Assembly (NCBI RefSeq): GCF_033472595.1
Contig: NZ_CP137642.1
Coordinates: 1,550,001 to 1,614,000 of the forward strand
Source of the DNA: Methanoculleus receptaculi
GTDB taxonomy: Archaea; Halobacteriota; Methanomicrobia; Methanomicrobiales; Methanoculleaceae
Reading direction: 5' to 3'
Length of the DNA: 64,000 nt
Shown here in pieces: positions 1 through 64,000 of the stretch (its first letter is position 1; each line of letters starts with the position of its first letter). The position numbers and the translations under genes are program-made. The notes under the pieces were generated by a model, which saw only the letters and a program-made list of their open reading frames with translations, did not search any database and was not told the DNA's origin.

Positions 1-613
1 CGTCGTAGGGCTCTGTAAGGTCGTTTACAAGGTCATCCCAGTCGACAACCTTGCCGGCGAGGTCGGGGTGATCGGCATAGATCCCGGTGTCCACAACGGC
101 CACGGTCACCCCTGTGCCGTTAAACCCGTTCTCCCAGACCTCGGGCGCCTCGATCCAGTCCACGCCCCAGGCGATATCCTCTGAGTCCATCGGCGGAGGG
201 TTGATGTAATCGATCGTCTCGCCCGCCGGTTTGTAGAAGTTAATGCCACGCTCACCCTTCTCCGAAGGGGTGTCGGCATCGATGGTGACAATCCGGTCCG
301 GCACCACCATGGCAACATCGCTTCGGGCAGCGATCTTCTGCACCTCCTCGGGACTGAGGGTGGCGGCAACAGCGTTAACCGACCATAGCGGTGTCACATC
401 AGCAGCGCCCATCTTATCCAGGGTCGCTATCACGTCTCCCTGGGACTGATCGGCAAACGCCGCAAGTTCAGCAGGCCCCGCGCTTGCAGGAGCCTGCTCT
501 TTCATCACGATTATCACATGCTGCGCCTCACCGGTGAGCGGTGCAGCAGACGCAGCCCCTACCAGAAGCAGGGAAAGCAGAATGAGGTGTAGTATAACAC
601 GCACGGCAACCAC
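1..613 (-). CDS. Subtilisin-like serine protease (S8), N-terminal part, cut by window edge
   Basis: Secreted or cell-surface serine peptidase; about 204 codons are in the window and the rest lies beyond position 1. The reading frame gives a signal peptide (hydrophobic LHLILLSLLLVG followed by AASAAP), then an I9-type inhibitor propeptide (roughly residues 25-110, VIIVMKEQ...), then the start of the peptidase domain with the catalytic-Asp motif VAVVDTGIYADHPDL. The catalytic His and Ser lie outside the window. There is no ATG start; GTG at 613 or GTG at 604 are both in frame. A TATA-like box about 30 bp upstream fits a leaderless GTG at 613, but the start is uncertain. The family call is solid; the substrate is unknown. 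Confidence 0.85.
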   Translation of the reverse strand, partial: MVAVRVILHLILLSLLLVGAASAAPLTGEAQHVIIVMKEQAPASAGPAELAAFADQSQGDVIATLDKMGAADVTPLWSVNAVAATLSPEEVQKIAARSDVAMVVPDRIVTIDADTPSEKGERGINFYKPAGETIDYINPPPMDSEDIAWGVDWIEAPEVWENGFNGTGVTVAVVDTGIYADHPDLAGKVVDWDDLVNDLTEPYD

Positions 614-640
614 ATCAGGATAAATGAAATACCTCATTGG

Positions 641-648
641 TATTAAAT
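641..648 (-). promoter_or_regulatory. TATA box of the subtilase gene
   Basis: ATTTAATA on the minus strand, about 30 bp before the GTG start at 613; no good Shine-Dalgarno lies between, which suggests a leaderless or very short leader transcript. Confidence 0.4.
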
Positions 649-813
649 CATTTCATTCACCGGGGCTGATCATCCCCGCGTCATGTCAACAATCCTCCCC
701 CGGCCAAAATCCATTCATTCACCGGAGATGGGAGAGACGCCTCGGCCCCTGCCGGATCACCGCGGCATTTTAGCATGCGCCGCCCCAGCATTACGTCATA
801 TAAAAAGTTATGG

Positions 814-1572
814 TTACCGTCTCTGAAAGATACATAGAGCAGCCGCGATAGTAAGGGCAAGAACGGCTGCAACCGTGGAGAGCGGTGCTGGTGCCGGGGT
901 CGTCGGTGTTTCATCACCAGCATGAGTTGGAGGGGCGGTCGCCGCGGTTTCAGGGGTCACGGTTTCATCACCTCCGGTTTGCGGGGTGGTCATCACCGGT
1001 GCAGGTGTCTCACCGGTTCCAGCGGTCATGGTGGCCGCCGCAGGTGCCGGCGTAGATGTCTCGCCGCCCCCTGCGGCAGACCCGGTTCCACCTTCACCTC
1101 CGCTGCCCGCCGCCGCTGTGCCGGCGGTAACCTCGCCTGCGGCAACGCTCTCAAACGCGATCGAGGAGAACGCCGGGAAGTCGCTCCAGCGGGCATCCTC
1201 AAGTGTCAGAGAACTCGAACCGCCTCCCGCCGCCGAGAAGGCCGCCTCCACCAGCGGTGCCGGGGACGGTATATCGACGGGGTCGGGAAAGATCACCAGC
1301 ACCCTGGCCCGCCCCGCTTCGTTCGTGTTCAGGGTCATGGATGCATCGGCATACGCTGACGCCAGTTGTATCCCATCAAGGGTCACCACACCCGGATCAT
1401 ACCGGAGATCGAACTGGACGCTTGTGGCCTGAGATATGCCCGAGACCATCACAGGCAACCATCTCCCGTCCGCCGACCCGGAAGGCGCCTCAAGCAGGGA
1501 TGCAGCCTGCACACCACCACCCGCAAGCGAGGTGCAGAGTATCAGAAGGATTGCAAGGCTTCGTGTTTGCAT
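814..1572 (-). CDS. Exported cohesin-like domain protein with C-terminal membrane anchor
   Basis: Predicted 252-aa surface protein. It has an N-terminal signal peptide (LAILLILCTSLAGGGVQA), a beta-rich domain at about residues 25-150 resembling the cohesin fold (LRYDPGVVTLDG, then LTLEDARWSDFPAF), a long Ala/Thr/Pro/Gly-rich linker (about 155-225), and a C-terminal hydrophobic helix ending in FQRR, as in archaeal surface-anchored proteins. The start at 1572 (MQTRSLAIL) is chosen over the longer frame to 1638 because it begins the signal peptide and lies about 26 bp below a TATA box. Cohesin-like domains mediate protein-protein or cell-surface assembly; the partner here is unknown. Its neighbour is another exported protein, a subtilase in the same direction, but the 200-bp gap argues for separate transcripts. 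Confidence 0.7.
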   Translation of the reverse strand: MQTRSLAILLILCTSLAGGGVQAASLLEAPSGSADGRWLPVMVSGISQATSVQFDLRYDPGVVTLDGIQLASAYADASMTLNTNEAGRARVLVIFPDPVDIPSPAPLVEAAFSAAGGGSSSLTLEDARWSDFPAFSSIAFESVAAGEVTAGTAAAGSGGEGGTGSAAGGGETSTPAPAAATMTAGTGETPAPVMTTPQTGGDETVTPETAATAPPTHAGDETPTTPAPAPLSTVAAVLALTIAAALCIFQRR

Positions 1573-1593
1573 GATATAACTCCATTCCGAGAG

Positions 1594-1604
1594 CATATAA
1601 AAAT
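1594..1604 (-). promoter_or_regulatory. TATA box of the cohesin-like gene
   Basis: TTTTTATATGC on the minus strand, centred about 26 bp upstream of the ATG at 1572; indicates a leaderless start, although a weak GGAG lies at about 1582-1585. Confidence 0.55.
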
Positions 1605-1611
1605 CTGCTGC

Positions 1612-2210
1612 TATGACCGGATGCCTCGGGGCCATCAAACCAGTACCCCCACGGCTTTATAAACATCTCCTTGGGCGGATTCGGGGCGGCATCGCCGCGC
1701 ACCCTCCACAAACCGGAGCCGGGGGGGCCGGGGTTTCTGCGAGACGCCATTACGGCGAGATGCGGAGAGGGGAGACCGACGAAAGGGGTATCCGGGTGAG
1801 ATGGTGGGGAGGAGACCGTCAGTTCGCGACCTCACCTGACACTCGATGAGATCGTGTTTCACCCCTGGCACGGCTATCCAGGGCCAATCGCCATTCACTC
1901 GCCCGCCCCCTCGAGCGGCCGGGCGGTGGGGGTGGCTCGACTCGCTGTATGGAAAACCGTTCCTGGTTGAAACGCAGGAGACAGGGGAAGGGGCGTCTCC
2001 ATCGATACAGTTCCAGGGGGGAGAAGCGTATCTCCACGGCTCGATGTGAACTCCCTGCTGAAATCCCGTTTCCGCTCCCCATGCACGGCCACCGGCTCAA
2101 TCGCCACAGACTGCCCGCCCCCGGGATGATGGGAGTGGTCAGCCGCAAAAAACGTTCGCCGCGGTGGTGATTTTTAGGTATCAAACCATGAGCAGCTGGT
2201 TCGGTGGTCT
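1612..2210 (-). repeat. Composite non-coding repeat element, copy 1 (inverted relative to copy 2)
   Basis: Read on the minus strand from about 2210 to 1612, this stretch holds: a leader containing GCGAACGTTTTTTGCGGCTG (about 2136-2178); a first unit with the block GGCGGGCAGTNTGTGGCGATTG and a GGAAACGGGATTTCAGCAGGG-like block; a second unit with GTGAAACACGATCTCATCG and GGTCTCCTCC; then a terminal motif GTTTATAAAGCC...TACTGGTTTGATGG (about 1631-1672). The same parts in the same order occur on the plus strand at 9711-10320. Open frames within it are not convincingly coding. The ends are approximate. Confidence 0.75.
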
Positions 2211-2499
2211 CGCGTCGGGGTGCAGGTTCCACCGTGCGGATTTACTCTCCCGGCATCCGCTTGCAGGTGTACAATATCCCGACTGTGGGAGACCTGGAGG
2301 CGGAGTTCCCACATGAGATCAGGAAGATGAAGGTTTTCGCAAGAAGATATCTTACACCCGGCCCATCCCGCCGGGAGAGGGGTAAACCGCCGGCAGGTAT
2401 ACTGTTCCCCGCGAAGTCACCTCAAGACCGCGCAGCACCCTCAATCGCTCTCGCAATCTTGATACATCTACGGCACAGAGATGTCTGAACGGATAACCC
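2211..2499. other. Intergenic stretch upstream of the DUF1616 gene
   Basis: No convincing gene. A 94-codon open frame (2204-2488, plus) has no recognisable domain, and it runs in from the repeat. No clear TATA box or ribosome binding site for the gene at 2500 was identified; GATAACC precedes its ATG. Confidence 0.4.
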
Positions 2500-3477
2500 A
2501 TGGAGACCCCCGAAGAACAACCCCTGATCGCACAGGCCGCCGGGGAGATACCCGGCGACCTGGTCGCGGTCGCGGCCGCAACAGTCGCGACCCTCGCCTG
2601 CGTCTACGTTCCTATTTTAAACGAGACCTTCCTTCGGATCGTCTTCGGGGTGGCGATGGTCCTCTTCATCCCCGGCTACGCCCTGATCGCCGCGCTCTTT
2701 CCGGCGCGGGACGACCTTGACGGCATCGAGCGGGTAGCGCTCTCCTTCGGGCTCTCGATCGCGGCAGTCCCGCTCATAGGACTCGGGTTGAACTACACAC
2801 CGTGGGGGATCCGGCTCGACCCCATCCTCGCATCCCTCACCCTCTTCACCCTCGCGATGGCCGGCATCGCCTGGTACAGGCGTCTCCTCCTCCCGCCTGC
2901 CGACCGGTTCCGCGTCCCGGCCCGGGAGATGGCTGCCGCCGCGTGGGCCGAACTCTACGACCCCGAAGCCTCCCGGCTCGACCGCGCCCTCTCGGTCATC
3001 CTGGTGATCTCGATCGTCGCGGCAGCCGCAACAACAGTATATGTCATCGTGGTGCCAAAAGAGGGCGAGCACTTCACCGAGTTCTACATCCTGGGGCCGG
3101 GGGGAAAGGCCGCCGATTACCCGACCGATTTTCCCGCCGGCTCGATCCAGACGGTTATCATAGGTGTAGGAAACCACGAGTACCGTAACATCACCTACAC
3201 CATCGAGACACACCTCCTCAACCAGACGTTTGACACCCGAACGAATACCTCGACCATCCATGCCGTCGAACCGCTGGAGAGGTTCAGCCTCACCGTCCCC
3301 CACAACGAGACCCGTGAGGTTATCTGGAACTTCACGGTCGCCTCGACCGACTACAACCGGCTCGAGTTCCTGCTCTTCAACGAGACGGTGCCGGACGATT
3401 CAGTCACTGGCAGCGACCGGATCAACGCAAGTTACCGCGACCTCCACCTCTGGATCCGGGTCAGGCCCCCGGCCTGA
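2500..3477 (+). CDS. DUF1616 family membrane protein
   Basis: 325 aa. The N-terminal part has four membrane helices (about residues 20-70, 85-110, 113-133) with the DUF1616 signature (RIVFGVAMVLFIPGYALIAA; then FGLSIAAVPLIGLGLNYT). A further helix follows at about 165-190, then an extracellular domain with the repeated motif VG(V)GNHEYRNITYTIE and several N-glycosylation sequons (NIT, NQT, NTS, NFT). DUF1616 proteins are archaeal membrane proteins of unknown function, often beside MoxR/DUF58 genes, exactly as here. It converges on the next gene and their 3' ends overlap by 17 bp. Family call good; function unknown. Confidence 0.85.
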   Translation: METPEEQPLIAQAAGEIPGDLVAVAAATVATLACVYVPILNETFLRIVFGVAMVLFIPGYALIAALFPARDDLDGIERVALSFGLSIAAVPLIGLGLNYTPWGIRLDPILASLTLFTLAMAGIAWYRRLLLPPADRFRVPAREMAAAAWAELYDPEASRLDRALSVILVISIVAAAATTVYVIVVPKEGEHFTEFYILGPGGKAADYPTDFPAGSIQTVIIGVGNHEYRNITYTIETHLLNQTFDTRTNTSTIHAVEPLERFSLTVPHNETREVIWNFTVASTDYNRLEFLLFNETVPDDSVTGSDRINASYRDLHLWIRVRPPA

Positions 3478-4219
3478 GTATAAGCCGGATCGTTCCCCTC
3501 TTCTCATCGACGCTGACGTGCTCGATCCTCGTCGGCTCCCCCGTCCCCAGGGCTGCGATAGAGGCGATCAGGCTGCAGACCGGGCAGCCGACCATGGTGC
3601 AGCACTTCGGCGATGCCGCCCTGACCGCCCGACAGCCGGGCATCAGCCGGTAGCCGGCGAGGGTGACAACGATATTATCGCCGTCGCGAACAGCCCGGGT
3701 CTCATCCGCAACCTCGAGGAGGTCGTCGCAGACCTCGGTTATGCAGGCAAGCAACCCGGCCATCTCACCTGGGACCTCAAGGGCGTGCTTCTGCCGGAGC
3801 CGTGCCAGGAGCGGGGCGCAGGTCGGGGTGATCCGGACGGCGCACGACCCCTCCTCTGTTGCGAACGAGTAGTCATCACCGGTCACCGCCGGGAGACTCT
3901 CACCAACAGGGATGACCTGGACAACCGACCCATCCTCACGCGGGACGAACCGGCCGTCGCCCTGAACCCCGAGGTCGGCGCAGAGGGTCGCTATGTTGAC
4001 CGTCCCCTGTGCCGCCAGCAGGGCAGAGAGCCCGGGGTCCAGCGGCTCGCCCTTGTAGAGCGCAAGAAGGAATACACCCGCGATGAAACACCCGGTGCCC
4101 GCCAGCACCAGGGTTGCCGTGGTGATATCCCCCCGGCCGGCGATGGTTGCAACGATCAGGAGGGCGGCAGCCGCGATGATGAGGAGAAAACCTCCCAGGT
4201 AGGGGTTGTTCCAGTTCAT
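3461..4219 (-). CDS. Membrane protein of unknown function, last gene of the MoxR operon
   Basis: 252 aa. Two N-terminal membrane helices (LGGFLLIIAAAALLIVATIAG and a second at about 35-55) precede a soluble domain that could face the cytoplasm. The C-terminal third is Cys-rich (PKCCTMVGCPVCSLIASI), which may bind metal or form disulfides. I do not recognise the family. It ends the seven-gene operon and its start overlaps the previous gene's stop by 4 bp (ATGA), so it is very likely cotranslated with the DUF58/MoxR system. Confidence 0.75.
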   Translation of the reverse strand: MNWNNPYLGGFLLIIAAAALLIVATIAGRGDITTATLVLAGTGCFIAGVFLLALYKGEPLDPGLSALLAAQGTVNIATLCADLGVQGDGRFVPREDGSVVQVIPVGESLPAVTGDDYSFATEEGSCAVRITPTCAPLLARLRQKHALEVPGEMAGLLACITEVCDDLLEVADETRAVRDGDNIVVTLAGYRLMPGCRAVRAASPKCCTMVGCPVCSLIASIAALGTGEPTRIEHVSVDEKRGTIRLILRPGA

Positions 4220-4503
4220 GCCTCACCCCGCGCCCGGAGGCTTAGCCGGTAATCATAGAGGCTGAGCGCAAGGTAGCCGCAGACGAGCGCCGCCGCCAGA
4301 ACCAGGAGAGAGGCCACGCCACCGGCAACAACAGCCGCGGCAAAAAGGGCGGCGGCAACCGCATAGACAGGGTAGCCCCGCCGGTCCTCAAGATACAGCG
4401 CCAGAACAACGACCTGTATGATGAATGCGGCAACGACGCTGCCGGCGGCAACCACCAGAACCTCGCCGGCGCAGAGGAGCAAAAACCGCCGGTCAAACTC
4501 CAT
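4216..4503 (-). CDS. Small membrane protein of the MoxR operon
   Basis: 95 aa, about three hydrophobic helices (LLLCAGEVLVVAAGSVVAAF; VYAVAAALFAAAVVAGG; SLLVLAAALVCGYLALSL). Family not recognised. It shares one base with the stop of the upstream DUF58 gene and overlaps the next gene by 4 bp, so it is an integral operon member. In comparable clusters small membrane proteins sit between the DUF58 and DUF4129 subunits; a structural role in a membrane complex is inference. Confidence 0.7.
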   Translation of the reverse strand: MEFDRRFLLLCAGEVLVVAAGSVVAAFIIQVVVLALYLEDRRGYPVYAVAAALFAAAVVAGGVASLLVLAAALVCGYLALSLYDYRLSLRARGEA

Positions 4504-5738
4504 CAGATCACCTCCACGGCGTCTACGCCCGGGATTCCAGAAGCCATGCCGGCCGGGGCAAAGACCACAACCCGCATCCCCCGGGCCTTTGCCTCGCCGA
4601 CAACCTGGACAAGGTGGCTCCTATCCCCGGGAAGAAAGAGTGAATAGACCCGGAGTTCCGAAGCGTCCGCCCGGCCGAGCGCCTCCCGCACAACTGCCGC
4701 AAACGGCGAGCCGCTCTCCCGCGCAAACGCCGCCAGGACGGCGCCTGGCCTCCCCCCGCAGGCCGCCTCCCTGCTGATACTCCGGGCGCGGGCCGCAAGG
4801 ACGGCCGGACCCGGCGCCCGGTACAGCGAGATCCGGGGCTCGACGGGCTCAAGCCCGGCAAGGACAGAGAACGCATCCCTCACCTCCTCCGTTCGCGGGA
4901 TGAACCTGACGATCTCCGGGCCGGCAATCACCAGGATGGAACAGCCATCACGTGATCTGATCGCACCCTCGACCGCCCCCGAGACGGCCGCCATTAACCT
5001 GGCAAAGGACTCCCTGTCATCTGCCCTGGCCGGAAGGTCGACCAGTATCAGCGGCGCCCCGCCCTCAAGCCCGGTCAGCTGCCGCACGTAGTATGTGCCG
5101 CGCCTGGCGGTCACCTTCCAGTCGATCTGCCCGGGGTCGTCACCCACGGCGTAGGGCCGGAACCCCCTGACGCTCTGTCCTGTAAGCCTCGTCCGGCGGT
5201 CGACCTCAACCTCTCCGCCGCCGGCCCCATTGCCGCCGCCGTCAGCGGATCTCATCACCGCCGGGAAGACCCGGAGGTGGGGGGCGCGGAAACCCCGGAC
5301 GATGAGGTCGCGGGAGAAGAAGGTGTCGCTGGCAGAGACCACAACCCCCCCAAACGACGTCTCTCCAGGCGCCATGACCCGGAGGGTGTAGGTTGCCGTC
5401 TGCCCGGGTGGAAATAGCGGGGGTTCAGCGGCGGCAACCGCCGGCGGGATGTCGCGGACGCTGACCTTCATCCCCGACGGAATCGTGCAGTCAACCCGCA
5501 CCCCAACTCTCACGGCCGCCCCCTGCCGGAGGATCGTCCGCCCGGCAGTCCGCTCGACCGAAAGAGTGTTGACGACGACCGCGATATCACGCTCAAACCG
5601 CCAGCCGCGCCAGATGAGGAAGATGGCCAGGGAACCGGCGGCCAGGGCCGAGGCGGGGCTGGAGACCAGTATCGCGACAACGGTGAGCGCCAGGGCCAGG
5701 GCCGCAGCGCCCTCAGCCGTCCGGGTCGGCCGGATCAT
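4503..5738 (-). CDS. DUF58 domain protein (MoxR-associated)
   Basis: 411 aa. Two N-terminal membrane helices (about residues 10-45), a beta-rich extracytoplasmic region (about 60-160), and the DUF58 core RPYAVGDDPGQIDWKVTARR at about 213-233, followed by a vWA-like alpha/beta region (LILVDLPARADD; CSILVIAGPE). DUF58 proteins are paired with MoxR AAA+ ATPases, which are thought to act as chaperones for assembly of membrane or extracellular complexes. It starts 3 bp after the moxR stop on the same strand. Family call is firm; the client is unknown. Confidence 0.9.
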   Translation of the reverse strand: MIRPTRTAEGAAALALALTVVAILVSSPASALAAGSLAIFLIWRGWRFERDIAVVVNTLSVERTAGRTILRQGAAVRVGVRVDCTIPSGMKVSVRDIPPAVAAAEPPLFPPGQTATYTLRVMAPGETSFGGVVVSASDTFFSRDLIVRGFRAPHLRVFPAVMRSADGGGNGAGGGEVEVDRRTRLTGQSVRGFRPYAVGDDPGQIDWKVTARRGTYYVRQLTGLEGGAPLILVDLPARADDRESFARLMAAVSGAVEGAIRSRDGCSILVIAGPEIVRFIPRTEEVRDAFSVLAGLEPVEPRISLYRAPGPAVLAARARSISREAACGGRPGAVLAAFARESGSPFAAVVREALGRADASELRVYSLFLPGDRSHLVQVVGEAKARGMRVVVFAPAGMASGIPGVDAVEVI

Positions 5739-5741
5739 GCC

Positions 5742-6716
5742 TCAGGACACCTCGACGCTATCCAGGATCTCGTCGATGACCGCGTCCACCGCCAGGCCGG
5801 TGATCGTCGCCTCACGGGTGAGGAGGAGGCGGTGCCTGAAGACCGGGTGGGCGAGTTCCCTGACATCGTCCGGGATGACATAATCCCGGCCGTTTAATGC
5901 AGCCAGGACCCTCGACCCCCGGACAAAGGCGATCGAGGCCCGGGAACTTGCGCCGAGCCGGATATCGCTGTGCAGCCGTGTGGCGGTGACAAGGTCGCGT
6001 ATGTAGGCCATGACCGACTCATCGATCCGGATCTGCCGCACGGTTGCAGCCATCTCCACCACCTCCTTGGGGCCGATAACCGGTCCGATCCGGTCGTGGT
6101 AGATCCTCCAGTCCAGTCCCCCTGCCTGCTCCCGGCGTATGACCTCAAGCTCATTCTCCGCATCGAGGTGCGTCAGGACGGTGCTGAACATAAACCGGTC
6201 GCGCTGCGCCTCGATCAGGGGGAACGTCCCCTCCGCCTCGTGAGGGTTCTGGGTTGCGATGACAAAGAATTGGGTGGGGAGTAGGTGTGTCTCACCGTCG
6301 ATCGTCGCCTGACCCTCGCTCATAGCCTCGAGGAGCGCGCTCTGGGTCTTCGGGGTGAGGCGGTTCATCTCATCGACCATAAGGAAGTCTGCAAAGATCG
6401 GACCTTTCTGGAGGATGAACTCGCTCTTGTTCCGGTCGTAGACCCGTACACCGATGATGTCTGCCGGCTGGATATCCACCGCGCCCTGTATGCGCTTGAA
6501 GTCGTAGTTTATCAATCGCGCGATGATCTTGCAGATGGTGGTCTTCGCCGTCCCCGGAGTGCCCTCGATCAGGAGGTGGCCGCCGCTGATCATCGTGACA
6601 AAGATCGCCCTGATGAGGTGGTGGTTCCCGACCACCATCTGCCGGGTGGTCTCATCGATGGTTCTGTAGGTGTTTGCAATCGTCTCTATGCGTTCTGTCA
6701 GGTTGTTCTTCTTCAT
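5742..6716 (-). CDS. MoxR family AAA+ ATPase
   Basis: 324 aa cytosolic ATPase. Walker A GTPGTAKTT at residues 52-60, Walker B LMVDEMNR at about 112-119, sensor region ATQNPHEAEGTFPLIEAQRDRF, and a C-terminal lid domain with AHPVFRHRL. All catalytic elements are present and the length is typical. It overlaps the DUF4350 gene by 4 bp and precedes DUF58 by 3 bp. Established family role: ATP-driven maturation or remodelling of partners encoded alongside, usually vWA/DUF58 proteins. The membrane proteins of this operon are the obvious candidates. Confidence 0.93.
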   Translation of the reverse strand: MKKNNLTERIETIANTYRTIDETTRQMVVGNHHLIRAIFVTMISGGHLLIEGTPGTAKTTICKIIARLINYDFKRIQGAVDIQPADIIGVRVYDRNKSEFILQKGPIFADFLMVDEMNRLTPKTQSALLEAMSEGQATIDGETHLLPTQFFVIATQNPHEAEGTFPLIEAQRDRFMFSTVLTHLDAENELEVIRREQAGGLDWRIYHDRIGPVIGPKEVVEMAATVRQIRIDESVMAYIRDLVTATRLHSDIRLGASSRASIAFVRGSRVLAALNGRDYVIPDDVRELAHPVFRHRLLLTREATITGLAVDAVIDEILDSVEVS

Positions 6717-7525
6717 TCTCTCTTCCTCCCAAACCGCCAGGCAACCGGCAGGATGGCAAGAGCTGCTATGGCAGCCACGGCCGGCGGTCTCTCCGCTATC
6801 CAGGTCAGGGTGTTGATGATCGGGTTTCTGCTGCCGATCCTGCTGTGGACGGCGTCGATCTGGACCGGCTGGAGATTCTCTATAAACTTCGGGTTCTCGG
6901 GGAGCATGGCATTGATAAACAAGCTTGCATCGCCGATGACTATGAGGTTACCCTCTCTGGCGCATACAACACTCCGCCCGAAGGTCTCGCCCTCACCAAC
7001 GCGGCCATCACCATCGACGTCATCCCAGGTGAAGACAGATGTCTCTATGAGTGGTTCGCCACCCTCGACCTCCGCAGGGCGGTTGAGGAGGACGGTCTCG
7101 ACACCGGCAAAGAGGGTGTCGTTCCCGACGACATACCCCCTGAACAGACCGGGATGGGCATAGTCGCGCTCAAGGCTAGATAGATTCCCGGGCCGGACGC
7201 GGATCTCGCTTCCCAGGTCGGCAAGTAGAGGGTTTGCAGCCCCTTCCTCGTCGGCGATGATGACGCGGCCACCGCCATCCAGGAACGCCCGCAGGTAACC
7301 GACCTCTTCAGGTGTGAAGGGCCGGTCGGGCGCCAGGAGAAGGAGGGTTGAACCCGGGTCGAGGCGCGCGAGGTCGCGGACCTCCTCCGCGGGGAGACTG
7401 GATGTGCCGTTCCAGCCGATGTTATGCCGGCTGAACTCCTCGGTGGTGGTGGTTGTGTGAAGGTAGAGTGCGCCGCCGGCCAGGAGCAGGACCAGGAGGA
7501 CCACCCGCGTCTCACGCTGCATCAA
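6713..7525 (-). CDS. DUF4350 domain membrane protein
   Basis: 270 aa. N-terminal membrane helix (VVLLVLLLAGGALYLHT), a Rossmann-like extracytoplasmic DUF4350 domain (STLLLLAPDRPFTPEEV; GGGRVIIADEEGAANPLL) and a C-terminal membrane helix (AAIAALAILPVAWRFG) followed by a basic tail. This topology and domain are usual in MoxR-DUF58-DUF4129 clusters. It overlaps the DUF4129-type gene upstream and moxR downstream by 4 bp each, so translation is coupled. Function of the domain is not established. Confidence 0.85.
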   Translation of the reverse strand: MMQRETRVVLLVLLLAGGALYLHTTTTTEEFSRHNIGWNGTSSLPAEEVRDLARLDPGSTLLLLAPDRPFTPEEVGYLRAFLDGGGRVIIADEEGAANPLLADLGSEIRVRPGNLSSLERDYAHPGLFRGYVVGNDTLFAGVETVLLNRPAEVEGGEPLIETSVFTWDDVDGDGRVGEGETFGRSVVCAREGNLIVIGDASLFINAMLPENPKFIENLQPVQIDAVHSRIGSRNPIINTLTWIAERPPAVAAIAALAILPVAWRFGRKRE

Positions 7526-9096
7526 TCATCCCTCCCGAGCGCCTCCCGCTCCATCGCACGGAGTTCTTCATCAGTGGGGGTCTCCCCGGCGTAACGGATC
7601 CGTTCGTAGCGTTCGAAGAACGCGACATGATCGGGGGCGAGCCTGGCGCACTCCCGCGGCGTCTTTGTGGCAGGGATGCCGAGCCTCTCACGGAGCGCCC
7701 GAAAGAGGATGGTTGCGGCATCCCGCGGCGGGAGACCTTCGATCTCCACCGACGGACCCGTTTCTGCGATTTCCGGCGGCGGTTCGATATAGGGCTCTTC
7801 CGGGACAGGAGGCTCCGGCGGCAGGCCCCTTCGCCGGATGTACCACCCGGCACCGAGCGCGGCGGCGATGGCGGCGATGAAGGGAAACGGCGAGAGCCCC
7901 TCGCCCCGAACCTGGATGGCCACAACCCCGCTCTTTGAGGAGTTCAAAGGATAGCCTGCGGCGTTGAACTCCGCCCGGACGGTGTGCTCCCCGCCGGTAA
8001 GTATGAGCGTTCTTGCGTAGGTGCCGTTGCCGTCAGTCTGTGTGCTGATGAGCGTCTCGCCGTCCAGCCGGAGGAGGACGGGGGCATTCAGGACAGCCCG
8101 GCCATCCTCCGTTGTGAGGTTTCCGGTGCAGGCAACGGCCGTCCGGTTCACCTCCGCGATGGCGAGGCTGATATTCGTCTCTGCAGGCAGGACATCGAAT
8201 GTCGCGACCTCGGAGAAGATGGCGCCGGCGGTGGCGTAGACCAGGTGCGGCCCTGCCAGGATACGACCGATCCTGTAGGGATAGGCGTAGGCGGCGTTCT
8301 CATCGAGGGTGGTGTTTCCGGCGATCCTGCTATCGACGTAGATCGTGAGAGGAGTTCCGGGAACACCGTCCACGTATCTCCCGCCGATGGTGAGGTTCTC
8401 GCCGTAACGCCCCTCTCGGGGTGTGACGGTGATGTTGAGGGGAGAACGGGGGGCATCGGCCTGCCACTCTTCCGCGGCTCCGGCAACCTCTGCGATGACC
8501 TCAACGCTCTCCTGGTAGGGGGTGGCGTTGGCGCCGTAATGCGTGGCGATCCTGGTCGTCTCGGGCTCACGCTTGGCGTAGGCGGTGTAGGTCTCTCTCA
8601 TCTTCTGCCGCAGGGCCTCGCCTTCGTAGACGACCGCCATCCTCTGGTCGCCGTCCAGGACCTCGATCTCGAGGCTTTGAAGTTCGTCAAGACGCTGGCT
8701 GTCGTTCAGGAGCGCCGCCATGGCCTCCTGGTTCTGCCGGTTGTTCTTCTGGAACTCGGCGATATCGGTCTCTGAGAGGTCGAGCGTGACGACAAGCCGG
8801 TCAAACTGGCTGGTGAGTTCGGAGTATCGGGCGAGGTCGCGTTGGGCGCTCTCATAGTCCTTGATCTTGATCGTGAGGGCGAGCGTCCCCGTATGGCCCA
8901 GGAGCTCATCCATCAGGGGTATAACGGATGCAGCATCGCCCGGAGAGCGCTTCTCGATGGTCGAAGGGTCGGCGTGGGCGGCGGTCGAGATATTCTCAGC
9001 CGCATAGAGGACAGGGTCAACCGCTTCTCCGGCAAGGAGGAGGGTGAGCAGAACGGCTGCGGCCACGAGGATGATATGGGACGTCCGGGGTCTCAT
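7522..9096 (-). CDS. Large exported protein with C-terminal DUF4129-like domain
   Basis: 524 aa. Signal peptide or anchor at residues 8-24 (IILVAAAVLLTLLLAGEAV), a helical segment with likely coiled coil (about 65-185), two Ig-like beta domains (about 205-310, 315-410; LTIGGRYVDGVPGTPLTIY, APVLLRLDGETLISTQTDGNG), a membrane helix at about 412-432 and a cytoplasmic DUF4129-like domain (KTPRECARLAPDHVAFFERY...RIRYAGETPTDEEL). DUF4129 is regularly found with MoxR/DUF58. The extracellular Ig-like modules suggest contact with the S-layer or a surface polymer (inference). Confidence 0.82.
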   Translation of the reverse strand: MRPRTSHIILVAAAVLLTLLLAGEAVDPVLYAAENISTAAHADPSTIEKRSPGDAASVIPLMDELLGHTGTLALTIKIKDYESAQRDLARYSELTSQFDRLVVTLDLSETDIAEFQKNNRQNQEAMAALLNDSQRLDELQSLEIEVLDGDQRMAVVYEGEALRQKMRETYTAYAKREPETTRIATHYGANATPYQESVEVIAEVAGAAEEWQADAPRSPLNITVTPREGRYGENLTIGGRYVDGVPGTPLTIYVDSRIAGNTTLDENAAYAYPYRIGRILAGPHLVYATAGAIFSEVATFDVLPAETNISLAIAEVNRTAVACTGNLTTEDGRAVLNAPVLLRLDGETLISTQTDGNGTYARTLILTGGEHTVRAEFNAAGYPLNSSKSGVVAIQVRGEGLSPFPFIAAIAAALGAGWYIRRRGLPPEPPVPEEPYIEPPPEIAETGPSVEIEGLPPRDAATILFRALRERLGIPATKTPRECARLAPDHVAFFERYERIRYAGETPTDEELRAMEREALGRDD

Positions 9097-9359
9097 GCAG
9101 CAATGATCTCCAGGATTTTCTCTGCGACGATGTAGGCGAAGATGGCAACTTCCACGATGATAACGTAGCCGAGGTAGCGCATGTAGCGCGGCCGCGAGAA
9201 GGCGCCGTCGATCAGGACGGCAACGACCAGGAGGCCTATGAGCGAGAGTACGAAGAATACCTCAAGGTCGAGCGTCCGGTTGAGGATCATGAAGAAGGTG
9301 ACAATTAGGAGCCATACCGCAAGCACGGCCGCTGCATGGTACTTCTTCGCACCCACCAT
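9093..9359 (-). CDS. Small membrane protein, first gene of the MoxR operon
   Basis: 88 aa with three predicted membrane helices (AAAVLAVWLLIVTFFMIL; VFFVLSLIGLLVVAVLIDG; YVIIVEVAIFAYIVAEKIL). The open frame continues upstream to 9803, but that extension is the translated dispersed repeat; the ATG at 9359 is preferred because it sits just before the first helix and about 30 bp below a TATA box. It overlaps the next gene by 4 bp. Family not recognised; small membrane proteins of this kind often head MoxR clusters in methanogens. Confidence 0.75.
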   Translation of the reverse strand: MVGAKKYHAAAVLAVWLLIVTFFMILNRTLDLEVFFVLSLIGLLVVAVLIDGAFSRPRYMRYLGYVIIVEVAIFAYIVAEKILEIIAA

Positions 9360-9385
9360 TGTGATAATTTGTGGCGTTTTTGGCA

Positions 9386-9397
9386 GATAATAATATT
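9386..9397 (-). promoter_or_regulatory. Promoter of the seven-gene MoxR operon
   Basis: AT-rich AATATTATTATC on the minus strand, about 32 bp upstream of the ATG at 9359, in otherwise GC-rich DNA. It is the only TATA-like element found before the operon. Confidence 0.5.
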
Positions 9398-9710
9398 GAA
9401 AACCGCCAGGCCCCATGAGGGAGGGAGCAAACGAAATGGCGGTGACCAGAAAAGGAGAAAAACTCAGTAAAACCTCCCGGTGAGGATCGTCACCATAATC
9501 CTGCCGTGGCAAAGTGAACCACCCCCCACCTTCTGGCCGGGGTCTATAGATCGCCACCCACACTTGCCTTGCACACCGGGAAGTGAGCGAGCGGTGGTGC
9601 AGGAGGCACCAGGGGTTCTGCGAGGGAGACCATCCAGGCAGCACGATACCTCGGGACTGGAAATTTGAGCCTCCCCGATGGAAACTCCCCTGACGAACCC
9701 TCCACGGAAA

Positions 9711-10320
9711 GAGGGTTGAGCCCATCAAACCAGTTTGACGCCACCGAACCACCACCGCGGTGAACGTTTTTTGCGGCTGACCACCGCCATCATCCGGGGG
9801 CAAGCAGTGAGGGGTGATTGCCCGGGATAGCCGTGCACGGGGTGGAAACAGGATCTCGGCAGGGTGTTCACAACTGGCGGCAGAAAGGTTGCCTCCTCCC
9901 TCGCGGTGCGTCTATGGCGAATCGCCCCGGCGGGGGGAGGGGCTCGCCGGGGATGGGGATGGAAACAGCCCCCTCACCTGCCTCCGCATGTCACCGGAAA
10001 CCTCTCTCGCTGGAAACACCCCCACCTCCCGGCGCTTCCAGCGTTTCCTCCCGCCCCACCTATAAGGGGGCGGGCAGTGGTTCGAGATTGGCCCGATGGC
10101 CGTGCCAGGGGTGAAACACGATCTCATCGAGTGTCTGGTGAGGTCGCGAACTGACGGTCTCCTCCCGCCATCTCACCCGGATCCCCCCTTCATCAGTCTC
10201 CCGTCTCCGCATCTCGCCGGAATGGCGTCTCGCAGAAAACCCCCGCCGCTCCGCGGCCTCCGTCAATGGAGTGGTTTATCAAACCTGGGAAGTATTGGTT
10301 TGATCTCTTCTGGTTATCCT
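9711..10320 (+). repeat. Composite non-coding repeat element, copy 2
   Basis: Plus-strand counterpart of 2210-1612. It contains a leader with GAACGTTTTTTGCGGCTGAC (about 9762-9781), a first unit (about 9786-10060, including GTGATTGCCCGG, AACAGGATCTCGGCAGGG and GGAAACCTCTCTCGCTGG), a second unit from about 10065 (GTGAAACACGATCTCATCGA, then GAACTGACGGTCTCCTCC) and the terminal motif GTTTATCAAACCTG...TATTGGTTTGAT (10273-10304). No supported gene lies inside. The region 9400-9710 before it also shows no gene. Confidence 0.75.
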
Positions 10321-10373
10321 CCATGAACCGTAAGAGACAGAATCAACGAAATTTACCCCTTTCGATAGGCAAG

Positions 10374-10382
10374 TTATATAAA
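10374..10382 (+). promoter_or_regulatory. TATA box of the 83-aa DNA-binding-like gene
   Basis: TTATATAAA, about 48 bp before the ATG at 10422; predicted transcription start near 10405, leaving a short leader that contains the GAGGTGA ribosome binding site at about 10411-10417. Confidence 0.65.
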
Positions 10383-10421
10383 GATCCAGACAAAAACAAA
10401 CCCTCACCGGGAGGTGAGTCG

Positions 10422-10673
10422 ATGTCGGCGAAGAAACCTATCAAGGAGAAATACAGTGAGACTCAGAGGAGGATCCTGCGCCACCTCAGGGTCGGGTTGC
10501 GTGCAGGCAAATCCTACTTCAAGTCCAAGTATATCGCACTCGATCTTGGCCTCTCTCCAAAGGAGGTCGGCACTAACCTTGCCATCCTCTCTGAGATCTG
10601 CGATGACCTGGATATCAAGCGGTGGAGTTACTCAAGCAGTACCACCTGGCGGGTAACCCCTCGCCCATCATAA
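10422..10673 (+). CDS. Small winged-helix-like protein (DUF7123-like)
   Basis: 83 aa. The start is set by a GGGAGGTGA ribosome binding site 5 nt before the ATG; the open frame upstream to 10266 is repeat sequence. The protein has a helical HTH-like core (YSETQRRILRHLRVGL; KSKYIALDLGLSPKEVGTNL) and ends with a W..SSSTTWRVT motif. This resembles the small archaeal DUF7123 family, presumed DNA-binding, known from haloarchaea and methanogens. It is monocistronic or paired with the 61-aa gene 29 bp downstream. Role unknown. Confidence 0.65.
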   Translation: MSAKKPIKEKYSETQRRILRHLRVGLRAGKSYFKSKYIALDLGLSPKEVGTNLAILSEICDDLDIKRWSYSSSTTWRVTPRPS

Positions 10674-10702
10674 TTTTATTCAGGAAAACCCACTCTTCCT
10701 GC

Positions 10703-10888
10703 ATGAAGATCGTGGAGTTTGAAGCAACCATCGAGTTTGTGGCAAACATCAACGAGCAGAAAGACTGCCTGATGTCCCAGGACAAGAACTACGAAAACCC
10801 GGAAGTTCTCTGGTTCAACATTGACGTCCCGAAAGGGCACGGTGTAAAGGCCGGGGACAGGGTCAGGGTGACGGTTGAAAAGATCTGA
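10703..10888 (+). CDS. 61-aa protein, small beta-barrel-like
   Basis: The frame is open from 10622, but MKIVEFEATIEF at 10703 is the likely start. An ATTTTATT box at 10673-10680 lies about 26 bp before it (leaderless), and the upstream extension overlaps the preceding gene. The short sequence alternates beta-strand segments and ends GHGVKAGDRVRVTVEKI, reminiscent of small OB/SH3-like barrels such as KOW or TRAM-type nucleic-acid binders. I do not recognise a named family, and the function is unknown. Confidence 0.55.
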   Translation: MKIVEFEATIEFVANINEQKDCLMSQDKNYENPEVLWFNIDVPKGHGVKAGDRVRVTVEKI

Positions 10889-10999
10889 ACGAATCACTCA
10901 ACTGCAACCGGTGTATCCAACACATCTACCGCAAAAGGCAACCGGCTGAGGTCAGACCAGGCGGTGAGCCCATCAAAAACCGCAGGGAGAGCCCGGCTC

Positions 11000-11608
11000 T
11001 TACCGCGTGGCCGGCAGGTACTCCGGGAGCGTCTCCAGGGTGATGCGGTATGAATCGATATTATCCACGCTCACGATGATGTAAAACTCATTCCCTCCTC
11101 TCTCGACGTTTTTGATGATGCTGCCCGGATAGTAGAGTTCAGCCCCTTCGACTATCGTCCCGCTCTCAAGTTCAACGAGAGCCATCCGGAAGCGGGCCGC
11201 CTCGGGCCACACCGTTGCTGAAACGCTGCAGTTTAGCCTCCATAGCGAGTATGGGACGTAGAAGGTCTCTGTGATCCCGCCCCTCCTCTCCTCTATATAG
11301 GCAAACGGTATCGCCCGGTGGGCTCCCTTCCAGGGCGGGTCGGAGCCACCATACCTGGTAAGGTTCTCCGGGAGGTAACAGACGGGGTAGTCCCAGACGC
11401 TGGTCGTGTAGGTGATCCTGAACGGTTCAGGCAGGGCAATGGTCGGTGTCGGGATAGGGGTAGGGGTGGTTATGGGAGGTGTGAACGTCGTAACAGGGGT
11501 CTCAGGAACCCCTGATCCCGGCTCCGCTACCGGCGGTCGAAGGAGCAGTGCTACCGCGGAGACGATGATCAGGGCAGCAATGATACTGAGGAGATCGCCT
11601 TTATCCAC
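11000..11608 (-). CDS. Single-pass membrane protein with Pro/Thr linker; paralogue of the gene at 58583
   Basis: 202 aa. One N-terminal membrane helix (LLSIIAALIIVSAVALLL), a Pro/Thr-rich spacer (about residues 35-60), then an extracellular domain of about 140 aa. Motifs shared with the 226-aa protein at 58583-59263 are a WRL(N/D) motif in mid-domain, a Y(I/F)(I/V)...IDSY block and a closing PE(E)YL, at matching positions. This shows paralogy within the window. Two paralogues beside two motility loci suggest a surface or taxis-related role (inference). Family not recognised. Confidence 0.7.
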   Translation of the reverse strand: MDKGDLLSIIAALIIVSAVALLLRPPVAEPGSGVPETPVTTFTPPITTPTPIPTPTIALPEPFRITYTTSVWDYPVCYLPENLTRYGGSDPPWKGAHRAIPFAYIEERRGGITETFYVPYSLWRLNCSVSATVWPEAARFRMALVELESGTIVEGAELYYPGSIIKNVERGGNEFYIIVSVDNIDSYRITLETLPEYLPATR

Positions 11609-11771
11609 AGATTTAAGGTGGTGCAGATGTTAAAAAGACCTTTGGGTTTACCGCCACGAGAGCAGCAGATCGAGCGTCCCGGTCTCGGGGCAGGATCAAC
11701 CTCATCTCAGAAGATAGAACGTAAAACATAAGCGTTAATACCTGGCCGCACCAGCGTCTTGATGGAGGAGC

Positions 11772-12029
11772 ATGGACATCACAGAAGTGCGCACCTGGGT
11801 GATCTTTTACCTGCTATCGTTCGTGGTGCTCCTTGTGGCAACACTCATCACAAGCCAGGGCAGCCAGCTCTGGATCAGCCTCATGCTCATCATCATCGTC
11901 ATCGGTGTAAACTTCTCCATGCTTGTCACCGAACTAAAGCGCTACCAGGCGAAGAAAGCATTCCTCGAGCGAATCTCAAAGATCGTCAGGGATAATAAGA
12001 CGGAAGGGGACTCGATCTCACCAAAATAA
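11772..12029 (+). CDS. Small two-helix membrane protein
   Basis: 85 aa. Two membrane helices (VIFYLLSFVVLLVATLI; ISLMLIIIVIGVNFSMLV) followed by a basic, probably cytoplasmic tail (ELKRYQAKKAFLERISKIVRDNK). A GGAGGAG run ends one base before the ATG and a GTTAATA box lies at 11734-11740, giving a very short leader. It converges with cheR, 2 bp between their stops. Unrecognised family; its position next to the chemoreceptor operon may be chance. Confidence 0.6.
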   Translation: MDITEVRTWVIFYLLSFVVLLVATLITSQGSQLWISLMLIIIVIGVNFSMLVTELKRYQAKKAFLERISKIVRDNKTEGDSISPK

Positions 12030-12031
12030 CT

Positions 12032-12826
12032 TCAGGCGGCCTTCCTGAAGATCTTCTGTGCACTGTTATATGGCACAAAAAGGTGTTCAACCTCTCTTCC
12101 CAGGTACTCGGTCTTACCCATGACGTAGTAGCCACCAGAAGCAAGCGCAGAGTAAAAAAGTTGCGTGAGATCGTCCTTCTGCTTCTCGGTAAAGTATATG
12201 GTGACGTTTCGGCAGGTCACGATGTCGAGGTACCTCGCGACGGGCTCCCCCGACATCAGATCGTGCTCACGAAACCGCACGAGGCTCTTGATATGAGGGA
12301 GGACTTCAAACGTACCATCGTCGCGACTGATGAAATGTTTGCGAATCCTCTTTTCATCCACATTCTCAAGCGTTTTTGCATCATAAACCCCCGCAATGGC
12401 TTTCTGCAGCACAACGGTATCGATATCGGTTGCATATATTGTTACGCTGATATCTTTACGGAGCGCGAGCAGTTCGTGAACCAGGATGGCGATCGAGTAG
12501 GGCTCCTCACCCGTGGCGCAGCCCGCGCACCAGATCCTGATCGAGTCCCTGCGGCGTGCAAGATCCGGCAGAATCTCCCGGCGCAGCACCTCGAAGACCT
12601 CAGGGTCGCGGAAGAATTTGGTGACGTTTATGGTAAGAGCGTTGCGGAGGAGTTCACGCTCCTGCGGGTTTGCCAGCAGGTAGCGATGGTAAGCCTCAAA
12701 ATCAGCGGCGTTTGTGAGCCTCATCCTGGAGAGGAGGCGCCGCTTTATATAATCCTCTTTGTAGTTCGAGCACTTTATACCGAGCAGCCGCTCGATGGTC
12801 CTCTGGAGCGATGCAAACTCATCCAT
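12032..12826 (-). CDS. cheR: Chemotaxis protein methyltransferase CheR
   Basis: 264 aa. Uses S-adenosylmethionine to methylate glutamates of chemoreceptors for adaptation. It shows the N-terminal helical domain (LGIKCSNYKEDYIKRRLLSRM), the SAM-binding motif IWCAGCATGEEPYSIAI, TIYATDID, and FREHDLMSG...DIVTCRNVTIYF typical of CheR. Length is normal, with no TPR or pentapeptide-binding extension recognised. It is the last gene of parA-mcp-cheW-cheR, 34 bp after cheW. The rest of the che genes are 27 kb away. Confidence 0.95.
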   Translation of the reverse strand: MDEFASLQRTIERLLGIKCSNYKEDYIKRRLLSRMRLTNAADFEAYHRYLLANPQERELLRNALTINVTKFFRDPEVFEVLRREILPDLARRRDSIRIWCAGCATGEEPYSIAILVHELLALRKDISVTIYATDIDTVVLQKAIAGVYDAKTLENVDEKRIRKHFISRDDGTFEVLPHIKSLVRFREHDLMSGEPVARYLDIVTCRNVTIYFTEKQKDDLTQLFYSALASGGYYVMGKTEYLGREVEHLFVPYNSAQKIFRKAA

Positions 12827-12860
12827 GAGGCTGTTTCACACTCTTGCCGGCAACCCCGGC

Positions 12861-13343
12861 CTACTGAGCGCCCTGATAGTTTCCACCAAGATCGTTGATC
12901 ACTTTCTGGACATCAAGCCAGATTATGAGATTCTCCGTCTTTGCCCTTTCTGCATCCCCGATCTTGATGATCGCCTTGATGTAGGAGCTTATGGATGAGG
13001 TGATGCTGTCGTTGATTCGCTCGATCTGGTCCTCACGGATGGATATGACGCTGTGAACGTCATCGACGATTATGCCGATGTTCGACCCGCCCGCCACCTC
13101 AGGCATCAGCACGACAATCTTCCGGTTCTCCGATTCTCCGGAGTCAGGGAGTCCAAGAAGGTCGCGCAGGTCGATTATGTTTGTGATCTCGCCCCTGAGG
13201 TTGATGATGCCCGCAAGGTATGGGGGTGCACGTGGAAGGGGGGTGATTGGCATCATCTCCACGATCTCCCGCGCAATCTTTATATCAAGTGCGTAATGCT
13301 CCTTCCCGAGCTGGAACTCCACCACATCCACGGATGCTGCCAT
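12861..13343 (-). CDS. cheW: Chemotaxis coupling protein CheW
   Basis: 160 aa, one CheW (SH3-like) domain coupling receptors to CheA. Recognisable features are VVEFQLGKEHYALDIKIAREIVEMMPITPLPRAPPYLAGIINLRGEI-type N-terminal half (motifs YALDI, AGIINLRG), DLRDLLGLP and NIGIIVDDVHSVISI. It begins 10 bp after the receptor stop and is followed by cheR, so it is cotranscribed with the soluble receptor. Confidence 0.93.
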   Translation of the reverse strand: MAASVDVVEFQLGKEHYALDIKIAREIVEMMPITPLPRAPPYLAGIINLRGEITNIIDLRDLLGLPDSGESENRKIVVLMPEVAGGSNIGIIVDDVHSVISIREDQIERINDSITSSISSYIKAIIKIGDAERAKTENLIIWLDVQKVINDLGGNYQGAQ

Positions 13344-13353
13344 CGTCTACTCC

Positions 13354-15477
13354 TCAGTTCAACTTGAACCGCGTCATCGCTTTTCTGAGCTGTTCGGCCA
13401 TGCTTGCCAGTTCGTGGGAGGCGCTCCCGACCTCCTCCGTCGAGGCGCTGACTTCTTCGGCGAGCGCTGCCATATCCTCGGTGCGGTCCAGGCTCTCTTT
13501 GGTCATATGAGTGAACTCATCCATCTTCTGCATGACACTGTTTGTGGATGTGGCCTGGTCCTCGGTGGCCTTTGTGATCTCGCTGATGCCGTGAGCGACA
13601 ACCTCCACGCTGTCGACGATCCGGTTCAGGCTCCCGATAACCTTGTTGACGCTCTCGATGCCTGCCTGGATCTCCTTGTGGGATGCCTGCATCGACCCCG
13701 TCGTCCTCTCGGTGCTTGCCTGGATCGTCCGGATCAGGTCTTCGATATCCTGGCTTGCCCGCTTGGACTCCCCCGCAAGGTTCCTGATCTCCCCGGCAAC
13801 CACAGCAAACCCGCGGCCGTGCTCCCCTGCACGTGCGGCCTCGATTGCGGCGTTCAGCGCCAGCAGGTTGGTCTGGTTGGCGATGTCAGCGATCAACTTG
13901 ACGATGTTGTTGATCTCGCGCATCTGGTTGTTGAGGGTGTTGATCTCGTCGACAGTCTGCTTGGAGATCCCCTCGACCAGCAGCATCTTCTTTGCCGCAA
14001 CATCACCCAGAGAGGCGGCTTCGCTCCCCTCTCTGGCAGATTTTGTGGCCTGCTCCATGACCGTCTGCGATGTGCTTGCAATCTCCTCGATGGATGCCGA
14101 GAGGTCGTTGACATCCTTTCCTATCTCCTCGATCTTCTCGAGCTGGCGGCGTGCATCCTCTGAAGACTGCTGCGTCGAGACAGCGACCTGCTCCGTGGCG
14201 CGGATGATCTCATCGGTGCTCTTGCTGACCTCTTTAGTCGTCATGTCCACCTGTTCGACCGCCTTTGCCACGTCGGCAAGGACCGCCCGGATGGCCGTCA
14301 GCGAGGTGTTGTAATCCTTCTTGACCTTATGGAGCGGATCGTCGCTCTCCGCTTCCACAAACGTCGTCAGGTCGCCTTTTGACATGGCGGAAAGGGCGTT
14401 TCCGAGGGCTTCGGCACTCTCGGCGAGCTGCTCGCTCTCTTTCTTTGCCCTCTCCATCAGTTCTCTGATCTGCTCCTCTTTCTTGCGCTGCTCGGTGACG
14501 TCGTTGTAAACAATCAGGATCCGGTTCAGTTCGTTCTTCTCGTCAAACAGCGGGATCCCGTACTGCTCCAGGGTGTAGGTGCCTGCGGGAAACTCTACCG
14601 TCACTTCGCCGCGAACCCGCGCCTTTTCGGTGACCACCTTCTTGATCCCCTCTCCCGTCTGCTTCAGGACCCTGAAGTCGCGCAGGGTCATGGTGGTGAC
14701 ACGCGATCTATCAATCCCGGTCAGTTTGAGGTATGCATCGTTAACATTCTGGATCTTCATCGCCGTGTCAACGACAAGAATTGGCATCGGGTTCTGCTGG
14801 ATGATCGTATCGGACTGACGCTGCAACTCCGCAATGTCTGCCATCTGGGATTTGATCTCCTCCTCCCACTCCCGCTGCCTGGTGACATCATTATAGACTA
14901 TCAGTATGCTCTCGATCTCGCCCGCGTTGTCGAGCAGCGGGATGCCGTACTGTTCAAGAATACGGGTGCCTGCTGGCAGTTCGACGACAACCTCCGCCTC
15001 TACGCGTTTCTTCTCCTGGAGCACCTGCCTGAGTCCGGAACCCTTCTGCGACTTCACCTTGAAGTCGCGGAGGCTCCGGCCGACCGCCTGCTCCATCGGG
15101 ATCCCGCTCATCTCGGCATAGGCAGCGTTTGCCATCTTTATCCTGAACTGCGGGTCAACGACCAGCATGGGTATCGGGTTCTGCTGGATTATCGTATCAG
15201 AACCCTTGAGGAGCATATTTGCCTCATCCAGCCGTTTCTTAAGACGCTGTCTCTCTTCCCGCTTCTTCTCGATCAGCGCATTGATCGAGGCGGCCAGCGG
15301 CCTGTAGGCCTCAGGAATTGCGGCAGCGTCGATCTGCGTCGCGTCGTCGCCGGCAAGCACCGCCTGAATTGCAGCCTCGATTGCCTGTGGGACAATCACA
15401 GCCCCCTGCTCCTGTCCGGTCATGCCCGGCGCAACCGGGCCGGTAAATAGTGCTTTTCTTCCAGGTTTATCGATCAT
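13354..15477 (-). CDS. Cytosolic methyl-accepting chemotaxis protein with two PAS domains
   Basis: 707 aa with no membrane segment, so a soluble receptor. Domains: a unique N-terminal region (1-90), PAS 1 (about 94-200) and PAS 2 (about 223-330), which are near duplicates (both contain SDTIIQQNP and LEQYGIPL), a HAMP-like segment (about 350-405) and a long coiled-coil signalling domain with the conserved hairpin tip [20 protein letters not shown] at about 532-551. PAS domains could bind heme or another ligand; no diagnostic residue was assigned. It lies 19 bp after parA and before cheW-cheR. Soluble receptors next to ParA ATPases in bacteria form positioned cytoplasmic arrays. Confidence 0.95.
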
Positions 15478-15496
15478 CGGTCACACATCCTCAATC

Positions 15497-16354
15497 TCAT
15501 TTATTTCCAAGGCTCTCCAGCGCAGTTGCCACTGCCCGATAGTCTCTGCCTGGTTTGCTCTCCGGCGCATAGTGGGAGATCGGAAGCCCCTTCTGCTGCG
15601 CCTCATAGATTAGAGGCGAGTAATGAACTACAAACACCTGCCTGAACTTCTTTCTCACCTCAGACTCAAACGTCTTCAGACGCTCCTTCTCACGCTCCTC
15701 CTCGGCAAAGGATGCGGGTGAAAAGATCCGCTTAAGAAAGAGCGCCAGACCGCCCCCGGAGTCATCGGGTCCGCCCCATCGCGTCAGGATGGCAAAATCT
15801 GCATTTACGTCCTCCCCGATCATCTCCCGGATGTCGTTAAAGATCGTCGATAGCGCCTCCATACCGTTGAGGGCAAAGGTGCCGGCATCGAGGGTGACGA
15901 CGGTATGGTCGGCTGCGACAAGGCCGTTGATGACAAACTGACCCATGCTCGGGGGTGTGTCAATCAGGATGAAGTCATAGGTGTCCCGCACGGGGGTGAG
16001 CACCTCCCTGAGTATCCCCGCCCGGTCGTCTATGCCGTAGAGGTAGGGTTCGACCCCAACCAGGTCAAGGGTCGCGGGGGCGAGATAAATCCCCGATGTT
16101 GTGGGGACTATGATATCAGTGATCCTGACATCTGGAAAACCCTCAAAGACGCTCATGAAGACGTCATACATGCTCTGTTCAACTCTTTCCGGGTCGACGC
16201 CGAGCCCGCTGGTAGCGTTGGCCTGCGGATCGCAGTCCACCACCAGAACACGTTTTCCATCCTTCTGGAGGTAACCTGCAACGTTGAGGCAGGAGGTAGT
16301 CTTTCCTGTACCACCTTTATGGTGGGCGAACGCTATAACAGTAATATCCAGCAC
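15497..16354 (-). CDS. ParA/Soj-type ATPase linked to the chemoreceptor operon
   Basis: 285 aa. Deviant Walker A KGGTGKTT (residues 13-20), switch motif VVDCDPQANATSGLG, and a Walker B-like ILIDTPPSMGQFV. This is the ParA/MinD family that positions DNA or protein cargo. There is no ParB gene or parS-like cluster nearby; instead the next gene, 19 bp downstream, is a soluble chemoreceptor, then cheW and cheR. The start is GTG at 16354 because a GATTTAAGAGC box lies about 30 bp upstream. The likely job is placing the cytoplasmic receptor array, by analogy with bacterial ParC and PpfA (inference). Plasmid or chromosome partitioning is less likely in this context. Confidence 0.88.
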   Translation of the reverse strand: MLDITVIAFAHHKGGTGKTTSCLNVAGYLQKDGKRVLVVDCDPQANATSGLGVDPERVEQSMYDVFMSVFEGFPDVRITDIIVPTTSGIYLAPATLDLVGVEPYLYGIDDRAGILREVLTPVRDTYDFILIDTPPSMGQFVINGLVAADHTVVTLDAGTFALNGMEALSTIFNDIREMIGEDVNADFAILTRWGGPDDSGGGLALFLKRIFSPASFAEEEREKERLKTFESEVRKKFRQVFVVHYSPLIYEAQQKGLPISHYAPESKPGRDYRAVATALESLGNK

Positions 16355-16382
16355 CCCTCAGTACCTCTTTTGAGGTGTCTGC

Positions 16383-16393
16383 TCTTAAATCTA
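16383..16393 (-). promoter_or_regulatory. Promoter of parA-mcp-cheW-cheR
   Basis: GATTTAAGAGC on the minus strand; predicted start of transcription about 25 bp downstream is close to the GTG at 16354. No other TATA-like box was seen before the later operon genes. Confidence 0.4.
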
Positions 16394-16399
16394 TTTTTC

Positions 16400-16700
16400 G
16401 TAATCACATACCTATTCCAAACACCGGGGTCTTTTTGAAATATTATTCCCTGTACCGGGAGGATGTCGAAACTTTTTTGCCATCCCTCTTCCCGGAGCGG
16501 GGATCGGATTGACTGAAATTCCATCCCGGGACGAATTCGAGGAGGCATCGCCAGAGACCGCCCCTCCATCCGAACGGTCGGGGGTGGGAGAAGGTGCGCG
16601 GCAATGCCCCTTTCCACCCGGGATCCATTTATGGAGAGGTTTATCAAACCTGTACAGCTATTGGATTGATGACCTCCCTCCCTCTTCACTTTTCGTATGA
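16400..16700 (+). repeat. Degenerate copy of the dispersed repeat
   Basis: The stretch between parA and the lipoprotein gene holds a decayed version of the family. The end motif is clear: ATGGAGAGGTTTATCAAACC at 16631-16650 followed by TATTGGATTGATGA, matching 10266-10304. GGTGCGCGGCAATGCC nearby matches copy 1. No supported gene was found between 16355 and 16803. Confidence 0.6.
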
Positions 16701-16772
16701 AAATGGCCCTCTGGATATTTTCATCTGGTATGCCTGTGGCCTTGTGGGCATCATGCAGTTTTTTCACAATAT

Positions 16773-16780
16773 TTTTATAA
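16773..16780 (+). promoter_or_regulatory. TATA box of the lipoprotein gene
   Basis: TTTTATAA centred about 27 bp upstream of the ATG at 16804; leaderless architecture. Confidence 0.55.
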
Positions 16781-16803
16781 CAAAAGCCAGAATTGTGAAT
16801 AAA

Positions 16804-17220
16804 ATGGATGAAGGTGTGTCAGGGGAACCGGCAGAACACCGGTTTTCCAGGGGGATGTCAGCCAGATATACAGGCATCATGCTACTGATGGCGGCCCTTG
16901 CGGTCCTCGCCGCATCAGCCGGCTGTCTTGCCACGGCGATCGGGGAGGTGACCTACGACGGCGAGGCCCTCCAGGTTGCGGTGGAGAACAGTGGCGAGCC
17001 TGTCGAGAACGCCGTGCTCCAGGTGAAGATAATGGAAGTAGACCTCTTTGAGCAGCAAAAGGTCTTCTCCCAGGCGCGGCATATCAACCTTGATAGTGGT
17101 GAGAATAACTACTCGATCGAGGTTGACCTCCAGCCCGGCACATACAGGGCCTTTCTGAATATATTCATAGGTGATGAGCGCGGCGCGTCTGTCATCCGCG
17201 ACCTGGAGGTAGCAGTCTGA
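16804..17220 (+). CDS. Putative exported lipoprotein
   Basis: 138 aa from ATG 16804; an alternative start at 16855 (MSARYTGIM) leaves only the signal sequence. A hydrophobic segment (MLLMAALAVLAASAG) runs into a lipobox-like ASAGC, so the mature protein would begin at Cys. The rest looks like one beta-sandwich domain (LQVAVENSGEPVENAVLQVK; YSIEVDLQPGTYRAFLNIF), similar to FxLYD-type or CARDB-type exported domains. The gene end carries the ribosome binding site of the adenine deaminase gene that overlaps its stop codon. Function unknown. Confidence 0.65.
   Translation: MDEGVSGEPAEHRFSRGMSARYTGIMLLMAALAVLAASAGCLATAIGEVTYDGEALQVAVENSGEPVENAVLQVKIMEVDLFEQQKVFSQARHINLDSGENNYSIEVDLQPGTYRAFLNIFIGDERGASVIRDLEVAV
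17205..17210 (+). promoter_or_regulatory. Shine-Dalgarno site that argues for a CTG start of adenine deaminase
   Basis: GGAGGT followed by a 6-nt spacer and then CTG at 17217, inside the last codons of the lipoprotein gene. No ATG, GTG or TTG occurs in the deaminase frame between the in-frame stop at 17175-17177 and GTG at 17319. Confidence 0.55.
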
Positions 17221-18872
17221 CCCTTCCTGGACTGGCAGCGGCACGTGGGCTTGAACCCGCGGATGCCGTCTTTAGCGGTGCTGAGGTCTTCAACCCATTT
17301 TCCTGCACATTTGAGAGTGTGGACTTTGCGGTGAAAGACGGCTGCATCATAGGCATCGGCGACTACCAGGCGGAGCGGGACCACGACCTCTCCGGCACAT
17401 ACGTGGTGCCCGGGCTGATCGACGCCCACGTTCACATCGAGAGTTCGCTCCTCGCACCGACCGAGTATGCCCGGCTCGTCCTTTCGCACGGCACAACCAC
17501 GGTGATCGCCGACCCCCACGAGATAGCAAACGTCTGCGGGACGGCGGGGATCGAGTACATGCTCGCCAGCGGGGCTCAAACACCGCTCGATATCCTGATC
17601 ATGCTCCCCTCATGCGTCCCGGCAACACCGCTCGATATGGGCGGCGCCAGGCTCACGGCCTCCGACCTTGCCCGGTTCCGCGGCCGCGAACGCGTCATAG
17701 GGCTTGCCGAGGTGATGAACGTCCCCGGCGTCCTGGCCGGCGATGAGGACCTCCGGGCAAAGATGGATCTCTTCGAGGTTATCGATGGGCATGCACCGTC
17801 CCTCTCCGGAAAAGACCTGAACGCCTACATCTATGCCGGCGTCCAGAGTGACCACGAGTCAACAACGCTTGCCGAGGCGCGTGAGAGACTCCTCCGGGGG
17901 ATATATGTCATGATCAGGGAGGGGTCGACCGAGCAGAACCTCCGCGACCTCCTGCCGCTTGTTGACAGGTGCACGGCGCCGCGATGCTGTTTTGCAACCG
18001 ATGACCGGCATGCCGGGACGCTTGTCCGGGATGGGCATATAGACGACTGCATCAGAAAAGCAGTCTCTTACGGTCTCGATATCGAATTGGCGCTCCGGAT
18101 GGCGACACTCTCCGCCGCAGAAAGGTTCAGGCTCCATGACCGGGGCGCGATTGCACCCGGACGGCTCGCCGATTTCTGCGTCATCGACGACCCCGACCGT
18201 TTCTGCGTCCTGCGAACGTTCAAACGCGGCGTCGAGGTGCTCGATCCCGGTTACCGACCGCCAGAGGTTCTCAAGACTCCTATGCAAGCCCGTGTGCCGG
18301 GGCGTGGCGAGATCCAGATAACCGGCCGGGGTGTGGCCAGGGTGATCGGGATCGTGCCCGGGCATATCACGACACGCTGCCTCCACTCTCCGGTCGATGC
18401 TGCCGCGATCCCGGATATCGAACGCGATATCCTCAAAGCGGTCGTCACCGACCGTTACCGTGGGAGCGGGTCAGGTGTGGGGCTTGTCCACGGCTTCGGA
18501 CTGGAGGAGGGGGCGATCGCCGGGTCGGTCTCCCACGACTCCCACAACATCGTCACGGTCGGCGTCGATGACGCCGATATTATCCGTGCCATCGCCGAAG
18601 TGGTCAGGCTCGGCGGGGGGCTTGTGGTCGTCTCCGGAAACGAGGTGACGACGCTGCCCCTGGAATGCGCCGGACTGATCTCCGCCCTCCCCTGCGATGA
18701 GGTGGTCCGGCGGCTGGCAGCGCTCGATGAGCATGCGGGAAGGCTCGGCGCTATCGAGAACCCGTTCATGTATCTCTCGTTCCTGGCGCTGACAGTCATC
18801 CCCGAACTCCGGGTCACGGAGCGGGGGGTCTTTGATGTCGGGACGTTTTCGGACGTGCCGCTCTTCTGTTGA
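17217..18872 (+). CDS. ade: Adenine deaminase, probable CTG start
   Basis: Converts adenine to hypoxanthine and ammonia (purine salvage); amidohydrolase fold with a metal centre. Motifs: GLIDAHVHIESS (metal His pair), ADPHEIANVCG, HAPSLSGKDLNAYI, FATDDRHA (catalytic region), HDSHNIVTVG and a C-terminal half typical of Ade. From CTG 17217 the product is 551 aa and includes the N-terminal strand PADAVFSGAEVFNP that the family needs. GTG at 17319 would give 517 aa and lose this strand. The strong GGAGGT 6 nt before CTG supports the long form. Translation is coupled to the lipoprotein gene (stop codon overlap). Confidence 0.93.
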   Translation: MTLPGLAAARGLEPADAVFSGAEVFNPFSCTFESVDFAVKDGCIIGIGDYQAERDHDLSGTYVVPGLIDAHVHIESSLLAPTEYARLVLSHGTTTVIADPHEIANVCGTAGIEYMLASGAQTPLDILIMLPSCVPATPLDMGGARLTASDLARFRGRERVIGLAEVMNVPGVLAGDEDLRAKMDLFEVIDGHAPSLSGKDLNAYIYAGVQSDHESTTLAEARERLLRGIYVMIREGSTEQNLRDLLPLVDRCTAPRCCFATDDRHAGTLVRDGHIDDCIRKAVSYGLDIELALRMATLSAAERFRLHDRGAIAPGRLADFCVIDDPDRFCVLRTFKRGVEVLDPGYRPPEVLKTPMQARVPGRGEIQITGRGVARVIGIVPGHITTRCLHSPVDAAAIPDIERDILKAVVTDRYRGSGSGVGLVHGFGLEEGAIAGSVSHDSHNIVTVGVDDADIIRAIAEVVRLGGGLVVVSGNEVTTLPLECAGLISALPCDEVVRRLAALDEHAGRLGAIENPFMYLSFLALTVIPELRVTERGVFDVGTFSDVPLFC

Positions 18873-19121
18873 GGGACTGCCTGAGAGAAGGGGATGAACG
18901 GCGAAATGCTGTAAGTAGACCAAACCTCACCACCTCACCGCGCCCGGTGCCAGGTGAGAGAGGGTGTTCTTGGTTCCCGCCTGGAAAACACAAGAGACCT
19001 CATCTGCGTCCAGTACACGGTTTTCCAGGGGCAATCGCCACTGCCGGGCGGCGGTCAACCACATCTCCCCCGGTTCTTCGGGAAAAACTGCCCGCCGCAT
19101 CATGCCGCTCCCCGCGTCCCC

Positions 19122-19871
19122 TCACCCGAAGAACCTCACCGCCCCGGGTGCCAGAACCGCGATCATAAACAGGATCACGGGCTGGTGAAGGAAGTAGATG
19201 AGGAGCGAATGCCGGCCCAGGAAACTGAACGGTCGCAAAACCGCCGGCCCCGGGTCTACGAGGCGAAACCCACGTTCCCCTTCCGGGTAGAGAGTATGCC
19301 CGCAGGCCATCCCGGCAAGGACGATGCCGAACCATGGAAACAGCGGGACGTAGTCCAGGCTTGCAAACGATGCCGGACGAATGCCAAGCCAGAGCAGCGG
19401 CCAGGGGCCGTTTACGAGAGTTACGGCATAACCCGCGATGAAACACGCCACACTTGCAACGATGAGTCTGCTTGCGTCCAGCCGGACAAAGAGCGGTGCG
19501 AGCAGGATCGAGAGACCGATGAAGTGCAGGACACCAAAGACGATGCAGACCGAGGGGAGGAACAGCCAGGTTACGCCGGTTATGACCATACCGCAACCGA
19601 AGATGGCAAGACCACGGCGGACATACCTGAGCGCGAGCCCGCGCGCCGTGAGTCGTCGCCTGGCGCGGGCATAACTGATTGTAAAGGAGAGCCCCACCAG
19701 GAAGATGAAGGTCGATGCGGTCAGGCGGGCGAGGAGCCAGAGGAACCCTCCGGAGACATCCAGCGGCAGGATGCCGAAGAAGTTGAGGTCGAAGGCCGAA
19801 TGAAAGATGATCATAGTCACGACGGCAACCCCGCGGGCGAGATCGATCTCCCAGTATCGCGTCCCCGGCAT
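19122..19871 (-). CDS. DUF1624 membrane protein (heparan-alpha-glucosaminide acetyltransferase-like)
   Basis: 249 aa, about seven membrane helices. It opens with RYWEIDLARGVAVVTMIIFHSAFDL-type sequence (key motif EIDLARG...MIIFH), the signature of DUF1624, related to acyltransferases that modify sugars across membranes. It ends with LGRHSLLIYFLHQPVILFMI, as usual for this family. ATG 19871 is chosen over the long frame to 20006 because it directly precedes the family motif. It lies 11 bp after a tiny zinc-ribbon gene and is probably cotranslated with it. Substrate unknown; envelope glycan acylation is a guess. Confidence 0.85.
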   Translation of the reverse strand: MPGTRYWEIDLARGVAVVTMIIFHSAFDLNFFGILPLDVSGGFLWLLARLTASTFIFLVGLSFTISYARARRRLTARGLALRYVRRGLAIFGCGMVITGVTWLFLPSVCIVFGVLHFIGLSILLAPLFVRLDASRLIVASVACFIAGYAVTLVNGPWPLLWLGIRPASFASLDYVPLFPWFGIVLAGMACGHTLYPEGERGFRLVDPGPAVLRPFSFLGRHSLLIYFLHQPVILFMIAVLAPGAVRFFG

Positions 19872-19882
19872 GGCGCCAGACC

Positions 19883-20014
19883 TCAGAACGACCTCCGTCG
19901 GACAGGCGCGCCGCAGTCCGGACAGGTCGTCATCGCGGTTATATCGCGGATCTGCTCCTCTGTCGGCTCGTTGTAGATCCGGGAGAAGCCGCACTGCCGG
20001 CTGCACTCGATCAC
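19883..20014 (-). CDS. Tiny zinc-ribbon-like protein
   Basis: 43 aa from GTG 20014, ending TGA 19883-19885, too short for ordinary gene calls. It contains CSRQCGF near the start and TTCPDCGAPVRRRSF at the end: two paired-Cys motifs separated by an acidic segment (NEPTEEQIRDITAM), a plausible four-Cys zinc site. The start is uncertain: an in-frame stop lies about 50 nt upstream and there is no ATG. It precedes the DUF1624 gene by 11 bp on the same strand. No family recognised. Confidence 0.45.
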   Translation of the reverse strand: MIECSRQCGFSRIYNEPTEEQIRDITAMTTCPDCGAPVRRRSF

Positions 20015-20113
20015 GATGAACGGGCTACAGATCCTGCCCAGGTCTCCTCACCATCCCTTCCTGCTGCAGGGGCATCACAAGTTTCCTGCATCAAGATGGA
20101 GGGGTTATCCGAT

Positions 20114-20122
20114 AAGTATATT
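20114..20122 (+). promoter_or_regulatory. TATA box of the DUF2099 gene
   Basis: AAGTATATT about 30 bp before the ATG at 20148, consistent with a nearly leaderless transcript. Confidence 0.5.
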
Positions 20123-20147
20123 CCCACGCCAGACCCAGATCACCTGT

Positions 20148-21005
20148 ATGAACGAGCATGACGAACACGTCATAGAGGCCATCGGGAGGTGCCGGGTCGT
20201 GGTCAGGAACGGCCAGGTTGTCGAGGTCGGAAGACCCGTGATCCGCAACTGTCCGCTGGCGAAGCGGTTTGCCTGCCCGGTCGAGGATATGACGCCGGAA
20301 GCGATAAAGCGCAACATCGAGGCGCGGATCAGGTCATTTGGCATGTGCACCCCGGCGCGGGAGGTTCTCGCCGGGCCTGACTTCGTCATCTTCGGGGCCT
20401 CGGAGCTCCTTGGCAGTGCCGTGCGCAGGAGCGACCTGGACGCCGCGGTGATAGTCTCCGACGGGGCGGGGACGGTCGTTGCGGCGAACCCCGCCCTTAT
20501 ACAGGGGATCGGCGGCCGGATGTCCGGGCTCGTGAAGACATCCCCCATCCAGGAGGTGATCGCGCGGATACAGGAGAACGGGGGTGCGGTCCTGGACACC
20601 GCGACCGCCGCGATAGACCAGGCCGCCGGTGTCGCGCTGGCGAGAGACCTCGGCCACCGCCGGATCGCTGTGACCACCGCCGATGCCGCAGAGGCGGCGG
20701 CCATCCGGGAACGGTTCCCGGAGACCGTGATAGTCGCCGTCCACACCACCGGGATATCACGTGAGGACGCCGCCCTGCTGGCCGTGACCGCCGACCTGAT
20801 CACCGCCTGCGCATCGCGGCATATACGTGATGTGGCGGCAAAGAAAGCGCTCCTGCAGGCAGGAACCTCTATCCCGGTCTTTGCGATGACACCGGCGGGA
20901 AAGATGATCATCCTCGGGAAGGTGGCGGAGACCGACCGGCAGATCCTGGTGCAGGGGGCGAGCCTACCGGTGGAGGGGCCACACCTGCCCTCTCCTCTCT
21001 GTTGA
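20148..21005 (+). CDS. Methanogenesis marker protein 8 (DUF2099)
   Basis: 285 aa. The sequence opens with HVIEAIGRCRVVVRNGQVVEVG and RNCPLAKRF, and continues with NIEARIRSFGMCTP and FGASELL, which match the DUF2099 family restricted to methanogens. Later parts (VVAANPALIQGIGGRMSGL; VAVHTTGISREDAALL) also fit. Its biochemical role is unknown; the family tracks methyl-coenzyme M reductase across genomes. The frame is open from 20016, but ATG 20148 with the TATA box is preferred. It stands alone, divergent from the DUF1624 pair and convergent with the HAD gene. Confidence 0.88.
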   Translation: MNEHDEHVIEAIGRCRVVVRNGQVVEVGRPVIRNCPLAKRFACPVEDMTPEAIKRNIEARIRSFGMCTPAREVLAGPDFVIFGASELLGSAVRRSDLDAAVIVSDGAGTVVAANPALIQGIGGRMSGLVKTSPIQEVIARIQENGGAVLDTATAAIDQAAGVALARDLGHRRIAVTTADAAEAAAIRERFPETVIVAVHTTGISREDAALLAVTADLITACASRHIRDVAAKKALLQAGTSIPVFAMTPAGKMIILGKVAETDRQILVQGASLPVEGPHLPSPLC

Positions 21006-21011
21006 AGGGGC

Positions 21012-21710
21012 CTACCCTTTACCGGGTATGCTGAGGTATCTTCGGAGTTGCGCAAACTCCGCAAGGACTATATCCGCCCCGACATCCGTCACGCGGCTCT
21101 GGCGCCAGTCACCGTAGGCGGCAAACGCCGTCACCATCCCGAGCCGCTGCCCGGCCGCGATGTCGCGGGCGGCGCTGTCCCCGACCATCATCGCCTCCTC
21201 CGGCTTCGCACCGAGTTGCCGGAGGGCGTAGATGAGAGAGTCGGGTTCGGGTTTCCGCCTCCCCGAGAGGTCCGGTGTCACCACCGTCTCGAAGTAATCG
21301 ATGAGCCCCGTCTTCTCAAGCCGCCGCCGCGCCTGGAACGACTCCGCGTCGGTCACGACCGCAAGCCCTATCCCACCGTCCCGCAGGCTCCGGAGCGTCT
21401 CCTCGACGCCCGGGTAGGCCTCGACCAGTTCGAGTTTGACATCCTCGTAGATCCGGCAGCAGACCTCAAACGTCTCCCCATCGTAGACCCCGAGGTCGTT
21501 GAGGTAGTCACTTATGTTCTCATGGTCCTCAAACCCGTGAACCCCCCGAAGGAAATGAGAGAAGAGCATCCCGGGGTCGCCTCTCCCCAGGTAGTCGATC
21601 ACACTGCGGCACGCCTCCCGCTTTACTCGAACAAAGTCAAAGAGGGTGTTATCCATATCGCAGAGGACAGCCTCTACCGCGTAATTCCGAGTTCCGCAAG
21701 TCTCCTGCAT
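21012..21710 (-). CDS. HAD-superfamily phosphatase
   Basis: 232 aa from ATG 21710. HAD motifs are complete: nucleophile loop LCDMDNTLFD, motif II VVTDAES, the Lys of GRRKPEPD, and motif IV MVGDSAARDI. The helical cap (about residues 35-100) is of the C1 type, as in phosphoglycolate-phosphatase-like and pyrimidine nucleotidase enzymes; substrate cannot be assigned. The gene starts 37 bp inside the 3' end of the PIN-like gene in another frame, an unusually long overlap suggesting coupling. A shorter start without an ATG/GTG/TTG was not available before the DxDxT motif. Confidence 0.85.
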   Translation of the reverse strand: MQETCGTRNYAVEAVLCDMDNTLFDFVRVKREACRSVIDYLGRGDPGMLFSHFLRGVHGFEDHENISDYLNDLGVYDGETFEVCCRIYEDVKLELVEAYPGVEETLRSLRDGGIGLAVVTDAESFQARRRLEKTGLIDYFETVVTPDLSGRRKPEPDSLIYALRQLGAKPEEAMMVGDSAARDIAAGQRLGMVTAFAAYGDWRQSRVTDVGADIVLAEFAQLRRYLSIPGKG

Positions 21711-22681
21711 ATACCAAGTTCCCGCCTGCATTCACGGTAGATATCCTCGTCCCGGAACCTGATCTTCAGTTCGTCGAGGTCGTTAGCCTTCCCGCCGTAC
21801 TCACCGAAGATTGTGAAACCGCTGCAGTCCACAAACCCGAAGACGGCAGCAAGGTTGAAGAGCAGTCGCCGGAACGCCGTTGCCGTGCAGGTTGTTGCCT
21901 CAAGTCTGTATGGACGGTCAAAGTAGAAATATTCAAGCCCCTCTGTCATGCAGAGGTCGACCATGTAGATGTCGGCGGTCAGGAGAACGGGGAGGGCGTA
22001 GCGCTCCTCTTCAAACTTCCGGAGCGCCCGGACGATGTTGCGATCGTTCTCCTCTGCAAGGTGGGTGTGCGGCCCGGGTGCCGGGACCTCCGTTGCCCGG
22101 TCACGGATGGAGCGGTACTCTTTCAGTGCAAGATAGGCGGCTTTCCGTGAGCGTTTCATACGCTTGTTCTCGAGTTCTGCGAGGTAATCCCGCCACTCAG
22201 GCGCCAGTGCCGTCATCTCCTCGATTGCCGCCGCCGAATACTTCCGGTTGACGGCGTAGGAGATCTCGTCGCGGACGGTCTCGACGATAAGGTAGGTAGA
22301 GGCGTCGATCCCGGGGTTGTTCGATGCAAACCCGTGGTAGAAGAGGTTTGTATCCAGGGCGAAGAAGACGGATTTCTTGAGGTTCCTGTAGGATACAAGC
22401 ATCGCATCGAAGGAGGCCTGGTTTGTGTAGCGGGCGATGCCGGATGCAAACATGCACTCCTGAAGATCGGCATACGAAGGGAGCTCCGCTGCAATCGGCT
22501 CGTATGCGGCGACCCAGTCGCGGAACGTCTCGCGCGTCGCAGGCATCTGGAGCGAAAACCCGGTTCCTTCCGGGCACGCAACAATGATCTCACCCGCGTA
22601 GAGCGGGTATGAGACATGAACCTCTTCGAGAGAGTTGATGAGAACCTGGAGTTCGTCCTCCGTGATTATAAGGTCGTTCAT
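21674..22681 (-). CDS. PIN-domain-like putative RNase paired with a CARF-like protein
   Basis: 335 aa. The N-terminal 100 residues are a separate helical domain of unknown type. From about residue 104 the sequence resembles a PIN nuclease: FFALDTNLFYHGF (first acidic residue D110), ETVRDEI (about 134-140), ENDRNIVRALRKFEE (D213) and LPVLLTADIYMVDLC (D237). These are the four acidic positions expected for a metal-dependent RNase, but spacing is longer than in VapC toxins. It overlaps the CARF-like gene by 4 bp (ATGA), so the two are made together. An effector controlled by a nucleotide signal is a good hypothesis, not shown. Confidence 0.6.
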   Translation of the reverse strand: MNDLIITEDELQVLINSLEEVHVSYPLYAGEIIVACPEGTGFSLQMPATRETFRDWVAAYEPIAAELPSYADLQECMFASGIARYTNQASFDAMLVSYRNLKKSVFFALDTNLFYHGFASNNPGIDASTYLIVETVRDEISYAVNRKYSAAAIEEMTALAPEWRDYLAELENKRMKRSRKAAYLALKEYRSIRDRATEVPAPGPHTHLAEENDRNIVRALRKFEEERYALPVLLTADIYMVDLCMTEGLEYFYFDRPYRLEATTCTATAFRRLLFNLAAVFGFVDCSGFTIFGEYGGKANDLDELKIRFRDEDIYRECRRELGICRRLAELGITR

Positions 22682-23193
22682 GCTGAAAGTGCCGCTGCGT
22701 CCTCGATAAGGTCGTGGATCCTCTGAACCTGGTGCGGGATCATCATGTAGGGCTTTGCGATATCATCGGTGGTCTTCATGGCCAGGTAGTAGATGTGCCG
22801 GATATCAAGCCCCGCAACCGAGAGCGCGATTAGCGCCCCGGCGACCGTGACCTTCCTGCCAGAGGTTATGTCTATCGCGACGTCATACCCCTGCCGGATG
22901 AAGTCGCCTGCGAGAGAGCGGATCGTCTGCCCGGCCCGGACGAAATCAGCCTCCGGCAGAACCTCTACCTGAATCTCCGGGGAGAGACCATACCCCTCCG
23001 AGACCATCCCGACCGCTGCCTCCGCGGTGGATGCCGCCTCTGCGTACGGCTCTTCGGTGACGATAACGACCCGTTCGGGGCGCAGCCCTCTCTCCCGCAC
23101 CGCTGCGTGGTATGCGTTTACAAGCGCCCATGTCGAGCGTCCGTGAAGTGTTATATAGGCATCGCCGGCGGCGGGTCTCCCGGGAGAGTTCAT
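22678..23193 (-). CDS. CARF-like nucleotide-sensor domain protein
   Basis: 171 aa. Rossmann-like alternation begins at AYITLHGRSTWALVNAY, continues with PERVVIVTEEPYAEA and ends with AIDITSGRKVTVAGALIAL...IRHIYYLAM. The D-T/S-G-R-K motif followed by a YYL strand is the signature of CRISPR-associated Rossmann fold (CARF) proteins of the Csm6/Csx1 type, which bind cyclic oligoadenylate. No HEPN or other effector domain is fused; the PIN-like gene that overlaps its stop may supply it. The start at 23193 fits a TATA box 27 bp upstream; the frame to 23469 is not needed. No cas genes or CRISPR array lie in the window. Confidence 0.65.
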   Translation of the reverse strand: MNSPGRPAAGDAYITLHGRSTWALVNAYHAAVRERGLRPERVVIVTEEPYAEAASTAEAAVGMVSEGYGLSPEIQVEVLPEADFVRAGQTIRSLAGDFIRQGYDVAIDITSGRKVTVAGALIALSVAGLDIRHIYYLAMKTTDDIAKPYMMIPHQVQRIHDLIEDAAALSA

Positions 23194-23217
23194 TCTCTCA
23201 AGACTCAACGCCGCTGC

Positions 23218-23225
23218 TATATAGG
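23218..23225 (-). promoter_or_regulatory. TATA box of the CARF-PIN(-HAD) genes
   Basis: CCTATATA on the minus strand, centred about 27 bp upstream of the ATG at 23193; leaderless transcript expected. Confidence 0.55.
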
Positions 23226-23446
23226 CTTTGTTGGGCCCGGGCCGATGATTGATCTCCCAATACCCGGAAGGTGCGTAACGATGTTCACCCTGGTGGCTGC
23301 AGGCTTGTGGAGCCATGCGGAGATGTCTGGACACGCCATCCGGATCTCCGGCGAATTCGCGAGAGGGCATCCAGGTTAAGTTAACAGTATGGATCCGGGC
23401 CGCGCCATCCAGCGGAAAGAGCAAACGGCCCACTGGAGCACCGACA

Positions 23447-23456
23447 CTATAAAATA
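23447..23456 (+). promoter_or_regulatory. TATA box of sod
   Basis: CTATAAAATA, about 34 bp before the ATG at 23486. Confidence 0.6.
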
Positions 23457-23485
23457 GATCCGCCTCCATCTAACGATCGATAACC

Positions 23486-24118
23486 ATGACTGTAGAGAAG
23501 ATCTCAACCCGACCGTTCAATAAGTATGAACTCCCGCCGCTGCCATATGCGGCCGACGCACTCGAACCGCAGATCTCAAAGGAGCAACTCTCCATCCACC
23601 ACGACAGACACCACCAGGGCTACGTGACGGGGGCGAACGCCAACCTTGAGAGACTGGAGAAAGCGCGGCAGGAAGGCGCCGAAGTTGACATGAAAGCGCT
23701 TCTGAAGGAACTCTCCTTCAACATCGGCGGTCACGTCCTGCACACCCTCTTCTGGCCCACTATGGCCCCGGCCGGCAGGGGAGGCGGCGGGACACCCGGC
23801 GGCGCCCTTGCTGATCTTATAGATAAAGAATGGGGTTCCTTCGACCGGTTCAAGGCCGAGTTTACAAAAGCGGCCGCAAGCGTCGAGGGTTCAGGCTGGG
23901 CTGCGCTCGCCTGCTGCCCCATGACCGATCGGCCCATCATAATGCAGATCGAGAAGCACAACACCAACGTCTACCCCTCCTTCAAGATCCTGATGGTGCT
24001 CGATGTCTGGGAGCACGCCTACTACGTCGATCACCGGAACAACCGGGGGCAGTTCATCGATGCGTTCTGGAACGTCGTGAACTGGGATATGGTGAACAAA
24101 CGGCTGGAGACCCTCTGA
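23486..24118 (+). CDS. sod: Superoxide dismutase (Fe/Mn type)
   Basis: 210 aa, normal length. Disproportionates superoxide in the cytoplasm. The metal ligands are visible: His in [10 protein letters not shown], His in [13 protein letters not shown], and Asp/His in [33 protein letters not shown] is the typical N-terminus. Fe versus Mn use cannot be decided by eye. A CTATAAAATA box at 23447-23456 gives a short leader of about 10 nt. It is monocistronic. For an anaerobic methanogen it indicates oxidative-stress defence. Confidence 0.95.
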
Positions 24119-24160
24119 AAAAAACCACTCTTTTTCACAGGCGGCCGCATGGAGCCAAGG

Positions 24161-24266
24161 TGAACCAGTTTGCCCACGGTTTTGATGCCCAAAAATCACC
24201 GCCGTGCTGAGCGTCTTTTGCGGCTGACCACTCTCTCGAGAGGCGGGCAGGTACCGGTTTGATGGC
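24161..24266 (+). repeat. Short copy of the dispersed repeat (ends joined, units missing)
   Basis: Contains the leader block CCCAAAAATCACCGCCGTG and TCTTTTGCGGCTGACCAC (24188-24232), directly followed by the end motif GGTACCGGTTTGATGGCC. Compared with 9711-10320 it lacks the two internal units, so it looks like a minimal or internally deleted copy. It sits between sod and the ACT-domain gene. Confidence 0.6.
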
Positions 24267-24334
24267 CCCGCATAAACCACGCAACCACGCCTGAACGAAC
24301 ATGTACCCCGGCGCACCATGATCGCCATCGCGGT

Positions 24335-24343
24335 GTATATATG
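24335..24343 (+). promoter_or_regulatory. TATA box of the ACT-domain gene
   Basis: GTATATATG, centred 27 bp upstream of the ATG at 24366; indicates a leaderless transcript and decides against the upstream ATG at 24318. Confidence 0.6.
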
Positions 24344-24365
24344 CACCAGGATCCAAGATCATCCC

Positions 24366-24869
24366 ATGTGGGCTGACATCTCACAAGAGTTTGCCGATTC
24401 ACCGTCGCAGGCCAGGGTGGTTCGCTTCCTGCTGGAGAACGGGTTTGGCATAAACGAAGATGGCCGCATCGTCTGCAACGGCATCGAGATCCCGACCACG
24501 CACATAGGAAGAGCGATCGATACTGACCGCAGGGTCGTCGACGCCACCGCCCGGCGCATCCTTGAAAAACCGGAACTCCGGGAGATCTTCACCAGGATGC
24601 GGGCCGTGCCCGACCTCTCCGGGGTCGCCGAGGCGCTCGGACTCTCTGTCATAACGCTCTACCCGAGAGACGCACACCAGAAAGGTATTGTCGGCGCAGC
24701 GGTCGGCGTCCTGGTCGATCACGATCTGCCCATCCGGCAGATATACGTCACCGACCCCTACCTCACCGAAGAGCCAAGACTCGTTATGATCGTGGATGAA
24801 CCGCGGATCCCGGCATCGGTCTACGAACGGCTGCGTGCACTTCCGCAGGTAAAAAAACTGGTTATCTGA
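24366..24869 (+). CDS. ACT-domain regulator of amino-acid metabolism (archaeal)
   Basis: 167 aa. The N-terminal half is helical with a possible wHTH (SPSQARVVRFLLENGFGI; IGRAIDTDRRVVDATARRIL), the C-terminal half is an ACT-like domain (ITLYPRDAHQKGIVGAAVGVLVDHDLPI; IYVTDPYLTEEPRLVMIVDEP). This is the archaeal family annotated as a regulator of amino acid metabolism with an ACT domain, and it probably senses an amino acid. It converges with the HD gene; the stops overlap by 8 bp. Ligand and targets are unknown. Confidence 0.8.
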   Translation: MWADISQEFADSPSQARVVRFLLENGFGINEDGRIVCNGIEIPTTHIGRAIDTDRRVVDATARRILEKPELREIFTRMRAVPDLSGVAEALGLSVITLYPRDAHQKGIVGAAVGVLVDHDLPIRQIYVTDPYLTEEPRLVMIVDEPRIPASVYERLRALPQVKKLVI

Positions 24870-25347
24870 AGAGTTCTACCTCAAGTCCAAGCCTGTAGAT
24901 ACGCCTTCTCTGCCTCCGGGGAAGGGCAATCGCGTGCAACAACCGCTCATCAAGTGTTATAACACGGGTCCCCTTCACCAGGTTGTCCGCATGGGCAACG
25001 ATCTTCTCCTCGGCCGTCCGGGGCATGCAATCGCGTGGAAGAAGGCTCAACAACGAACATTCATCGGCCGTCAACCCGGCACCTATATGCCGCTCGACTA
25101 TGGCGATGACCGCCTCATCAAGTCCAAACGATCGACATATCTCGCCACCCACTTCAGCATGGCGGATATCGTGCGTCACCCCGCGGCCGATATCGTGAAG
25201 CAGAGCACCGACCTCGACCAGGCCACGATCTATCAGGGGATCGGACGCGTAGGTGAGCGCAAGGTCGCGCACCGCCCGGCAGTGGGCGATGACTCCGGCA
25301 GAACACCCGGCCATTCGGAGGAGATCGATACAGTCCTCTTCACGCAC
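24862..25347 (-). CDS. HD-domain phosphohydrolase (TIGR00295-like)
   Basis: 161 aa from GTG 25347. HD superfamily metal motif: H at CRAVRDLAL-preceding VIAHC, then [23 protein letters not shown] (HD pair) and VERHIGAG. The C-terminal [15 protein letters not shown] fits the archaeal TIGR00295 family. The longer frame to 25563 is antisense read-through of tfe and is rejected. The GTG overlaps the last 8 bp of tfe, with GGGAG upstream, so translation is coupled to TFE. Substrate unknown, likely a nucleotide or phosphoester. Confidence 0.8.
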
Positions 25348-25861
25348 TCCCAAGGCTCTCCCTGATCTTCTCGATCCTCTTTCTGAGAGCGGCGGCAAGA
25401 AGTTCGTTATCATAGTGATCGAGGGTGGCATCGCAGTTCGGGCATGCAAAGTTCCAGTCCGCCGCGTCTGCAAAGGTGTAGATGACGCTGCAGTCCCTGC
25501 ACATGTAAAAGTCATTCTTCTCCTCGTAGGAGAGTCTGGCGTCGAGTTTCTCGACCGCATCACGGAGATCTTCCTCGATCACATCGTAAATGCGGTCCAG
25601 CTGGAGATGCCAGAGGTAGGTGAGCCAGCCGGTCTCGGTGTTCTTCAGCCGCCGGTACTCGGCAAGACGTTTCTCGTAGAGGGTGTAGAGGGTGTGGCGG
25701 ACGGTGTTGAGGCTGATCCCGGTAATCTCAGCAAGTTCCTCATCACTGTGCTCCCCATCCCCCGGAAACCTCCTGAGAACCTCGATCCCCTCATCCCCGA
25801 TCATACGCCTGATGTAAGCCTTGATTGCAGGATCATCCAGCAGTTCAGCGACAGATACCAT
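25340..25861 (-). CDS. tfe: Transcription initiation factor E, alpha subunit (TFE)
   Basis: 173 aa. Basal factor that helps open the promoter with TBP, TFB and RNA polymerase. It has an N-terminal extended winged helix ([26 protein letters not shown]), a linker and a zinc ribbon with [11 protein letters not shown]...[13 protein letters not shown], followed by a short helix. All four Cys are present and the length is standard. ATG 25861 is preceded by GGGAGAG; the frame continues to 25999 through a hairpin region, but homologues begin with VAELLDDP-like sequence. Cotranslated with the HD gene downstream. Confidence 0.93.
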
Positions 25862-25878
25862 ACTCAAAATCTCTCCCG

Positions 25879-25977
25879 GTTTAACTTGCGGTGGTGAAGG
25901 TGGCGGAGCGGGAAGTCCCCACCGTTCACGATGGGGATGAAAGCGGAGCCGCCCTTCCTTCCTGCGATAGATATATC
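25879..25977 (-). promoter_or_regulatory. Upstream region of tfe with two candidate TATA boxes
   Basis: A strong box GATATATCT lies at about 25969-25977 and a weaker AAGTTAAAC at about 25880-25888. Use of the first would give a leader of about 85 nt containing the hairpin at 25911-25940; use of the second would give a leaderless mRNA. Confidence 0.35.
25911..25940. repeat. IS200/IS605-like terminal hairpin relic upstream of tfe
   Basis: GGAAGTCCCCACCGTTCACG and ATGGGGATGAAAG form a small CCCCA/TGGGG hairpin. The layout resembles the end hairpins of archaeal IS200/IS605 elements, compare 27264-27296. It may be the left end of the neighbouring tnpB element or a separate solo end. Confidence 0.35.
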
Positions 25978-26030
25978 CTCTTGAGTATTCTATTATCATT
26001 CACCCAACATTATAAACTTGATAGGTCTGC

Positions 26031-26102
26031 ATATTCGGTACATCAGGATAGGTAAGTCTCGATGCGCTGAAAGAGTATGTTGACTCGCAGATGGAGAAGT
26101 AA
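26031..26102 (+). pseudogene. tnpA: tnpA (Y1 HUH transposase) C-terminal relic
   Basis: In frame: IFGTSG, a stop (TAG at 26049-26051), then VSLDALKEYVDSQMEK and TAA at 26100-26102. The tail VSLDALKEYVDSQ matches the conserved C-terminus of IS200/IS605 TnpA (pattern G.VS...IK.YI..Q), with TAG where Gln usually stands. The TAA abuts the ATG of tnpB, as in intact elements. Everything upstream of the relic, including the HUH motif and the Tyr, is missing. Confidence 0.6.
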
Positions 26103-27296
26103 ATGATCGTTTCCTACAAGTACCGAGCGTATCCCGATGCAACCACTGAAGTTCGGCTGAATGCCGCGCTCGATACCTGTAGGTGGCTCTACAACAAACT
26201 TCTCGAAGAATGCAACACGGCACGAGAGAATGGAATCTCTCCGACGATGCGGGGAACGCAGGCGCGGATCGTCACGCTGAAAGAGGAGAATCCTGCACTC
26301 AAGGACGTATACTCTAAAGTGCTCCAGATGGTCAACTATACCCTCTGGAGCAACATCGCTGCACTCTCGCAGACAAAGAAGAGAGGACGGAAGATCGGCA
26401 AACTCCGATTCAAGAGTGCAGCCCGATACCGGACGATCAATTATAATCAGTCGGGTTTCAAGATCGATCGCGAGCATAGTTCGATTACGTTCTCGAAGAT
26501 CGGAACGATTCCGTTCAACATGCACCGACCCTACACCGGGAAGGTGAAGGGTGTCCTGATCACCCGTTCCGGCGATAGATGGTATGTGATCATTCAGACA
26601 GAGCAGACAGTGTCTTCATCAAAGCGTGAAGGGCAGTCTGTCGGTATCGATCTCGGGTTGGATTCGTTTGCGGTCGATAGTGACGGTGCAGTGATCGAGA
26701 ACCCCAGGTTCTATGAACATTCTCTGGGCAGGATCAAGAAGATCCAGCGGAGTCTTGCCCGGAAACAACGGTTCTCGCAAAACTGGAAGAAGACAAAAAG
26801 GAAACTGGAGAAGGTCTATGATCATGTCACCAACCAGAAGAACGATTTCCTGCACAAACTTTCTCGTCAGTACGTTGACACCTATGCGACGATCTGTGTT
26901 GAAGACCTGAATATCAAGTATTTGAAAGAGAACGGCAAATCTCGCGGGCTCCGGAGAAGTATCCACAGTGCGTCGTGGGGACGATTTTATTCTTACCTCT
27001 CGTACAAGGCTGAAAGTGCTGGTACGGAACTCGTCAAAGTCGATCCCCGCGACACGACACAGATGTGTTCGAACTGTGGAAGCATCGTGAAAAAGACGCT
27101 CTCCGAGAGAGTCCACGAATGCCCATACTGTGGGTTTGTTGCCGATAGAGATTACAATGCTGCGGTAAATATCCACCGCGTGGGGATGGAACAGCCCTTT
27201 GAGCCTGTGGAGCCAAGACCTCTACATCACATCTCTGTGATGCAAGTGTTGGCCATGAAGCAGGAAGCCCCGCCCGAGAGGCGCGGGGTAGTTCAC
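26031..27296 (+). mobile_element. IS200/IS605-family element, tnpB with a tnpA relic
   Basis: Contains a 3' fragment of tnpA, an intact tnpB, and a right end with a GC-rich hairpin (27268-27288) followed by GTAGTTCAC. The left end is not defined; it may lie as far left as about 25900 at the hairpin. Lacking a working tnpA, the element can only move with a transposase supplied in trans. It sits between tfe and the ATP-grasp gene. Confidence 0.75.
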
Positions 27297-27392
27297 CACC
27301 CTTTCCCCTGGTCCCCGCTTCGTTTCCTGACGAGCACGAGGCTTCTCTCAAGGTCGGCATACGCCTCATCCTCCGATCCACCGCGGCCGTAG
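26103..27392 (+). CDS. tnpB: TnpB RNA-guided nuclease of an IS200/IS605 element
   Basis: 429 codons, of which about 398 belong to the element. It has an N-terminal HTH/WED region (YKYRAYPDATTEVRLNAALD), RuvC-I Asp in SVGIDLGLDSFAV, RuvC-II Glu in TICVEDLNIKYLKE, a zinc finger (MCSNCGSIV...ECPYCGF) and RuvC-III Asp in VADRDYNAAVNI, so the nuclease site is intact. TnpB uses a right-end-derived omega RNA to cut DNA and maintain the element. Here no stop occurs at the right end, so the frame reads about 32 codons into the antisense of the ATP-grasp gene, giving an abnormal tail after KQEAPPERRG. Confidence 0.92.
   Translation: MIVSYKYRAYPDATTEVRLNAALDTCRWLYNKLLEECNTARENGISPTMRGTQARIVTLKEENPALKDVYSKVLQMVNYTLWSNIAALSQTKKRGRKIGKLRFKSAARYRTINYNQSGFKIDREHSSITFSKIGTIPFNMHRPYTGKVKGVLITRSGDRWYVIIQTEQTVSSSKREGQSVGIDLGLDSFAVDSDGAVIENPRFYEHSLGRIKKIQRSLARKQRFSQNWKKTKRKLEKVYDHVTNQKNDFLHKLSRQYVDTYATICVEDLNIKYLKENGKSRGLRRSIHSASWGRFYSYLSYKAESAGTELVKVDPRDTTQMCSNCGSIVKKTLSERVHECPYCGFVADRDYNAAVNIHRVGMEQPFEPVEPRPLHHISVMQVLAMKQEAPPERRGVVHHPFPWSPLRFLTSTRLLSRSAYASSSDPPRP
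27200..27316 (+). ncRNA. Predicted omega RNA region with guide from flanking DNA
   Basis: In this family the 3' part of tnpB and the right-end hairpin form the omega RNA scaffold. The hairpin is CCCCGC(27268-27273)/GCGGGG(27283-27288), the element ends near 27296 and the guide would be the next 16-20 nt, which here is the 3' end of the ATP-grasp gene. Boundaries are inferred from family knowledge only. Confidence 0.4.
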
Positions 27393-28381
27393 ACGCTCAG
27401 TATGGCCTGACCCTCCTCAAACTCGGTTCCGGGCCAGGGGATGTCGGCAACGCGCGGTGCAAGGCCAGAGAGATCGGCATCAAGCCTCATGTCCCGTTCC
27501 GCAAAGAGGATCTGCCTGGTTGCAACCTGCCGCGCAGGAGGTCGCATCGCCGGTATAACCCCGCGACAGGCGTTCATGTGCATCTCAAAGACGCTCTCTC
27601 CGATCGCCATCTCAACGGTATCAAGGGTTGCCTGGAACCTGGGATTGATCTCGATCGCCCACGGCCTATCCCCGGCCACAAAATCGATCCCGACCGAACC
27701 GACACAGCCGCTTGCGGCAGCGATCCGCTCCGCTGCTTCTATCATCTCTTGTGCCAGAGGGTGGAGAAACGGAGTGAGCGACCCGGCAAACCCGTGCGCC
27801 CTCTCTCCCCCACCCCGCAGGATCTGACGGTTGACCGCTATCGCCCGTGCACGCCGGCCGTCCGCAATGCAGGAGACGCTTGAAGGGACACCGTCGAGAA
27901 CCGTCTGGGCGATGTAGGGGACGTCCGGCCAGGTCTCCTCCCAGCGGCGAAGCTCCTCCTCCGTCCCAACAACCGCGTTCCTCCAGCCCCCCGCACCCCG
28001 GCGCGGCTTGACCATCGCCGGGAACCGCCCCTCGGCAAGCGGTGGAACGGGCACACCCAGACCCTCGAAGAAACGCTGGATCTCAAGTTTGTCAAGGAAC
28101 CGCTCCACCTTTGTAGGAGGGGTGCCGTACAGGGGTATCGTCGTCCCGACGGTCTCGGCACCCGAGGTGACCACCAGAGCGTCAACCGGATGTCGGGATG
28201 CAAGTTCAGCGATCTTATCAGGGAGGTCGGCGAGTTCCTCGAACGCAAGCGAATCTCTCGTGTACCAGGAAAGGTCGCGGTCACAGTAATGGTCGACGGC
28301 GTAGACGGTATACCCCGCCCTGTATGCCGACTGCGCCACATGCCGTGTTGCAAACCCGGCAACAAGCACCCGCGGCTTCAC
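27293..28381 (-). CDS. ATP-grasp domain protein
   Basis: 362 aa. N-terminal Rossmann-like part ([21 protein letters not shown]), central ATP-grasp with [16 protein letters not shown] and the metal-binding [17 protein letters not shown]. This is the archaeal ATP-grasp group close to COG2232; members ligate a carboxylate to an amine or thiol, but the substrate is not known. Start overlaps the aTrm56 stop by 4 bp. Its stop codon (rc of 27293-27295) lies within the GTTCAC end of the tnpB element, so the insertion has provided the C-terminus; the last residues may be non-native. Confidence 0.85.
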
Positions 28382-28902
28382 CGTTCCACCGTCTTCTTAC
28401 CCACTTTCGCCGGTTCAATCCGGATCTTCGCGTCCGGGTATTCCCGGTTGAGTTCGCTGCCTTCGAAGAGGCGGTCCAGGAATAGAGCAAGACTCGAGAT
28501 CTCGGAGTGAGGCTGTGTGGTCACCGAGACGTTGTAGTCGGCAAGCCCGTAGACCTCGCCCGGAACCTTCTCAGCACCGACCACGATAAGCACCCGATCA
28601 AGGCTGCGGATCTCGTCCACGAGATCGGTCATCGGGAGCCCGTACATCGTCAGGTGGACAACAATGCCGCCGGCGGCCTTCCAGTCCCGGATGCACTGGC
28701 GCCACTTTACACCGTCCTCCACGAAGAAGTCGCCCCCCCAGCGGGAGACCACGTCCTGTATGCTCGCAACCACCCCGCGGTCATCCGCCGCGAGGTACAT
28801 CCCCCGGGCTCCAAGCGCCCGCGCCGCAAGCCCCACGTGGGTCGTCACCCGCTGGTCGCGTTCCGGGCGGTGGCCTATCCTGAGGACTGCTACCTCGGGC
28901 AT
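28378..28902 (-). CDS. trm56: tRNA (cytidine(56)-2'-O)-methyltransferase, aTrm56
   Basis: 174 aa. Archaea-specific SPOUT enzyme that methylates the 2'-O of C56 in the tRNA T-loop using SAM. The opening [20 protein letters not shown] and the SPOUT knot region [23 protein letters not shown]...[17 protein letters not shown] are characteristic. ATG 28902 is preferred over GTG 28911 because GGAG lies 8 nt before it. It follows a winged-helix gene and overlaps the ATP-grasp gene, forming a three-gene operon. Confidence 0.93.
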
Positions 28903-28907
28903 CCCGT

Positions 28908-29183
28908 TCACTCCTTCTTTGCCCGGATTACACCGTTCTCGATGACAAACGGGAGGTCAACCCTGCTGTGGCGGCACCGACACGCTATCAGCGATTCCTG
29001 GATGGAGAGAAGGCGTACCATCTCACCCGACCGCTGTACCAGGAGATAGTGCTCCAGACGCTCGAGCGATGCCATGACCGCATCGGGTTCAAACCCGGTG
29101 GCTGCTATAAGATCTTTGACCGTGATGCTGCCGGTTTGTGGAATCCCGTGATATACGGCCCAATCCAGATCCTCCTCACGCAC
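28908..29183 (-). CDS. Small winged-helix protein, first gene of the trm56 operon
   Basis: 91 aa from GTG 29183 ([15 protein letters not shown]), chosen because a TATA element is centred about 28 bp upstream; TTG 29210 would add nine residues. The middle part [31 protein letters not shown] is a winged HTH typical of MarR-like or tRNA-associated archaeal regulators. The C-terminus has CRCRH, a possible metal site. It is regularly seen next to trm56 in methanogens (from memory), and could bind DNA or tRNA. Role unknown. Confidence 0.65.
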
Positions 29184-29206
29184 ACCTACTCTTTTTTCCG
29201 GCGAGA

Positions 29207-29218
29207 CCAATATAGTTA
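29207..29218. promoter_or_regulatory. Single, near-symmetric TATA element between divergent genes
   Basis: AATATAGTTATT reads AATAACTATATT on the other strand. It is about 28 bp from the GTG at 29183 on the minus side and about 55 bp from the ATG at 29267 on the plus side, where GAGGAG (29253-29258) supplies the ribosome binding site. No other AT-rich box lies between the genes. Confidence 0.5.
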
Positions 29219-29266
29219 TTCATGCACCCGCCGGTCGCGGCGCGGTCGTACAGCGAGGAGTCAGGT

Positions 29267-29659
29267 ATGGTCGATTACACCGAACTTGCGGAACTTGCCG
29301 ATACCCTGTTTGAGGCGAGCGATGATGATGACGAACTCCTGGCAGAGATGCTGGATACGCTTGATGCAGAGACGCTGAATGCGCTCATCTCTTCCGATCT
29401 CCTAAACGCCTACCAGGTCTTCTACTACTTTTTCCGGGAGACCCCGGACGACCTGGCGAGAGAGCGGCTCCAGCTCCATGCCGCCTCAGACCTTGCCCGC
29501 GGAATCATCATAAAAGAGGTGGATATCTACGAGGCGGTCTTCTTGGTGGAGAAAGGGGAACCGGTGTTAATTCTTACCGACGGGGATACCACGCTTGCAC
29601 GGTTCGCCGGCCCTGAGGCATACGAGAGGATCGGCATCTACATCGAAGAGTCTCTATGA
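29267..29659 (+). CDS. 130-aa acidic protein, function unknown
   Basis: Start set by GAGGAG 8 nt before ATG 29267; the longer frame from 29222 lacks this. The first third is acidic and helical (TLFEASDDDDELLAEMLDTLDAETL), the rest mixed alpha/beta (EVDIYEAVFLVEKGEPVLILTDGDTTLARFAG), probably one soluble domain. No family recognised. It ends 6 bp inside the convergent UPF0280 gene. Confidence 0.65.
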   Translation: MVDYTELAELADTLFEASDDDDELLAEMLDTLDAETLNALISSDLLNAYQVFYYFFRETPDDLARERLQLHAASDLARGIIIKEVDIYEAVFLVEKGEPVLILTDGDTTLARFAGPEAYERIGIYIEESL

Positions 29660-30385
29660 ACCTGGACGGTGAAACGGTTGCCTGCCAGCGGTGATCAGCC
29701 GTTCGTCCACCCTCGCCCGCACGACCTGGGGAAGATCGCCCCAGCGGATCACCGTATCCCCGATTATGGCAAGCACCCCGGCAACACCGGAACCCTCCAG
29801 TCTGTCCAGGACGGAGGTGTCCTTTGCCGTGATCTGGTTGCAGACCGCCGTTGCCCACGCGTCTGCGAGAGCGACGTCCGGGGAAAAGACCGTTACGGCA
29901 TCGGCGATACCGAAACTGATGGACGGCCCCACCGTCGCCGACGAGGTGCAGACCCCCAGGATCTCGGCCTGCGGCGGGACCCGAAACGCGATCCGCCCGC
30001 TCAAGGGCGATGCCCCTGCATAGATCCCGATCGTGACCTGGCGGTCGCTCACCAGGGCTATATCCCCGCCGTTGTCGATGAGACCAAACGACGCCCCCGC
30101 CCCGGCCATCGCCTCCACCCCGGCTCCGGCTATGGCGCCTGCCACCGCTGCCATCGGCCCGACACCCGCCTCAGCGGCGGCGCGGGCCATCCTCGTCGGA
30201 GTATTTGCGGCGTTAGGGGGGATATACGGCTCGAACGTCGCCCCGAAAAAAGGGTCGCGGCCGATCTGATCCTCGACCTCCCGTCGGGCGGCCAGCATCC
30301 CGGCCTTCGCTGCCTCGATATGCCCCGGGTCGTCGGCGATGACCGTCGCGATCGTCTGACGGAACTCGAAATGCTCCCGGATCAT
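29654..30385 (-). CDS. UPF0280 family protein (COG2122, ApbE-like)
   Basis: 243 aa. Typical motifs: REHFEFRQTIATVIAD at the start, PPNAANTPTRMARAAAEAGVGPMAAVAGAIA and ASFGLIDNGGDIAL. COG2122 proteins are related to the ApbE flavin transferase fold and have been linked to sulfide assimilation in Methanosarcina. Here the gene overlaps a NIL-ferredoxin gene by 4 bp (ATGA) behind a DUF39 gene, which strongly supports a role in homocysteine formation. ATG 30385 is chosen over the longer frame because of that overlap. Confidence 0.87.
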   Translation of the reverse strand: MIREHFEFRQTIATVIADDPGHIEAAKAGMLAARREVEDQIGRDPFFGATFEPYIPPNAANTPTRMARAAAEAGVGPMAAVAGAIAGAGVEAMAGAGASFGLIDNGGDIALVSDRQVTIGIYAGASPLSGRIAFRVPPQAEILGVCTSSATVGPSISFGIADAVTVFSPDVALADAWATAVCNQITAKDTSVLDRLEGSGVAGVLAIIGDTVIRWGDLPQVVRARVDERLITAGRQPFHRPGS

Positions 30386-30780
30386 TCCTGCTGTGAGAGA
30401 GCGCCGTGCGGGCATGCCTGGATGCATCTGCCGCAGAGGACGCATCGTTCAGCGTTCACGCATAGCCGCCACTCGGGATCGAAGGAGAAGACCTCCTGCG
30501 GGCATACGCTTATGCAGGCACCGCAGTCGACACACTCCTCCTCGTCGCGGATGATGGCATCAACCACCGCCCGGACAGACACACCCATCTCCTCAAAACG
30601 CCGCTGGATGAGGTCAGCATCGCCGTCCGGGACGTCCACCAGCACCTCGCCGGCCATCGAGTCGATGTTGGCCTTCTCGACGTTGATGAGGACACCGGTC
30701 TCCTTCACCACGCGGGCGATAACCGGTTCCCTGCCGGGGTCGTGCTCGCCCTTGCGGGAGAACGTCAGCAGGAGTTTCAT
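30382..30780 (-). CDS. NIL-domain ferredoxin, homocysteine biosynthesis partner
   Basis: 132 aa. An N-terminal NIL domain (about 1-70, LLLTFSRKGEHDPGREPVIARV) is followed by two 4Fe-4S motifs, CVDCGACISVCP and CVLCGRCIQACP. Homologous NIL/ferredoxin proteins act with DUF39 in Methanosarcina to make homocysteine from aspartate semialdehyde and sulfide; this one would carry the electrons or sulfur. Its ATG overlaps the stop of the DUF39 gene (ATGA), and its stop overlaps UPF0280, so the three are made in step. Confidence 0.92.
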   Translation of the reverse strand: MKLLLTFSRKGEHDPGREPVIARVVKETGVLINVEKANIDSMAGEVLVDVPDGDADLIQRRFEEMGVSVRAVVDAIIRDEEECVDCGACISVCPQEVFSFDPEWRLCVNAERCVLCGRCIQACPHGALSQQE

Positions 30781-32291
30781 CGCCACCGCCTCCCGGGGAG
30801 CAGTTTACCGAGATCGATCGCAGACAGGATGCCGACAACCCTGTTCCCGGCATCCACCACCGGCAGCGCGCTGATGTTGTTCTGCTCAAGTTTCTGCGCG
30901 GCTATATCCACAGGTTCGTCCGGCGTGGTCCTGATCACGTTCCGCGTCATGATATCCTTCACCCGCCGGAACCGGCCGTCGCTCACCACAGCCTTCGAGA
31001 CGTCGTAGGTGGTGACTATCCCGACCAGCAGACCGCTCGCGTCCACGACCGGGAGATGGTTTGTCTCCCCTTTGAGGAGTTTTTTTGCTGCAACCCTGAT
31101 GTCCTCATCCTCGGTGATGCTGATCACCCGCCGGTCCATGATCTCGCGGACACGGGGGGTCACAACCGTCTCACGCATGGGTTTTGAGCGTTTCGCCGGG
31201 TCGATCCTGCGGGTGGGGAGCGCAAGTTCCATCTTCCCGGCCTCGATCCAGGTCTTGAGTTCCCGGGCCACCGCCCGTGCACGCCGGTAACTCGATAGAG
31301 GGGATGTCCTGACGGTCTCACCGCCGATCTCGACCGACCCACTCTTCAGGTCTGCGTAACTCACCCTTGCAAGCGACGGCCGGTCGCGCCGGGGTGTGCC
31401 GTAATCGATGATATCCGTAATGATGTCCTCATCGCGGACGGCGGTGCTCCGGACAACCCCCGTATCGAGAACGGGTATCGGCACGCCGACACCGATATAC
31501 ATCGTCACGCCGTAACCGCTCATGACCGCGGCACGCAGGAACTCCTGCCGCATCTCTTTTAAGTCGCCGGTCACCATCAGGTTTCCAAACCCGGTAGCCG
31601 CCGAGTGCTGGGTGCCCTCGCCGACGATCATCCCCCTCGCACCTGCGAGGAAGATCGGGACGCCGCTCCCGATGACCCGGAAAGCAGGGTCGTTGGCAAG
31701 TGGTGAGAGGGTTCCTGCACCGGAGTAGGAGACGTTGCCGCAGCGGGGAAGGAGGGTGCCCATGTAGGTGTGGAGCGTCCGGTCGGTGGCGTTCGTCGCC
31801 GCGTTGTAACGCTGGAAGGCGTTTCTCGGGTTGACCATGACCGCCTGGTTCATGTCCTCGAGAAGAAGCTCCGTGGTTATGCTCCTGCGCGGGTAGCAGT
31901 CGGTACCGTGGGAGGTTGCCCGCAGTTCCACGGTGGCACCGGAGACAAACTCTTCCAGGACATGCGCACCACCGTAGGGGCGGTCGCGGGTCTCGGCCTC
32001 CTGGGTTGCGCCAAGGTAGGCATCGACCGCCGCTATCCCGGCGTATGCTTCCACGTCGTTGAGCCAGACGCGCTCCATCCTTATGGGGGGGTCGGCGTGC
32101 CCGAAGTTGAAGAAGGCACCGGTAGAGCACATTGCCCCGAACGTCCCGGTCGTGACGACATCGACCTCCTCCAGTGCCCCCTCCTCTCCCAGTTCGTCGA
32201 CTATTGCCGGCATCTCTTCGGCAGTGACAACCCGTGCACTACCTTCGCGTATCCGGGCATTGATGAGATCGAGGGACTTTTCCATGACCAT
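30777..32291 (-). CDS. Homocysteine biosynthesis protein (DUF39/HcyBio) with CBS pair
   Basis: 504 aa. DUF39 core at about residues 1-370 with conserved blocks TTGTFGAMCSTGAFFNFGHA, GGAHVLEEF, SHGTDCYPRR and GEGTQHSAATGFGNLMV; two CBS domains follow (about 385-500, IMDRRVISITEDEDIRVAAKKLL and IMTRNVIRTTPDEPVDIAAQKL). DUF39 proteins convert aspartate semialdehyde plus sulfide to homocysteine in methanogens. The CBS pair may sense adenosyl compounds such as SAM or ATP (family knowledge). Start ATG 32291 or 32285, both near the start predicted from a TATA box. First gene of a three-gene operon. Confidence 0.93.
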   Translation of the reverse strand: MVMEKSLDLINARIREGSARVVTAEEMPAIVDELGEEGALEEVDVVTTGTFGAMCSTGAFFNFGHADPPIRMERVWLNDVEAYAGIAAVDAYLGATQEAETRDRPYGGAHVLEEFVSGATVELRATSHGTDCYPRRSITTELLLEDMNQAVMVNPRNAFQRYNAATNATDRTLHTYMGTLLPRCGNVSYSGAGTLSPLANDPAFRVIGSGVPIFLAGARGMIVGEGTQHSAATGFGNLMVTGDLKEMRQEFLRAAVMSGYGVTMYIGVGVPIPVLDTGVVRSTAVRDEDIITDIIDYGTPRRDRPSLARVSYADLKSGSVEIGGETVRTSPLSSYRRARAVARELKTWIEAGKMELALPTRRIDPAKRSKPMRETVVTPRVREIMDRRVISITEDEDIRVAAKKLLKGETNHLPVVDASGLLVGIVTTYDVSKAVVSDGRFRRVKDIMTRNVIRTTPDEPVDIAAQKLEQNNISALPVVDAGNRVVGILSAIDLGKLLPGRRWR

Positions 32292-32307
32292 ATATTCATT
32301 TTGGAAT

Positions 32308-32316
32308 ACTTATAGG
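32308..32316 (-). promoter_or_regulatory. TATA box of the homocysteine operon
   Basis: CCTATAAGT on the minus strand, about 25 bp before the ATG pair at 32285/32291; leaderless. The 240 bp further upstream hold only weak traces of the dispersed repeat. Confidence 0.55.
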
Positions 32317-32532
32317 TGTTGTTTATTACCTTTGGTAATTGAAGCGGCATCAAACCGACGCCTTCCAGGCTGTGACCAACTTCACCGGCCTATCGCGGGA
32401 CGGATCCCGGGGGGATGGGGCAGGTGTGGGCGTCCTCCACGGGGTGATCTCCCATCGATACCGTGTCCGGAAAGAGGCATCCCTGCCAGGGGTTGCCGCT
32501 GATTCGCGGGAAAAAAGGTGCCGGGGTGGTCC

Positions 32533-33366
32533 TCAGTCACGCCGGCGCATGGCGACCAGGAGACCGATGAGGCCGAGCGCGCCTACCACAGCAAACGGCG
32601 CCATCCCGGTACCTGGCGTCTGGATGGGTGAGAGAGAGGCCGATGCTGAAGAGGTGCTCCCCGCACCGACCTCCACGGTTGTCGAGTAGTCGTTGTAGCC
32701 TGCGAGCGCCAGTCTGACCTGGTGGGTTCCGGTGGGAATACCATCGAGTGTCAGGGGGGTGATGCCCCGGTAGACGTTATCGATGTAGGCCTGGGCGCCC
32801 GCGGGCGAGGAGGTGACCGAGATCGAGCCCGCTGTGGAGGGTTGACCGGGCTGGAGCGTCGCGGTGACGTGACTTGTGGTTGCAGCACTGACGATTGACC
32901 GACGTGGTGTAGTCCTGGTATCCGGAGAGGGCCACCCTCACGGTGTGGCCGCCGACCTGGACGTTCGATATCGTGTAGACACCCGCCGATGGTGTTCTGC
33001 CCTGGTACTTCTCGTCCAGGAAGACATCCGCCCCTGCGGGGTAGGAGACCACGTCAATTACCCCGGTGGTCTCGACGGGCTGAAGTGTCACGTATGTCCA
33101 CCGTCTCCCCTACCGCAGGACTCGATGGGAGGCTGCCGGTGTAGGTATGGTAGCCGCTCTTCTCGACCCGGATTGTGCTGTAGGGCGAATCCGGTTGTGT
33201 AGACCGGGACATCAAGCGATCCCCCGTATGTGGTGCCCTGGTAGCGGCCGTCAAAGTAGACGTCGGCACCGTCGATGTTGCAGTGGACGCGATACCATCC
33301 TTCATCCCCGCCGATCTGGGCAGATACCGCGGGGATGAGCGCCATTCCAATGATAAAAGATCTCAT
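32533..33366 (-). pseudogene. Exported PEGA-repeat protein, broken by three frameshifts
   Basis: Reading from 33366: signal peptide (FIIGMALIPAVSA), first PEGA repeat (YRVHCNIDGADVYFDGRYQG), shift near 33190, VEKSGYHTYTGSL, shift near 33095, second repeat (SYPAGADVFLDEKYQGRTPS...SGYQDYTTSV), shift near 32900, third repeat (SSPAGAQAYIDNVYRGITPL) and a C-terminal membrane helix (PFAVVGALGLIGLLVAMRRRD) ending at 32533. Each junction is restored by removing one base. Three lesions in an otherwise well-kept gene mean either a young pseudogene or sequence errors. PEGA proteins are surface proteins, role unknown. Confidence 0.75.
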
Positions 33367-33530
33367 TATACCGTCTCCGATGGATGGGTAGTGTTTCTGC
33401 GGATGACCTTTCCTATTTTATCCGGCCTCTACTCCGTGGTTTCTGGGATATACAGCAGATATCCCCTCTGATCGGGCATGACCTCCAGGCGGCCAAATTT
33501 TCGGTGCCGGCCCCCCACATCTCGTTCAGC

Positions 33531-33538
33531 CTTTTATC
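33531..33538 (+). promoter_or_regulatory. TATA box of the Nif3-like gene
   Basis: CTTTTATC centred about 27 bp before the ATG at 33562; leaderless start. Confidence 0.55.
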
Positions 33539-33561
33539 CCCTGAGATCGTAGGGATATAAT

Positions 33562-34272
33562 ATGGATATCAAGGACTTCATCGCCGCAATGGAGGAGGCT
33601 GCACCACCCGACCTTGCCGAAGAGTATGATGAAGGCAGGATCGGTCTCATCGTCGAGGGGAGAAGCGAGATCGAAGAGGTCTGCTGTGCGCTCGACGCCA
33701 CGGAGAGGGTTGTGAATGCCGCAGCACGCGCCGGCGCGGATATGCTGGTCGTCCACCACACCCCGCTCTGGAGACCGGTCACGGCTATCCGGGGGGTGAC
33801 ATCACGCCTGCTTTCAGTCATCCTCTCTCTCAGGATGAACCTCTACGTGATCCACACAAACTTTGATCGTGCCGAAGGCGGTGTAAACGACGTCCTGGCG
33901 TCACGGCTCGGGCTTTCCAGGACAGAACGGATGACCACCGGCATCGTCGGCGACTGCTCTCTTGACCCGGGAGAGATCGCCCGCCTCCTCCCCGGCGGGG
34001 GGATCCGGGTCTACGGCAGGGTGGGCGTGATCCGGCGCCTCGCGATCGTGGGTGGTGCAGGGTTTGACCCTGACCTGATACAGGAAGCCGCAAATCTGGG
34101 GGCTGACGCCTTCCTCTCGGCGGAGTTAAAACACAGCGTTGCCCGTGCTTCACCCATCCCCTGCCTTGAGGCCACCCATTACGCCCTCGAGGCCCCGGCC
34201 ATGGAAGCGCTTGCATCCCGGATGGGCTGGCATTATATCCCGGATCCACCAGATGTAGCGATAGTTCCATGA
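33562..34272 (+). CDS. Nif3-like dinuclear metal protein (DUF34)
   Basis: 236 aa. Metal ligands are visible: MLVVHHTPLW (His pair), YVIHTNFDRAEGGVND, and at the C-terminus LSAELKHSVARA...EATHYALEAPAM. DUF34/NIF3 proteins form toroidal hexamers and bind two divalent metals; a general role in metal handling or as a metal chaperone has been proposed, while the name GTP cyclohydrolase I type 2 is doubtful. Length is near the short archaeal form without the inserted PII-like domain. It overlaps the SWIM gene by 4 bp. Confidence 0.9.
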   Translation: MDIKDFIAAMEEAAPPDLAEEYDEGRIGLIVEGRSEIEEVCCALDATERVVNAAARAGADMLVVHHTPLWRPVTAIRGVTSRLLSVILSLRMNLYVIHTNFDRAEGGVNDVLASRLGLSRTERMTTGIVGDCSLDPGEIARLLPGGGIRVYGRVGVIRRLAIVGGAGFDPDLIQEAANLGADAFLSAELKHSVARASPIPCLEATHYALEAPAMEALASRMGWHYIPDPPDVAIVP

Positions 34273-34586
34273 GTGATATCTGGCAGGAGATCGAGCGGGA
34301 GGGGGCGTTGACACCGGAACTGCGCACCTGCATCGAGCGTGCCTATGGGGAACGGGGGAGAAAGGCGCTTGTGGCCGTCGACGACGGTCAGGTAAAACGC
34401 TACCGCGACTTCTTCATCGTGGTGGGGCGCAGCAGCGAGTACGTTGTTGAGAGCAATTTCTGCACATGCAGCGACTTCCTCTTCAGAGGACGGGAGTGCT
34501 GGCACATACTTGCGGTGCGGATCGCCGAAAGAACGGGACTGTATGAATCATACGACATCTGGTATCAGGATACATGGAACCCTTGA
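34269..34586 (+). CDS. SWIM zinc-finger protein
   Basis: 105 aa. The SWIM motif CxCx(n)CxH is seen as FCTCSDFLFRGRECWHILA in the C-terminal half, after a beta-hairpin region (YVVESN). SWIM fingers bind DNA or proteins. Start overlaps the Nif3-like stop by 4 bp, so the two are coupled, and alaS follows 61 bp later under its own TATA box. Free-standing small SWIM proteins are common in archaea; one class partners with Rad51-like proteins, but no such gene is near. Confidence 0.85.
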   Translation: MSDIWQEIEREGALTPELRTCIERAYGERGRKALVAVDDGQVKRYRDFFIVVGRSSEYVVESNFCTCSDFLFRGRECWHILAVRIAERTGLYESYDIWYQDTWNP

Positions 34587-34601
34587 ACGGGGCGTACAAA
34601 C

Positions 34602-34610
34602 AACTATATC
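34602..34610 (+). promoter_or_regulatory. TATA box of alaS
   Basis: AACTATATC, about 42 bp upstream of the ATG at 34648; predicted leader about 15 nt. Confidence 0.45.
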
Positions 34611-34647
34611 GGTCACAACCCTACCTATCTACGCTGCGTGATTTTCA

Positions 34648-37395
34648 ATGCTCGAGGATGAATATACGCTCGATTACTTTCGGTCAGAGGGGTTTGTGCG
34701 GAAGGTCTGCAAGGCCTGCGGATCGGCTTTCTGGACACTGGACCCTGAGCAGGAGTTCTGCGGTGACGCCCCCTGCGTGACATACAACTTCATCGGCAAC
34801 CCCGTCTTCAAACCTCATACCATCGATGAGATGCGGGAAGGGTTCCTCTCGTTCTTCGAGCGGCATGGCCACACACGCCTCGAACGATATCCTGTGGCCG
34901 CACGCTGGAGGGACGACATCTACCTGACCATCGCATCCATCGCTGATTTTCAGCCGTTTGTCACAAGCGGGGTCGTCCCACCGCCGGCAAACCCGCTGAC
35001 CATCTCCCAGCCCTGCATCCGTTTAAACGACCTCGACTCTGTCGGAAGGTCAGGGCGTCACCTGACGCTGTTTGAGATGATGGCGCACCACGCCTTCAAC
35101 ACCCCGGAGAAGCGGATCTACTGGAAGGATGAGACCGTCGCCCTCTGCGACGAGTTTATTGCCTCAATCGGCGGCGACCCTGCACGCGTCACCTACAAGG
35201 AGCACCCCTGGTACGGCGGCGGAAACGCCGGGGCGTCCGTCGAGGTGCTCATCGGCGGGCTTGAGGTTGCGACGCTGGTCTTCATGAACCTGGGGCGGCA
35301 GAAGACCGGTCAGCCTCCTGTAGAGGTGGATGGAGAACTTTACTACCCGATGCGGCTCAAGATCGTGGATACAGGCTACGGGCTTGAGAGATTTGTCTGG
35401 GCATCGAAGGGTTCGCCGACTATCTACGATGCTGTATTCCCGGATATGGTGAACCGACTGATGCACTCGGCCCACCTCGAGAACCTCCTGGACAACCCTG
35501 AGTTCACAAAGATAATGGGGCTCAGCGCCAGGGTCGCCGGGGTGATGGACATCTCAGGGACGAACCTTTACAAACTCCGCCGGAAGGTCGCAGAGGCCAT
35601 CGATGTCCCGGTTGAGCGGCTGGAGCGGATCGTCGTCCCGATCGAGAAGGTCTACGCCATCGCCGACCACACCCGCTGCCTTGCATACATGCTCGGCGAC
35701 TGCATCGTCCCCTCGAACGTTCGTGAGGGTTACCTTGCGCGGCTGGTGCTCCGGCGGACGCTCCGGATGATGAACGACCTCTCGATGGACGAGGAGCTCG
35801 CCGACCTGGTGGAGGCGCAGATGGAGGTCGCTGGTAAGGATAACTTTGAGCAGGATGTTGACGCTGTCAGGGAGATCGTGGAGAGCGAGGCGGAGCGCTA
35901 CGCCAGCACCCTTGAACGGGGGAGACGGATCGTCCAGAAGATCGCCAGGAACTACAGGGCAACGAGTTCCAGGGTCCCCCTCCAGGAGGTTATCACGCTG
36001 TATGACTCGCACGGCATCCCGCCCGAGGTTGTGAGGGAGGTTGCTGCCGGCGAGGGCGCTGTGGTCGAGATCCCGGACAACTTCTACTCGCTGATCGCCC
36101 AGATGCACCTGGAAGCCCAAAAGGAGTCTAAAGAGGATGACCCGCTGGCGCCCTGCCGTGAGCGGGCAGAGAGCCTGCCTCCAACCAGGAAACTCTACTA
36201 CGATCTCCCAAACGAGGTCGAGTTCGAGGCGGTGGTGCTGGACTATTTCGACGGGATGGCGGTACTCGACCAGACTCTATTCTACCCTGAGGGTGGCGGC
36301 CAGCCATCCGATACCGGGACGCTGGTGACGCCAGATAACGTGGTGCGGGTGGAGGAGGTGAGAAAGGTGGGCGATGTGATCCTCCACCGCGTCATGGGCG
36401 GCACCCTCAAACGAGGTGAGCGGGTGAAGGGCATGGTGGATGAGGAACGCCGGTTCTCGCTGATGCGCCACCACACAGCTACACACATCCTTCTGTATGC
36501 CGCAAAGAAGGTGCTTGGCGCCCACGTCCACCAGGCCGGCGCTCAAAAGGGGAGCGAGGTATCGCGCCTGGATATCCAGCACTACAGGCATATCACGCCT
36601 GAGGAACTCCAGAAGATCGAGATCGAGGCAAACCGTATGGTTATGGCCGATCTTCCGGTCAGTATCAGTGTGGAGGAGCGGACAAAAGCCGAGCGTAAGT
36701 ACGGGTTTGGCCTCTACCAGGGCGGCGTCCCGCCTGGCCGGGAGATCCGGATAGTCCGGGTCGGGAATGATGTGCAGGCGTGTGCGGGGACGCATGTCCG
36801 CTCGACCGGTGAGATAGGAGTGATCCGGGTCATGGGCGTCGAGCATATCCAGGACGGCGTCGAGCGGCTGGTCTTTTCGGCCGGACTTGCCGCGGTGCGC
36901 GCTGTGCAGCGCATGGAGGAACTCATCCGTGCGTCTGCAGGCGTCCTGAGCGTCCAGCCCGAGAACCTGCCATCGACGGTGGCACGATTCTTCTCGGAAT
37001 GGAAGGAGCAGAGGAAGGAGATCGAGCGTCTCCGCAGCAGAGTGGTTGAACTCGAGAAGCAGAACCTTGAGGGTGAGGTTGTGGACGGTCTCCGGGTCGT
37101 TGTCCGGAGGGTTGATGCACCCCAAAAGGAACTCGTCGCGCTTGCCACCTCGGTGGCCGATGAGGGGGGGGTGGCGCTTATCGCGTCGGTCGACGGAGCG
37201 GCGAGAGTGGTGGCGACCTCCGGAACGCCGGCGGTGAACGCCGCCGATCTCGTCCGGGAGGTCTGTGGTCTACTCGGCGGGAAAGGCGGCGGCAAACCAA
37301 ACCTTGCACAGGGTGCGGGCCCTGACGCCTCCAGGCTTGAAGAGGCACTTGAGCAAGGCCGCAAAATGATTATAAAAGCATTACATGGCAAATGA
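34648..37395 (+). CDS. alaS: Alanyl-tRNA synthetase, archaeal type
   Basis: 915 aa, usual for archaea. Charges tRNA-Ala and edits Ser/Gly. An archaeal N-terminal extension (LDYFRSEGFVRKVCKACGSAFWTLD, with Cys motif) precedes the class II catalytic core (HTRLERYPVAARWRDDIYLTIASI; YGLERFVWASKG). The editing domain metal site is seen in HHTATHILLYAAKKVLG and CAGTHVRSTGE, and the C-Ala/DHHA1 region ends with GKGGGKPNLAQGAG. It is followed, with an 11-bp overlap, by a membrane-bound winged-helix gene. Confidence 0.97.
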   Translation: MLEDEYTLDYFRSEGFVRKVCKACGSAFWTLDPEQEFCGDAPCVTYNFIGNPVFKPHTIDEMREGFLSFFERHGHTRLERYPVAARWRDDIYLTIASIADFQPFVTSGVVPPPANPLTISQPCIRLNDLDSVGRSGRHLTLFEMMAHHAFNTPEKRIYWKDETVALCDEFIASIGGDPARVTYKEHPWYGGGNAGASVEVLIGGLEVATLVFMNLGRQKTGQPPVEVDGELYYPMRLKIVDTGYGLERFVWASKGSPTIYDAVFPDMVNRLMHSAHLENLLDNPEFTKIMGLSARVAGVMDISGTNLYKLRRKVAEAIDVPVERLERIVVPIEKVYAIADHTRCLAYMLGDCIVPSNVREGYLARLVLRRTLRMMNDLSMDEELADLVEAQMEVAGKDNFEQDVDAVREIVESEAERYASTLERGRRIVQKIARNYRATSSRVPLQEVITLYDSHGIPPEVVREVAAGEGAVVEIPDNFYSLIAQMHLEAQKESKEDDPLAPCRERAESLPPTRKLYYDLPNEVEFEAVVLDYFDGMAVLDQTLFYPEGGGQPSDTGTLVTPDNVVRVEEVRKVGDVILHRVMGGTLKRGERVKGMVDEERRFSLMRHHTATHILLYAAKKVLGAHVHQAGAQKGSEVSRLDIQHYRHITPEELQKIEIEANRMVMADLPVSISVEERTKAERKYGFGLYQGGVPPGREIRIVRVGNDVQACAGTHVRSTGEIGVIRVMGVEHIQDGVERLVFSAGLAAVRAVQRMEELIRASAGVLSVQPENLPSTVARFFSEWKEQRKEIERLRSRVVELEKQNLEGEVVDGLRVVVRRVDAPQKELVALATSVADEGGVALIASVDGAARVVATSGTPAVNAADLVREVCGLLGGKGGGKPNLAQGAGPDASRLEEALEQGRKMIIKALHGK

Positions 37396-38026
37396 GGTAG
37401 TAGTTCTTCAGCCGGGCGACGAGAGGGCGCAGAAGATAGCCCGGGCAATGGCAAGCCAGACGGCGAACGCGATCATACAGGCGTTCAGTTCAGGGCCTAT
37501 GACCTCATCTGAGGCCGCCAGGAAGATGAAGATCCCGATCACCACCGCCACCTACCACATCGATAACCTTCTTGAAGCGGGGCTTCTTGAGGTCGTCGAT
37601 ACCCGGTGGAGCGAGAAAGGCCGCGAGGTGAAGGTCTACGGGCTTACGGATCAGGTGCTCATCATTGCTCCGCCGGTAAGCGATCTCCGGTCTGTCCTGA
37701 AGAAGTACACGATGCTGTTTGCGCTGATCGTCCTTGCTACACTGGGGCTCCGGGTCTTCCTCCCGGCGGTGTTGCCGCCGTCCTGGGACGCAGAACCCCT
37801 CCTCCAGAGGGCCGGGACGGGCGAGAAGGTATCAACGTTCGGGGTGCCGGGCGTCGAAACCGCGGGGGCGCCGCCTGTCCACGACCTGGTGATGGGATTC
37901 TTCTTCGGCGCCTGCGTGGTTCTGCTCGCGCTGCTGGTCTACGAGGTGTTCTACTGGTGGCGAACATCCCGGCGCTACCATGAGCGGCTGGAGAGTGAGC
38001 GCGACCAATCAGACGAAACCCGGTGA
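37385..38026 (+). CDS. Membrane-anchored winged-helix regulator
   Basis: 213 aa. N-terminal ArsR-like winged helix (about 15-90: SQTANAIIQAFSSGPMTSSEAARKMKI, TTATYHIDNLLEAGLLEVVD, KGREVKVYGLTD), then two membrane helices (about 108-128, LFALIVLATLGLRVFLPAVL; and 175-198, MGFFFGACVVLLALLVYEVFY) and a charged tail. It begins 11 bp inside alaS in another frame. A DNA-binding domain tethered to the membrane suggests a one-component sensor; the segment between helices (about 45 aa) would face outside. Target genes unknown. Confidence 0.8.
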   Translation: MANEVVVLQPGDERAQKIARAMASQTANAIIQAFSSGPMTSSEAARKMKIPITTATYHIDNLLEAGLLEVVDTRWSEKGREVKVYGLTDQVLIIAPPVSDLRSVLKKYTMLFALIVLATLGLRVFLPAVLPPSWDAEPLLQRAGTGEKVSTFGVPGVETAGAPPVHDLVMGFFFGACVVLLALLVYEVFYWWRTSRRYHERLESERDQSDETR

Positions 38027-38076
38027 GGGCGTGACCGGCCGCCGCATCTTTGCAGATTGCTGGAAAGAGGGATACG

Positions 38077-38085
38077 GCTATATCG
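38077..38085 (+). promoter_or_regulatory. TATA box of the DUF2179 gene
   Basis: GGCTATATC centred 27 bp before ATG 38108; leaderless. Confidence 0.5.
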
Positions 38086-38107
38086 CCACCTTATCAAACC
38101 ATGAACC

Positions 38108-38707
38108 ATGATCGGTAGCGCCCTCGGGATCGACCCGGAGTTATTCTCCCTCTTTATCGTCCCGATCTTTATCTTTTTCGCACGCATCTGTGATGTCACA
38201 ATAGGGACGATGCGGATCATATTCGTCTCACGTGGGATGAAGACGGTTGCGCCGGTTCTGGGGTTTGCCGAGATCTTCATCTGGATCATCGCCATCAGCC
38301 AGATCTTTCAGAATCTCACGAACCCGATCAACTACCTTGCCTACGCGGGGGGGTTTGCTACCGGGAACTACATCGGGATGCATATTGAAGAACGACTGGC
38401 GATGGGGCTTGCGCTCGTACGGATCATCACCCAGCGGGATGCAACCAACCTCATCGACTACCTCCGTGCCGCCGGTTACGGGGTTACGGTTATAGACGCC
38501 GAGGGAAGACTGGGTCCAAGCAAGGTCATATTCTCTGTGGTCAGGAGGAGGAACCTCCGCGACGTTGAGAACGCCATCCATCAGTTCAACCCCAGGGCGT
38601 TCTACTCGATCGAGGACGTCCGGCGGGCGGCCGAAGGCACTTTCCCGGCTTCTGTGCCGGGTACAACTCCATTCCGCGTTGGAAGATTCATCCGTAAGGG
38701 AAAGTGA
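38108..38707 (+). CDS. DUF2179/DUF5698 (UPF0316) membrane protein
   Basis: 199 aa. Three membrane helices in the first 90 residues ([58 protein letters not shown]) form the DUF5698 part, followed by a cytoplasmic DUF2179 domain ([27 protein letters not shown]). The DUF2179 domain is a small ferredoxin-like fold that binds c-di-AMP in some proteins of this type; whether it does so here is unknown. Monocistronic, convergent with the propeller gene. Confidence 0.87.
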
Positions 38708-38772
38708 ACGCAAAGGAGGGGGTCATCCATGCCACGGCATCCCTTTCTCCTGCAGAACACCCACTCCAGCCG

Positions 38773-39789
38773 TCAGGCCACCGGAATTGTCGGGTATTGC
38801 GGGATCAGCGGGATGCAGCCAACGTGCCCTGGAACAACAAACCAGCACCGCCCAGAAGCGTCGATGAAGAGTTTCTTGACAAAGTTTTCCCGGATACCGT
38901 CCCGAGACGTAAGATGCAGCACGATGCCGGAAGAGTTCAGCCCGTATATACCTTTATCGGACGCAACAAGAAGCGTCCCGTCGCGTGTTGCCGCAACGTC
39001 GTTGATGGTGACCGGGAAGGTGCTCAGGTCCGTGGCGTTGAGAACAGGGGTGACACCCTCATCAGGAGAGTAATGGAGGATGGTTGTAGCGTTGAACAGG
39101 TAGACCCCGCCGAAGGGGTCGACACGCACCCCGGAGACTGTGAGCAGCGGATCGTCGCCGAAGAAGACCTGTTCAAACCGGCGATCCCGCGCATGGCCTT
39201 TCAGCACCCACACCCCATCGTTCTCGGAGTCGATGACAAGCGCATCGCTCTCGGCATCCACCACCATGCTCACAACGGTATAAAATCCTGCACCCGATGG
39301 CCCGCCAGGTTTATACCACGTCCAGTTCCCGTCATGCCAGCGGTGGAGACCGGCGCTCCCTGCGGCGACCCAGACCTCGTTATCCCACCGCCTGATGCAG
39401 TTTATGTTCAGGTTCTTGAGGTGATCCTGGTCCTGGATTGCATGATACCCCGTCCCGTTCCCGATCTGCAGCCCGCAGGAATACCCGAGCCAGAGGTGAC
39501 CATCTGGATCGAGGGCAAGAGCAATCACCATGTTATCGAGCGGTTCGAGAAAACCGTAGTCCGTCTGGCGTGGGTTCCTGGCGTTGACCGAATACCACCT
39601 CCCGTCTGCCGTGTAGATTGAGAGACCGCTGGAGGTCGCAAAGATGACATCCCCGTATCGCCCATTGATCACGTCCTTTACGTCTGCAGAGGCGATCGAG
39701 GAGACGTAGTCAGGAGACGCGATATATATACCAGAAGAGGAGGGAATGACCAGGAGAGATGCCAGAAGAAGAGGGGTGAGGAATTTCAT
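38773..39789 (-). CDS. Exported beta-propeller protein, last gene of the che operon
   Basis: 338 aa. Signal peptide (FLTPLLLASLLVIPSSSG) followed by repeated blades of the two-component-regulator propeller type: DVIFATSSGLSIYTADGRWYS, LALDPDGHLWLGYSCGLQIG, VWVAAGSAGLHRWHDGNW, LLVASDKGIYGLNSSG. Six or seven blades fit. It has no kinase part. Its ATG overlaps the cheD stop (ATGA), so it is translated with the chemotaxis proteins although it is exported. It could be a surface-side ligand-binding or array-associated component (inference). Confidence 0.78.
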   Translation of the reverse strand: MKFLTPLLLASLLVIPSSSGIYIASPDYVSSIASADVKDVINGRYGDVIFATSSGLSIYTADGRWYSVNARNPRQTDYGFLEPLDNMVIALALDPDGHLWLGYSCGLQIGNGTGYHAIQDQDHLKNLNINCIRRWDNEVWVAAGSAGLHRWHDGNWTWYKPGGPSGAGFYTVVSMVVDAESDALVIDSENDGVWVLKGHARDRRFEQVFFGDDPLLTVSGVRVDPFGGVYLFNATTILHYSPDEGVTPVLNATDLSTFPVTINDVAATRDGTLLVASDKGIYGLNSSGIVLHLTSRDGIRENFVKKLFIDASGRCWFVVPGHVGCIPLIPQYPTIPVA

Positions 39790-40277
39790 ACCCGGCTGCA
39801 TGTCCCATCCGCCCTCTTGATGATGAGGCAGCCTTTCCCCGCGGGCCAGAAGTAGACCGACCGACCGACCTTTCCCCCCGTCTCCTCGTACTCAATCCTT
39901 ATCCTCTGTTTCTGCAGGTTCTCCTTAACCGCAGCAGCGTTTCGCTCCCCGATATTCAGCGAGTTTGCCGAGAATACAAACATGCTTGCCCCACCGACGA
40001 CAAACGCAGAGATCGTGTTTCTGGTGCACCCCTGGATCTCCATCTCATCGAGAAGGACAGTGATGGCGGTGTCCGCAAACTTGCCGGGACGATCGGCGCT
40101 CCCCCGGCTTTCAGGAAGCATGATATGGGCCAGACCCGCAACCGAGCGCCGCCGGTCGTGGAGTATCAGCGCGATACAGGAACCAAGCCCGATCGTCGCC
40201 ATCGGATAGTTCCCGACACGGTGTTCACCGAGACCCAGGATGACTGCCGTCTCTTCCCCAAAAAAATTGTTCTCCAT
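39786..40277 (-). CDS. cheD: Chemoreceptor glutamine deamidase CheD
   Basis: 163 aa. Deamidates receptor glutamines and in archaea partners with CheC. Catalytic Cys in GLGSCIALILHD and His in GLAHIMLPES, the conserved Thr/Gly region ISAFVVGGASMF and NIGERNAAAV are present. Begins 18 bp after cheC, and overlaps the propeller gene. Confidence 0.94.
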   Translation of the reverse strand: MENNFFGEETAVILGLGEHRVGNYPMATIGLGSCIALILHDRRRSVAGLAHIMLPESRGSADRPGKFADTAITVLLDEMEIQGCTRNTISAFVVGGASMFVFSANSLNIGERNAAAVKENLQKQRIRIEYEETGGKVGRSVYFWPAGKGCLIIKRADGTCSRV

Positions 40278-40295
40278 GTATATTCCGCAGGCCGT

Positions 40296-40910
40296 CTACG
40301 AGAGTGGTTCCATCAGCCGTTCAAGCATCCGGAACAACTGCCCGGCAAGTTCTACGTTCGGGAGCATGTAGATGCTACCGTATACCGGGGGGGCCTCGCT
40401 CGTGAGCTCGGTGTTGAATATCAGGACGTCGTTCACATCGGTTGCCACCTGGGCAACGATGGACTCAAAAGCGGCATGCGCCATATCGATGGCCAGCGCA
40501 GGAGGCGAAGGCAGCATGACGACACCCAGCAGTTCGGCGGTTGCATCCAGGAACGCCGATATCATGATATTCCCGATCTCGATCGCTGCGCTCTGGTCCA
40601 TATCGTTGATCTCGCGATCGGTATCGGTCATACCGAGCATCTGGTTTGTCAGCTGGATGATCGTCTCCCGGGGCATGCTGACAACGATATACCCGCCATC
40701 CGCGATCTCACCCTGGATCTGGAAGACTACCATCGCAGATATCTCGTTGCTGATATACTTGTGAAGGTCTGCGATATCGATGGCCAGGACCTCCGGCACA
40801 GTCATCTCAACCGGGCTCATCAGCATCTGTGACAGACTCGTCGCCGCGTGCGCCGCGCCGATGTTCCCGAACTCCGTCAGCGCGTCCTTCCAAAAGGGAT
40901 CAAGTTCCAT
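40296..40910 (-). CDS. cheC: CheY-P phosphatase CheC
   Basis: 204 aa. Two phosphatase-type motifs of the CheC/CheX/FliY family: DALTEFGNIGAAHAATSL near the N-terminus and AIEIGNIMISAFLDATAELL in the middle, each with the E..N pair. CheC removes phosphate from CheY and binds CheD. It lies 11 bp after cheA. Confidence 0.94.
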   Translation of the reverse strand: MELDPFWKDALTEFGNIGAAHAATSLSQMLMSPVEMTVPEVLAIDIADLHKYISNEISAMVVFQIQGEIADGGYIVVSMPRETIIQLTNQMLGMTDTDREINDMDQSAAIEIGNIMISAFLDATAELLGVVMLPSPPALAIDMAHAAFESIVAQVATDVNDVLIFNTELTSEAPPVYGSIYMLPNVELAGQLFRMLERLMEPLS

Positions 40911-40921
40911 GAAAACCTCTC

Positions 40922-42886
40922 CTAAATCATTGTATTTACGTCAAGTACCGGCACAACATCACCGTCGCCCGGTATGGTAACACCGCTGATCCCGCGGCAG
41001 TTGCCCGCAATCCTCGAGAGCGGTTTCACCACAACCTCTTGCTGGCCATCAACATAATCGACGACGATACAGCACCTTTTGCCATCATTCTGCAGCACGA
41101 TCAGCGTATCGCCCTTCTCAGCCCGGCCGAACATATCCTCCAGACGGTACAGGGGGAGGGTCTGATCGCGCAGAAGGATTGCATCGGTGTTGCCGATCCG
41201 GTGGATCGCATCCGATCTTGCATGCGCCACCTCGACAACGTTGCTGACCGGGATGGCACACCGCCTTCCGTTGATGCGCACCATCATGACATCGACGATC
41301 GCCATCGTCGGCGGCAGAACCAGCTCGAATTTTGTGCCCCTGCCCGGCTCGCTCTCGACCTTGATCGTGCCCTTGAGCGACTCGATCGTCTTCTTGACCA
41401 CGTCAAGCCCGACCCCCCTCCCGCTGATGTCGTTGATGACATCGGATGTGCTGAACCCTGGTTCGAAGAGGAGAGCGATAAGTTCGTCTTTCGTCGCGTT
41501 CGCCGCTGCCTCTGGTGTGAGAAACCCTTTTTCAACGGCCTTCTTCCGGAGTTTCTCGTGATCTATGCCCGCACCATCATCCTCCACGTCTATGATGACG
41601 TTGTCCTTGTCCCTGCGGGCCGTCAGCCGCACCAGCCCCTTTGCGGGTTTGCCCGCGGCTTTACGGGCATCCGGCGTCTCGATGCCGTGGTTCACAGCGT
41701 TCCTTATGATGTGCAGCAGAGGGTCGGAGAGGCCGTCCATCATGCTCCTGTCAAGTTCGGTCTCGCCGCCCTCAACTATGAACTCAACCTCCTTCCCGTC
41801 ATGGTTCGCTACGTCCCGCACAACCCTGGGAAAACGGTTGAAGATGCGCTCAAGCGGCATCATCCTGATCCCCATCATAAGGTTCTGGAGGTCGGAGACC
41901 GAACGCCCGATCATGCCCAGCGCTTCATCAAACTCCTTGATACCGTGTTTCCTCGCGATCTGCTCGAGCCTGCCGCGGTTGATGACCAGATCCTCCACCA
42001 GGTTCATCATCCGGTCAAGCCGCTCGATATCGACACGGATGTTCTTGATCTCCCGGGCCTTATCGGGCCTCGCCGCCTTCTGCATCTGCGGTGCCGGCGC
42101 CGCACCGACCTCCGGGACGTCTACGGGCTCCCGCGCTTCCAGACTCTCTGCCGCCGAATACGATTCCAGCGGAGATAGTGCAAGTAGAGAGATCTCTGTC
42201 CCGGAGGCAATCGTCCGAAGCGCCTCCTCCCCGGCATCGCTCTCGACGACAACCTCAAACGTTCCATCGAACTTTCCATCCTCGATCCGGTCGCGTGGAG
42301 GGGTCGTCGAGCGGATCTTACCGATCTCCTCCAGGTTCTGCAGGAGAAGCATCGCCCTGACATCTTTCATGGTGCTTGTCGGGTCGACGGCGACCTTCAG
42401 GACGTAGACCGGACAGCCGCCCACCTCTATGGAGGGTTCACACGGGGGTTCTGGAGGAGCCGGAGGATTGGGAAGGGTGAAGGAGGCTTCGATCGGCGAC
42501 CCCTCCTCAGCAAACGCCATCAGTTCCTGCACCAGAGGTGCCGATTGCTCCTCTGGTGGGTTCTCCCCCGCCTCGATGGCATCAAGCATCTCCTCGATCG
42601 CATCGGTGCAGGTGAGCAGGAGGTCGGTGAGCGGCGGATTCACATCCAGCCCGCCATTGCGGATGAGCGAGAAGACGTCTTCCATCGAGTGGCAGAGGTG
42701 CTCCATAGCATCAAAGCCCATCGAGGCAGCCATCCCCTTGAGCGTGTGCGCCGACCGGAAGATCTCGTCGATGGCGGTCTGCTGATCCTCCCCGCTCTCA
42801 AGGGCAAGGAGGTTGTTCACGATGTTCTCATGATTCTCCCGCGACTCTTCGACAAACAACTTCCGGTATACCTCTTCGTCAAACAT
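40922..42886 (-). CDS. cheA: Chemotaxis histidine kinase CheA
   Basis: 654 aa. HPt domain with phosphorylated His 47 in FRSAHTLKGMAASMGF, a CheY/CheB-binding P2-like region (about 145-235), dimerisation helices (RLDRMMNLVEDLVINRGRL), HATPase motifs LLHIIRNAVNHGIETP, DDGAGID and GRGVGLDVVKKTIESL, and a C-terminal CheW-like domain (CAIPVSNVVEVAH; LYRLEDMF). All key residues are present. ATG 42886 with GAGGTG 4 nt upstream is chosen over the longer frame. Overlaps cheB by 8 bp. Confidence 0.96.
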   Translation of the reverse strand: MFDEEVYRKLFVEESRENHENIVNNLLALESGEDQQTAIDEIFRSAHTLKGMAASMGFDAMEHLCHSMEDVFSLIRNGGLDVNPPLTDLLLTCTDAIEEMLDAIEAGENPPEEQSAPLVQELMAFAEEGSPIEASFTLPNPPAPPEPPCEPSIEVGGCPVYVLKVAVDPTSTMKDVRAMLLLQNLEEIGKIRSTTPPRDRIEDGKFDGTFEVVVESDAGEEALRTIASGTEISLLALSPLESYSAAESLEAREPVDVPEVGAAPAPQMQKAARPDKAREIKNIRVDIERLDRMMNLVEDLVINRGRLEQIARKHGIKEFDEALGMIGRSVSDLQNLMMGIRMMPLERIFNRFPRVVRDVANHDGKEVEFIVEGGETELDRSMMDGLSDPLLHIIRNAVNHGIETPDARKAAGKPAKGLVRLTARRDKDNVIIDVEDDGAGIDHEKLRKKAVEKGFLTPEAAANATKDELIALLFEPGFSTSDVINDISGRGVGLDVVKKTIESLKGTIKVESEPGRGTKFELVLPPTMAIVDVMMVRINGRRCAIPVSNVVEVAHARSDAIHRIGNTDAILLRDQTLPLYRLEDMFGRAEKGDTLIVLQNDGKRCCIVVDYVDGQQEVVVKPLSRIAGNCRGISGVTIPGDGDVVPVLDVNTMI

Positions 42887-43913
42887 GATCCACCTCAACC
42901 TGGCCGACCGCTCGCGTGATCTCGCGTGCAATATTCTCCAGCGGAACCACCCGGTCGACAGAGCCTCTTGCCAGGGCGGCACGCGCCATCCCGTAGACAA
43001 GACAGTCCTCTTCTGCACAGACCATCGTGGTTCCACCAGCCTTCTTCACCGCAAGCGTACCTTCACCCCCGTCGCTTCCCATACCCGAGAGGATGACCGA
43101 GATCGTTCTCGGGCCAAAGACGTGCGCTGCGGAGGTGAAGGTCGTATCTACGGCGGGGCGGACGGCATGGATAGGAGGGGCGGTCGAATGAACGACCCGG
43201 CCGTGGGTTCTCCCGGTCTTCGACGCAAGCCGCGATATGACGGTGTGGACGCCGGCTTTTGAGACCAGGACCGCACCGGCCTGGAGGTTGTCGCCGTTTC
43301 GGGTCTCCCTCACCGACAGGGCCGAGATCCGGTTAAGGCGTTCAGCAAGAGATGCCGTGAACCCCTCAGGCATGTGCTGTGTTATGACAACGGCCGCAGG
43401 AAGGTCCGGCGGCAGCCCTGATAGCAGGACGTCAAGCATCGGCGGACCGCCTGCAGAGGACCCTATCACCACAACCGTCTCCGCATCCTTATGCGCGATC
43501 TCGGGATGCTTTTGCACTGTCGGCAGTCTGAGGAGGTTCCTGATCTTCTGGACTAGCTCTCTCTCGATTCCCCGAACGTTTGGGATATCCTTTGGCTTGA
43601 GCATGAAATCGTCCGCTCCGAGACGCAGCGCCTGATGGGTCATATCGGCGTTACGGGACGTCAACGTGCTCAGCACCAGTATCTTCGGTCTGCTGGCCTG
43701 CCGCTGGAGGGTTTCAAGCACCTCAAGCCCGCCCATCCGGGGCATCTCGATATCCAGGGTGACAACATCGGGGTTTAACTCCGCAATCTTCTCAAGGGCA
43801 TCGATGCCATTCACCGCTGTCCCGACAACCTCGATCTCCGGATCACTTTTGAGCAGGTCGCGCAGGATCGTCCTTATAAAGAGCGAGTCGTCGACGATCA
43901 GAACCCGTATCAT
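42879..43913 (-). CDS. cheB: Chemotaxis methylesterase CheB
   Basis: 344 aa. Receiver domain (LIVDDSLFIRTILRDLL; phosphoacceptor in VVTLDIEMPRMGG) plus esterase domain with Ser in VVIGSSAGGPPMLD, His in ITQHMPEGFTASL and Asp in SGMGSDGGEGTLA. Removes receptor methyl groups placed by CheR. Starts 2 bp after the cheY stop and overlaps cheA by 8 bp. Confidence 0.96.
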   Translation of the reverse strand: MIRVLIVDDSLFIRTILRDLLKSDPEIEVVGTAVNGIDALEKIAELNPDVVTLDIEMPRMGGLEVLETLQRQASRPKILVLSTLTSRNADMTHQALRLGADDFMLKPKDIPNVRGIERELVQKIRNLLRLPTVQKHPEIAHKDAETVVVIGSSAGGPPMLDVLLSGLPPDLPAAVVITQHMPEGFTASLAERLNRISALSVRETRNGDNLQAGAVLVSKAGVHTVISRLASKTGRTHGRVVHSTAPPIHAVRPAVDTTFTSAAHVFGPRTISVILSGMGSDGGEGTLAVKKAGGTTMVCAEEDCLVYGMARAALARGSVDRVVPLENIAREITRAVGQVEVDHV

Positions 43914-43915
43914 GG

Positions 43916-44278
43916 TCACGCACTTAGAACGTTCTTGACTTCTTCGAGGACTTTTGGAGCCTGGAACGGCTTGACTATATACCCTTTTGCACCGCTCTTG
44001 ACGGCAAGCTTGACCATCTGCTCCTGGCCGACTGCGGTGCACATTATGACCTTTGCAGACGGGTCTGCGGCCCGGATAGCCTTGAGCGCCTCTATCCCGT
44101 TCACCTTCGGCATCACAATATCCATTGTGACCAGGTCGGGTTTGAGATCCTGGTACTTTGCTACAGCCTCCGCTCCATCCGCCGCCTCACCAACGATGTC
44201 GTGCCCGCCGGAAAAGAGGATGTTCTTTAGTAGAGTCCTCATAAACATAGTATCATCGACGATCAGAATCCTTCCCAT
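43916..44278 (-). CDS. cheY: Response regulator CheY
   Basis: 120 aa, single receiver domain: ILIVDDTMFMRTLLKNIL, phosphoacceptor Asp in VTMDIVMPKVNG, Thr in MCTAVGQ and Lys in GAKGYIVKPF. In archaea CheY-P acts on the archaellum through CheF, which is encoded in the next cluster here. First gene of cheY-B-A-C-D-propeller. Confidence 0.95.
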   Translation of the reverse strand: MGRILIVDDTMFMRTLLKNILFSGGHDIVGEAADGAEAVAKYQDLKPDLVTMDIVMPKVNGIEALKAIRAADPSAKVIMCTAVGQEQMVKLAVKSGAKGYIVKPFQAPKVLEEVKNVLSA

Positions 44279-44313
44279 CGAACACCACTCACTCTTTATT
44301 TGAGTAAAAAAGG

Positions 44314-44325
44314 TAATATATATTT
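44314..44325 (-). promoter_or_regulatory. Promoter of the cheY operon
   Basis: AAATATATATTA on the minus strand; predicted start near 44293, giving a leader of about 15 nt before the ATG at 44278 that includes GAGTGGTG. Confidence 0.6.
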
Positions 44326-44349
44326 GCGTAAGTGGGCCTTTCCTGCGAG

Positions 44350-44383
44350 GCCATCAATCCAATGCCCTCACTGGTTTGATGGC
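44350..44383. repeat. Imperfect palindrome made of the dispersed TTTGATGGC motif
   Basis: GCCATCAATCCAATG and CACTGGTTTGATGGC form 15-bp arms (13 of 15 match) around a 4-bp loop, 25 bp upstream of the cheY TATA box. The arms equal the end motif of the dispersed repeat, facing both ways. It could be a repeat end, a regulator site, or both. Confidence 0.5.
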
Positions 44384-44600
44384 AACTTTCAGCGACCACG
44401 CAGAACCCTCCCTCATCCCCCACCCTCTGCATAATTAGAATCTTCCACCTCATCTCCCACCCTCTCATAGAGACGATACCACGAGCCTTGAGAGCAAATT
44501 GTGGCAGAACCTGGAAAACTGAAGACAGCTCCCGCTCTTCATGTCCCCCCATATTTCGGGGGGAAAAGTTCCCTGAACTCCGACTGAGTATCAGATTCCC

Positions 44601-45698
44601 TCAGACCAGTGCACTCAGGTGCGTTGGATTCTTCAGTCCCGCGCGCAACCCGAACAAAAGGAGAATTTGATATGCAACGAAGTTGAGAGTCATATAGAGT
44701 TTCCGGCTCTCATGTCGGATCCCTTTGAGGTGAAAGGTTACAGAAGCCTTAATCCGGCCATGTATCCGTTCACACTCACCGCGGCTTTGTATGAGAGTTG
44801 GGAATTCCGGGTCGAGAAGATTCTTGTTTCGCAAATGCATCCCGACCTGTTCAACTCTTCCATGCTGGTATAGGAATCGCAACTGTTGAGTCAGGGGAGC
44901 ATGGATATCTCCCCCTGCTCTCCAGAGTTTGTTGACCCAATGCCGGATGCGTGGTTCCGTCCCTTCTTCCTGGATCACTGCCCCATCCCGGGTATCAATA
45001 CAGGGTCGAGCATTCAGATGATACCAGAGGTGTGCATGTGCCTCGTATGAGTCGTATCCGGCATCAAGCAGCACAAGACTGAGTTTGGGTTTCAGCGCCT
45101 CCACTCTCTCGATAAGTGGAAAAAGGTGGGTTAAATCCGCATCAGTCCCATTCGAGTAGACCATGGTGAGTGGGTATGGTCCGAGATGGAAGATATGCGC
45201 TTTATCCATCTTAACCTGGTAATGTGGGTGAAAAAGAGCATATCTGTCATACCGGGATGCTTCGATTGGAGTTGAATCGATGATCCCAACCCTCTCCTTC
45301 TGTGCCCAGAGAACAATTGCCTCACCGACAAGATGCATAAGCCGTTCCACACCTTCGACGCCGAGACGATATTTCACAAAACTGTGGAGTGTTGCAGGAT
45401 TGGGCAATAGATACCCTGCTTCAGTCTTCTCTGCACCAAGGTTGAAACAATCATCCTCTGTCAGGAGACGAATTGTCCGGACATAGGACTGTTTCCTGAA
45501 ACACTTGATGACAAGTAGTTTGATCATAAGAATAACCGGATAATGGAACCGAGAGACCTGTCTGGAGTAGTATTCTCGTTCAATAGTCTGTGCAATGGTG
45601 TCCAGATAGGGCGAACTGAGGAACTCCGTGAGAGAGAACCCTGGTTCAATCTCTTCAAATCCGTCTTCTTTTGCCAAAAACTCGGTGTTAAAGGCCAT
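44601..45698 (-). CDS. DDE transposase (IS1182/IS5-like)
   Basis: 365 aa from ATG 45698. Catalytic triad: first Asp in VGIIDSTPIEASRYDRYA, second in LVLLDAGYDSYEAHAH, Glu in SRGECERIHGRIKASVTFH. The N-terminal region (LSSPYLDTIAQTIE; YPVILMIKLLVIKCFRKQSYV) resembles the IS1182 and IS5 groups. No frameshift or stop, so the enzyme may be active. Longer frame to 45806 is rejected since a palindromic TATA box (45717-45728) predicts a start near 45698. Lower G+C than its neighbours suggests foreign origin. Confidence 0.88.
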   Translation of the reverse strand: MAFNTEFLAKEDGFEEIEPGFSLTEFLSSPYLDTIAQTIEREYYSRQVSRFHYPVILMIKLLVIKCFRKQSYVRTIRLLTEDDCFNLGAEKTEAGYLLPNPATLHSFVKYRLGVEGVERLMHLVGEAIVLWAQKERVGIIDSTPIEASRYDRYALFHPHYQVKMDKAHIFHLGPYPLTMVYSNGTDADLTHLFPLIERVEALKPKLSLVLLDAGYDSYEAHAHLWYHLNARPCIDTRDGAVIQEEGTEPRIRHWVNKLWRAGGDIHAPLTQQLRFLYQHGRVEQVGMHLRNKNLLDPEFPTLIQSRGECERIHGRIKASVTFHLKGIRHESRKLYMTLNFVAYQILLLFGLRAGLKNPTHLSALV

Positions 45699-45716
45699 GA
45701 GCCATTTTGGGGCCAG

Positions 45717-45728
45717 GTATATATACCT
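45717..45728 (-). promoter_or_regulatory. Palindromic TATA box of the transposase
   Basis: GGTATATATACC, about 25 bp before the ATG at 45698; symmetric, so it could also fire rightwards. Confidence 0.5.
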
Positions 45729-45846
45729 GCCGGAACAGCCCTTATCGAGGCGCAAAAAAATTAGCAGACCTGGTAAATCTCCGGTAAAAACCAGATAAAC
45801 TGGCAAGGTGCGCCAGAGGCGCGCATACTACCGGAAAAGAGAGAAG

Positions 45847-45884
45847 AGTTTATAAGCCAGATCGTTGATTTGATGGGCTCCCTG
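45847..45884 (+). repeat. Single copy of the dispersed end motif beside the IS
   Basis: AGTTTATAAGCC...GTTGATTTGATGGGC matches the end motif of the dispersed repeat at 1631-1672 (minus) and 10273-10304. With 44350-44383, similar motifs lie on both sides of the IS. Confidence 0.45.
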
Positions 45885-45889
45885 CACCA

Positions 45890-46699
45890 TCACTCCATTG
45901 GTGTTTTCAATGATTCCGAGATGTATCTGACACCTTTCGGGGTTAATTGAACCTCTTTCCTGACGTATAGCACCTCGGCCATCCCCGTGGATAAGAGTTT
46001 ATCATATATGGCATCGAGGTCCTTGTGCGAGAGTTTGAGCATATTCTCGATAGCGCTTGAGTCCATCCCGCTGTAGACCAGCATCGCCACCTGGCCGGTC
46101 AGGGGGTCCAGGTCCTCCTTAATCTCGGTGTCGCTCGTTGCCTCCTTGAGGAAGTTGTAGAGGACCTGAAGCGTCGTCAGCGGGCAGAGGACAAAACTTG
46201 TCACGACCTCGTTCTCAACCAGGTGGTCGATCTTGACAACGTTCAGGTCCTTTCCCTGGATCTCCCGCGAGGTGAGTTCGATACCGGCCACCTCATCGAG
46301 GGGTATGCAGACCTGCTTCTCCTGGCTGACAAACCAGATCCCGGTCTTCATGACGGCAATCGCTCCCTTCTCCCACGTGGCGTCCTGTATGAGGACGCCG
46401 CCGCGGATTGCAGGTGACATGAAGAATGCGTTCAACCGGTAGGCGCTGGCCTGCGTGATTATGAACTTCTTTAAGACGGTAAGAACCTTCTCGACCGACG
46501 CAATGCGGTAGACAGCCTCTCCATCACCCCCGACGGCGACAATAATCTGGTTCCTCTTCTCCTCCAGGTCGACAACCGACCTGTAGGGGATCTCCCGGTC
46601 AACAGGCGCCTCGATACGGAAACGGTCCTCTGCTATGCCAACCTTCGTCGAGACCCACCGGCCATCGTGCTCGACCTTTGCCGGGACCGTCTTCATCAT
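45890..46699 (-). CDS. cheF: Archaeal chemotaxis adaptor CheF (DUF439)
   Basis: 269 aa. CheF links CheY-P to the archaellum motor (ArlCDE). DUF439 features: a PH-like N-terminal half (RFRIEAPVDREIPYRSVVDLEEKRNQIIVAVG), a second similar half (AIAVMKTGIWFVSQEKQVCIPLDEVAGIEL) and a C-terminal wHTH (QVAMLVYSGMDSSAIENMLKLSHKDLDAIYDKLL). Start codons at 46699, 46696 and GTG 46711 are possible; the TATA box favours 46696-46699. It is downstream of the arl genes on the same strand. Confidence 0.87.
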   Translation of the reverse strand: MMKTVPAKVEHDGRWVSTKVGIAEDRFRIEAPVDREIPYRSVVDLEEKRNQIIVAVGGDGEAVYRIASVEKVLTVLKKFIITQASAYRLNAFFMSPAIRGGVLIQDATWEKGAIAVMKTGIWFVSQEKQVCIPLDEVAGIELTSREIQGKDLNVVKIDHLVENEVVTSFVLCPLTTLQVLYNFLKEATSDTEIKEDLDPLTGQVAMLVYSGMDSSAIENMLKLSHKDLDAIYDKLLSTGMAEVLYVRKEVQLTPKGVRYISESLKTPME

Positions 46700-46717
46700 C
46701 GCATCCGTCACCTACCC

Positions 46718-46725
46718 TATATAAG
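46718..46725 (-). promoter_or_regulatory. TATA box of cheF
   Basis: CTTATATA on the minus strand, centred about 25 bp upstream of the ATGs at 46699/46696; indicates cheF can be made separately from the arl operon. Confidence 0.5.
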
Positions 46726-46743
46726 TTATATCGAGAGAGACCA

Positions 46744-47817
46744 TCACCGTTGCGATCGCAGCGCCTCAAGGATCTCCTCAAGCTCCGCTGCAAGGTCTTT
46801 TGCCGCGATTTTCTCGCCTCTCAACTCCCGCAGCAGGCTGACATCCTCGACAAACTTCTTCCTCCGGGCGTCGGCCTTCAGTGTGGTGATCAGAGAATCC
46901 TCGACGGTGCCCCCGGATGCAAAGGAGACTATATCAAAATCCTCTTTCTTCTCCTCCACCTCAGGGACCTCCTCCTCGGGGGCAGGCTCCTCCTCTTCTT
47001 CCTCTTCCTCTTCCTCACCCTCTACCTCGATCCTGATCTCGGCGGGATCCAGGTCGTCGAGCGCGGAGAGTTCGTCTCTCAGTATGCCGATGTCCGGGAT
47101 ACCCTCATCGTCCGGGATACCCTCATCGTCCGGGATACCCGGGACATCTGCTGCTATCGGAGGGAGAACGCTACCACCTGAAACCCCGGCCGGCACCTCA
47201 GTCTCGGTCTGGTGGGTCTTCAGGATCTCGGATACGGCATCCATATCCTCTGCGGACAGGAGGGATACATCCTCCGGAGAGAACGAACCGCCCAGGTCCG
47301 GACCTTCTCCGTTGAGATCGAGGTCGGCGATCGAGTCGAGGTCAAGGTCTGCAAGTGATGCCAGCGGGTCTGTCACGCTCCCGCCAGGTCTTGGCGGGGC
47401 CGGGGAGGAGCCGGCATCGGCGCCCTCGACAGCCCGGTCAAGCATCTTATCGATCTTCTCGATACCTTCCTTCTTCTTGCTGTCGGATGCCCGGGCATGG
47501 GCGATCGTCTCCCGGATCGAGGCTGTAAACGTCCCCAGCATGCCCGAGAACCGGCCTTTTGCAACCGGGGCAGGCTTCGCCCCAACTGCATTCGGCGCCT
47601 CGGGGTTCTTCTTCCGCCTCCACCCCCGGAATGCGGCTCCTAAATTTGAGGGTTTCAGTTCTGAAAGATTAAGCGCCCCTGTGACCAGAAGCGCGAGAAA
47701 CCCTGCAAGCACAGTAACCGCAACGACAACCTCCGGGTTGGCATCGAGGAGGATGATCAGCGAACCGGTGCCGACGGTTATAAGGAAGAGAAGCGGGCGG
47801 CGGAGACTCTCTCTCAC
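46744..47817 (-). CDS. Acidic two-helix membrane protein of the archaellum operon
   Basis: 357 aa. Two N-terminal membrane helices (PLLFLITVGTGSLIILLD; VVVAVTVLAGFLALLVTGAL), a basic segment (GWRRKKNPEAP), then a long acidic, low-complexity cytoplasmic region with an uninterrupted Glu run (GEEEEEEEEEEEPAPEE) and a C-terminal coiled coil (SLLRELRGEKIAAKDLAAELEEIL). GTG start overlaps the arlJ stop by one base (TAGTG). Family not recognised. Position and N-terminal anchoring recall ArlX, the crenarchaeal motor scaffold, but similarity is not shown. Contains the 18-bp tandem repeat at 47092-47140. Confidence 0.7.
   Translation of the reverse strand: MRESLRRPLLFLITVGTGSLIILLDANPEVVVAVTVLAGFLALLVTGALNLSELKPSNLGAAFRGWRRKKNPEAPNAVGAKPAPVAKGRFSGMLGTFTASIRETIAHARASDSKKKEGIEKIDKMLDRAVEGADAGSSPAPPRPGGSVTDPLASLADLDLDSIADLDLNGEGPDLGGSFSPEDVSLLSAEDMDAVSEILKTHQTETEVPAGVSGGSVLPPIAADVPGIPDDEGIPDDEGIPDIGILRDELSALDDLDPAEIRIEVEGEEEEEEEEEEPAPEEEVPEVEEKKEDFDIVSFASGGTVEDSLITTLKADARRKKFVEDVSLLRELRGEKIAAKDLAAELEEILEALRSQR
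47092..47140. repeat. 18-bp tandem repeat, 2.7 copies, inside the acidic protein gene
   Basis: GTCCGGGATACCCTCATC repeated at 47092, 47110 and (partly) 47128; in frame, encoding (GIPDDE) steps in the minus-strand protein. Perfect copies suggest recent slippage and possible length variation. Confidence 0.85.
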
Positions 47818-49421
47818 TATCCCACCCCCACAAGTGCCGGAATGGAGAAGAAGATGCCCACGACGATCGGTGCAATGATGTATATGATACCGGTGGCCAC
47901 ACAGAGCACGCTTGTGAAGAAGTAGTAGAGGTAGCGGTCACCGCCCATAACAATCTTCCCGGCCAGTATGTCTGCAGCGGTCAGCAATAAGAGGATCGTT
48001 ATCACGTAGGTTCGCATGACGTCTTCGGGGAAGTTCACAAAGAGGTTCATGGACATCCCCATGGATATCCCCGCACCAGAGGGGGTGCCCCCTGAGAGCG
48101 CGCTCGAGGCCTCTGTGAAGTAGTTCATCACATCTGTAACGGCATTGGACATCGAGAGAAGGATCTCGAAGAGGAAGACGAATATGGCAATCATCGCGGC
48201 GTGCATCGGCACGAGAAGGACGACAAAACCCTTCACCATCATGTCGCGCTTCCGCCGGAGCAGCACCTGCTCGAGCATCGATGAACCGACAATCTTCCCT
48301 ATCTTGTCCGGCGACCCTCCGAGGGCAACCGCGTCGCGGAAGATGTTCATGTACTTGTAGATGAGGTAACTCCCGGTCTCCCCGATGAACTTCTTCCAGC
48401 TCCTGGCCTCATCGAGTCCGAGATTAATCTTCGAGGATACCGAGTTGATGAACGATTCAAGGTAGACCAGCGACTTCTTGTCCACCTCTCTGAGCGCATC
48501 ACCTACAGTGATCGCCTTACCGCCCATGATCGAACCAAGCCCCGTGATGAACGTGGCAAAGTCCTCGTCCCGCCTGACAACGTTCGCATCGTCGATGTAG
48601 CCGATCACCCCAAGCGGCATCAGGAGCAGCCCTGCAAGCAGGAAGATGACACCTGCGTTGGCGCCAACAACGGCAAGGATCAGCGTGACCGCAGCGACGA
48701 CCGGCACGATGAGCCGTTCGAGCCGCCTGATGAGGCCCTGCTCCTTTGAGCAGACATCCTTAAGCCCGTGGGTGCGGGGGTCATCGGGAACAGCCCGGTA
48801 CATGATCGTCAGACCGAAGACCGATATCGCCACGATGATCATGTAAGAGATGTTCAGCGTCGCCTCTATCCCTTCCGGGGCGTAGATGCCGGCCGAGATC
48901 ATCATGATGGTTGCAACAAGCGCCGCCGATAGGAGCATCGCGATGTAGGCGTCGCCCCACTTCTTTAAGAGTTCGATCCCCTGCTCATACGTGTTCCGAT
49001 AGATGCTCCGGATGGTCGAGAGTTCTGTGGCGATGAAGTCAGCATCGGGAACACCGGAGTCGATGGCGTTTGAGTAGCGGTTGAGCATGCTCTTCAGTGT
49101 CGCGTTCCTGCACCGCTCCGCGATTGCCCGGAGCCCCCCGGCGTAACTCTGGCCCCAGCCTGCGACCTGCCGCTGGACCTTTGCGATGTAGCGTGATGGG
49201 ATATACTCAGACCGCTCGGATGTGTACTGGAAGATCTCCGGCCTTGTCACGGCCGAGGTGGTTATCGCGGCCATGTAGGTGTACATGAAGAGCAGGTCCT
49301 GCTCCATCTTTTTGTTCTCGAGGATGGATGACCGGAGTTCGGTGAGGGCTTCGATCTGGTCCTCAAACGGGATCCTCCCCTGGTTTGCCGTCCGCAACCG
49401 TTCGGTCACGCTCTCGAACAA
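47817..49421 (-). CDS. arlJ: Archaellum membrane platform protein ArlJ (FlaJ)
   Basis: 534 aa. Polytopic TadC/GspF-like protein around which ArlI assembles. About nine membrane helices in two blocks (SAALVATIMMISAGIYAP, VVAAVTLILAVVGANAGVIFLLAGLLL, then FVVLLVPMHAAMIAIFVFLFEILL, TYVITILLLLTAADILAG, FFTSVLCVATGIIYIIAPIVVGIFF) separated by charged cytoplasmic loops containing GLGSIMGGKAITVGDALREV. It follows arlI by 3 bp. Confidence 0.93.
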   Translation of the reverse strand: MFESVTERLRTANQGRIPFEDQIEALTELRSSILENKKMEQDLLFMYTYMAAITTSAVTRPEIFQYTSERSEYIPSRYIAKVQRQVAGWGQSYAGGLRAIAERCRNATLKSMLNRYSNAIDSGVPDADFIATELSTIRSIYRNTYEQGIELLKKWGDAYIAMLLSAALVATIMMISAGIYAPEGIEATLNISYMIIVAISVFGLTIMYRAVPDDPRTHGLKDVCSKEQGLIRRLERLIVPVVAAVTLILAVVGANAGVIFLLAGLLLMPLGVIGYIDDANVVRRDEDFATFITGLGSIMGGKAITVGDALREVDKKSLVYLESFINSVSSKINLGLDEARSWKKFIGETGSYLIYKYMNIFRDAVALGGSPDKIGKIVGSSMLEQVLLRRKRDMMVKGFVVLLVPMHAAMIAIFVFLFEILLSMSNAVTDVMNYFTEASSALSGGTPSGAGISMGMSMNLFVNFPEDVMRTYVITILLLLTAADILAGKIVMGGDRYLYYFFTSVLCVATGIIYIIAPIVVGIFFSIPALVGVG

Positions 49422-49424
49422 GTG

Positions 49425-51278
49425 TTACACCTCGATGGTGAGCAGCCCCTGTTTCTTGATCTTTGTGATCATGTGGAAGAGGTCCCAGAACTGGGTGTAG
49501 CCGGCTTTGTGGAGCCGTTCCAGGATCCTGGCGCGTTTATCGATCTCGTCGTAGATCTCAGCCCGCCGGTTCTCGGGGATCCCGAGCATGGTTGCGATCT
49601 TGTTCTCGAGGAGATAACTGCTCCCCCTCCCTGTGAAGGTGAAGGTATCGGTCGCGGGGTCCCAGACGAACGTGGCCATAAATGAGAACCCCTCGGTCTC
49701 GGGGTCGTAGCCGACGAGCTCGTTTATGCTCAGCATCCGCCGGACGGTTCCGCCGCCAGGGAGTTTCACGGCGCTCTGGATGATGACCAGGTTCAGGTTG
49801 TCGACGAAGGTCTTCGGGATGCTGATCGGGTCACCGCAGAGACGCTGGATCAGTTTCTCGATCGAGGCGGCGTGGAATGTGCTCATCACCGCATGACCGG
49901 TCTGCATGGCGGAGAACGCAACAGACCCCTCAACCCCGCGGATCTCACCGACCAGGATCTGGTTTGGGCGCTGACGCAGCGCGGCCTTCAGGAGGTCGAA
50001 CATCGTGACATCCGAGCCTTCGCCCTCTCCCTTGCCCTTGGCTTTTGCGACCTCGCGTGTCCAGTTCCGGTGGGGAACGGTCAGTTCCGGGGTGTCCTCG
50101 ATGGTGACGATCTTGCTCTCGGGCGGGAGGAAGGTTGTGAGGGCGTTCAGGGTGGTGGTCTTGCCGCTCGCAGTCTCCCCGGAGACAAAGAGGGACATCC
50201 CGTACTCAAGGCAGATCCAGAGGTAGGCGGCCATCATGTAGTCGCACGTGCCGTTCTCGATGACCTGCAGGATGCTCAGCGGGATCTCGTTTACCTTACG
50301 GATGGTGAAGTTGCTCCCGTGCTTGCTGATGTCTGTTCCGTAGACGATGTTGATACGCGATCCATCGGGGAGGGTCGAGTCAACGATGGGGCTTCGGTAT
50401 GTCAGCGGCTGCTTGATCCGTTCGGCGAGTTTGATGACAAAACTGTCGAGTTCCTGTGAGTCTCTAAACCCGACGACAGACTTGAGCCCCTTGAATATCT
50501 TGTGCTCGATGAAGATCGGGCCGACGCCATCGCAGGTTATATCCTCAATGTATCTATCGCTCAGGAACGGTTTGAGGACACCCATCTCGATCTTGTCGCG
50601 GACTATCATGTACTCAAGGGCGCGGTACTCCTGTGGCGTGAGAATGATCCGGCCGTCGGCAAGTTCCGGGAAGCCGCTGGACGGGGGTTTTGCCGGAGCA
50701 CCGATATCCGAGGTGAGGAAGATCTTGATCCGGGTCTTGATGTCCCTGGGTTTTCCGCCAGAAAGGAGGGACTCGTCGATCACCTCACCCGGCTGCTTCA
50801 CATACACAAGCTGCTGAACGAAGGTCTTAAGGGTCTCGATGCGTGCCTCCTCGGTCAGAGGGTCCTCCTCAAGGGCGTCGATCATATCGATCAGCCTATC
50901 CTCGATCACCGGGAGGGTTGCTTTTACGGAGTGGAGAAACGAGGGCTCAATGGGGATGTACCAGTTCCGGACATCGTTTGGGTCCGGGAATATGTGGACG
51001 AAGGTTGTATCGTTAACGGGGTAGATGATGTTCGGGTTTTCCAGCGATTTTAAGTCGTTCTTCAACTCCGGGAGAAAGAGGGGGATGCCGACGGTGTTTA
51101 CCGGCAGGATGTGGAGGTACTCGAGGAGGTGGGGGTTTGCCTTTACGTATTCGCGGGCGTTTGAGGGGAGCATCCGGTAGAGGGCGCAGGACTCGACGTT
51201 GTTGTAGCAGTCGTTCCCCTCGTCGATGAACTCCGGTTCGAATGGGAGGGTTACCGTGGCTTCCAGATCTGTCACCAT
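49425..51278 (-). CDS. arlI: Archaellum motor ATPase ArlI (FlaI)
   Basis: 617 aa, secretion-superfamily hexameric ATPase that drives assembly and rotation. The N-terminal domain carries RYIEDITCDGVGPIFIEH; Walker A GETASGKTTT (about 367-376), Asp box IVTIEDTPEL, Walker B ILVGEIRGVEG and His box GHAVMSTFHAASIEKLIQRL are all intact. ATG 51278 is chosen over GTG 51287 (which overlaps the arlH stop). Followed by arlJ. Confidence 0.95.
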   Translation of the reverse strand: MVTDLEATVTLPFEPEFIDEGNDCYNNVESCALYRMLPSNAREYVKANPHLLEYLHILPVNTVGIPLFLPELKNDLKSLENPNIIYPVNDTTFVHIFPDPNDVRNWYIPIEPSFLHSVKATLPVIEDRLIDMIDALEEDPLTEEARIETLKTFVQQLVYVKQPGEVIDESLLSGGKPRDIKTRIKIFLTSDIGAPAKPPSSGFPELADGRIILTPQEYRALEYMIVRDKIEMGVLKPFLSDRYIEDITCDGVGPIFIEHKIFKGLKSVVGFRDSQELDSFVIKLAERIKQPLTYRSPIVDSTLPDGSRINIVYGTDISKHGSNFTIRKVNEIPLSILQVIENGTCDYMMAAYLWICLEYGMSLFVSGETASGKTTTLNALTTFLPPESKIVTIEDTPELTVPHRNWTREVAKAKGKGEGEGSDVTMFDLLKAALRQRPNQILVGEIRGVEGSVAFSAMQTGHAVMSTFHAASIEKLIQRLCGDPISIPKTFVDNLNLVIIQSAVKLPGGGTVRRMLSINELVGYDPETEGFSFMATFVWDPATDTFTFTGRGSSYLLENKIATMLGIPENRRAEIYDEIDKRARILERLHKAGYTQFWDLFHMITKIKKQGLLTIEV

Positions 51279-51283
51279 CGATC

Positions 51284-52027
51284 TCACACCCTTGCGACTG
51301 AGACGGGGATCACCTTGATGCCGTAGCCGGGGTGAACCTCGAAACTGACGATGTTCCCGGTGGTTTTGCGGGCGCCGCGGACCTTAACAACCTCGAGCAT
51401 CATGACGTACTTGCCGCCGACAAGTGCCTTCTTCATGAAGAGGTGGGCATCACAGATTGAGCGGATACGGACAAGGGCATCCTCAACGAAGGCGTAGGTG
51501 TGGAGGGTGATCAGGATGGTCTTGCCGTGGTCGACAAGGTTCTTGCAGTTGGTAAAGAATGTGAGGACGGTGTCCTGGGTGGCGTACTCGGTAAAGAGGG
51601 TGAGCGAGTCGATGACGATGATCTGGGCTTTCGTCTGCTCCATGAAACCGATCATCCGCTCCAGGGTTCCATGCATCTTCTCCTTCGTCCACTCAAACCC
51701 GACGACGTGCATCGGAAATACGCGTAAGTAGCCCCAGGCGAAGTAGTCGGAGATGTCAAGGCTCATCGACTCCATCTGGGTGAGGAAACTCTTGCTCGTG
51801 TTCTCTGTCGAGAAGAGGTCGACGTTGAACCCCTGTTTCAGGGCGCCCCAGATGATCTGCTGGGTAAGAACGCTCTTTCCGGTGTCGTTCTCGCCCTCGA
51901 TGAGGGTGAGCGACTGAAGCGGGAGGCCGTCGGCTATCTTTTTGTCGAGCTCGGAGTTCCCGGTCGAGAGGATACTCTGGTCGGGCATCTCGAGGACGCT
52001 TTTCTGGGCATCGACGCTGGTTACCAT
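51284..52027 (-). CDS. arlH: Archaellum KaiC-like regulator ArlH (FlaH)
   Basis: 247 aa. RecA/KaiC fold that binds ATP and caps ArlI. Walker A LIEGENDTGKSVLTQQI and Walker B IIVIDSLTLF; the catalytic Glu after Walker A is present in the usual ENDTGKS form. ATG 52027 is preferred since GGTGATC lies 5 nt upstream. 5 bp after arlF. Confidence 0.94.
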   Translation of the reverse strand: MVTSVDAQKSVLEMPDQSILSTGNSELDKKIADGLPLQSLTLIEGENDTGKSVLTQQIIWGALKQGFNVDLFSTENTSKSFLTQMESMSLDISDYFAWGYLRVFPMHVVGFEWTKEKMHGTLERMIGFMEQTKAQIIVIDSLTLFTEYATQDTVLTFFTNCKNLVDHGKTILITLHTYAFVEDALVRIRSICDAHLFMKKALVGGKYVMMLEVVKVRGARKTTGNIVSFEVHPGYGIKVIPVSVARV

Positions 52028-52032
52028 CTCGA

Positions 52033-52509
52033 TCACCTGGTGATGTATGTTGAGGCTGAGACTCCGTTCGGGGTGACGACCTGGACACAGATGGGGGTTG
52101 CATCCTCCTCGAAGGTGACGATGAGGGTGAGGGTCTCATCGGGGTCCCACTGGCCGGGGTGGACGCCGTCTGGATTTATCCTCACATTGTTCCAGTAGTT
52201 CACATCTCCTTTCTCGTAGGGGATGTATACGGGGCCGGTCTCGTAGTGGAGGTAGACGTCGATGGAACTTATATCGACGACCGGTTCGCTCCCGGTGTTA
52301 TCCACCTTGACGGAGAGGCTCTGGTTGTTCAAGGTCGTCTCCTGGATCGCGATCGCTGTTCGCATCCGGGCCTCCTGCTGAGCGGCAAGGCTGCTCTGCG
52401 CCTCGACCAGCACCTCGGTGGTGGCGAGGGTGCCGCCGATCAGGACGTAGGCGGTGACGACGAGAAGGAGGATGCCGACACCGGATGCGACGATTGGTCC
52501 CGCGCTCAT
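52033..52509 (-). CDS. arlF: Archaellum stator protein, ArlF-like (FlaF)
   Basis: 158 aa. One N-terminal membrane helix (VASGVGILLLVVTAYVLIGG) then a beta-sandwich outside the membrane (QSLSVKVDNTGSEPVVDISSIDVYL; PICVQVVTPNGV). The helix-to-domain pattern (AQSSLAAQQEARMRTAIAIQ...NTG) matches ArlF, which binds the S-layer and anchors the motor together with ArlG. Assignment F versus G is by motif and less certain than the pair itself. 2 bp after arlG. Confidence 0.82.
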   Translation of the reverse strand: MSAGPIVASGVGILLLVVTAYVLIGGTLATTEVLVEAQSSLAAQQEARMRTAIAIQETTLNNQSLSVKVDNTGSEPVVDISSIDVYLHYETGPVYIPYEKGDVNYWNNVRINPDGVHPGQWDPDETLTLIVTFEEDATPICVQVVTPNGVSASTYITR

Positions 52510-52511
52510 CT

Positions 52512-53006
52512 TCAACCACCCGCGGTAAACGTGGTCGAACGGTAGACGCCTGTTGGGAGTACGAACTGGAAGTAGACCACATCGCCCACGCCCGGGATCT
52601 TTGAGGTCATTCCTTCGATATAGAGTGTCTCGCCGGGGTCCCACTGGCCGTTGGTGTCCTCCAGGATCTCGTATTTCCATGTCCCTTCGGGGAGCGATGT
52701 GGAATACGTCAGCCGGGTGAAGTCGCCCTCCGCCCCCAGGAAGACGTCGGCCTTATCGATCTCAGTGCTGGCGACCCTGCCGGTGCCGACGTTCTTTATC
52801 CAGATCTTGGCGGTGTTGTTACTCCCACTGGCGTAGGTCGCGACTATCCGTATATCGGTGCTCAACCGTTCGTCAACGGCATGGGAGGAGGAGGATATGG
52901 TGCCCGAGAGGGAGTAGATCACTGGAAAAACTGCGTTAATCAGTACGCCAGCCGATATGACGGCGGCGATAAGGAACATCGCTGTGGTGATTGCTTCGCT
53001 TGACAT
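52512..53006 (-). CDS. arlG: Archaellum stator protein, ArlG-like (FlaG)
   Basis: 164 aa. N-terminal archaellin-like helix (AITTAMFLIAAVISAGVLINAVFPVIYSL) and an extracellular beta domain (VDERLSTDIRIVATY; TAKIWIKNVGTGRV). The DERLSTDIRIV motif fits ArlG, which forms a filament on ArlF in the pseudo-periplasm. Here G precedes F, the reverse of the F-G order I expect in haloarchaeal operons and the same as I recall for Sulfolobus. Confidence 0.82.
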   Translation of the reverse strand: MSSEAITTAMFLIAAVISAGVLINAVFPVIYSLSGTISSSSHAVDERLSTDIRIVATYASGSNNTAKIWIKNVGTGRVASTEIDKADVFLGAEGDFTRLTYSTSLPEGTWKYEILEDTNGQWDPGETLYIEGMTSKIPGVGDVVYFQFVLPTGVYRSTTFTAGG

Positions 53007-53037
53007 TCGCTGATCCTGTCCATTCTACCCGGTCCTG

Positions 53038-53835
53038 TTAGATCCTGTCAAGAAGTTCGGCCCAGGTGTCGCCGGCATCCCGCTCTGCCTGAGGCTCCCC
53101 CTTCTGCTCTTTTGCGCCGCGCCGCGAGTGCATCAGCACCTCGATCATCTCCCGGTCGAGCGTGGAGTCCTCGGGGTCAAGGATCCGGTTCAGGACGTAG
53201 AGTTCGGAGACAAACTCGTTTGGGCCGATCTCCTCTGTCACTTTACTGGTATCGGCTACCATCCGCATGATCTCGCGGATCTGCCCGGCTACATCCTCGC
53301 TGATGTAGCCCATCGACTGGTAGGCGTCGATCATGATACTCATGCGCTCGCGGCCGTACCTGCTGCATCCCTGGTTCACCCACTCGAAGAGCCGGTGGAC
53401 CTTCTGGAGTTTGAGTTTTGAGGGGGGTTTTGGCCTGGAGTCCTCGGCGGGGGGCGGGGTGTAGACCGTTCCGGCCCCTGCCGCAGGAAGACCGGGGAGG
53501 GGGGCGGCCGCCCTGGCCATGGGAGGGGACTCTGCGGGGTTTGGGGCCGGGGGTGAAACCTCCACCGCGGCATCCGTGTCTGGAACCTTCTCATCATCCA
53601 TTTTGGCCGGGGTGTCAGCAGGGGTTTCCGACCGGGCCTTCGCACGAACGGAGGCAGAACTTGTGAACGGGTTGTCCAGCTCGTTCAGCCGTTCCCGCAG
53701 GTCGATGAGCAGCCGTTTGATCGACGTCTTGACGAAGTCCAGTTCCTTCTCGAGGGCGTCGAGGCGGGCCTCAGGGTCATCCGAAGATACACCCGCAAGT
53801 ATCTTATCGATCTGAGCCTGGTCTACCCCAGCCAT
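53038..53835 (-). CDS. Archaellum motor cytosolic protein ArlC/D/E-like
   Basis: 265 aa. N-terminal coiled coil (ARLDALEKELDFVKTSIKRLLIDLRERLNEL), a Pro-rich linker (about 65-145) and a C-terminal ArlD/E domain (LQKVHRLFEWVNQGCSRYGRERMSIMIDAYQSMGYIS...LYVLNRILDPED). These proteins form the cytosolic collar that receives the CheF-CheY signal. One fused protein serves in place of separate C, D and E. First gene of the arl operon, 31 bp before arlG. Confidence 0.88.
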   Translation of the reverse strand: MAGVDQAQIDKILAGVSSDDPEARLDALEKELDFVKTSIKRLLIDLRERLNELDNPFTSSASVRAKARSETPADTPAKMDDEKVPDTDAAVEVSPPAPNPAESPPMARAAAPLPGLPAAGAGTVYTPPPAEDSRPKPPSKLKLQKVHRLFEWVNQGCSRYGRERMSIMIDAYQSMGYISEDVAGQIREIMRMVADTSKVTEEIGPNEFVSELYVLNRILDPEDSTLDREMIEVLMHSRRGAKEQKGEPQAERDAGDTWAELLDRI

Positions 53836-53859
53836 TATGGTGATTTATATAACCACTAT

Positions 53860-53870
53860 TATTTATAAAC
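53860..53870 (-). promoter_or_regulatory. Promoter of the arl operon
   Basis: GTTTATAAATA on the minus strand, about 29 bp before ATG 53835; a second AT block, GTTATATAAAT at 53842-53852, lies between it and the start. Leaderless start is likely. Confidence 0.55.
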
Positions 53871-54326
53871 TTTTGCCACAATAGATCCCCGGTTTTATTC
53901 TGGTTCGGGGTATTCTGAGGTGTGTTGCCCGGACGGTGTGGGGCTGGGAAACCAGGGGTGTCCCACTGGCGGCCGGAGGGGGCCTCTGCCATCCGCGCCC
54001 CGGCATGGTGGGGTATGAGCCCGCCGGGCCAGCGGTCTGGATGATAAAACCTCCATCTTTTCCGGGGAGTGTGTTTCCACTCCACTGTCTATTATGCATC
54101 TCTCGTTGAACGTATCTCGTTTGGCACCCCCACCCGGACACACCCAACATCTGGATTGGCGGGCGTTCTGCGGCGATGCGGGTCATCCCCAAATCCCCGT
54201 GGGAGGTTCATTAAACATTTTTCCGAAGGTATAATAGGAGGGGAGGCGTAGCGAGAAGGTAAACATACCTGCAAACATATCGAGGTATCCGTAACCGAAA
54301 CTTCTCCACAACGCCAGGATGCTGAT
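53871..54326. other. Intergenic region between the arl operon and the GT-C-like gene
   Basis: No convincing gene; the open frames here have no recognisable domain. Towards the right end GGTATAATAGG (about 54228-54238) is a possible TATA box for the gene at 54327, which would leave a leader near 70 nt. No clear dispersed-repeat copy. Confidence 0.4.
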
Positions 54327-56246
54327 ATGATGCCACAAAAGGGGTCTAAAAAAAGATCTGAGCCGGAACAGAGTGCAAAAACCCGCGACCAACCGGAGCG
54401 AGGGGCGGTTTCATCTTTTCTTGACCGAAACCTGATTCCGATACTCATCTTCATCGTCTCGTTCTTCTTTATCATAACGTTCTCGAACCCGGCGCTCTTC
54501 CTGAACGATGAGTGGATCACGGTCAACCAGCTGCACCAGCTTGGGGAAGGCCACCAGATCATCGTGAACGAGGGGAAGTATGGGACGTTTGTGAACGGGA
54601 CGCCGGGGCCGTACATGCAGTCTCACCATAACCTCCTCGGCTATACCATGATGCTCCCTGTCCTTTCGCTCCCGGCGCTCCGGTTCTTCGGCCTCTTCGG
54701 CGACCAGTTCAGGCTGGCCATCGTCCTACTCTGGTCGATGCTGCCGGTTGTGATGGCGGTGCTGGTCGACGCTTACCGGCCGCAGTACGCACGGTGGCGT
54801 GGGATAAGGTGGACTTGGCTTGTTATCGTGGCGTCGTTCATAGGGCTGCTTGCAAACCTGGTCTTTTACTACCCATGGCCGTTCACCGCACCGGACGCTC
54901 CCGTGGAGGCCGCAGCGGTGGTCTTCACGAACCACCTCCTCTTTGCTGCATTCGCGGTGATGGTCTACCTCACCTGCAGAACCATCTTTGAGGATACCTG
55001 GCTCTCGATCTTCGGGACGATCACCTGCATCTCCTGTTCGTCCTACATCTTCTGGGCTGCAAACGCGAAGGACCATATGCTTGTGGCGGCGATGATGGCG
55101 GCGGTCATCCTCTTTCTGGTGAGGTATATCAGGTACGGAAGGCTCCGGGATGCCGCCATGGGATTCGGGTTCATCGGGTTGCTTGCATGGGCGCGGCCGG
55201 AGGTGGGGTTTGCGGTCTTTGTCTTTGCCGCGCTCTACTTCGTCGGGCTCCAGATACCCCGCGGCCTCCAGGGGAGGCCGGTACAGGAGACGGCAAAGGC
55301 GCTCTGCATCCCTCTTGCCACGCTTGCCGGGGCCGTGCCGCTCTTCATCAACAACATCTGCGTGACAGGAAACCCCCTCGTGCCCCCGTTCTACGTCTAC
55401 CAGAGCCGGGTCTGGCGTGCCGGAACCGATGGGTCGTTCATCGGTTCGGCCGAGGCGATTGGTGATGTCGCCCAGGCGGTCCAGGCGCCGTCAGGCGGGA
55501 TTGCAGATTTCCTCTCGATGGTCACCGGGCACTTCTCGCCATCATGGTCGACCCTGCCCGGCGATATCTTCGGCATCCTCTTTGGCCCCGAATCCGGGAA
55601 CATGAACCTTGTGGCGGTCTCGCCGCTGATCATCATCGCGCTGGTTGTGTTGCCCATCCTGCTGTGGAGGAGACCCGAACGGTTCAGCGCGTCGGACCGG
55701 CAGGTCATTCTGCTCCTTGCTGTCGTCGGCATCGCGGTCTGGGTGGCATACCTCCGGTCGATGCACGGGCTCAATACGAGCAACGGTATTGTTCCTGATA
55801 TCCGGTATCTGACACCGTTCTATCTGCCGGTGGGACTGCTCGGGGTATACGCCGTATCGCGCCTGAGCAGCACCGACCCGAAACGGCGGACGCTCTCGCT
55901 TGCCGCCGTCATCGCGGTCTCTGCTCCGGTGCTGCTCGTCGTGATGATGCTCTTTCAGCCCTACGGCGGCCAGTACGCCGGCTACACGCTGTTCTTTACC
56001 CGGGTCACGTTCGTGCTGCTGGCTGTGACCCTCGTCCTCATCGCGGCGGGAAAGCGGTTCGGCATACCGCAGAGGTGGGTCATGGCGGCTGTGCTCCTCC
56101 TTATCGCCGTCCCGTTTGCGTGGCAGATGATGATGGTCTTCCTCTACTCGGTGGCAAAGTTCAACGGTTACCCGCTCTGGATCCCGGTTGTTGAAACGCT
56201 CTTCCAGCACTGCATCGGGGTCTCGGAACTACCCCCTCCCTCCTGA
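54327..56246 (+). CDS. GT-C-like integral membrane glycosyltransferase, candidate
   Basis: 639 aa, about 12-13 membrane helices. The first extracellular loop holds FLNDEWITVNQLHQL, an acidic D-E motif just after helix 1 as in GT-C enzymes that use lipid-linked sugars; a large loop at about 350-430 follows. No STT3 motif (WWDYG) is present, so it is not the oligosaccharyltransferase. Its place between the arl operon and the archaellins makes archaellin or S-layer glycosylation plausible (inference). Two adjacent ATGs (54327, 54330) are possible starts; no good ribosome binding site. Confidence 0.65.
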   Translation: MMPQKGSKKRSEPEQSAKTRDQPERGAVSSFLDRNLIPILIFIVSFFFIITFSNPALFLNDEWITVNQLHQLGEGHQIIVNEGKYGTFVNGTPGPYMQSHHNLLGYTMMLPVLSLPALRFFGLFGDQFRLAIVLLWSMLPVVMAVLVDAYRPQYARWRGIRWTWLVIVASFIGLLANLVFYYPWPFTAPDAPVEAAAVVFTNHLLFAAFAVMVYLTCRTIFEDTWLSIFGTITCISCSSYIFWAANAKDHMLVAAMMAAVILFLVRYIRYGRLRDAAMGFGFIGLLAWARPEVGFAVFVFAALYFVGLQIPRGLQGRPVQETAKALCIPLATLAGAVPLFINNICVTGNPLVPPFYVYQSRVWRAGTDGSFIGSAEAIGDVAQAVQAPSGGIADFLSMVTGHFSPSWSTLPGDIFGILFGPESGNMNLVAVSPLIIIALVVLPILLWRRPERFSASDRQVILLLAVVGIAVWVAYLRSMHGLNTSNGIVPDIRYLTPFYLPVGLLGVYAVSRLSSTDPKRRTLSLAAVIAVSAPVLLVVMMLFQPYGGQYAGYTLFFTRVTFVLLAVTLVLIAAGKRFGIPQRWVMAAVLLLIAVPFAWQMMMVFLYSVAKFNGYPLWIPVVETLFQHCIGVSELPPPS

Positions 56247-56254
56247 CTCTTTTT

Positions 56255-56434
56255 CTAGCGATCCCGGGGGTTCCGCACACCCCGGCCAAACCGGCCGATC
56301 TCGGCGGCCGCGGCCTGCTTGACCAGGAAGAGCGTGACGATGCCTGCCCGGCGCTCCCGGGAGTTGGTCTTGAGGTCATCCCAAAAAGATCTCCGAACCT
56401 TCGGTATAACCTGATCGGAGCCCTTACTTCCCAG
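56255..56434 (-). pseudogene. Possible small gene or gene remnant
   Basis: An open frame between TAA (56435-56437) and TAG (56255-56257) reads KVRRSFWDDLKTNSRERR, AGIVTLFLVKQAAAAEIG and RFGRGVRNPRDR, which looks like real protein (charged, helical, Ala-rich core) rather than chance. No ATG, GTG or TTG opens it; CTG 56432-56434 is the only near-start. It is either a short gene with an unusual start, or the 3' end of a decayed gene. Not recognised. Confidence 0.3.
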
Positions 56435-57037
56435 TTATCCGCCATCTGAACCTTATCCTGATCCTGGAGGGTGAAACGGCTTCCCACTGGATATCGCCAC
56501 TCGGGGGAGGGTCCGGGAGGGGGTGCCCCCCTCCCGGTAACAGCGTTTTGGGACAACTTCGTTATCTCTCTTGACGGAGAAGAGTTGCTGGCAGTCCCGT
56601 GTGAACCGGTGTTGGCGCACGCTGCATCATGGGGGCTGCCGTCTACGTCTCTAATTCTGGTTCCTCGCTCTGTAGCGTTATCAATCCGGCTTTACCGCCG
56701 GCGACCTGCTTCGCCCGGACGGGGTCTGCTCGCGGGTCTGGGATGGGGTCGGGTAGTTCCGGGGTGATCGGTGCTGAGGAGAGCGAATTTGGTCGGTTGG
56801 CCCCCGGCAGGTTCCCGCACACAGAAGAGGGGGGTGAGAGGGGTTATAAGGAGGAACCGCGCCCGGTGCAAGTGGGCAACGTTGCATGGGCGCTGGCCGG
56901 AGGACAGGCAGAGTAAACATACCCGAAAAGGGGCTCCCGGCATACCCGCCGGGCCGGATCGGTTGCCGGGCCGCGGTTCCTGTAGAGTTACTGCATCAAT
57001 ACCTGAAAGAAAAAAGGGTTGGGGTGAGTGTTCACAG
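56435..57037. other. 600-bp region with no supported gene
   Basis: Open frames on both strands are short and lack domains. A GGGAGGGGGTGCCCCCCTCCC hairpin-like stretch lies at about 56515-56535. The sequence is G-rich on the plus strand, as in the repeat family, but no copy could be aligned. Confidence 0.4.
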
Positions 57038-57631
57038 TTAGAGAATGTTCACCTTGTCGAGATATGCCGGTACGGTCTTCTTGATCGGGTAGACTGCACC
57101 GACAGCCGGCTGAAGGTTCACGGAGAACTCAGTGTAGGGTTTCAAATCGGCCCCGGCGGGGAACCTGATCTTCAACACAAACTGCTCTCCTGGTTCGAGG
57201 AGATGGTTTGCAGGGGTGTTGATGTCATTGTAGGTTTTAATGACAGCCCATTCGCCTTTAGCAGGGGTCAGATTGTACCAATCAACGCTACGTGGTATGA
57301 CCACTGACGTCGTTCCGCTGGTGAACGTCACCAGCATCTGGCTGATATCGATCGGCGTGCCGCCTGCTGTGTTCCCTACGGTGAATTCAATAGAGTCCAG
57401 CGTGGTTGGAGCAGTAGTACTAGCATGCCCATAGATGTTCCCAATGATCTCAAGGCTCGAACTTGCCTGCTCTGACCCGGTGTGGACAACCTGCTGCGCC
57501 TGCTGCGTCGCGAAGAACCCGGCACCGAGCATTACATACGAGAAGACCGCGGCTACGACGACGAACGCGATCAGCACGATCGCGGCCTCAAGGCCGGTGA
57601 ACGCATCTTCGTTCTTGAATAGTTTCATCAT
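57038..57631 (-). CDS. arlB2: Archaellin (second in tandem)
   Basis: 197 aa filament subunit. Class III signal peptide processed by the ArlK/FlaK peptidase, probably before FTGLEAAIVLIAF (MMKLFKNEDA removed). The hydrophobic helix AIVLIAFVVVAAVFSYVMLG forms the filament core; the rest is a beta-rich outer domain with one N-glycosylation sequon in WYNLTP. ATG 57631 sits 6 nt after GAGGTGA; 57637 and 57628 are alternatives. It starts 11 bp after the first archaellin and the N-terminal halves are almost identical. Confidence 0.94.
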   Translation of the reverse strand: MMKLFKNEDAFTGLEAAIVLIAFVVVAAVFSYVMLGAGFFATQQAQQVVHTGSEQASSSLEIIGNIYGHASTTAPTTLDSIEFTVGNTAGGTPIDISQMLVTFTSGTTSVVIPRSVDWYNLTPAKGEWAVIKTYNDINTPANHLLEPGEQFVLKIRFPAGADLKPYTEFSVNLQPAVGAVYPIKKTVPAYLDKVNIL

Positions 57632-57642
57632 TCTCATTCACC

Positions 57643-58218
57643 TCAGTAAACCTCGTAGTAGTGGCCTGCCTGGAAGTCAGCCGGTGCTATACGGTTGATA
57701 GGCAGCGCCGCACCGATGTCGGGCTTGACCTCTACGGTGAAGCGGGCGTTCGGGCCGATCTCGGGTAAAGTACCACCGCTATTCGGGATCGTGATCTTCA
57801 CCATCTCGAATTTGTCAAGCATGTTGTTATTGCCGCTCTGCTGGGTAGTGCCGTTCACGTACCAATCATCTTTTACACCACCAAACGTGTAGGTCTCCAG
57901 ATCATTAGCCGTCGATACGGTGAAGGTCACCTTCTCCATGTCCACCGGCGCCCCCCCGGCAGCAAGCTGCAGGAAGAAGGCGATCTCTCCCAGATTGGTC
58001 GTATCTGTAGCCTTCACGATCACCGGCCCCGAGACCTCAAGGTTCGAGGTCGCCTGACCGACGCCCGTGTGCACAGTCCTCTGCGCCTCTCCCGTCGCGA
58101 AGAACCCGGCACCGAGCATTACATACGAGAAGACCGCGGCCACTACCACGAACGCGATCAGCACGATCGCGGCCTCAAGCCCGGTGAAACCCTCCTCGTT
58201 TCTAATCAATTTGCTCAT
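57643..58218 (-). CDS. arlB1: Archaellin (first in tandem)
   Basis: 191 aa. Signal MSKLIRNEEG followed by FTGLEAAIVLIAFVVVAAVF; the outer domain differs from arlB2 and has a sequon in YVNGTTQ. ATG 58218 has GGAGGA 8 nt upstream, which rules out the longer frame to 58281. Transcribed together with arlB2 from a strong TATA box 90 bp upstream, apart from the arl accessory operon, which allows higher expression of the filament proteins. Confidence 0.95.
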   Translation of the reverse strand: MSKLIRNEEGFTGLEAAIVLIAFVVVAAVFSYVMLGAGFFATGEAQRTVHTGVGQATSNLEVSGPVIVKATDTTNLGEIAFFLQLAAGGAPVDMEKVTFTVSTANDLETYTFGGVKDDWYVNGTTQQSGNNNMLDKFEMVKITIPNSGGTLPEIGPNARFTVEVKPDIGAALPINRIAPADFQAGHYYEVY

Positions 58219-58299
58219 GAAGCGTTTCCTCCTGATACCGGATGCCCGGATGAACCTCTCACCCAGACCAACACGGTTCACTTGAGTCTATACACTACC

Positions 58300-58309
58300 T
58301 TATATAAAT
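58300..58309 (-). promoter_or_regulatory. Archaellin promoter
   Basis: ATTTATATAA on the minus strand; predicted start near 58279, so the mRNA has a leader of about 60 nt with GGAGGA at 58226-58231, unlike the mostly leaderless genes of this window. Confidence 0.65.
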
Positions 58310-58582
58310 AATTTTTCACTGTGATGCGGGAGGCTGCGCCCATGATCGCTGCAGGGGGTGCAAGCAACCAGGCGTTTACCGCGGGAGATCGGCACCAGAG
58401 AGGTGCTTGCAGCCGGAAAGGCAACCATGGAGGTGTGGAAATACTTCACGTGGAAAAACCCCCACTTCTGGAAATATAATTCAAGATCGGGAAATATCAT
58501 GCACCGCGCCCACCAGAACCTGCCGGGTGCAGAACCGCGGGTGTGATATGCTGCGGCAGCAAACACTCTCAAGAGAGAGAGT

Positions 58583-59263
58583 ATGGGTGCAAAGGCTGAT
58601 ATAATCTATGTCATCCTCGGGGTCGTGGTCGTTATCCTGCTGGCCCTGGTCATAAAGCCGATGGCGATGGGTGAGATACCCCGGCTCCCGTGGGGGTGGG
58701 GGGAGGAAGCAGGACCGACCGTCACCCCCGCATGGGTGCCCACGATCCCCACCGCAACCGCGTCACCAACACCCGCGCCCACAACGGCGCCCCCCTGGAA
58801 CGGGACGCCGCAGAAGATAGGGTTCGTCGACCCTTCAACCTACCAGATACCCACAGGCGAGAGCCAGGTGAACATGACCGCCCTGCCGGTGAACAGATCC
58901 GCTCCGACACGCTGGGTGACCTATGCGACGATCGACGGGCACTGGTCGGGGACGACCGGGATCGTCCGGATCCCCGGCCCCATCTGGCGGCTTGACTACT
59001 CCGATATAGCAACCTCAAACTACGAGATCTCGCTCTTCAACTGCCAGGTTATGGACGCTGCCGACCCGAACAGGTTCGTCAGGATCATCACCCTCGACTT
59101 CCGCGACTTCCTGGCAGCGAAGGACAACCCCAACCTCAGGAAGGAACAGTGGGTGAGCACCTTTTACGAGGGCTACCACGACTACTACTTCGTCATCAAC
59201 GCGCGGTGTATCGACTCTTACCACCTGAAGATCCAGGTGCCGGAAGAGTATCTTGGGGTATAG
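58583..59263 (+). CDS. Single-pass membrane protein with Pro/Thr linker; paralogue of the gene at 11000
   Basis: 226 aa. N-terminal helix (IIYVILGVVVVILLALVI), a linker rich in Thr/Pro (about residues 45-75), and an extracellular domain with IWRLDYS, YYFVINARCIDSYHLKI and the C-terminal PEEYLGV. These align with the 202-aa protein at 11000-11608 (LWRLNCS; FYIIVSVDNIDSYRIT; PEYL). It is divergent from the archaellins. The 250 bp before it hold a GAAATATAAT block at 58471-58480 but no clear promoter. Unknown family, probably a surface protein. Confidence 0.72.
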   Translation: MGAKADIIYVILGVVVVILLALVIKPMAMGEIPRLPWGWGEEAGPTVTPAWVPTIPTATASPTPAPTTAPPWNGTPQKIGFVDPSTYQIPTGESQVNMTALPVNRSAPTRWVTYATIDGHWSGTTGIVRIPGPIWRLDYSDIATSNYEISLFNCQVMDAADPNRFVRIITLDFRDFLAAKDNPNLRKEQWVSTFYEGYHDYYFVINARCIDSYHLKIQVPEEYLGV

Positions 59264-59398
59264 GAGAGGCGAGGGGGAGCGGTTTCGGCGGAGATATGGA
59301 GATGAATAACCGCCCGGGAGAGAAAGAGCCTCCCGGATCTCTCGCATTCTCGCATGCTGTCGGGATGGTGTTTCTCTACCCAAACACCGCCTCCTCCC

Positions 59399-60400
59399 GC
59401 CCCCTTCCGAGGGGGGCGGGCAGTGAGGGGTGATTGGCCAGATGGCCGTGGCAGGGGGTGCAGGAACAGGATTCCGGCAGGGTGTTCACACTGACGGTAG
59501 AGAGGTTGTCTGTTCCCCGGCAGTGCGTCGATGGGATATCGCCCCCGTCGGGGAGGGGCTGACGGGGAGGGGGCGGAACGCCCCTTCCCCTGTCTCCTGC
59601 ATCTCAACCAGACACTCCGTTTCCATGTGAGGCAAGCCACCCCCACCACCCGGCCGCTCACGCGGCCTCCTCCCGCCCCCTTAAGGGGGCGGGCAGTGCG
59701 TGGCGATTGGCCCGATGGCCGTGGCAGGGGACGGGAACAGGATCTTCGGCAGTTTCTCACCGACGCTCTGGTTGACGCTTTGCAGGGCACGGCATCTATG
59801 GAGAATCGCCCCCGTGGGGGTGGGGCTGACGGGGAGGGGGCGGAACGCCCCTTCCCCTGTCGCTCGCGTGCCACTGAAAACCTCTCTCGCTGGATCACCC
59901 CCACCACCCGGCGCTTCCAGCGCCTCCTCCCGCCCCCTCAAGGGGGCGGGCAGTGCGTGGCGATTGACCCTGGATAGCCGTGCACGGAGAGGAAACAGGA
60001 TCTTCAGCGGTTTCTCACCGACGCTCTGGTTGACGCTTTGCAGGGCACGGCATCTATGGAGAATCGCCCCCGTGGGGGAGGGGCTGACGGGGAGGGGGCG
60101 GAACGCACCTTCCCCTGTCGCTCGCGTTTCCCGTTGAACGGTATTTATAGAACACCCCCACCTCCCGGCCGCGCGAGCGTCTGGCGAGTGACCCGGTGGC
60201 CGTGCCCTGGGCTGAGACAGGATCTCAGCGAGTGTCACCTTAGGCCGCGAAGAGACTGCCAGATCCCCGGACACCGTATCGACGGAGAATCGCCCCGTGG
60301 GGGGCGGAAACGCTCCCCACGCCCCTATCTCATCGTGTCACCGAAAACGCCTTTCCAGGGCGGGAGCCAACCGTCCGGCTTGCCGCCCCCGCGCGGCCAT
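59399..60400 (+). repeat. Tandem array of four repeat units
   Basis: Units of about 250-280 bp start near 59399, 59676, 59930 and 60178. Each begins with a palindrome (CGCCCCCTTAAGGGGGCG in unit 2; CTCAAG variant in unit 3) or its remnant, then GGCAGTGCGTGGCGATTG, ATGGCCGTGGCAGGG, AACAGGATCTTCGGCAG, CTCTGGTTGACGCTTTGC, GGAGAATCGCCCCCGTGGGG, GACGGGGAGGGGGCGGAACG and CCCCCACCACCCGGC. Units 2 and 3 are nearly identical; 1 and 4 are more diverged. The same unit occurs within 1612-2210 and 9711-10320. No supported gene between 59264 and 60492. Confidence 0.85.
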
Positions 60401-60492
60401 AATCAAAAATGACGTGGAGGGCGCCGGGACTCAATTCGTTCTGGACGGGGTGGCGACGCCTGATCGAGACCTCAGGCCGCACCAAGCCCCTT

Positions 60493-61344
60493 CTAACACC
60501 TGCCGATCCAGTGCCGCACGATAAACTGCCGCACCAGCAACGCCGCCACCGCCGCCGTCTGCCCGGCATCAAACGGCGCAACCTCCACATAATCAAACCC
60601 CGCGGTATGCGGCCCAAGCGTGCGGACGACCTCCCGGAGATCGAGCGGCGTCATCCCGAACGGTTCCGGCGTCCCGAGACCCGGTGTGAGGCAACAGTCG
60701 ATCGCGTCGGCATCGATCGAGAGGTAGACCCTCCGCCCCTCGATCATATCCAGAACCTCGCCGAGGATTGTAGCGATCCCGCGCTCCCGCACCACGTCGG
60801 CGGTATACAGATGCGTCCTCTCCGCCGCGATCTCAAACTGCTCGCGGTCACCGCTCCGCGCCCCGATGATCACAACATCCTCGACCGTCTCGAGGACGCG
60901 CCGGGTGACGCAACCATGGCTGTAGGGCGTTCCATCAAGTTCGTCCCGGAGATCCAGGTGGGCATCGCAGACCACGTAGACCTCCGGCCCTACCGCCCTG
61001 ACCGCCCCGACCGTCACGGTATGCTCCCCCCCAAACATCACCGGCACCTTTCCGTCGCGGACGATACCCCGGACAAAATCGGCAACCCCATCAACAACGG
61101 CCTCCGGCAGCCTGGAGACCATGAGATCGCCGAGATCCGTCACCGGGACGTCAAAGAGTTCAATACCGGCAGCAGGGTCGTAGGCCTCGAAGTTGAACGA
61201 GAACTCCCTGATAGCCCGCGGCCCAAACCGCGTCCCGGGGCGAAAAGACGTCGTCCCATCGTATGGAACACCGAATATCACGTAGCGGGCGTCCTCATAC
61301 GGTGTATCCGCATCCGCAAAATGGAGATGGACAGGATCCTGCAT
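60493..61344 (-). CDS. speB: Agmatinase
   Basis: 283 aa. Hydrolyses agmatine to putrescine and urea with two Mn ions. Metal motifs: MFGGEHTVTVG, VVCDAHLDLRDEL and LSIDADAIDCCLTPGLGTPEP. The first loop FGVPYDGTTSFRPGTRFGP is typical. It follows aIF5A by 21 bp on the same strand, linking polyamine synthesis with the protein that needs spermidine for hypusine. Confidence 0.93.
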   Translation of the reverse strand: MQDPVHLHFADADTPYEDARYVIFGVPYDGTTSFRPGTRFGPRAIREFSFNFEAYDPAAGIELFDVPVTDLGDLMVSRLPEAVVDGVADFVRGIVRDGKVPVMFGGEHTVTVGAVRAVGPEVYVVCDAHLDLRDELDGTPYSHGCVTRRVLETVEDVVIIGARSGDREQFEIAAERTHLYTADVVRERGIATILGEVLDMIEGRRVYLSIDADAIDCCLTPGLGTPEPFGMTPLDLREVVRTLGPHTAGFDYVEVAPFDAGQTAAVAALLVRQFIVRHWIGRC

Positions 61345-61365
61345 AACCGTTATATCCAGAAGATC

Positions 61366-61743
61366 TCACTCGAGTTTCTTCTTGCCCAGAGACGATATGT
61401 AGGCGACTTCTTTGCCCGGTTCAAGACCGGCGGCCTCTTCCGCGGTCACGTTGAGTTCAAACATCTCGAAGTCCTTGACGTCCATGAACTGGACGGTCGT
61501 GCCGGCGATCGAGATCACCTGTGCTATCTTCCGCTCGACTACCGGGACGTATACCTTTGCCGAGACCGGCTGAACGATCGAGCGCTTGACGCCATCAAAG
61601 ATCCCTATACAGTCTATACGGGACTTTGCCGCTCCGTGTTTCCCCGGCTTGGAGGTGGCGATGGAGACGATCCTGCACGGCTCGTCATCCACAACAACGT
61701 AACGCCCCTCCTTAAGCTTCCCAACTTCTGTCTGTTCCTTCAT
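61366..61743 (-). CDS. eif5A: Translation factor aIF5A
   Basis: 125 aa. Helps the ribosome through difficult peptide bonds; active after conversion of one Lys to (deoxy)hypusine. The loop TSKPGKHGAAKSR carries the modified Lys (about residue 35). An N-terminal SH3-like part and a C-terminal OB domain (VYVPVVERKIAQVISIAGTTVQFMD) have normal length. ATG 61743 is near a CATTAAT box on the minus strand (about 61768-61775), so leaderless. First gene before agmatinase. Confidence 0.95.
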   Translation of the reverse strand: MKEQTEVGKLKEGRYVVVDDEPCRIVSIATSKPGKHGAAKSRIDCIGIFDGVKRSIVQPVSAKVYVPVVERKIAQVISIAGTTVQFMDVKDFEMFELNVTAEEAAGLEPGKEVAYISSLGKKKLE

Positions 61744-61788
61744 ATTGTCTCACTGTGGTAAACGCGTGATTAATGTATCTGGATTGCA

Positions 61789-61798
61789 TTACATAAAT
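61789..61798 (+). promoter_or_regulatory. TATA box of the IMPase/NAD kinase operon
   Basis: TTACATAAAT; predicted start near 61820, leaving a short leader that carries CGGGAGA before the TTG at 61834. Confidence 0.5.
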
Positions 61799-61833
61799 AC
61801 ACCGCAGAAGATAGATGAGGCAGGACGGGAGAA

Positions 61834-62628
61834 TTGAGGCGGTTCATCAGGGCGTGTGACGATCTGGCAGCGGCCGTCCGGGATGCCGTTGCCGGTATGA
61901 TCGGGACGCCAGAAGCAGGGGATTACGTCAGGATGGGTGCGGACGGCACACCCACAAAGAAGATCGACCAGGTTGCAGAGGATATCGTCGTCGACTACCT
62001 GGCCGATCACCCCCTCTGCCAGCGGCTGATCAGCGAAGAACTCGGCTGCGCAGCGATGGGCGGGAACAGGGGCACCATCTTCCTCGACCCCGTTGACGGC
62101 ACATACAACGCCGTGGTCGGGATCCCGTTCTATGCCATCTCCATTGCGTATGCCGCTGATGGGATGGTTACCGCGGGGTACGTCCAGAACCTCGCCACCG
62201 GCGAGACGTTCCACGCCATCCGCGGGGAGGGCGCCTTCCGGAACGGCCGCCCGATCCATGTATCGAACGTATCGAGACTTGAGGAAAGCGCCATGAGCGT
62301 TTACGGCGGCAGGAAGTCCGACCCCGCCCCCATCCAGCGGATCGACCGGACGATCAGGCGCTGCCGTCTCCTTGGTGCATCGGCGCTTGAACTATGCTAC
62401 GTCGGTTGCGGGCGCATCGAGGGTTTTGTCGACCTCCGCGGAACGCTCCGGGTCACGGACGCCGCGGCCGGGATGCTGATCTGCAAGGAGGCCGGCGGCA
62501 TGGTCTCCGACCCCGGAGGCGGCGAGGTCGTCTTCCCCGACGACGTCTCCGCCGGCCGGCGCCTCGTAGCCACGAACGGCATCCTGCACAGCAGGCTCAT
62601 CGAATATCTGAAGGGTAACCGCACATGA
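61834..62628 (+). CDS. Inositol monophosphatase / fructose-1,6-bisphosphatase family enzyme
   Basis: 264 aa from TTG 61834 with GGGAG 6 nt upstream. Metal motifs of the family: ISEELG (about 66-71), FLDPVDGTYNAVVGIPFY (about 83-100) and LRVTDAAAGMLIC. Archaeal members act on inositol-1-phosphate and fructose-1,6-bisphosphate. Its stop overlaps the NAD kinase start (ATGA). NAD kinase and IMPase-type phosphatases are fused in some methanogens, where the phosphatase acts on NADP, so an NADP(H) phosphatase role is also possible. Confidence 0.92.
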   Translation: MRRFIRACDDLAAAVRDAVAGMIGTPEAGDYVRMGADGTPTKKIDQVAEDIVVDYLADHPLCQRLISEELGCAAMGGNRGTIFLDPVDGTYNAVVGIPFYAISIAYAADGMVTAGYVQNLATGETFHAIRGEGAFRNGRPIHVSNVSRLEESAMSVYGGRKSDPAPIQRIDRTIRRCRLLGASALELCYVGCGRIEGFVDLRGTLRVTDAAAGMLICKEAGGMVSDPGGGEVVFPDDVSAGRRLVATNGILHSRLIEYLKGNRT

Positions 62629-63437
62629 GGGTAACACTGGTATCGCGTCTCGATGACGCGGAGGCGCTCCGCTACACCGCCTCGCTTGGCCGGGAACTCA
62701 AAGACCTCGGGCACGACGTGGTCCTGGAGGAGGGCACGGCACGCCATCTCAGGAGGAATGGGGGCACCCCGTTTGAGGAGATCGACGCTGACCTGGTTGT
62801 GGTCGTCGGCGGCGACGGTTCGGTGCTCCTAACCGTCCAGCGTATGAGAAAACAGGTCCCCATACTCGGGATCAACTGGGGGGAGGTGGGGTTCCTCACT
62901 GACCTGGAGCCTGGAGAGGCGATTGATTTCTTTGCCAGCCTGGACGCGTTTGAGGTCGAGCAGCGGATGCGGGTCCGCCTCTCCGCCGGGGGGAGGGTGC
63001 TCGGCGATGCCCTCAACGAGGTGCTCATCGTCACCGACCGCCCGGCAAAGATGCTCCGGTTCGGCGTCTACGTCGACGGAACGCTCTCAGAACGGTTCCG
63101 GGCTGATGGGCTGCTGGTATCGACCCCGACCGGATCGACCGCATACGCCATGAGTGCGGGCGGGCCGATCGTCGACCCGCAGATCGAGGGGATCCTGCTC
63201 GTCCCGCTCGCGCCGTACATGCTCTCGTCCCGGCCACACATCATCAGCACCGGGAGGCGCCTTGAGATAACCCTGGAGACCGATAAACCGGCACACCTCG
63301 TTATCGACGGTCAGACCACGCTTGAACTCCCGAAAGAAGCAACCCTCATGGTCAAAAAGTCGGATCAACCCGCTTTATTCGTCAACACCGACAAACAGTT
63401 CTTTGAGAAGGTGAACCGTAAACTGCGTAACCTCTGA
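62625..63437 (+). CDS. nadK: NAD kinase
   Basis: 270 aa. Makes NADP from NAD with ATP or polyphosphate. GGDG motif in VVVGGDGSVLLT (residues 62-65), the NE-containing DALNEVLIV, and the conserved GLLVSTPTGSTAYAMSAGGPIVDP. Length and motifs are standard. Coupled to the phosphatase gene by a 4-bp overlap. Confidence 0.96.
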   Translation: MRVTLVSRLDDAEALRYTASLGRELKDLGHDVVLEEGTARHLRRNGGTPFEEIDADLVVVVGGDGSVLLTVQRMRKQVPILGINWGEVGFLTDLEPGEAIDFFASLDAFEVEQRMRVRLSAGGRVLGDALNEVLIVTDRPAKMLRFGVYVDGTLSERFRADGLLVSTPTGSTAYAMSAGGPIVDPQIEGILLVPLAPYMLSSRPHIISTGRRLEITLETDKPAHLVIDGQTTLELPKEATLMVKKSDQPALFVNTDKQFFEKVNRKLRNL

Positions 63438-63512
63438 CCCGGCCGGTGCCTCAATGAGAGATTTTATCGGGGGCCATGAGGATTATCCTCAAAAACAGGA
63501 GTGAGCACGATT

Positions 63513-64000
63513 ATGGAAGACCAGATGCGCACGAAGATCCCGTATGCGGAGATCGCAGAGATGCTGAAGAGGAGCCTCAACCTCCGGGGCTCCCCCGTCG
63601 CGGTGAAACTCGCCAGGAAACCTGAAGATATCCCCGATGGGGTGGGGCCAATCGAGGAGACCGTCCGCCACTGCCAGATGGTCAGCAGGGCACGGTTGAA
63701 GGGCGAGATCTTCTACGCGACCACCGAAAGGCATGCCTGCATGGGGGGCGCCTGGGCGCTCGGGCTCCGCGAGATCACAGAGAGTCTCAGCACAGGGGAG
63801 TTCTACTACAAACTCGGGAAGTTCGAGACCTGGGCCGCCTGCATGCGAACCATACAGCAGGTCCCCCACCTCCCGGAGCCCACGACCTACGCGACCGTCT
63901 ACGCACCGCTTGAGAAGACACCTTTTGACCCCCATGTCGTCGTCATCATCGCAGAACCGCGGGTGATGCTGAAACTTGCGCAGGCGGGACTCTACCTCCT
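63513..64000 (+). CDS. DUF169 family protein, 3' end cut by window edge
   Basis: About 162 residues in the window. The DUF169 signature is clear: LNLRGSPVAVKLARKPEDIPDG near the start and TTERHACMGGAWALGL, then TVYAPLEKTPFDPHVVVII. These proteins are common in methanogens and have conserved Cys, but have no settled function. ATG 63513 lies 11 nt after AGGAG; GTG 63501 in frame is an alternative. A GATTTTATC box at about 63454-63462 is the probable promoter. Confidence 0.85.
   Translation, partial: MEDQMRTKIPYAEIAEMLKRSLNLRGSPVAVKLARKPEDIPDGVGPIEETVRHCQMVSRARLKGEIFYATTERHACMGGAWALGLREITESLSTGEFYYKLGKFETWAACMRTIQQVPHLPEPTTYATVYAPLEKTPFDPHVVVIIAEPRVMLKLAQAGLYL

Follow-up and report, generated by a model that had tools for sequence, protein, structure and literature searches.

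A four-gene operon of Methanoculleus receptaculi, in which a parA-type ATPase gene precedes genes for a soluble chemoreceptor, CheW and CheR, probably encodes an archaeal system of ParA/MinD type that positions the chemosensory array as its cargo and in which an array protein supplies a ParB-like peptide. A preliminary description of this DNA had proposed that the operon positions and partitions soluble receptor arrays. Given the conserved linkage and the missing ParB this is by far the best reading, although the positioning itself is what we infer, and the probability of about 0.84 that we attach to it is for the class of mechanism. ParA-type array positioning is established for a few bacteria. 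For archaea, the only proteins found in the open-access literature to affect array positioning are MinD homologues of Haloferax. An earlier description of the linkage between parA and the peptide was not found among the open-access papers searched.

The stretch of DNA analysed (the window, 64,000 bases) corresponds to positions 1550001-1614000 of the source genome, a single contig of 1,980,381 bases that is 99.76% complete. The four genes of the operon all have minus-strand orientation, and parA, receptor, cheW and cheR are separated in turn by 19, 10 and 34 bp. A single promoter for the four genes is plausible from this compact arrangement and from a TATA-like candidate sequence upstream (Table 1). 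The parA open reading frame opens with HHKGGTGKTTS near the N-terminus of its product. Pfam profiles identified AAA_31 in ParA (6.8e-49), MCPsignal (6.7e-45) and two PAS domains in the receptor, CheW in the third protein (2.1e-33) and CheR in the fourth (4.4e-55). Open reading frames and domains thus agree with the gene set first described, including the KGGTGKTT motif, the 19-bp gap and the 707-residue receptor. The receptor had also been described as lacking membrane segments, and a Kyte-Doolittle scan likewise found none in its 707 residues (highest 19-residue mean 1.46).

Table 1. Features of the parA operon and of the other che genes, in window coordinates.
Feature	Position	Strand	Remarks
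parA-type ATPase gene	15497..16354	minus	First gene of operon; 285 aa with GTG start; ORF and Pfam
Deviant Walker A, KGGTGKTT	16295..16318	minus	Signature Lys13 and catalytic Lys18; sequence
Insert, ParA residues ~195-236	15647..15772	minus	Absent from nine bacterial Soj rows; low confidence in AlphaFold model
Hydrophobic-basic helix ALFLKRIFSP, ParA residues 202-211	15722..15751	minus	Candidate membrane-binding helix; low-confidence AlphaFold helix
Loop HYSPLIY, ParA residues 244-250	15605..15625	minus	Counterpart of Soj DNA-binding loop, by alignment
TATA-like CGAAAAATAGATTTAAG	16384..16400	minus	Candidate operon promoter, upstream of parA; read from sequence
Soluble chemoreceptor gene	13354..15477	minus	707 aa; tag, HAMP-like helices, two PAS, MCP signalling domain
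Predicted disordered tail, receptor residues 1-25	15403..15477	minus	AlphaFold pLDDT <50
KPGRKALF tag, receptor residues 4-11	15445..15468	minus	Proposed ParA-binding, ParA-stimulating peptide
HAMP-like helical segment, receptor residues 31-99	15181..15387	minus	AlphaFold; no Pfam HAMP match
MCP signalling domain	13504..13965	minus	Sole one in the genome
cheW	12861..13343	minus	ORF and Pfam
cheR	12032..12826	minus	ORF and Pfam
cheD, cheC, cheA, cheB, cheY	39786..44278	minus	Remaining che system, same window
cheF	45890..46711	minus	Archaeal CheY-archaellum adaptor; PF04283, 51.3 bits (cut-off 25)

Genome-wide, the 707-residue receptor is the single MCPsignal protein (n=1), and cheW is present once, apart from the CheW domain within CheA. 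Since no second receptor exists, mis-inheritance would have a simple readout, namely a daughter cell without an array. The cheY, cheB, cheA, cheC, cheD and cheF genes and the archaellum genes lie about 28 kb from the parA operon, within the window. A DDE transposase gene (window positions 44601-45806) is situated between cheY and cheF and breaks up the che-archaellum cluster. No ParB_N domain scored above the cut-off of 26.3 bits in the genome or beside parA, in keeping with the absence of parB claimed earlier. The sole match (17.7 bits) lies in a CBS-domain protein (L183; G000:C1:50223-50402), which, judged by its domain make-up, is not a partition ParB. The preliminary description had named a ParB/parS partner elsewhere as an observation that would explain this ParA otherwise; no ParB partner is present in the genome.

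The linkage of parA to chemosensory genes is conserved well beyond this species, the ParA of which is 93% identical to that of a Methanoculleus metagenome-assembled genome. At E <= 1e-30, 79 of the 150 Methanomicrobiales genomes sampled, from 19 of 35 genera, contain the ParA clade, and a phylum-wide genome sample placed it in two more families of the same phylum. In family f10, nine genomes carry parA followed by a protein of the tagged type described below, which can be identified as a receptor if enough of the contig is available; in family f32, one genome carries parA inside a che operon. The search for parA-receptor synteny in archaeal genomes that had been proposed as a check has found it kept in genomes across Methanomicrobiales and in two families besides, and an unconserved linkage, which would have spoken against the positioning reading, is not what relatives show. 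Chemoreceptors occur in 112 of the 150 genomes, against 79 with this ParA; array function in Methanomicrobiales therefore does not require it.

The immediate downstream neighbour of parA is mostly a receptor, often followed in turn by cheW and cheR. At some loci (L133, L134, L138, L168, L172, L176 and L181) parA is followed instead by a protein of 537-795 residues with a CheW domain at its C-terminal end (Pfam on two of them). Methanoregula-type loci show the order parA, receptor, cheW, second receptor, cheR; in these (L081, L082, L139, L142, L152, L154 and others) an untagged receptor stands between parA and the tagged one, and translational coupling is likely because its start lies a few bases inside the end of parA. 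Two parA units in one genome, each followed by a tagged protein, were also observed (L146, L147, L173 (G135, G079), G148 and G377).

Alignment of the proteins encoded downstream of parA revealed a short motif, (K/R)PGRKALF, within their first residues. A protein bearing this tag is encoded in the parA operon at 88 of the 89 loci examined. An automatic scan with the pattern G[RK][KRMQ][AVTGS][LF][FLI] detected it at 87 (76 of the 78 Methanomicrobiales loci and all 11 loci outside that order). One locus missed by the scan (L141) carries the tag on a 907-residue CheW-domain protein farther downstream in the operon (L250), and at the other (L165; other record L086), the sole exception among the 89, the contig ends. 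Across 85 distinct tag sequences, GRKALF never varies in Gly, Arg and Leu, while Phe is kept in 84, Ala in 81 and Lys in 76. As the scan demanded a pattern, part of this conservation is built in by selection, yet the residues found vary far less than that pattern would permit. The linker after the tag is variable across divergent loci. Tag carriers are either receptors or long CheW-domain proteins, and since these are two different kinds of array protein, the peptide behaves as a transferable tag. The Methanoregula-type loci (n=11) were considered as a tag-less group and rejected as such, the tag being mostly on the second receptor of the same operon. One tagged receptor (L088:5574-7763) contains a 19-residue stretch with a mean hydropathy of 1.88, a possible membrane segment not seen in the other tagged receptors scanned.

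Away from parA, the tag was not encountered in the receptors checked. Of 22 receptors unlinked to parA, taken from ParA-containing and ParA-free genomes alike, none carries it, and operons of other families that run receptor-cheW-cheR but have no parA (L266, L267) lack it too. Exact GRKALF matches in DNA outside parA operons occurred at about the rate of a reversed-pattern control, and those fetched lay in no receptor. A search of PDB sequences with the tag alone gave no match. One natural experiment, the loss of parA in a relative, is conspicuous. At L251:2788-3460 (genome G103), parA has decayed to fragments in two frames and its Walker A motif is destroyed (HRGGFPERTS). The receptor of this locus is otherwise orthologous and is still followed by cheW and cheR; from residue 11 on it shares 69% identity with the tagged receptor found in a relative (L052), and the missing part is precisely the tag. 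By its sequence, L251 is a natural knockout in which parA and tag were lost together.

In the AlphaFold model of the window receptor, a disordered tail (residues 1-25) is followed by HAMP-like helices (31-41 and 56-99) and then by a PAS domain. ATPases of the ParA/MinD family bind their partners via basic, disordered N-termini (PMC10241942, PMC12204374), and a peptide of this kind, as in partners of these A/D ATPases, is present here (K4, R7 and K8, within residues 1-25 of pLDDT <50). The preliminary description had placed the ParA contact in the first 90 residues of the receptor. The N-terminus is retained as the likely site, and the proposed contact has been narrowed to about ten residues because conservation across divergent loci drops after the tag; segments similar to the HAMP-like residues 31-99 also occur in untagged receptors. 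Residues ~4-11 (KPGRKALF) are thus the likely ParA contact.

The ParA protein itself belongs to a clade of its own. In a tree built by a quick method, with some long branches, from che-linked ParAs, bacterial and archaeal Soj proteins and the MinD-like paralogues of the same genome, all 43 of 43 che-linked ParAs fall on one side of a single branch (SH-aLRT 99), and the window ParA lies outside the Soj clade. Lys13, Lys18 and Asp42 (signature, catalytic and switch residues) are invariant in 30 aligned ParAs. The AlphaFold model (pLDDT 86.9) has a Soj-like fold, its best structural matches in the PDB being Soj/ParA proteins (TM-score up to 0.89, by target).

A comparison with the ParB peptide of M. 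xanthus points to a matching pocket. That peptide uses Leu11, Arg13, Leu15, Leu18 and Ile19 on ParA, with Arg13 facing ParA residues Tyr81, Glu82, Asp110 and Glu117 (PMC12462528). Judged from the alignment, the equivalents of these four residues in the window ParA are Tyr63, Asp64, Asp97 and Tyr104. The Tyr63 position is invariant in both che-linked ParAs and Soj, whereas the Tyr104 position holds Glu in 9 of 9 Soj proteins and Tyr in 19 of 21 che-linked ParAs; such a clade-wide change would be expected if the peptide partner differs. The ParB proteins that adjoin bacterial soj genes start with LG(R/K)G(L/I). The archaeal tag has in common with this motif a Gly-Arg and a closing Ala-Leu-Phe; it is two residues shorter and lacks one hydrophobic contact, so its docking geometry must differ from that of ParB. 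Rather than a copy of the ParB peptide, the tag seems to be an analogue that has a matching pocket of its own.

In the mechanism proposed here, ATP-bound ParA dimers would bind an intracellular surface, either nucleoid or membrane. The array would display many copies of the basic N-terminal KPGRKALF peptide, which is carried by the receptor in this species and, in some relatives, by a CheW-domain protein. Docked at the ParA dimer, the peptide would tether the array and stimulate ATP hydrolysis. ParA would be let go behind the array, which would thereby be moved, centred or shared between daughter cells. An array component would thus perform the job that ParB performs for the chromosome, without parB or parS.

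A close known counterpart is found in Rhodobacter sphaeroides, where the soluble receptor TlpT is bound at its N-terminus by PpfA (PMC3964821, PMC5706961). There too, an orphan ParA gene lies beside a soluble-receptor gene, and the N-terminus of the receptor contacts ParA in place of ParB; in the window operon, the linkage and the N-terminal tag are present and the contact is predicted. PpfA-TlpT, however, is bacterial and serves one of two arrays in the cell, with PpfA on chromosomal DNA (PMC3964821, PMC5706961), whereas the window operon encodes the sole receptor of its cell, a ParA of a separate archaeal clade without the basic residues of the Soj DNA loop, and a near-invariant tag. In the ParC-ParP system of Vibrio and other gammaproteobacteria, a ParA-like ATPase is encoded in a che operon and is reached by the N-terminus of a CheW-like partner (PMC5706961). 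Relatives with the tag on a CheW-domain protein (L133, L134 and L176) resemble this system in form. ParP, in contrast, has a distinct N-terminal domain and a long proline-rich linker, and ParC works via the pole (PMC5706961), while in the window it is the receptor that carries the tag. With ParABS (Soj-Spo0J), the archaeal system has in common a Soj-like fold, the ATPase motifs and a basic Gly-Arg/Lys...Leu-Phe/Ile peptide at the N-terminus of the partner; it differs in having neither ParB nor parS, in the peptide (PGRKALF against LGRGLxALI/F) and in the loss of the basic DNA-loop positions. MinD4 and MinD2 of Haloferax volcanii, members of the same superfamily, affect the placement of chemosensory arrays and archaella, but are MinD-type and are not presented in that paper as belonging to a tagged receptor operon (PMC11588486). 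By analogy, the archaeal system would resemble PpfA-TlpT in its working and, in relatives with a tagged CheW protein, ParC-ParP, a likeness drawn from anatomy. It would amount to a ParA family that is archaeal and widespread and whose partner peptide is short, near-invariant and apparently transferable; the residues that turn a protein into a partner of ParA could be tested directly on it.

Among other explanations, the one that deserves most attention, though unlikely, retains the same contact between tag and ParA and has ParA mainly governing array assembly, size or signalling as a nucleotide-dependent cofactor. Vibrio ParP also promotes array formation (PMC5706961), loss of ParC in H. neapolitanus alters assembly as well as position (PMC10241942), and parA heads the receptor operon in the window. 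These same precedents, however, show assembly and positioning going together, and the basic disordered tail and invariant ATPase motifs are the anatomy of a positioning system. It is considerably less probable that the tag has another role (a membrane or pole anchor, a site for another Che protein or a stability signal) and that ParA acts on the array by another contact. The complex of tag and ParA is a predicted one, and the PDB search offers the tag no counterpart; yet every tag found on a chemosensory protein lies in a parA operon, nearly all parA loci are tagged, and the L251 receptor has kept cheW, cheR and 69% identity while losing the tag with parA.

The least credible explanation makes this ParA a partition ATPase, for chromosome or plasmid, that neighbours the receptor gene by accident. 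The solved structures nearest to this protein are indeed chromosome-partition ATPases of the Soj/ParA type. We nevertheless consider this candidate all but ruled out by the conserved linkage in the order and in other families, the absence of a ParB above cut-off, the separation of its clade from Soj and the loss of both basic DNA-loop positions; the joint loss of tag and parA in L251 also stands against it.

The surface on which a positioning ParA would act may differ from that of the bacterial precedent. Two positions of the Soj DNA-binding loop, in the region of which M. xanthus R238 and H. pylori K227 fall by our alignment, are Arg or Lys in 9 of 9 bacterial Soj proteins. In che-linked ParAs, the first is Tyr or Phe in 21 of 21, and the second is non-basic in 19 of 21 and basic in two. 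The window ParA also contains an insert (46 residues between anchors, against 23-25 in Soj) with a putative amphipathic helix. The nucleoid track of PpfA is thus not simply transferable to this protein, whose sequence speaks against DNA association of the Soj kind. A MinD-type C-terminal amphipathic membrane-targeting helix is absent from the window ParA by alignment and AlphaFold model; a similar motif is internal, in the insert, where LALFLKRIFSP resembles the C-terminus of E. coli MinD (GFLKRLFGG). Statistics on amphipathic helices are weak in individual proteins (median shuffle p 0.18). Combining them gives p = 5e-8, which is not proof, since the rows are related and the rule by which the test picked segments missed the membrane helix of its own MinD control. 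The insert helix suggests membrane binding as a lead only; ParA may instead hold to the nucleoid by basic residues elsewhere in its sequence, or act on a polar protein. Tentatively, and with the odds against it, a ParA/MinD hybrid may be envisaged: a Soj-fold ATPase without DNA binding, holding to the inner face of the membrane by an internal amphipathic helix, and moving or distributing soluble arrays through a peptide tag that has been moved between receptors and CheW proteins. With the archaeal ParA, it could be tested directly whether a protein of this type is able to exchange the nucleoid for the membrane. The insert is typical of the Methanomicrobiales ParAs, and those of family f10 have a shorter segment in its place.
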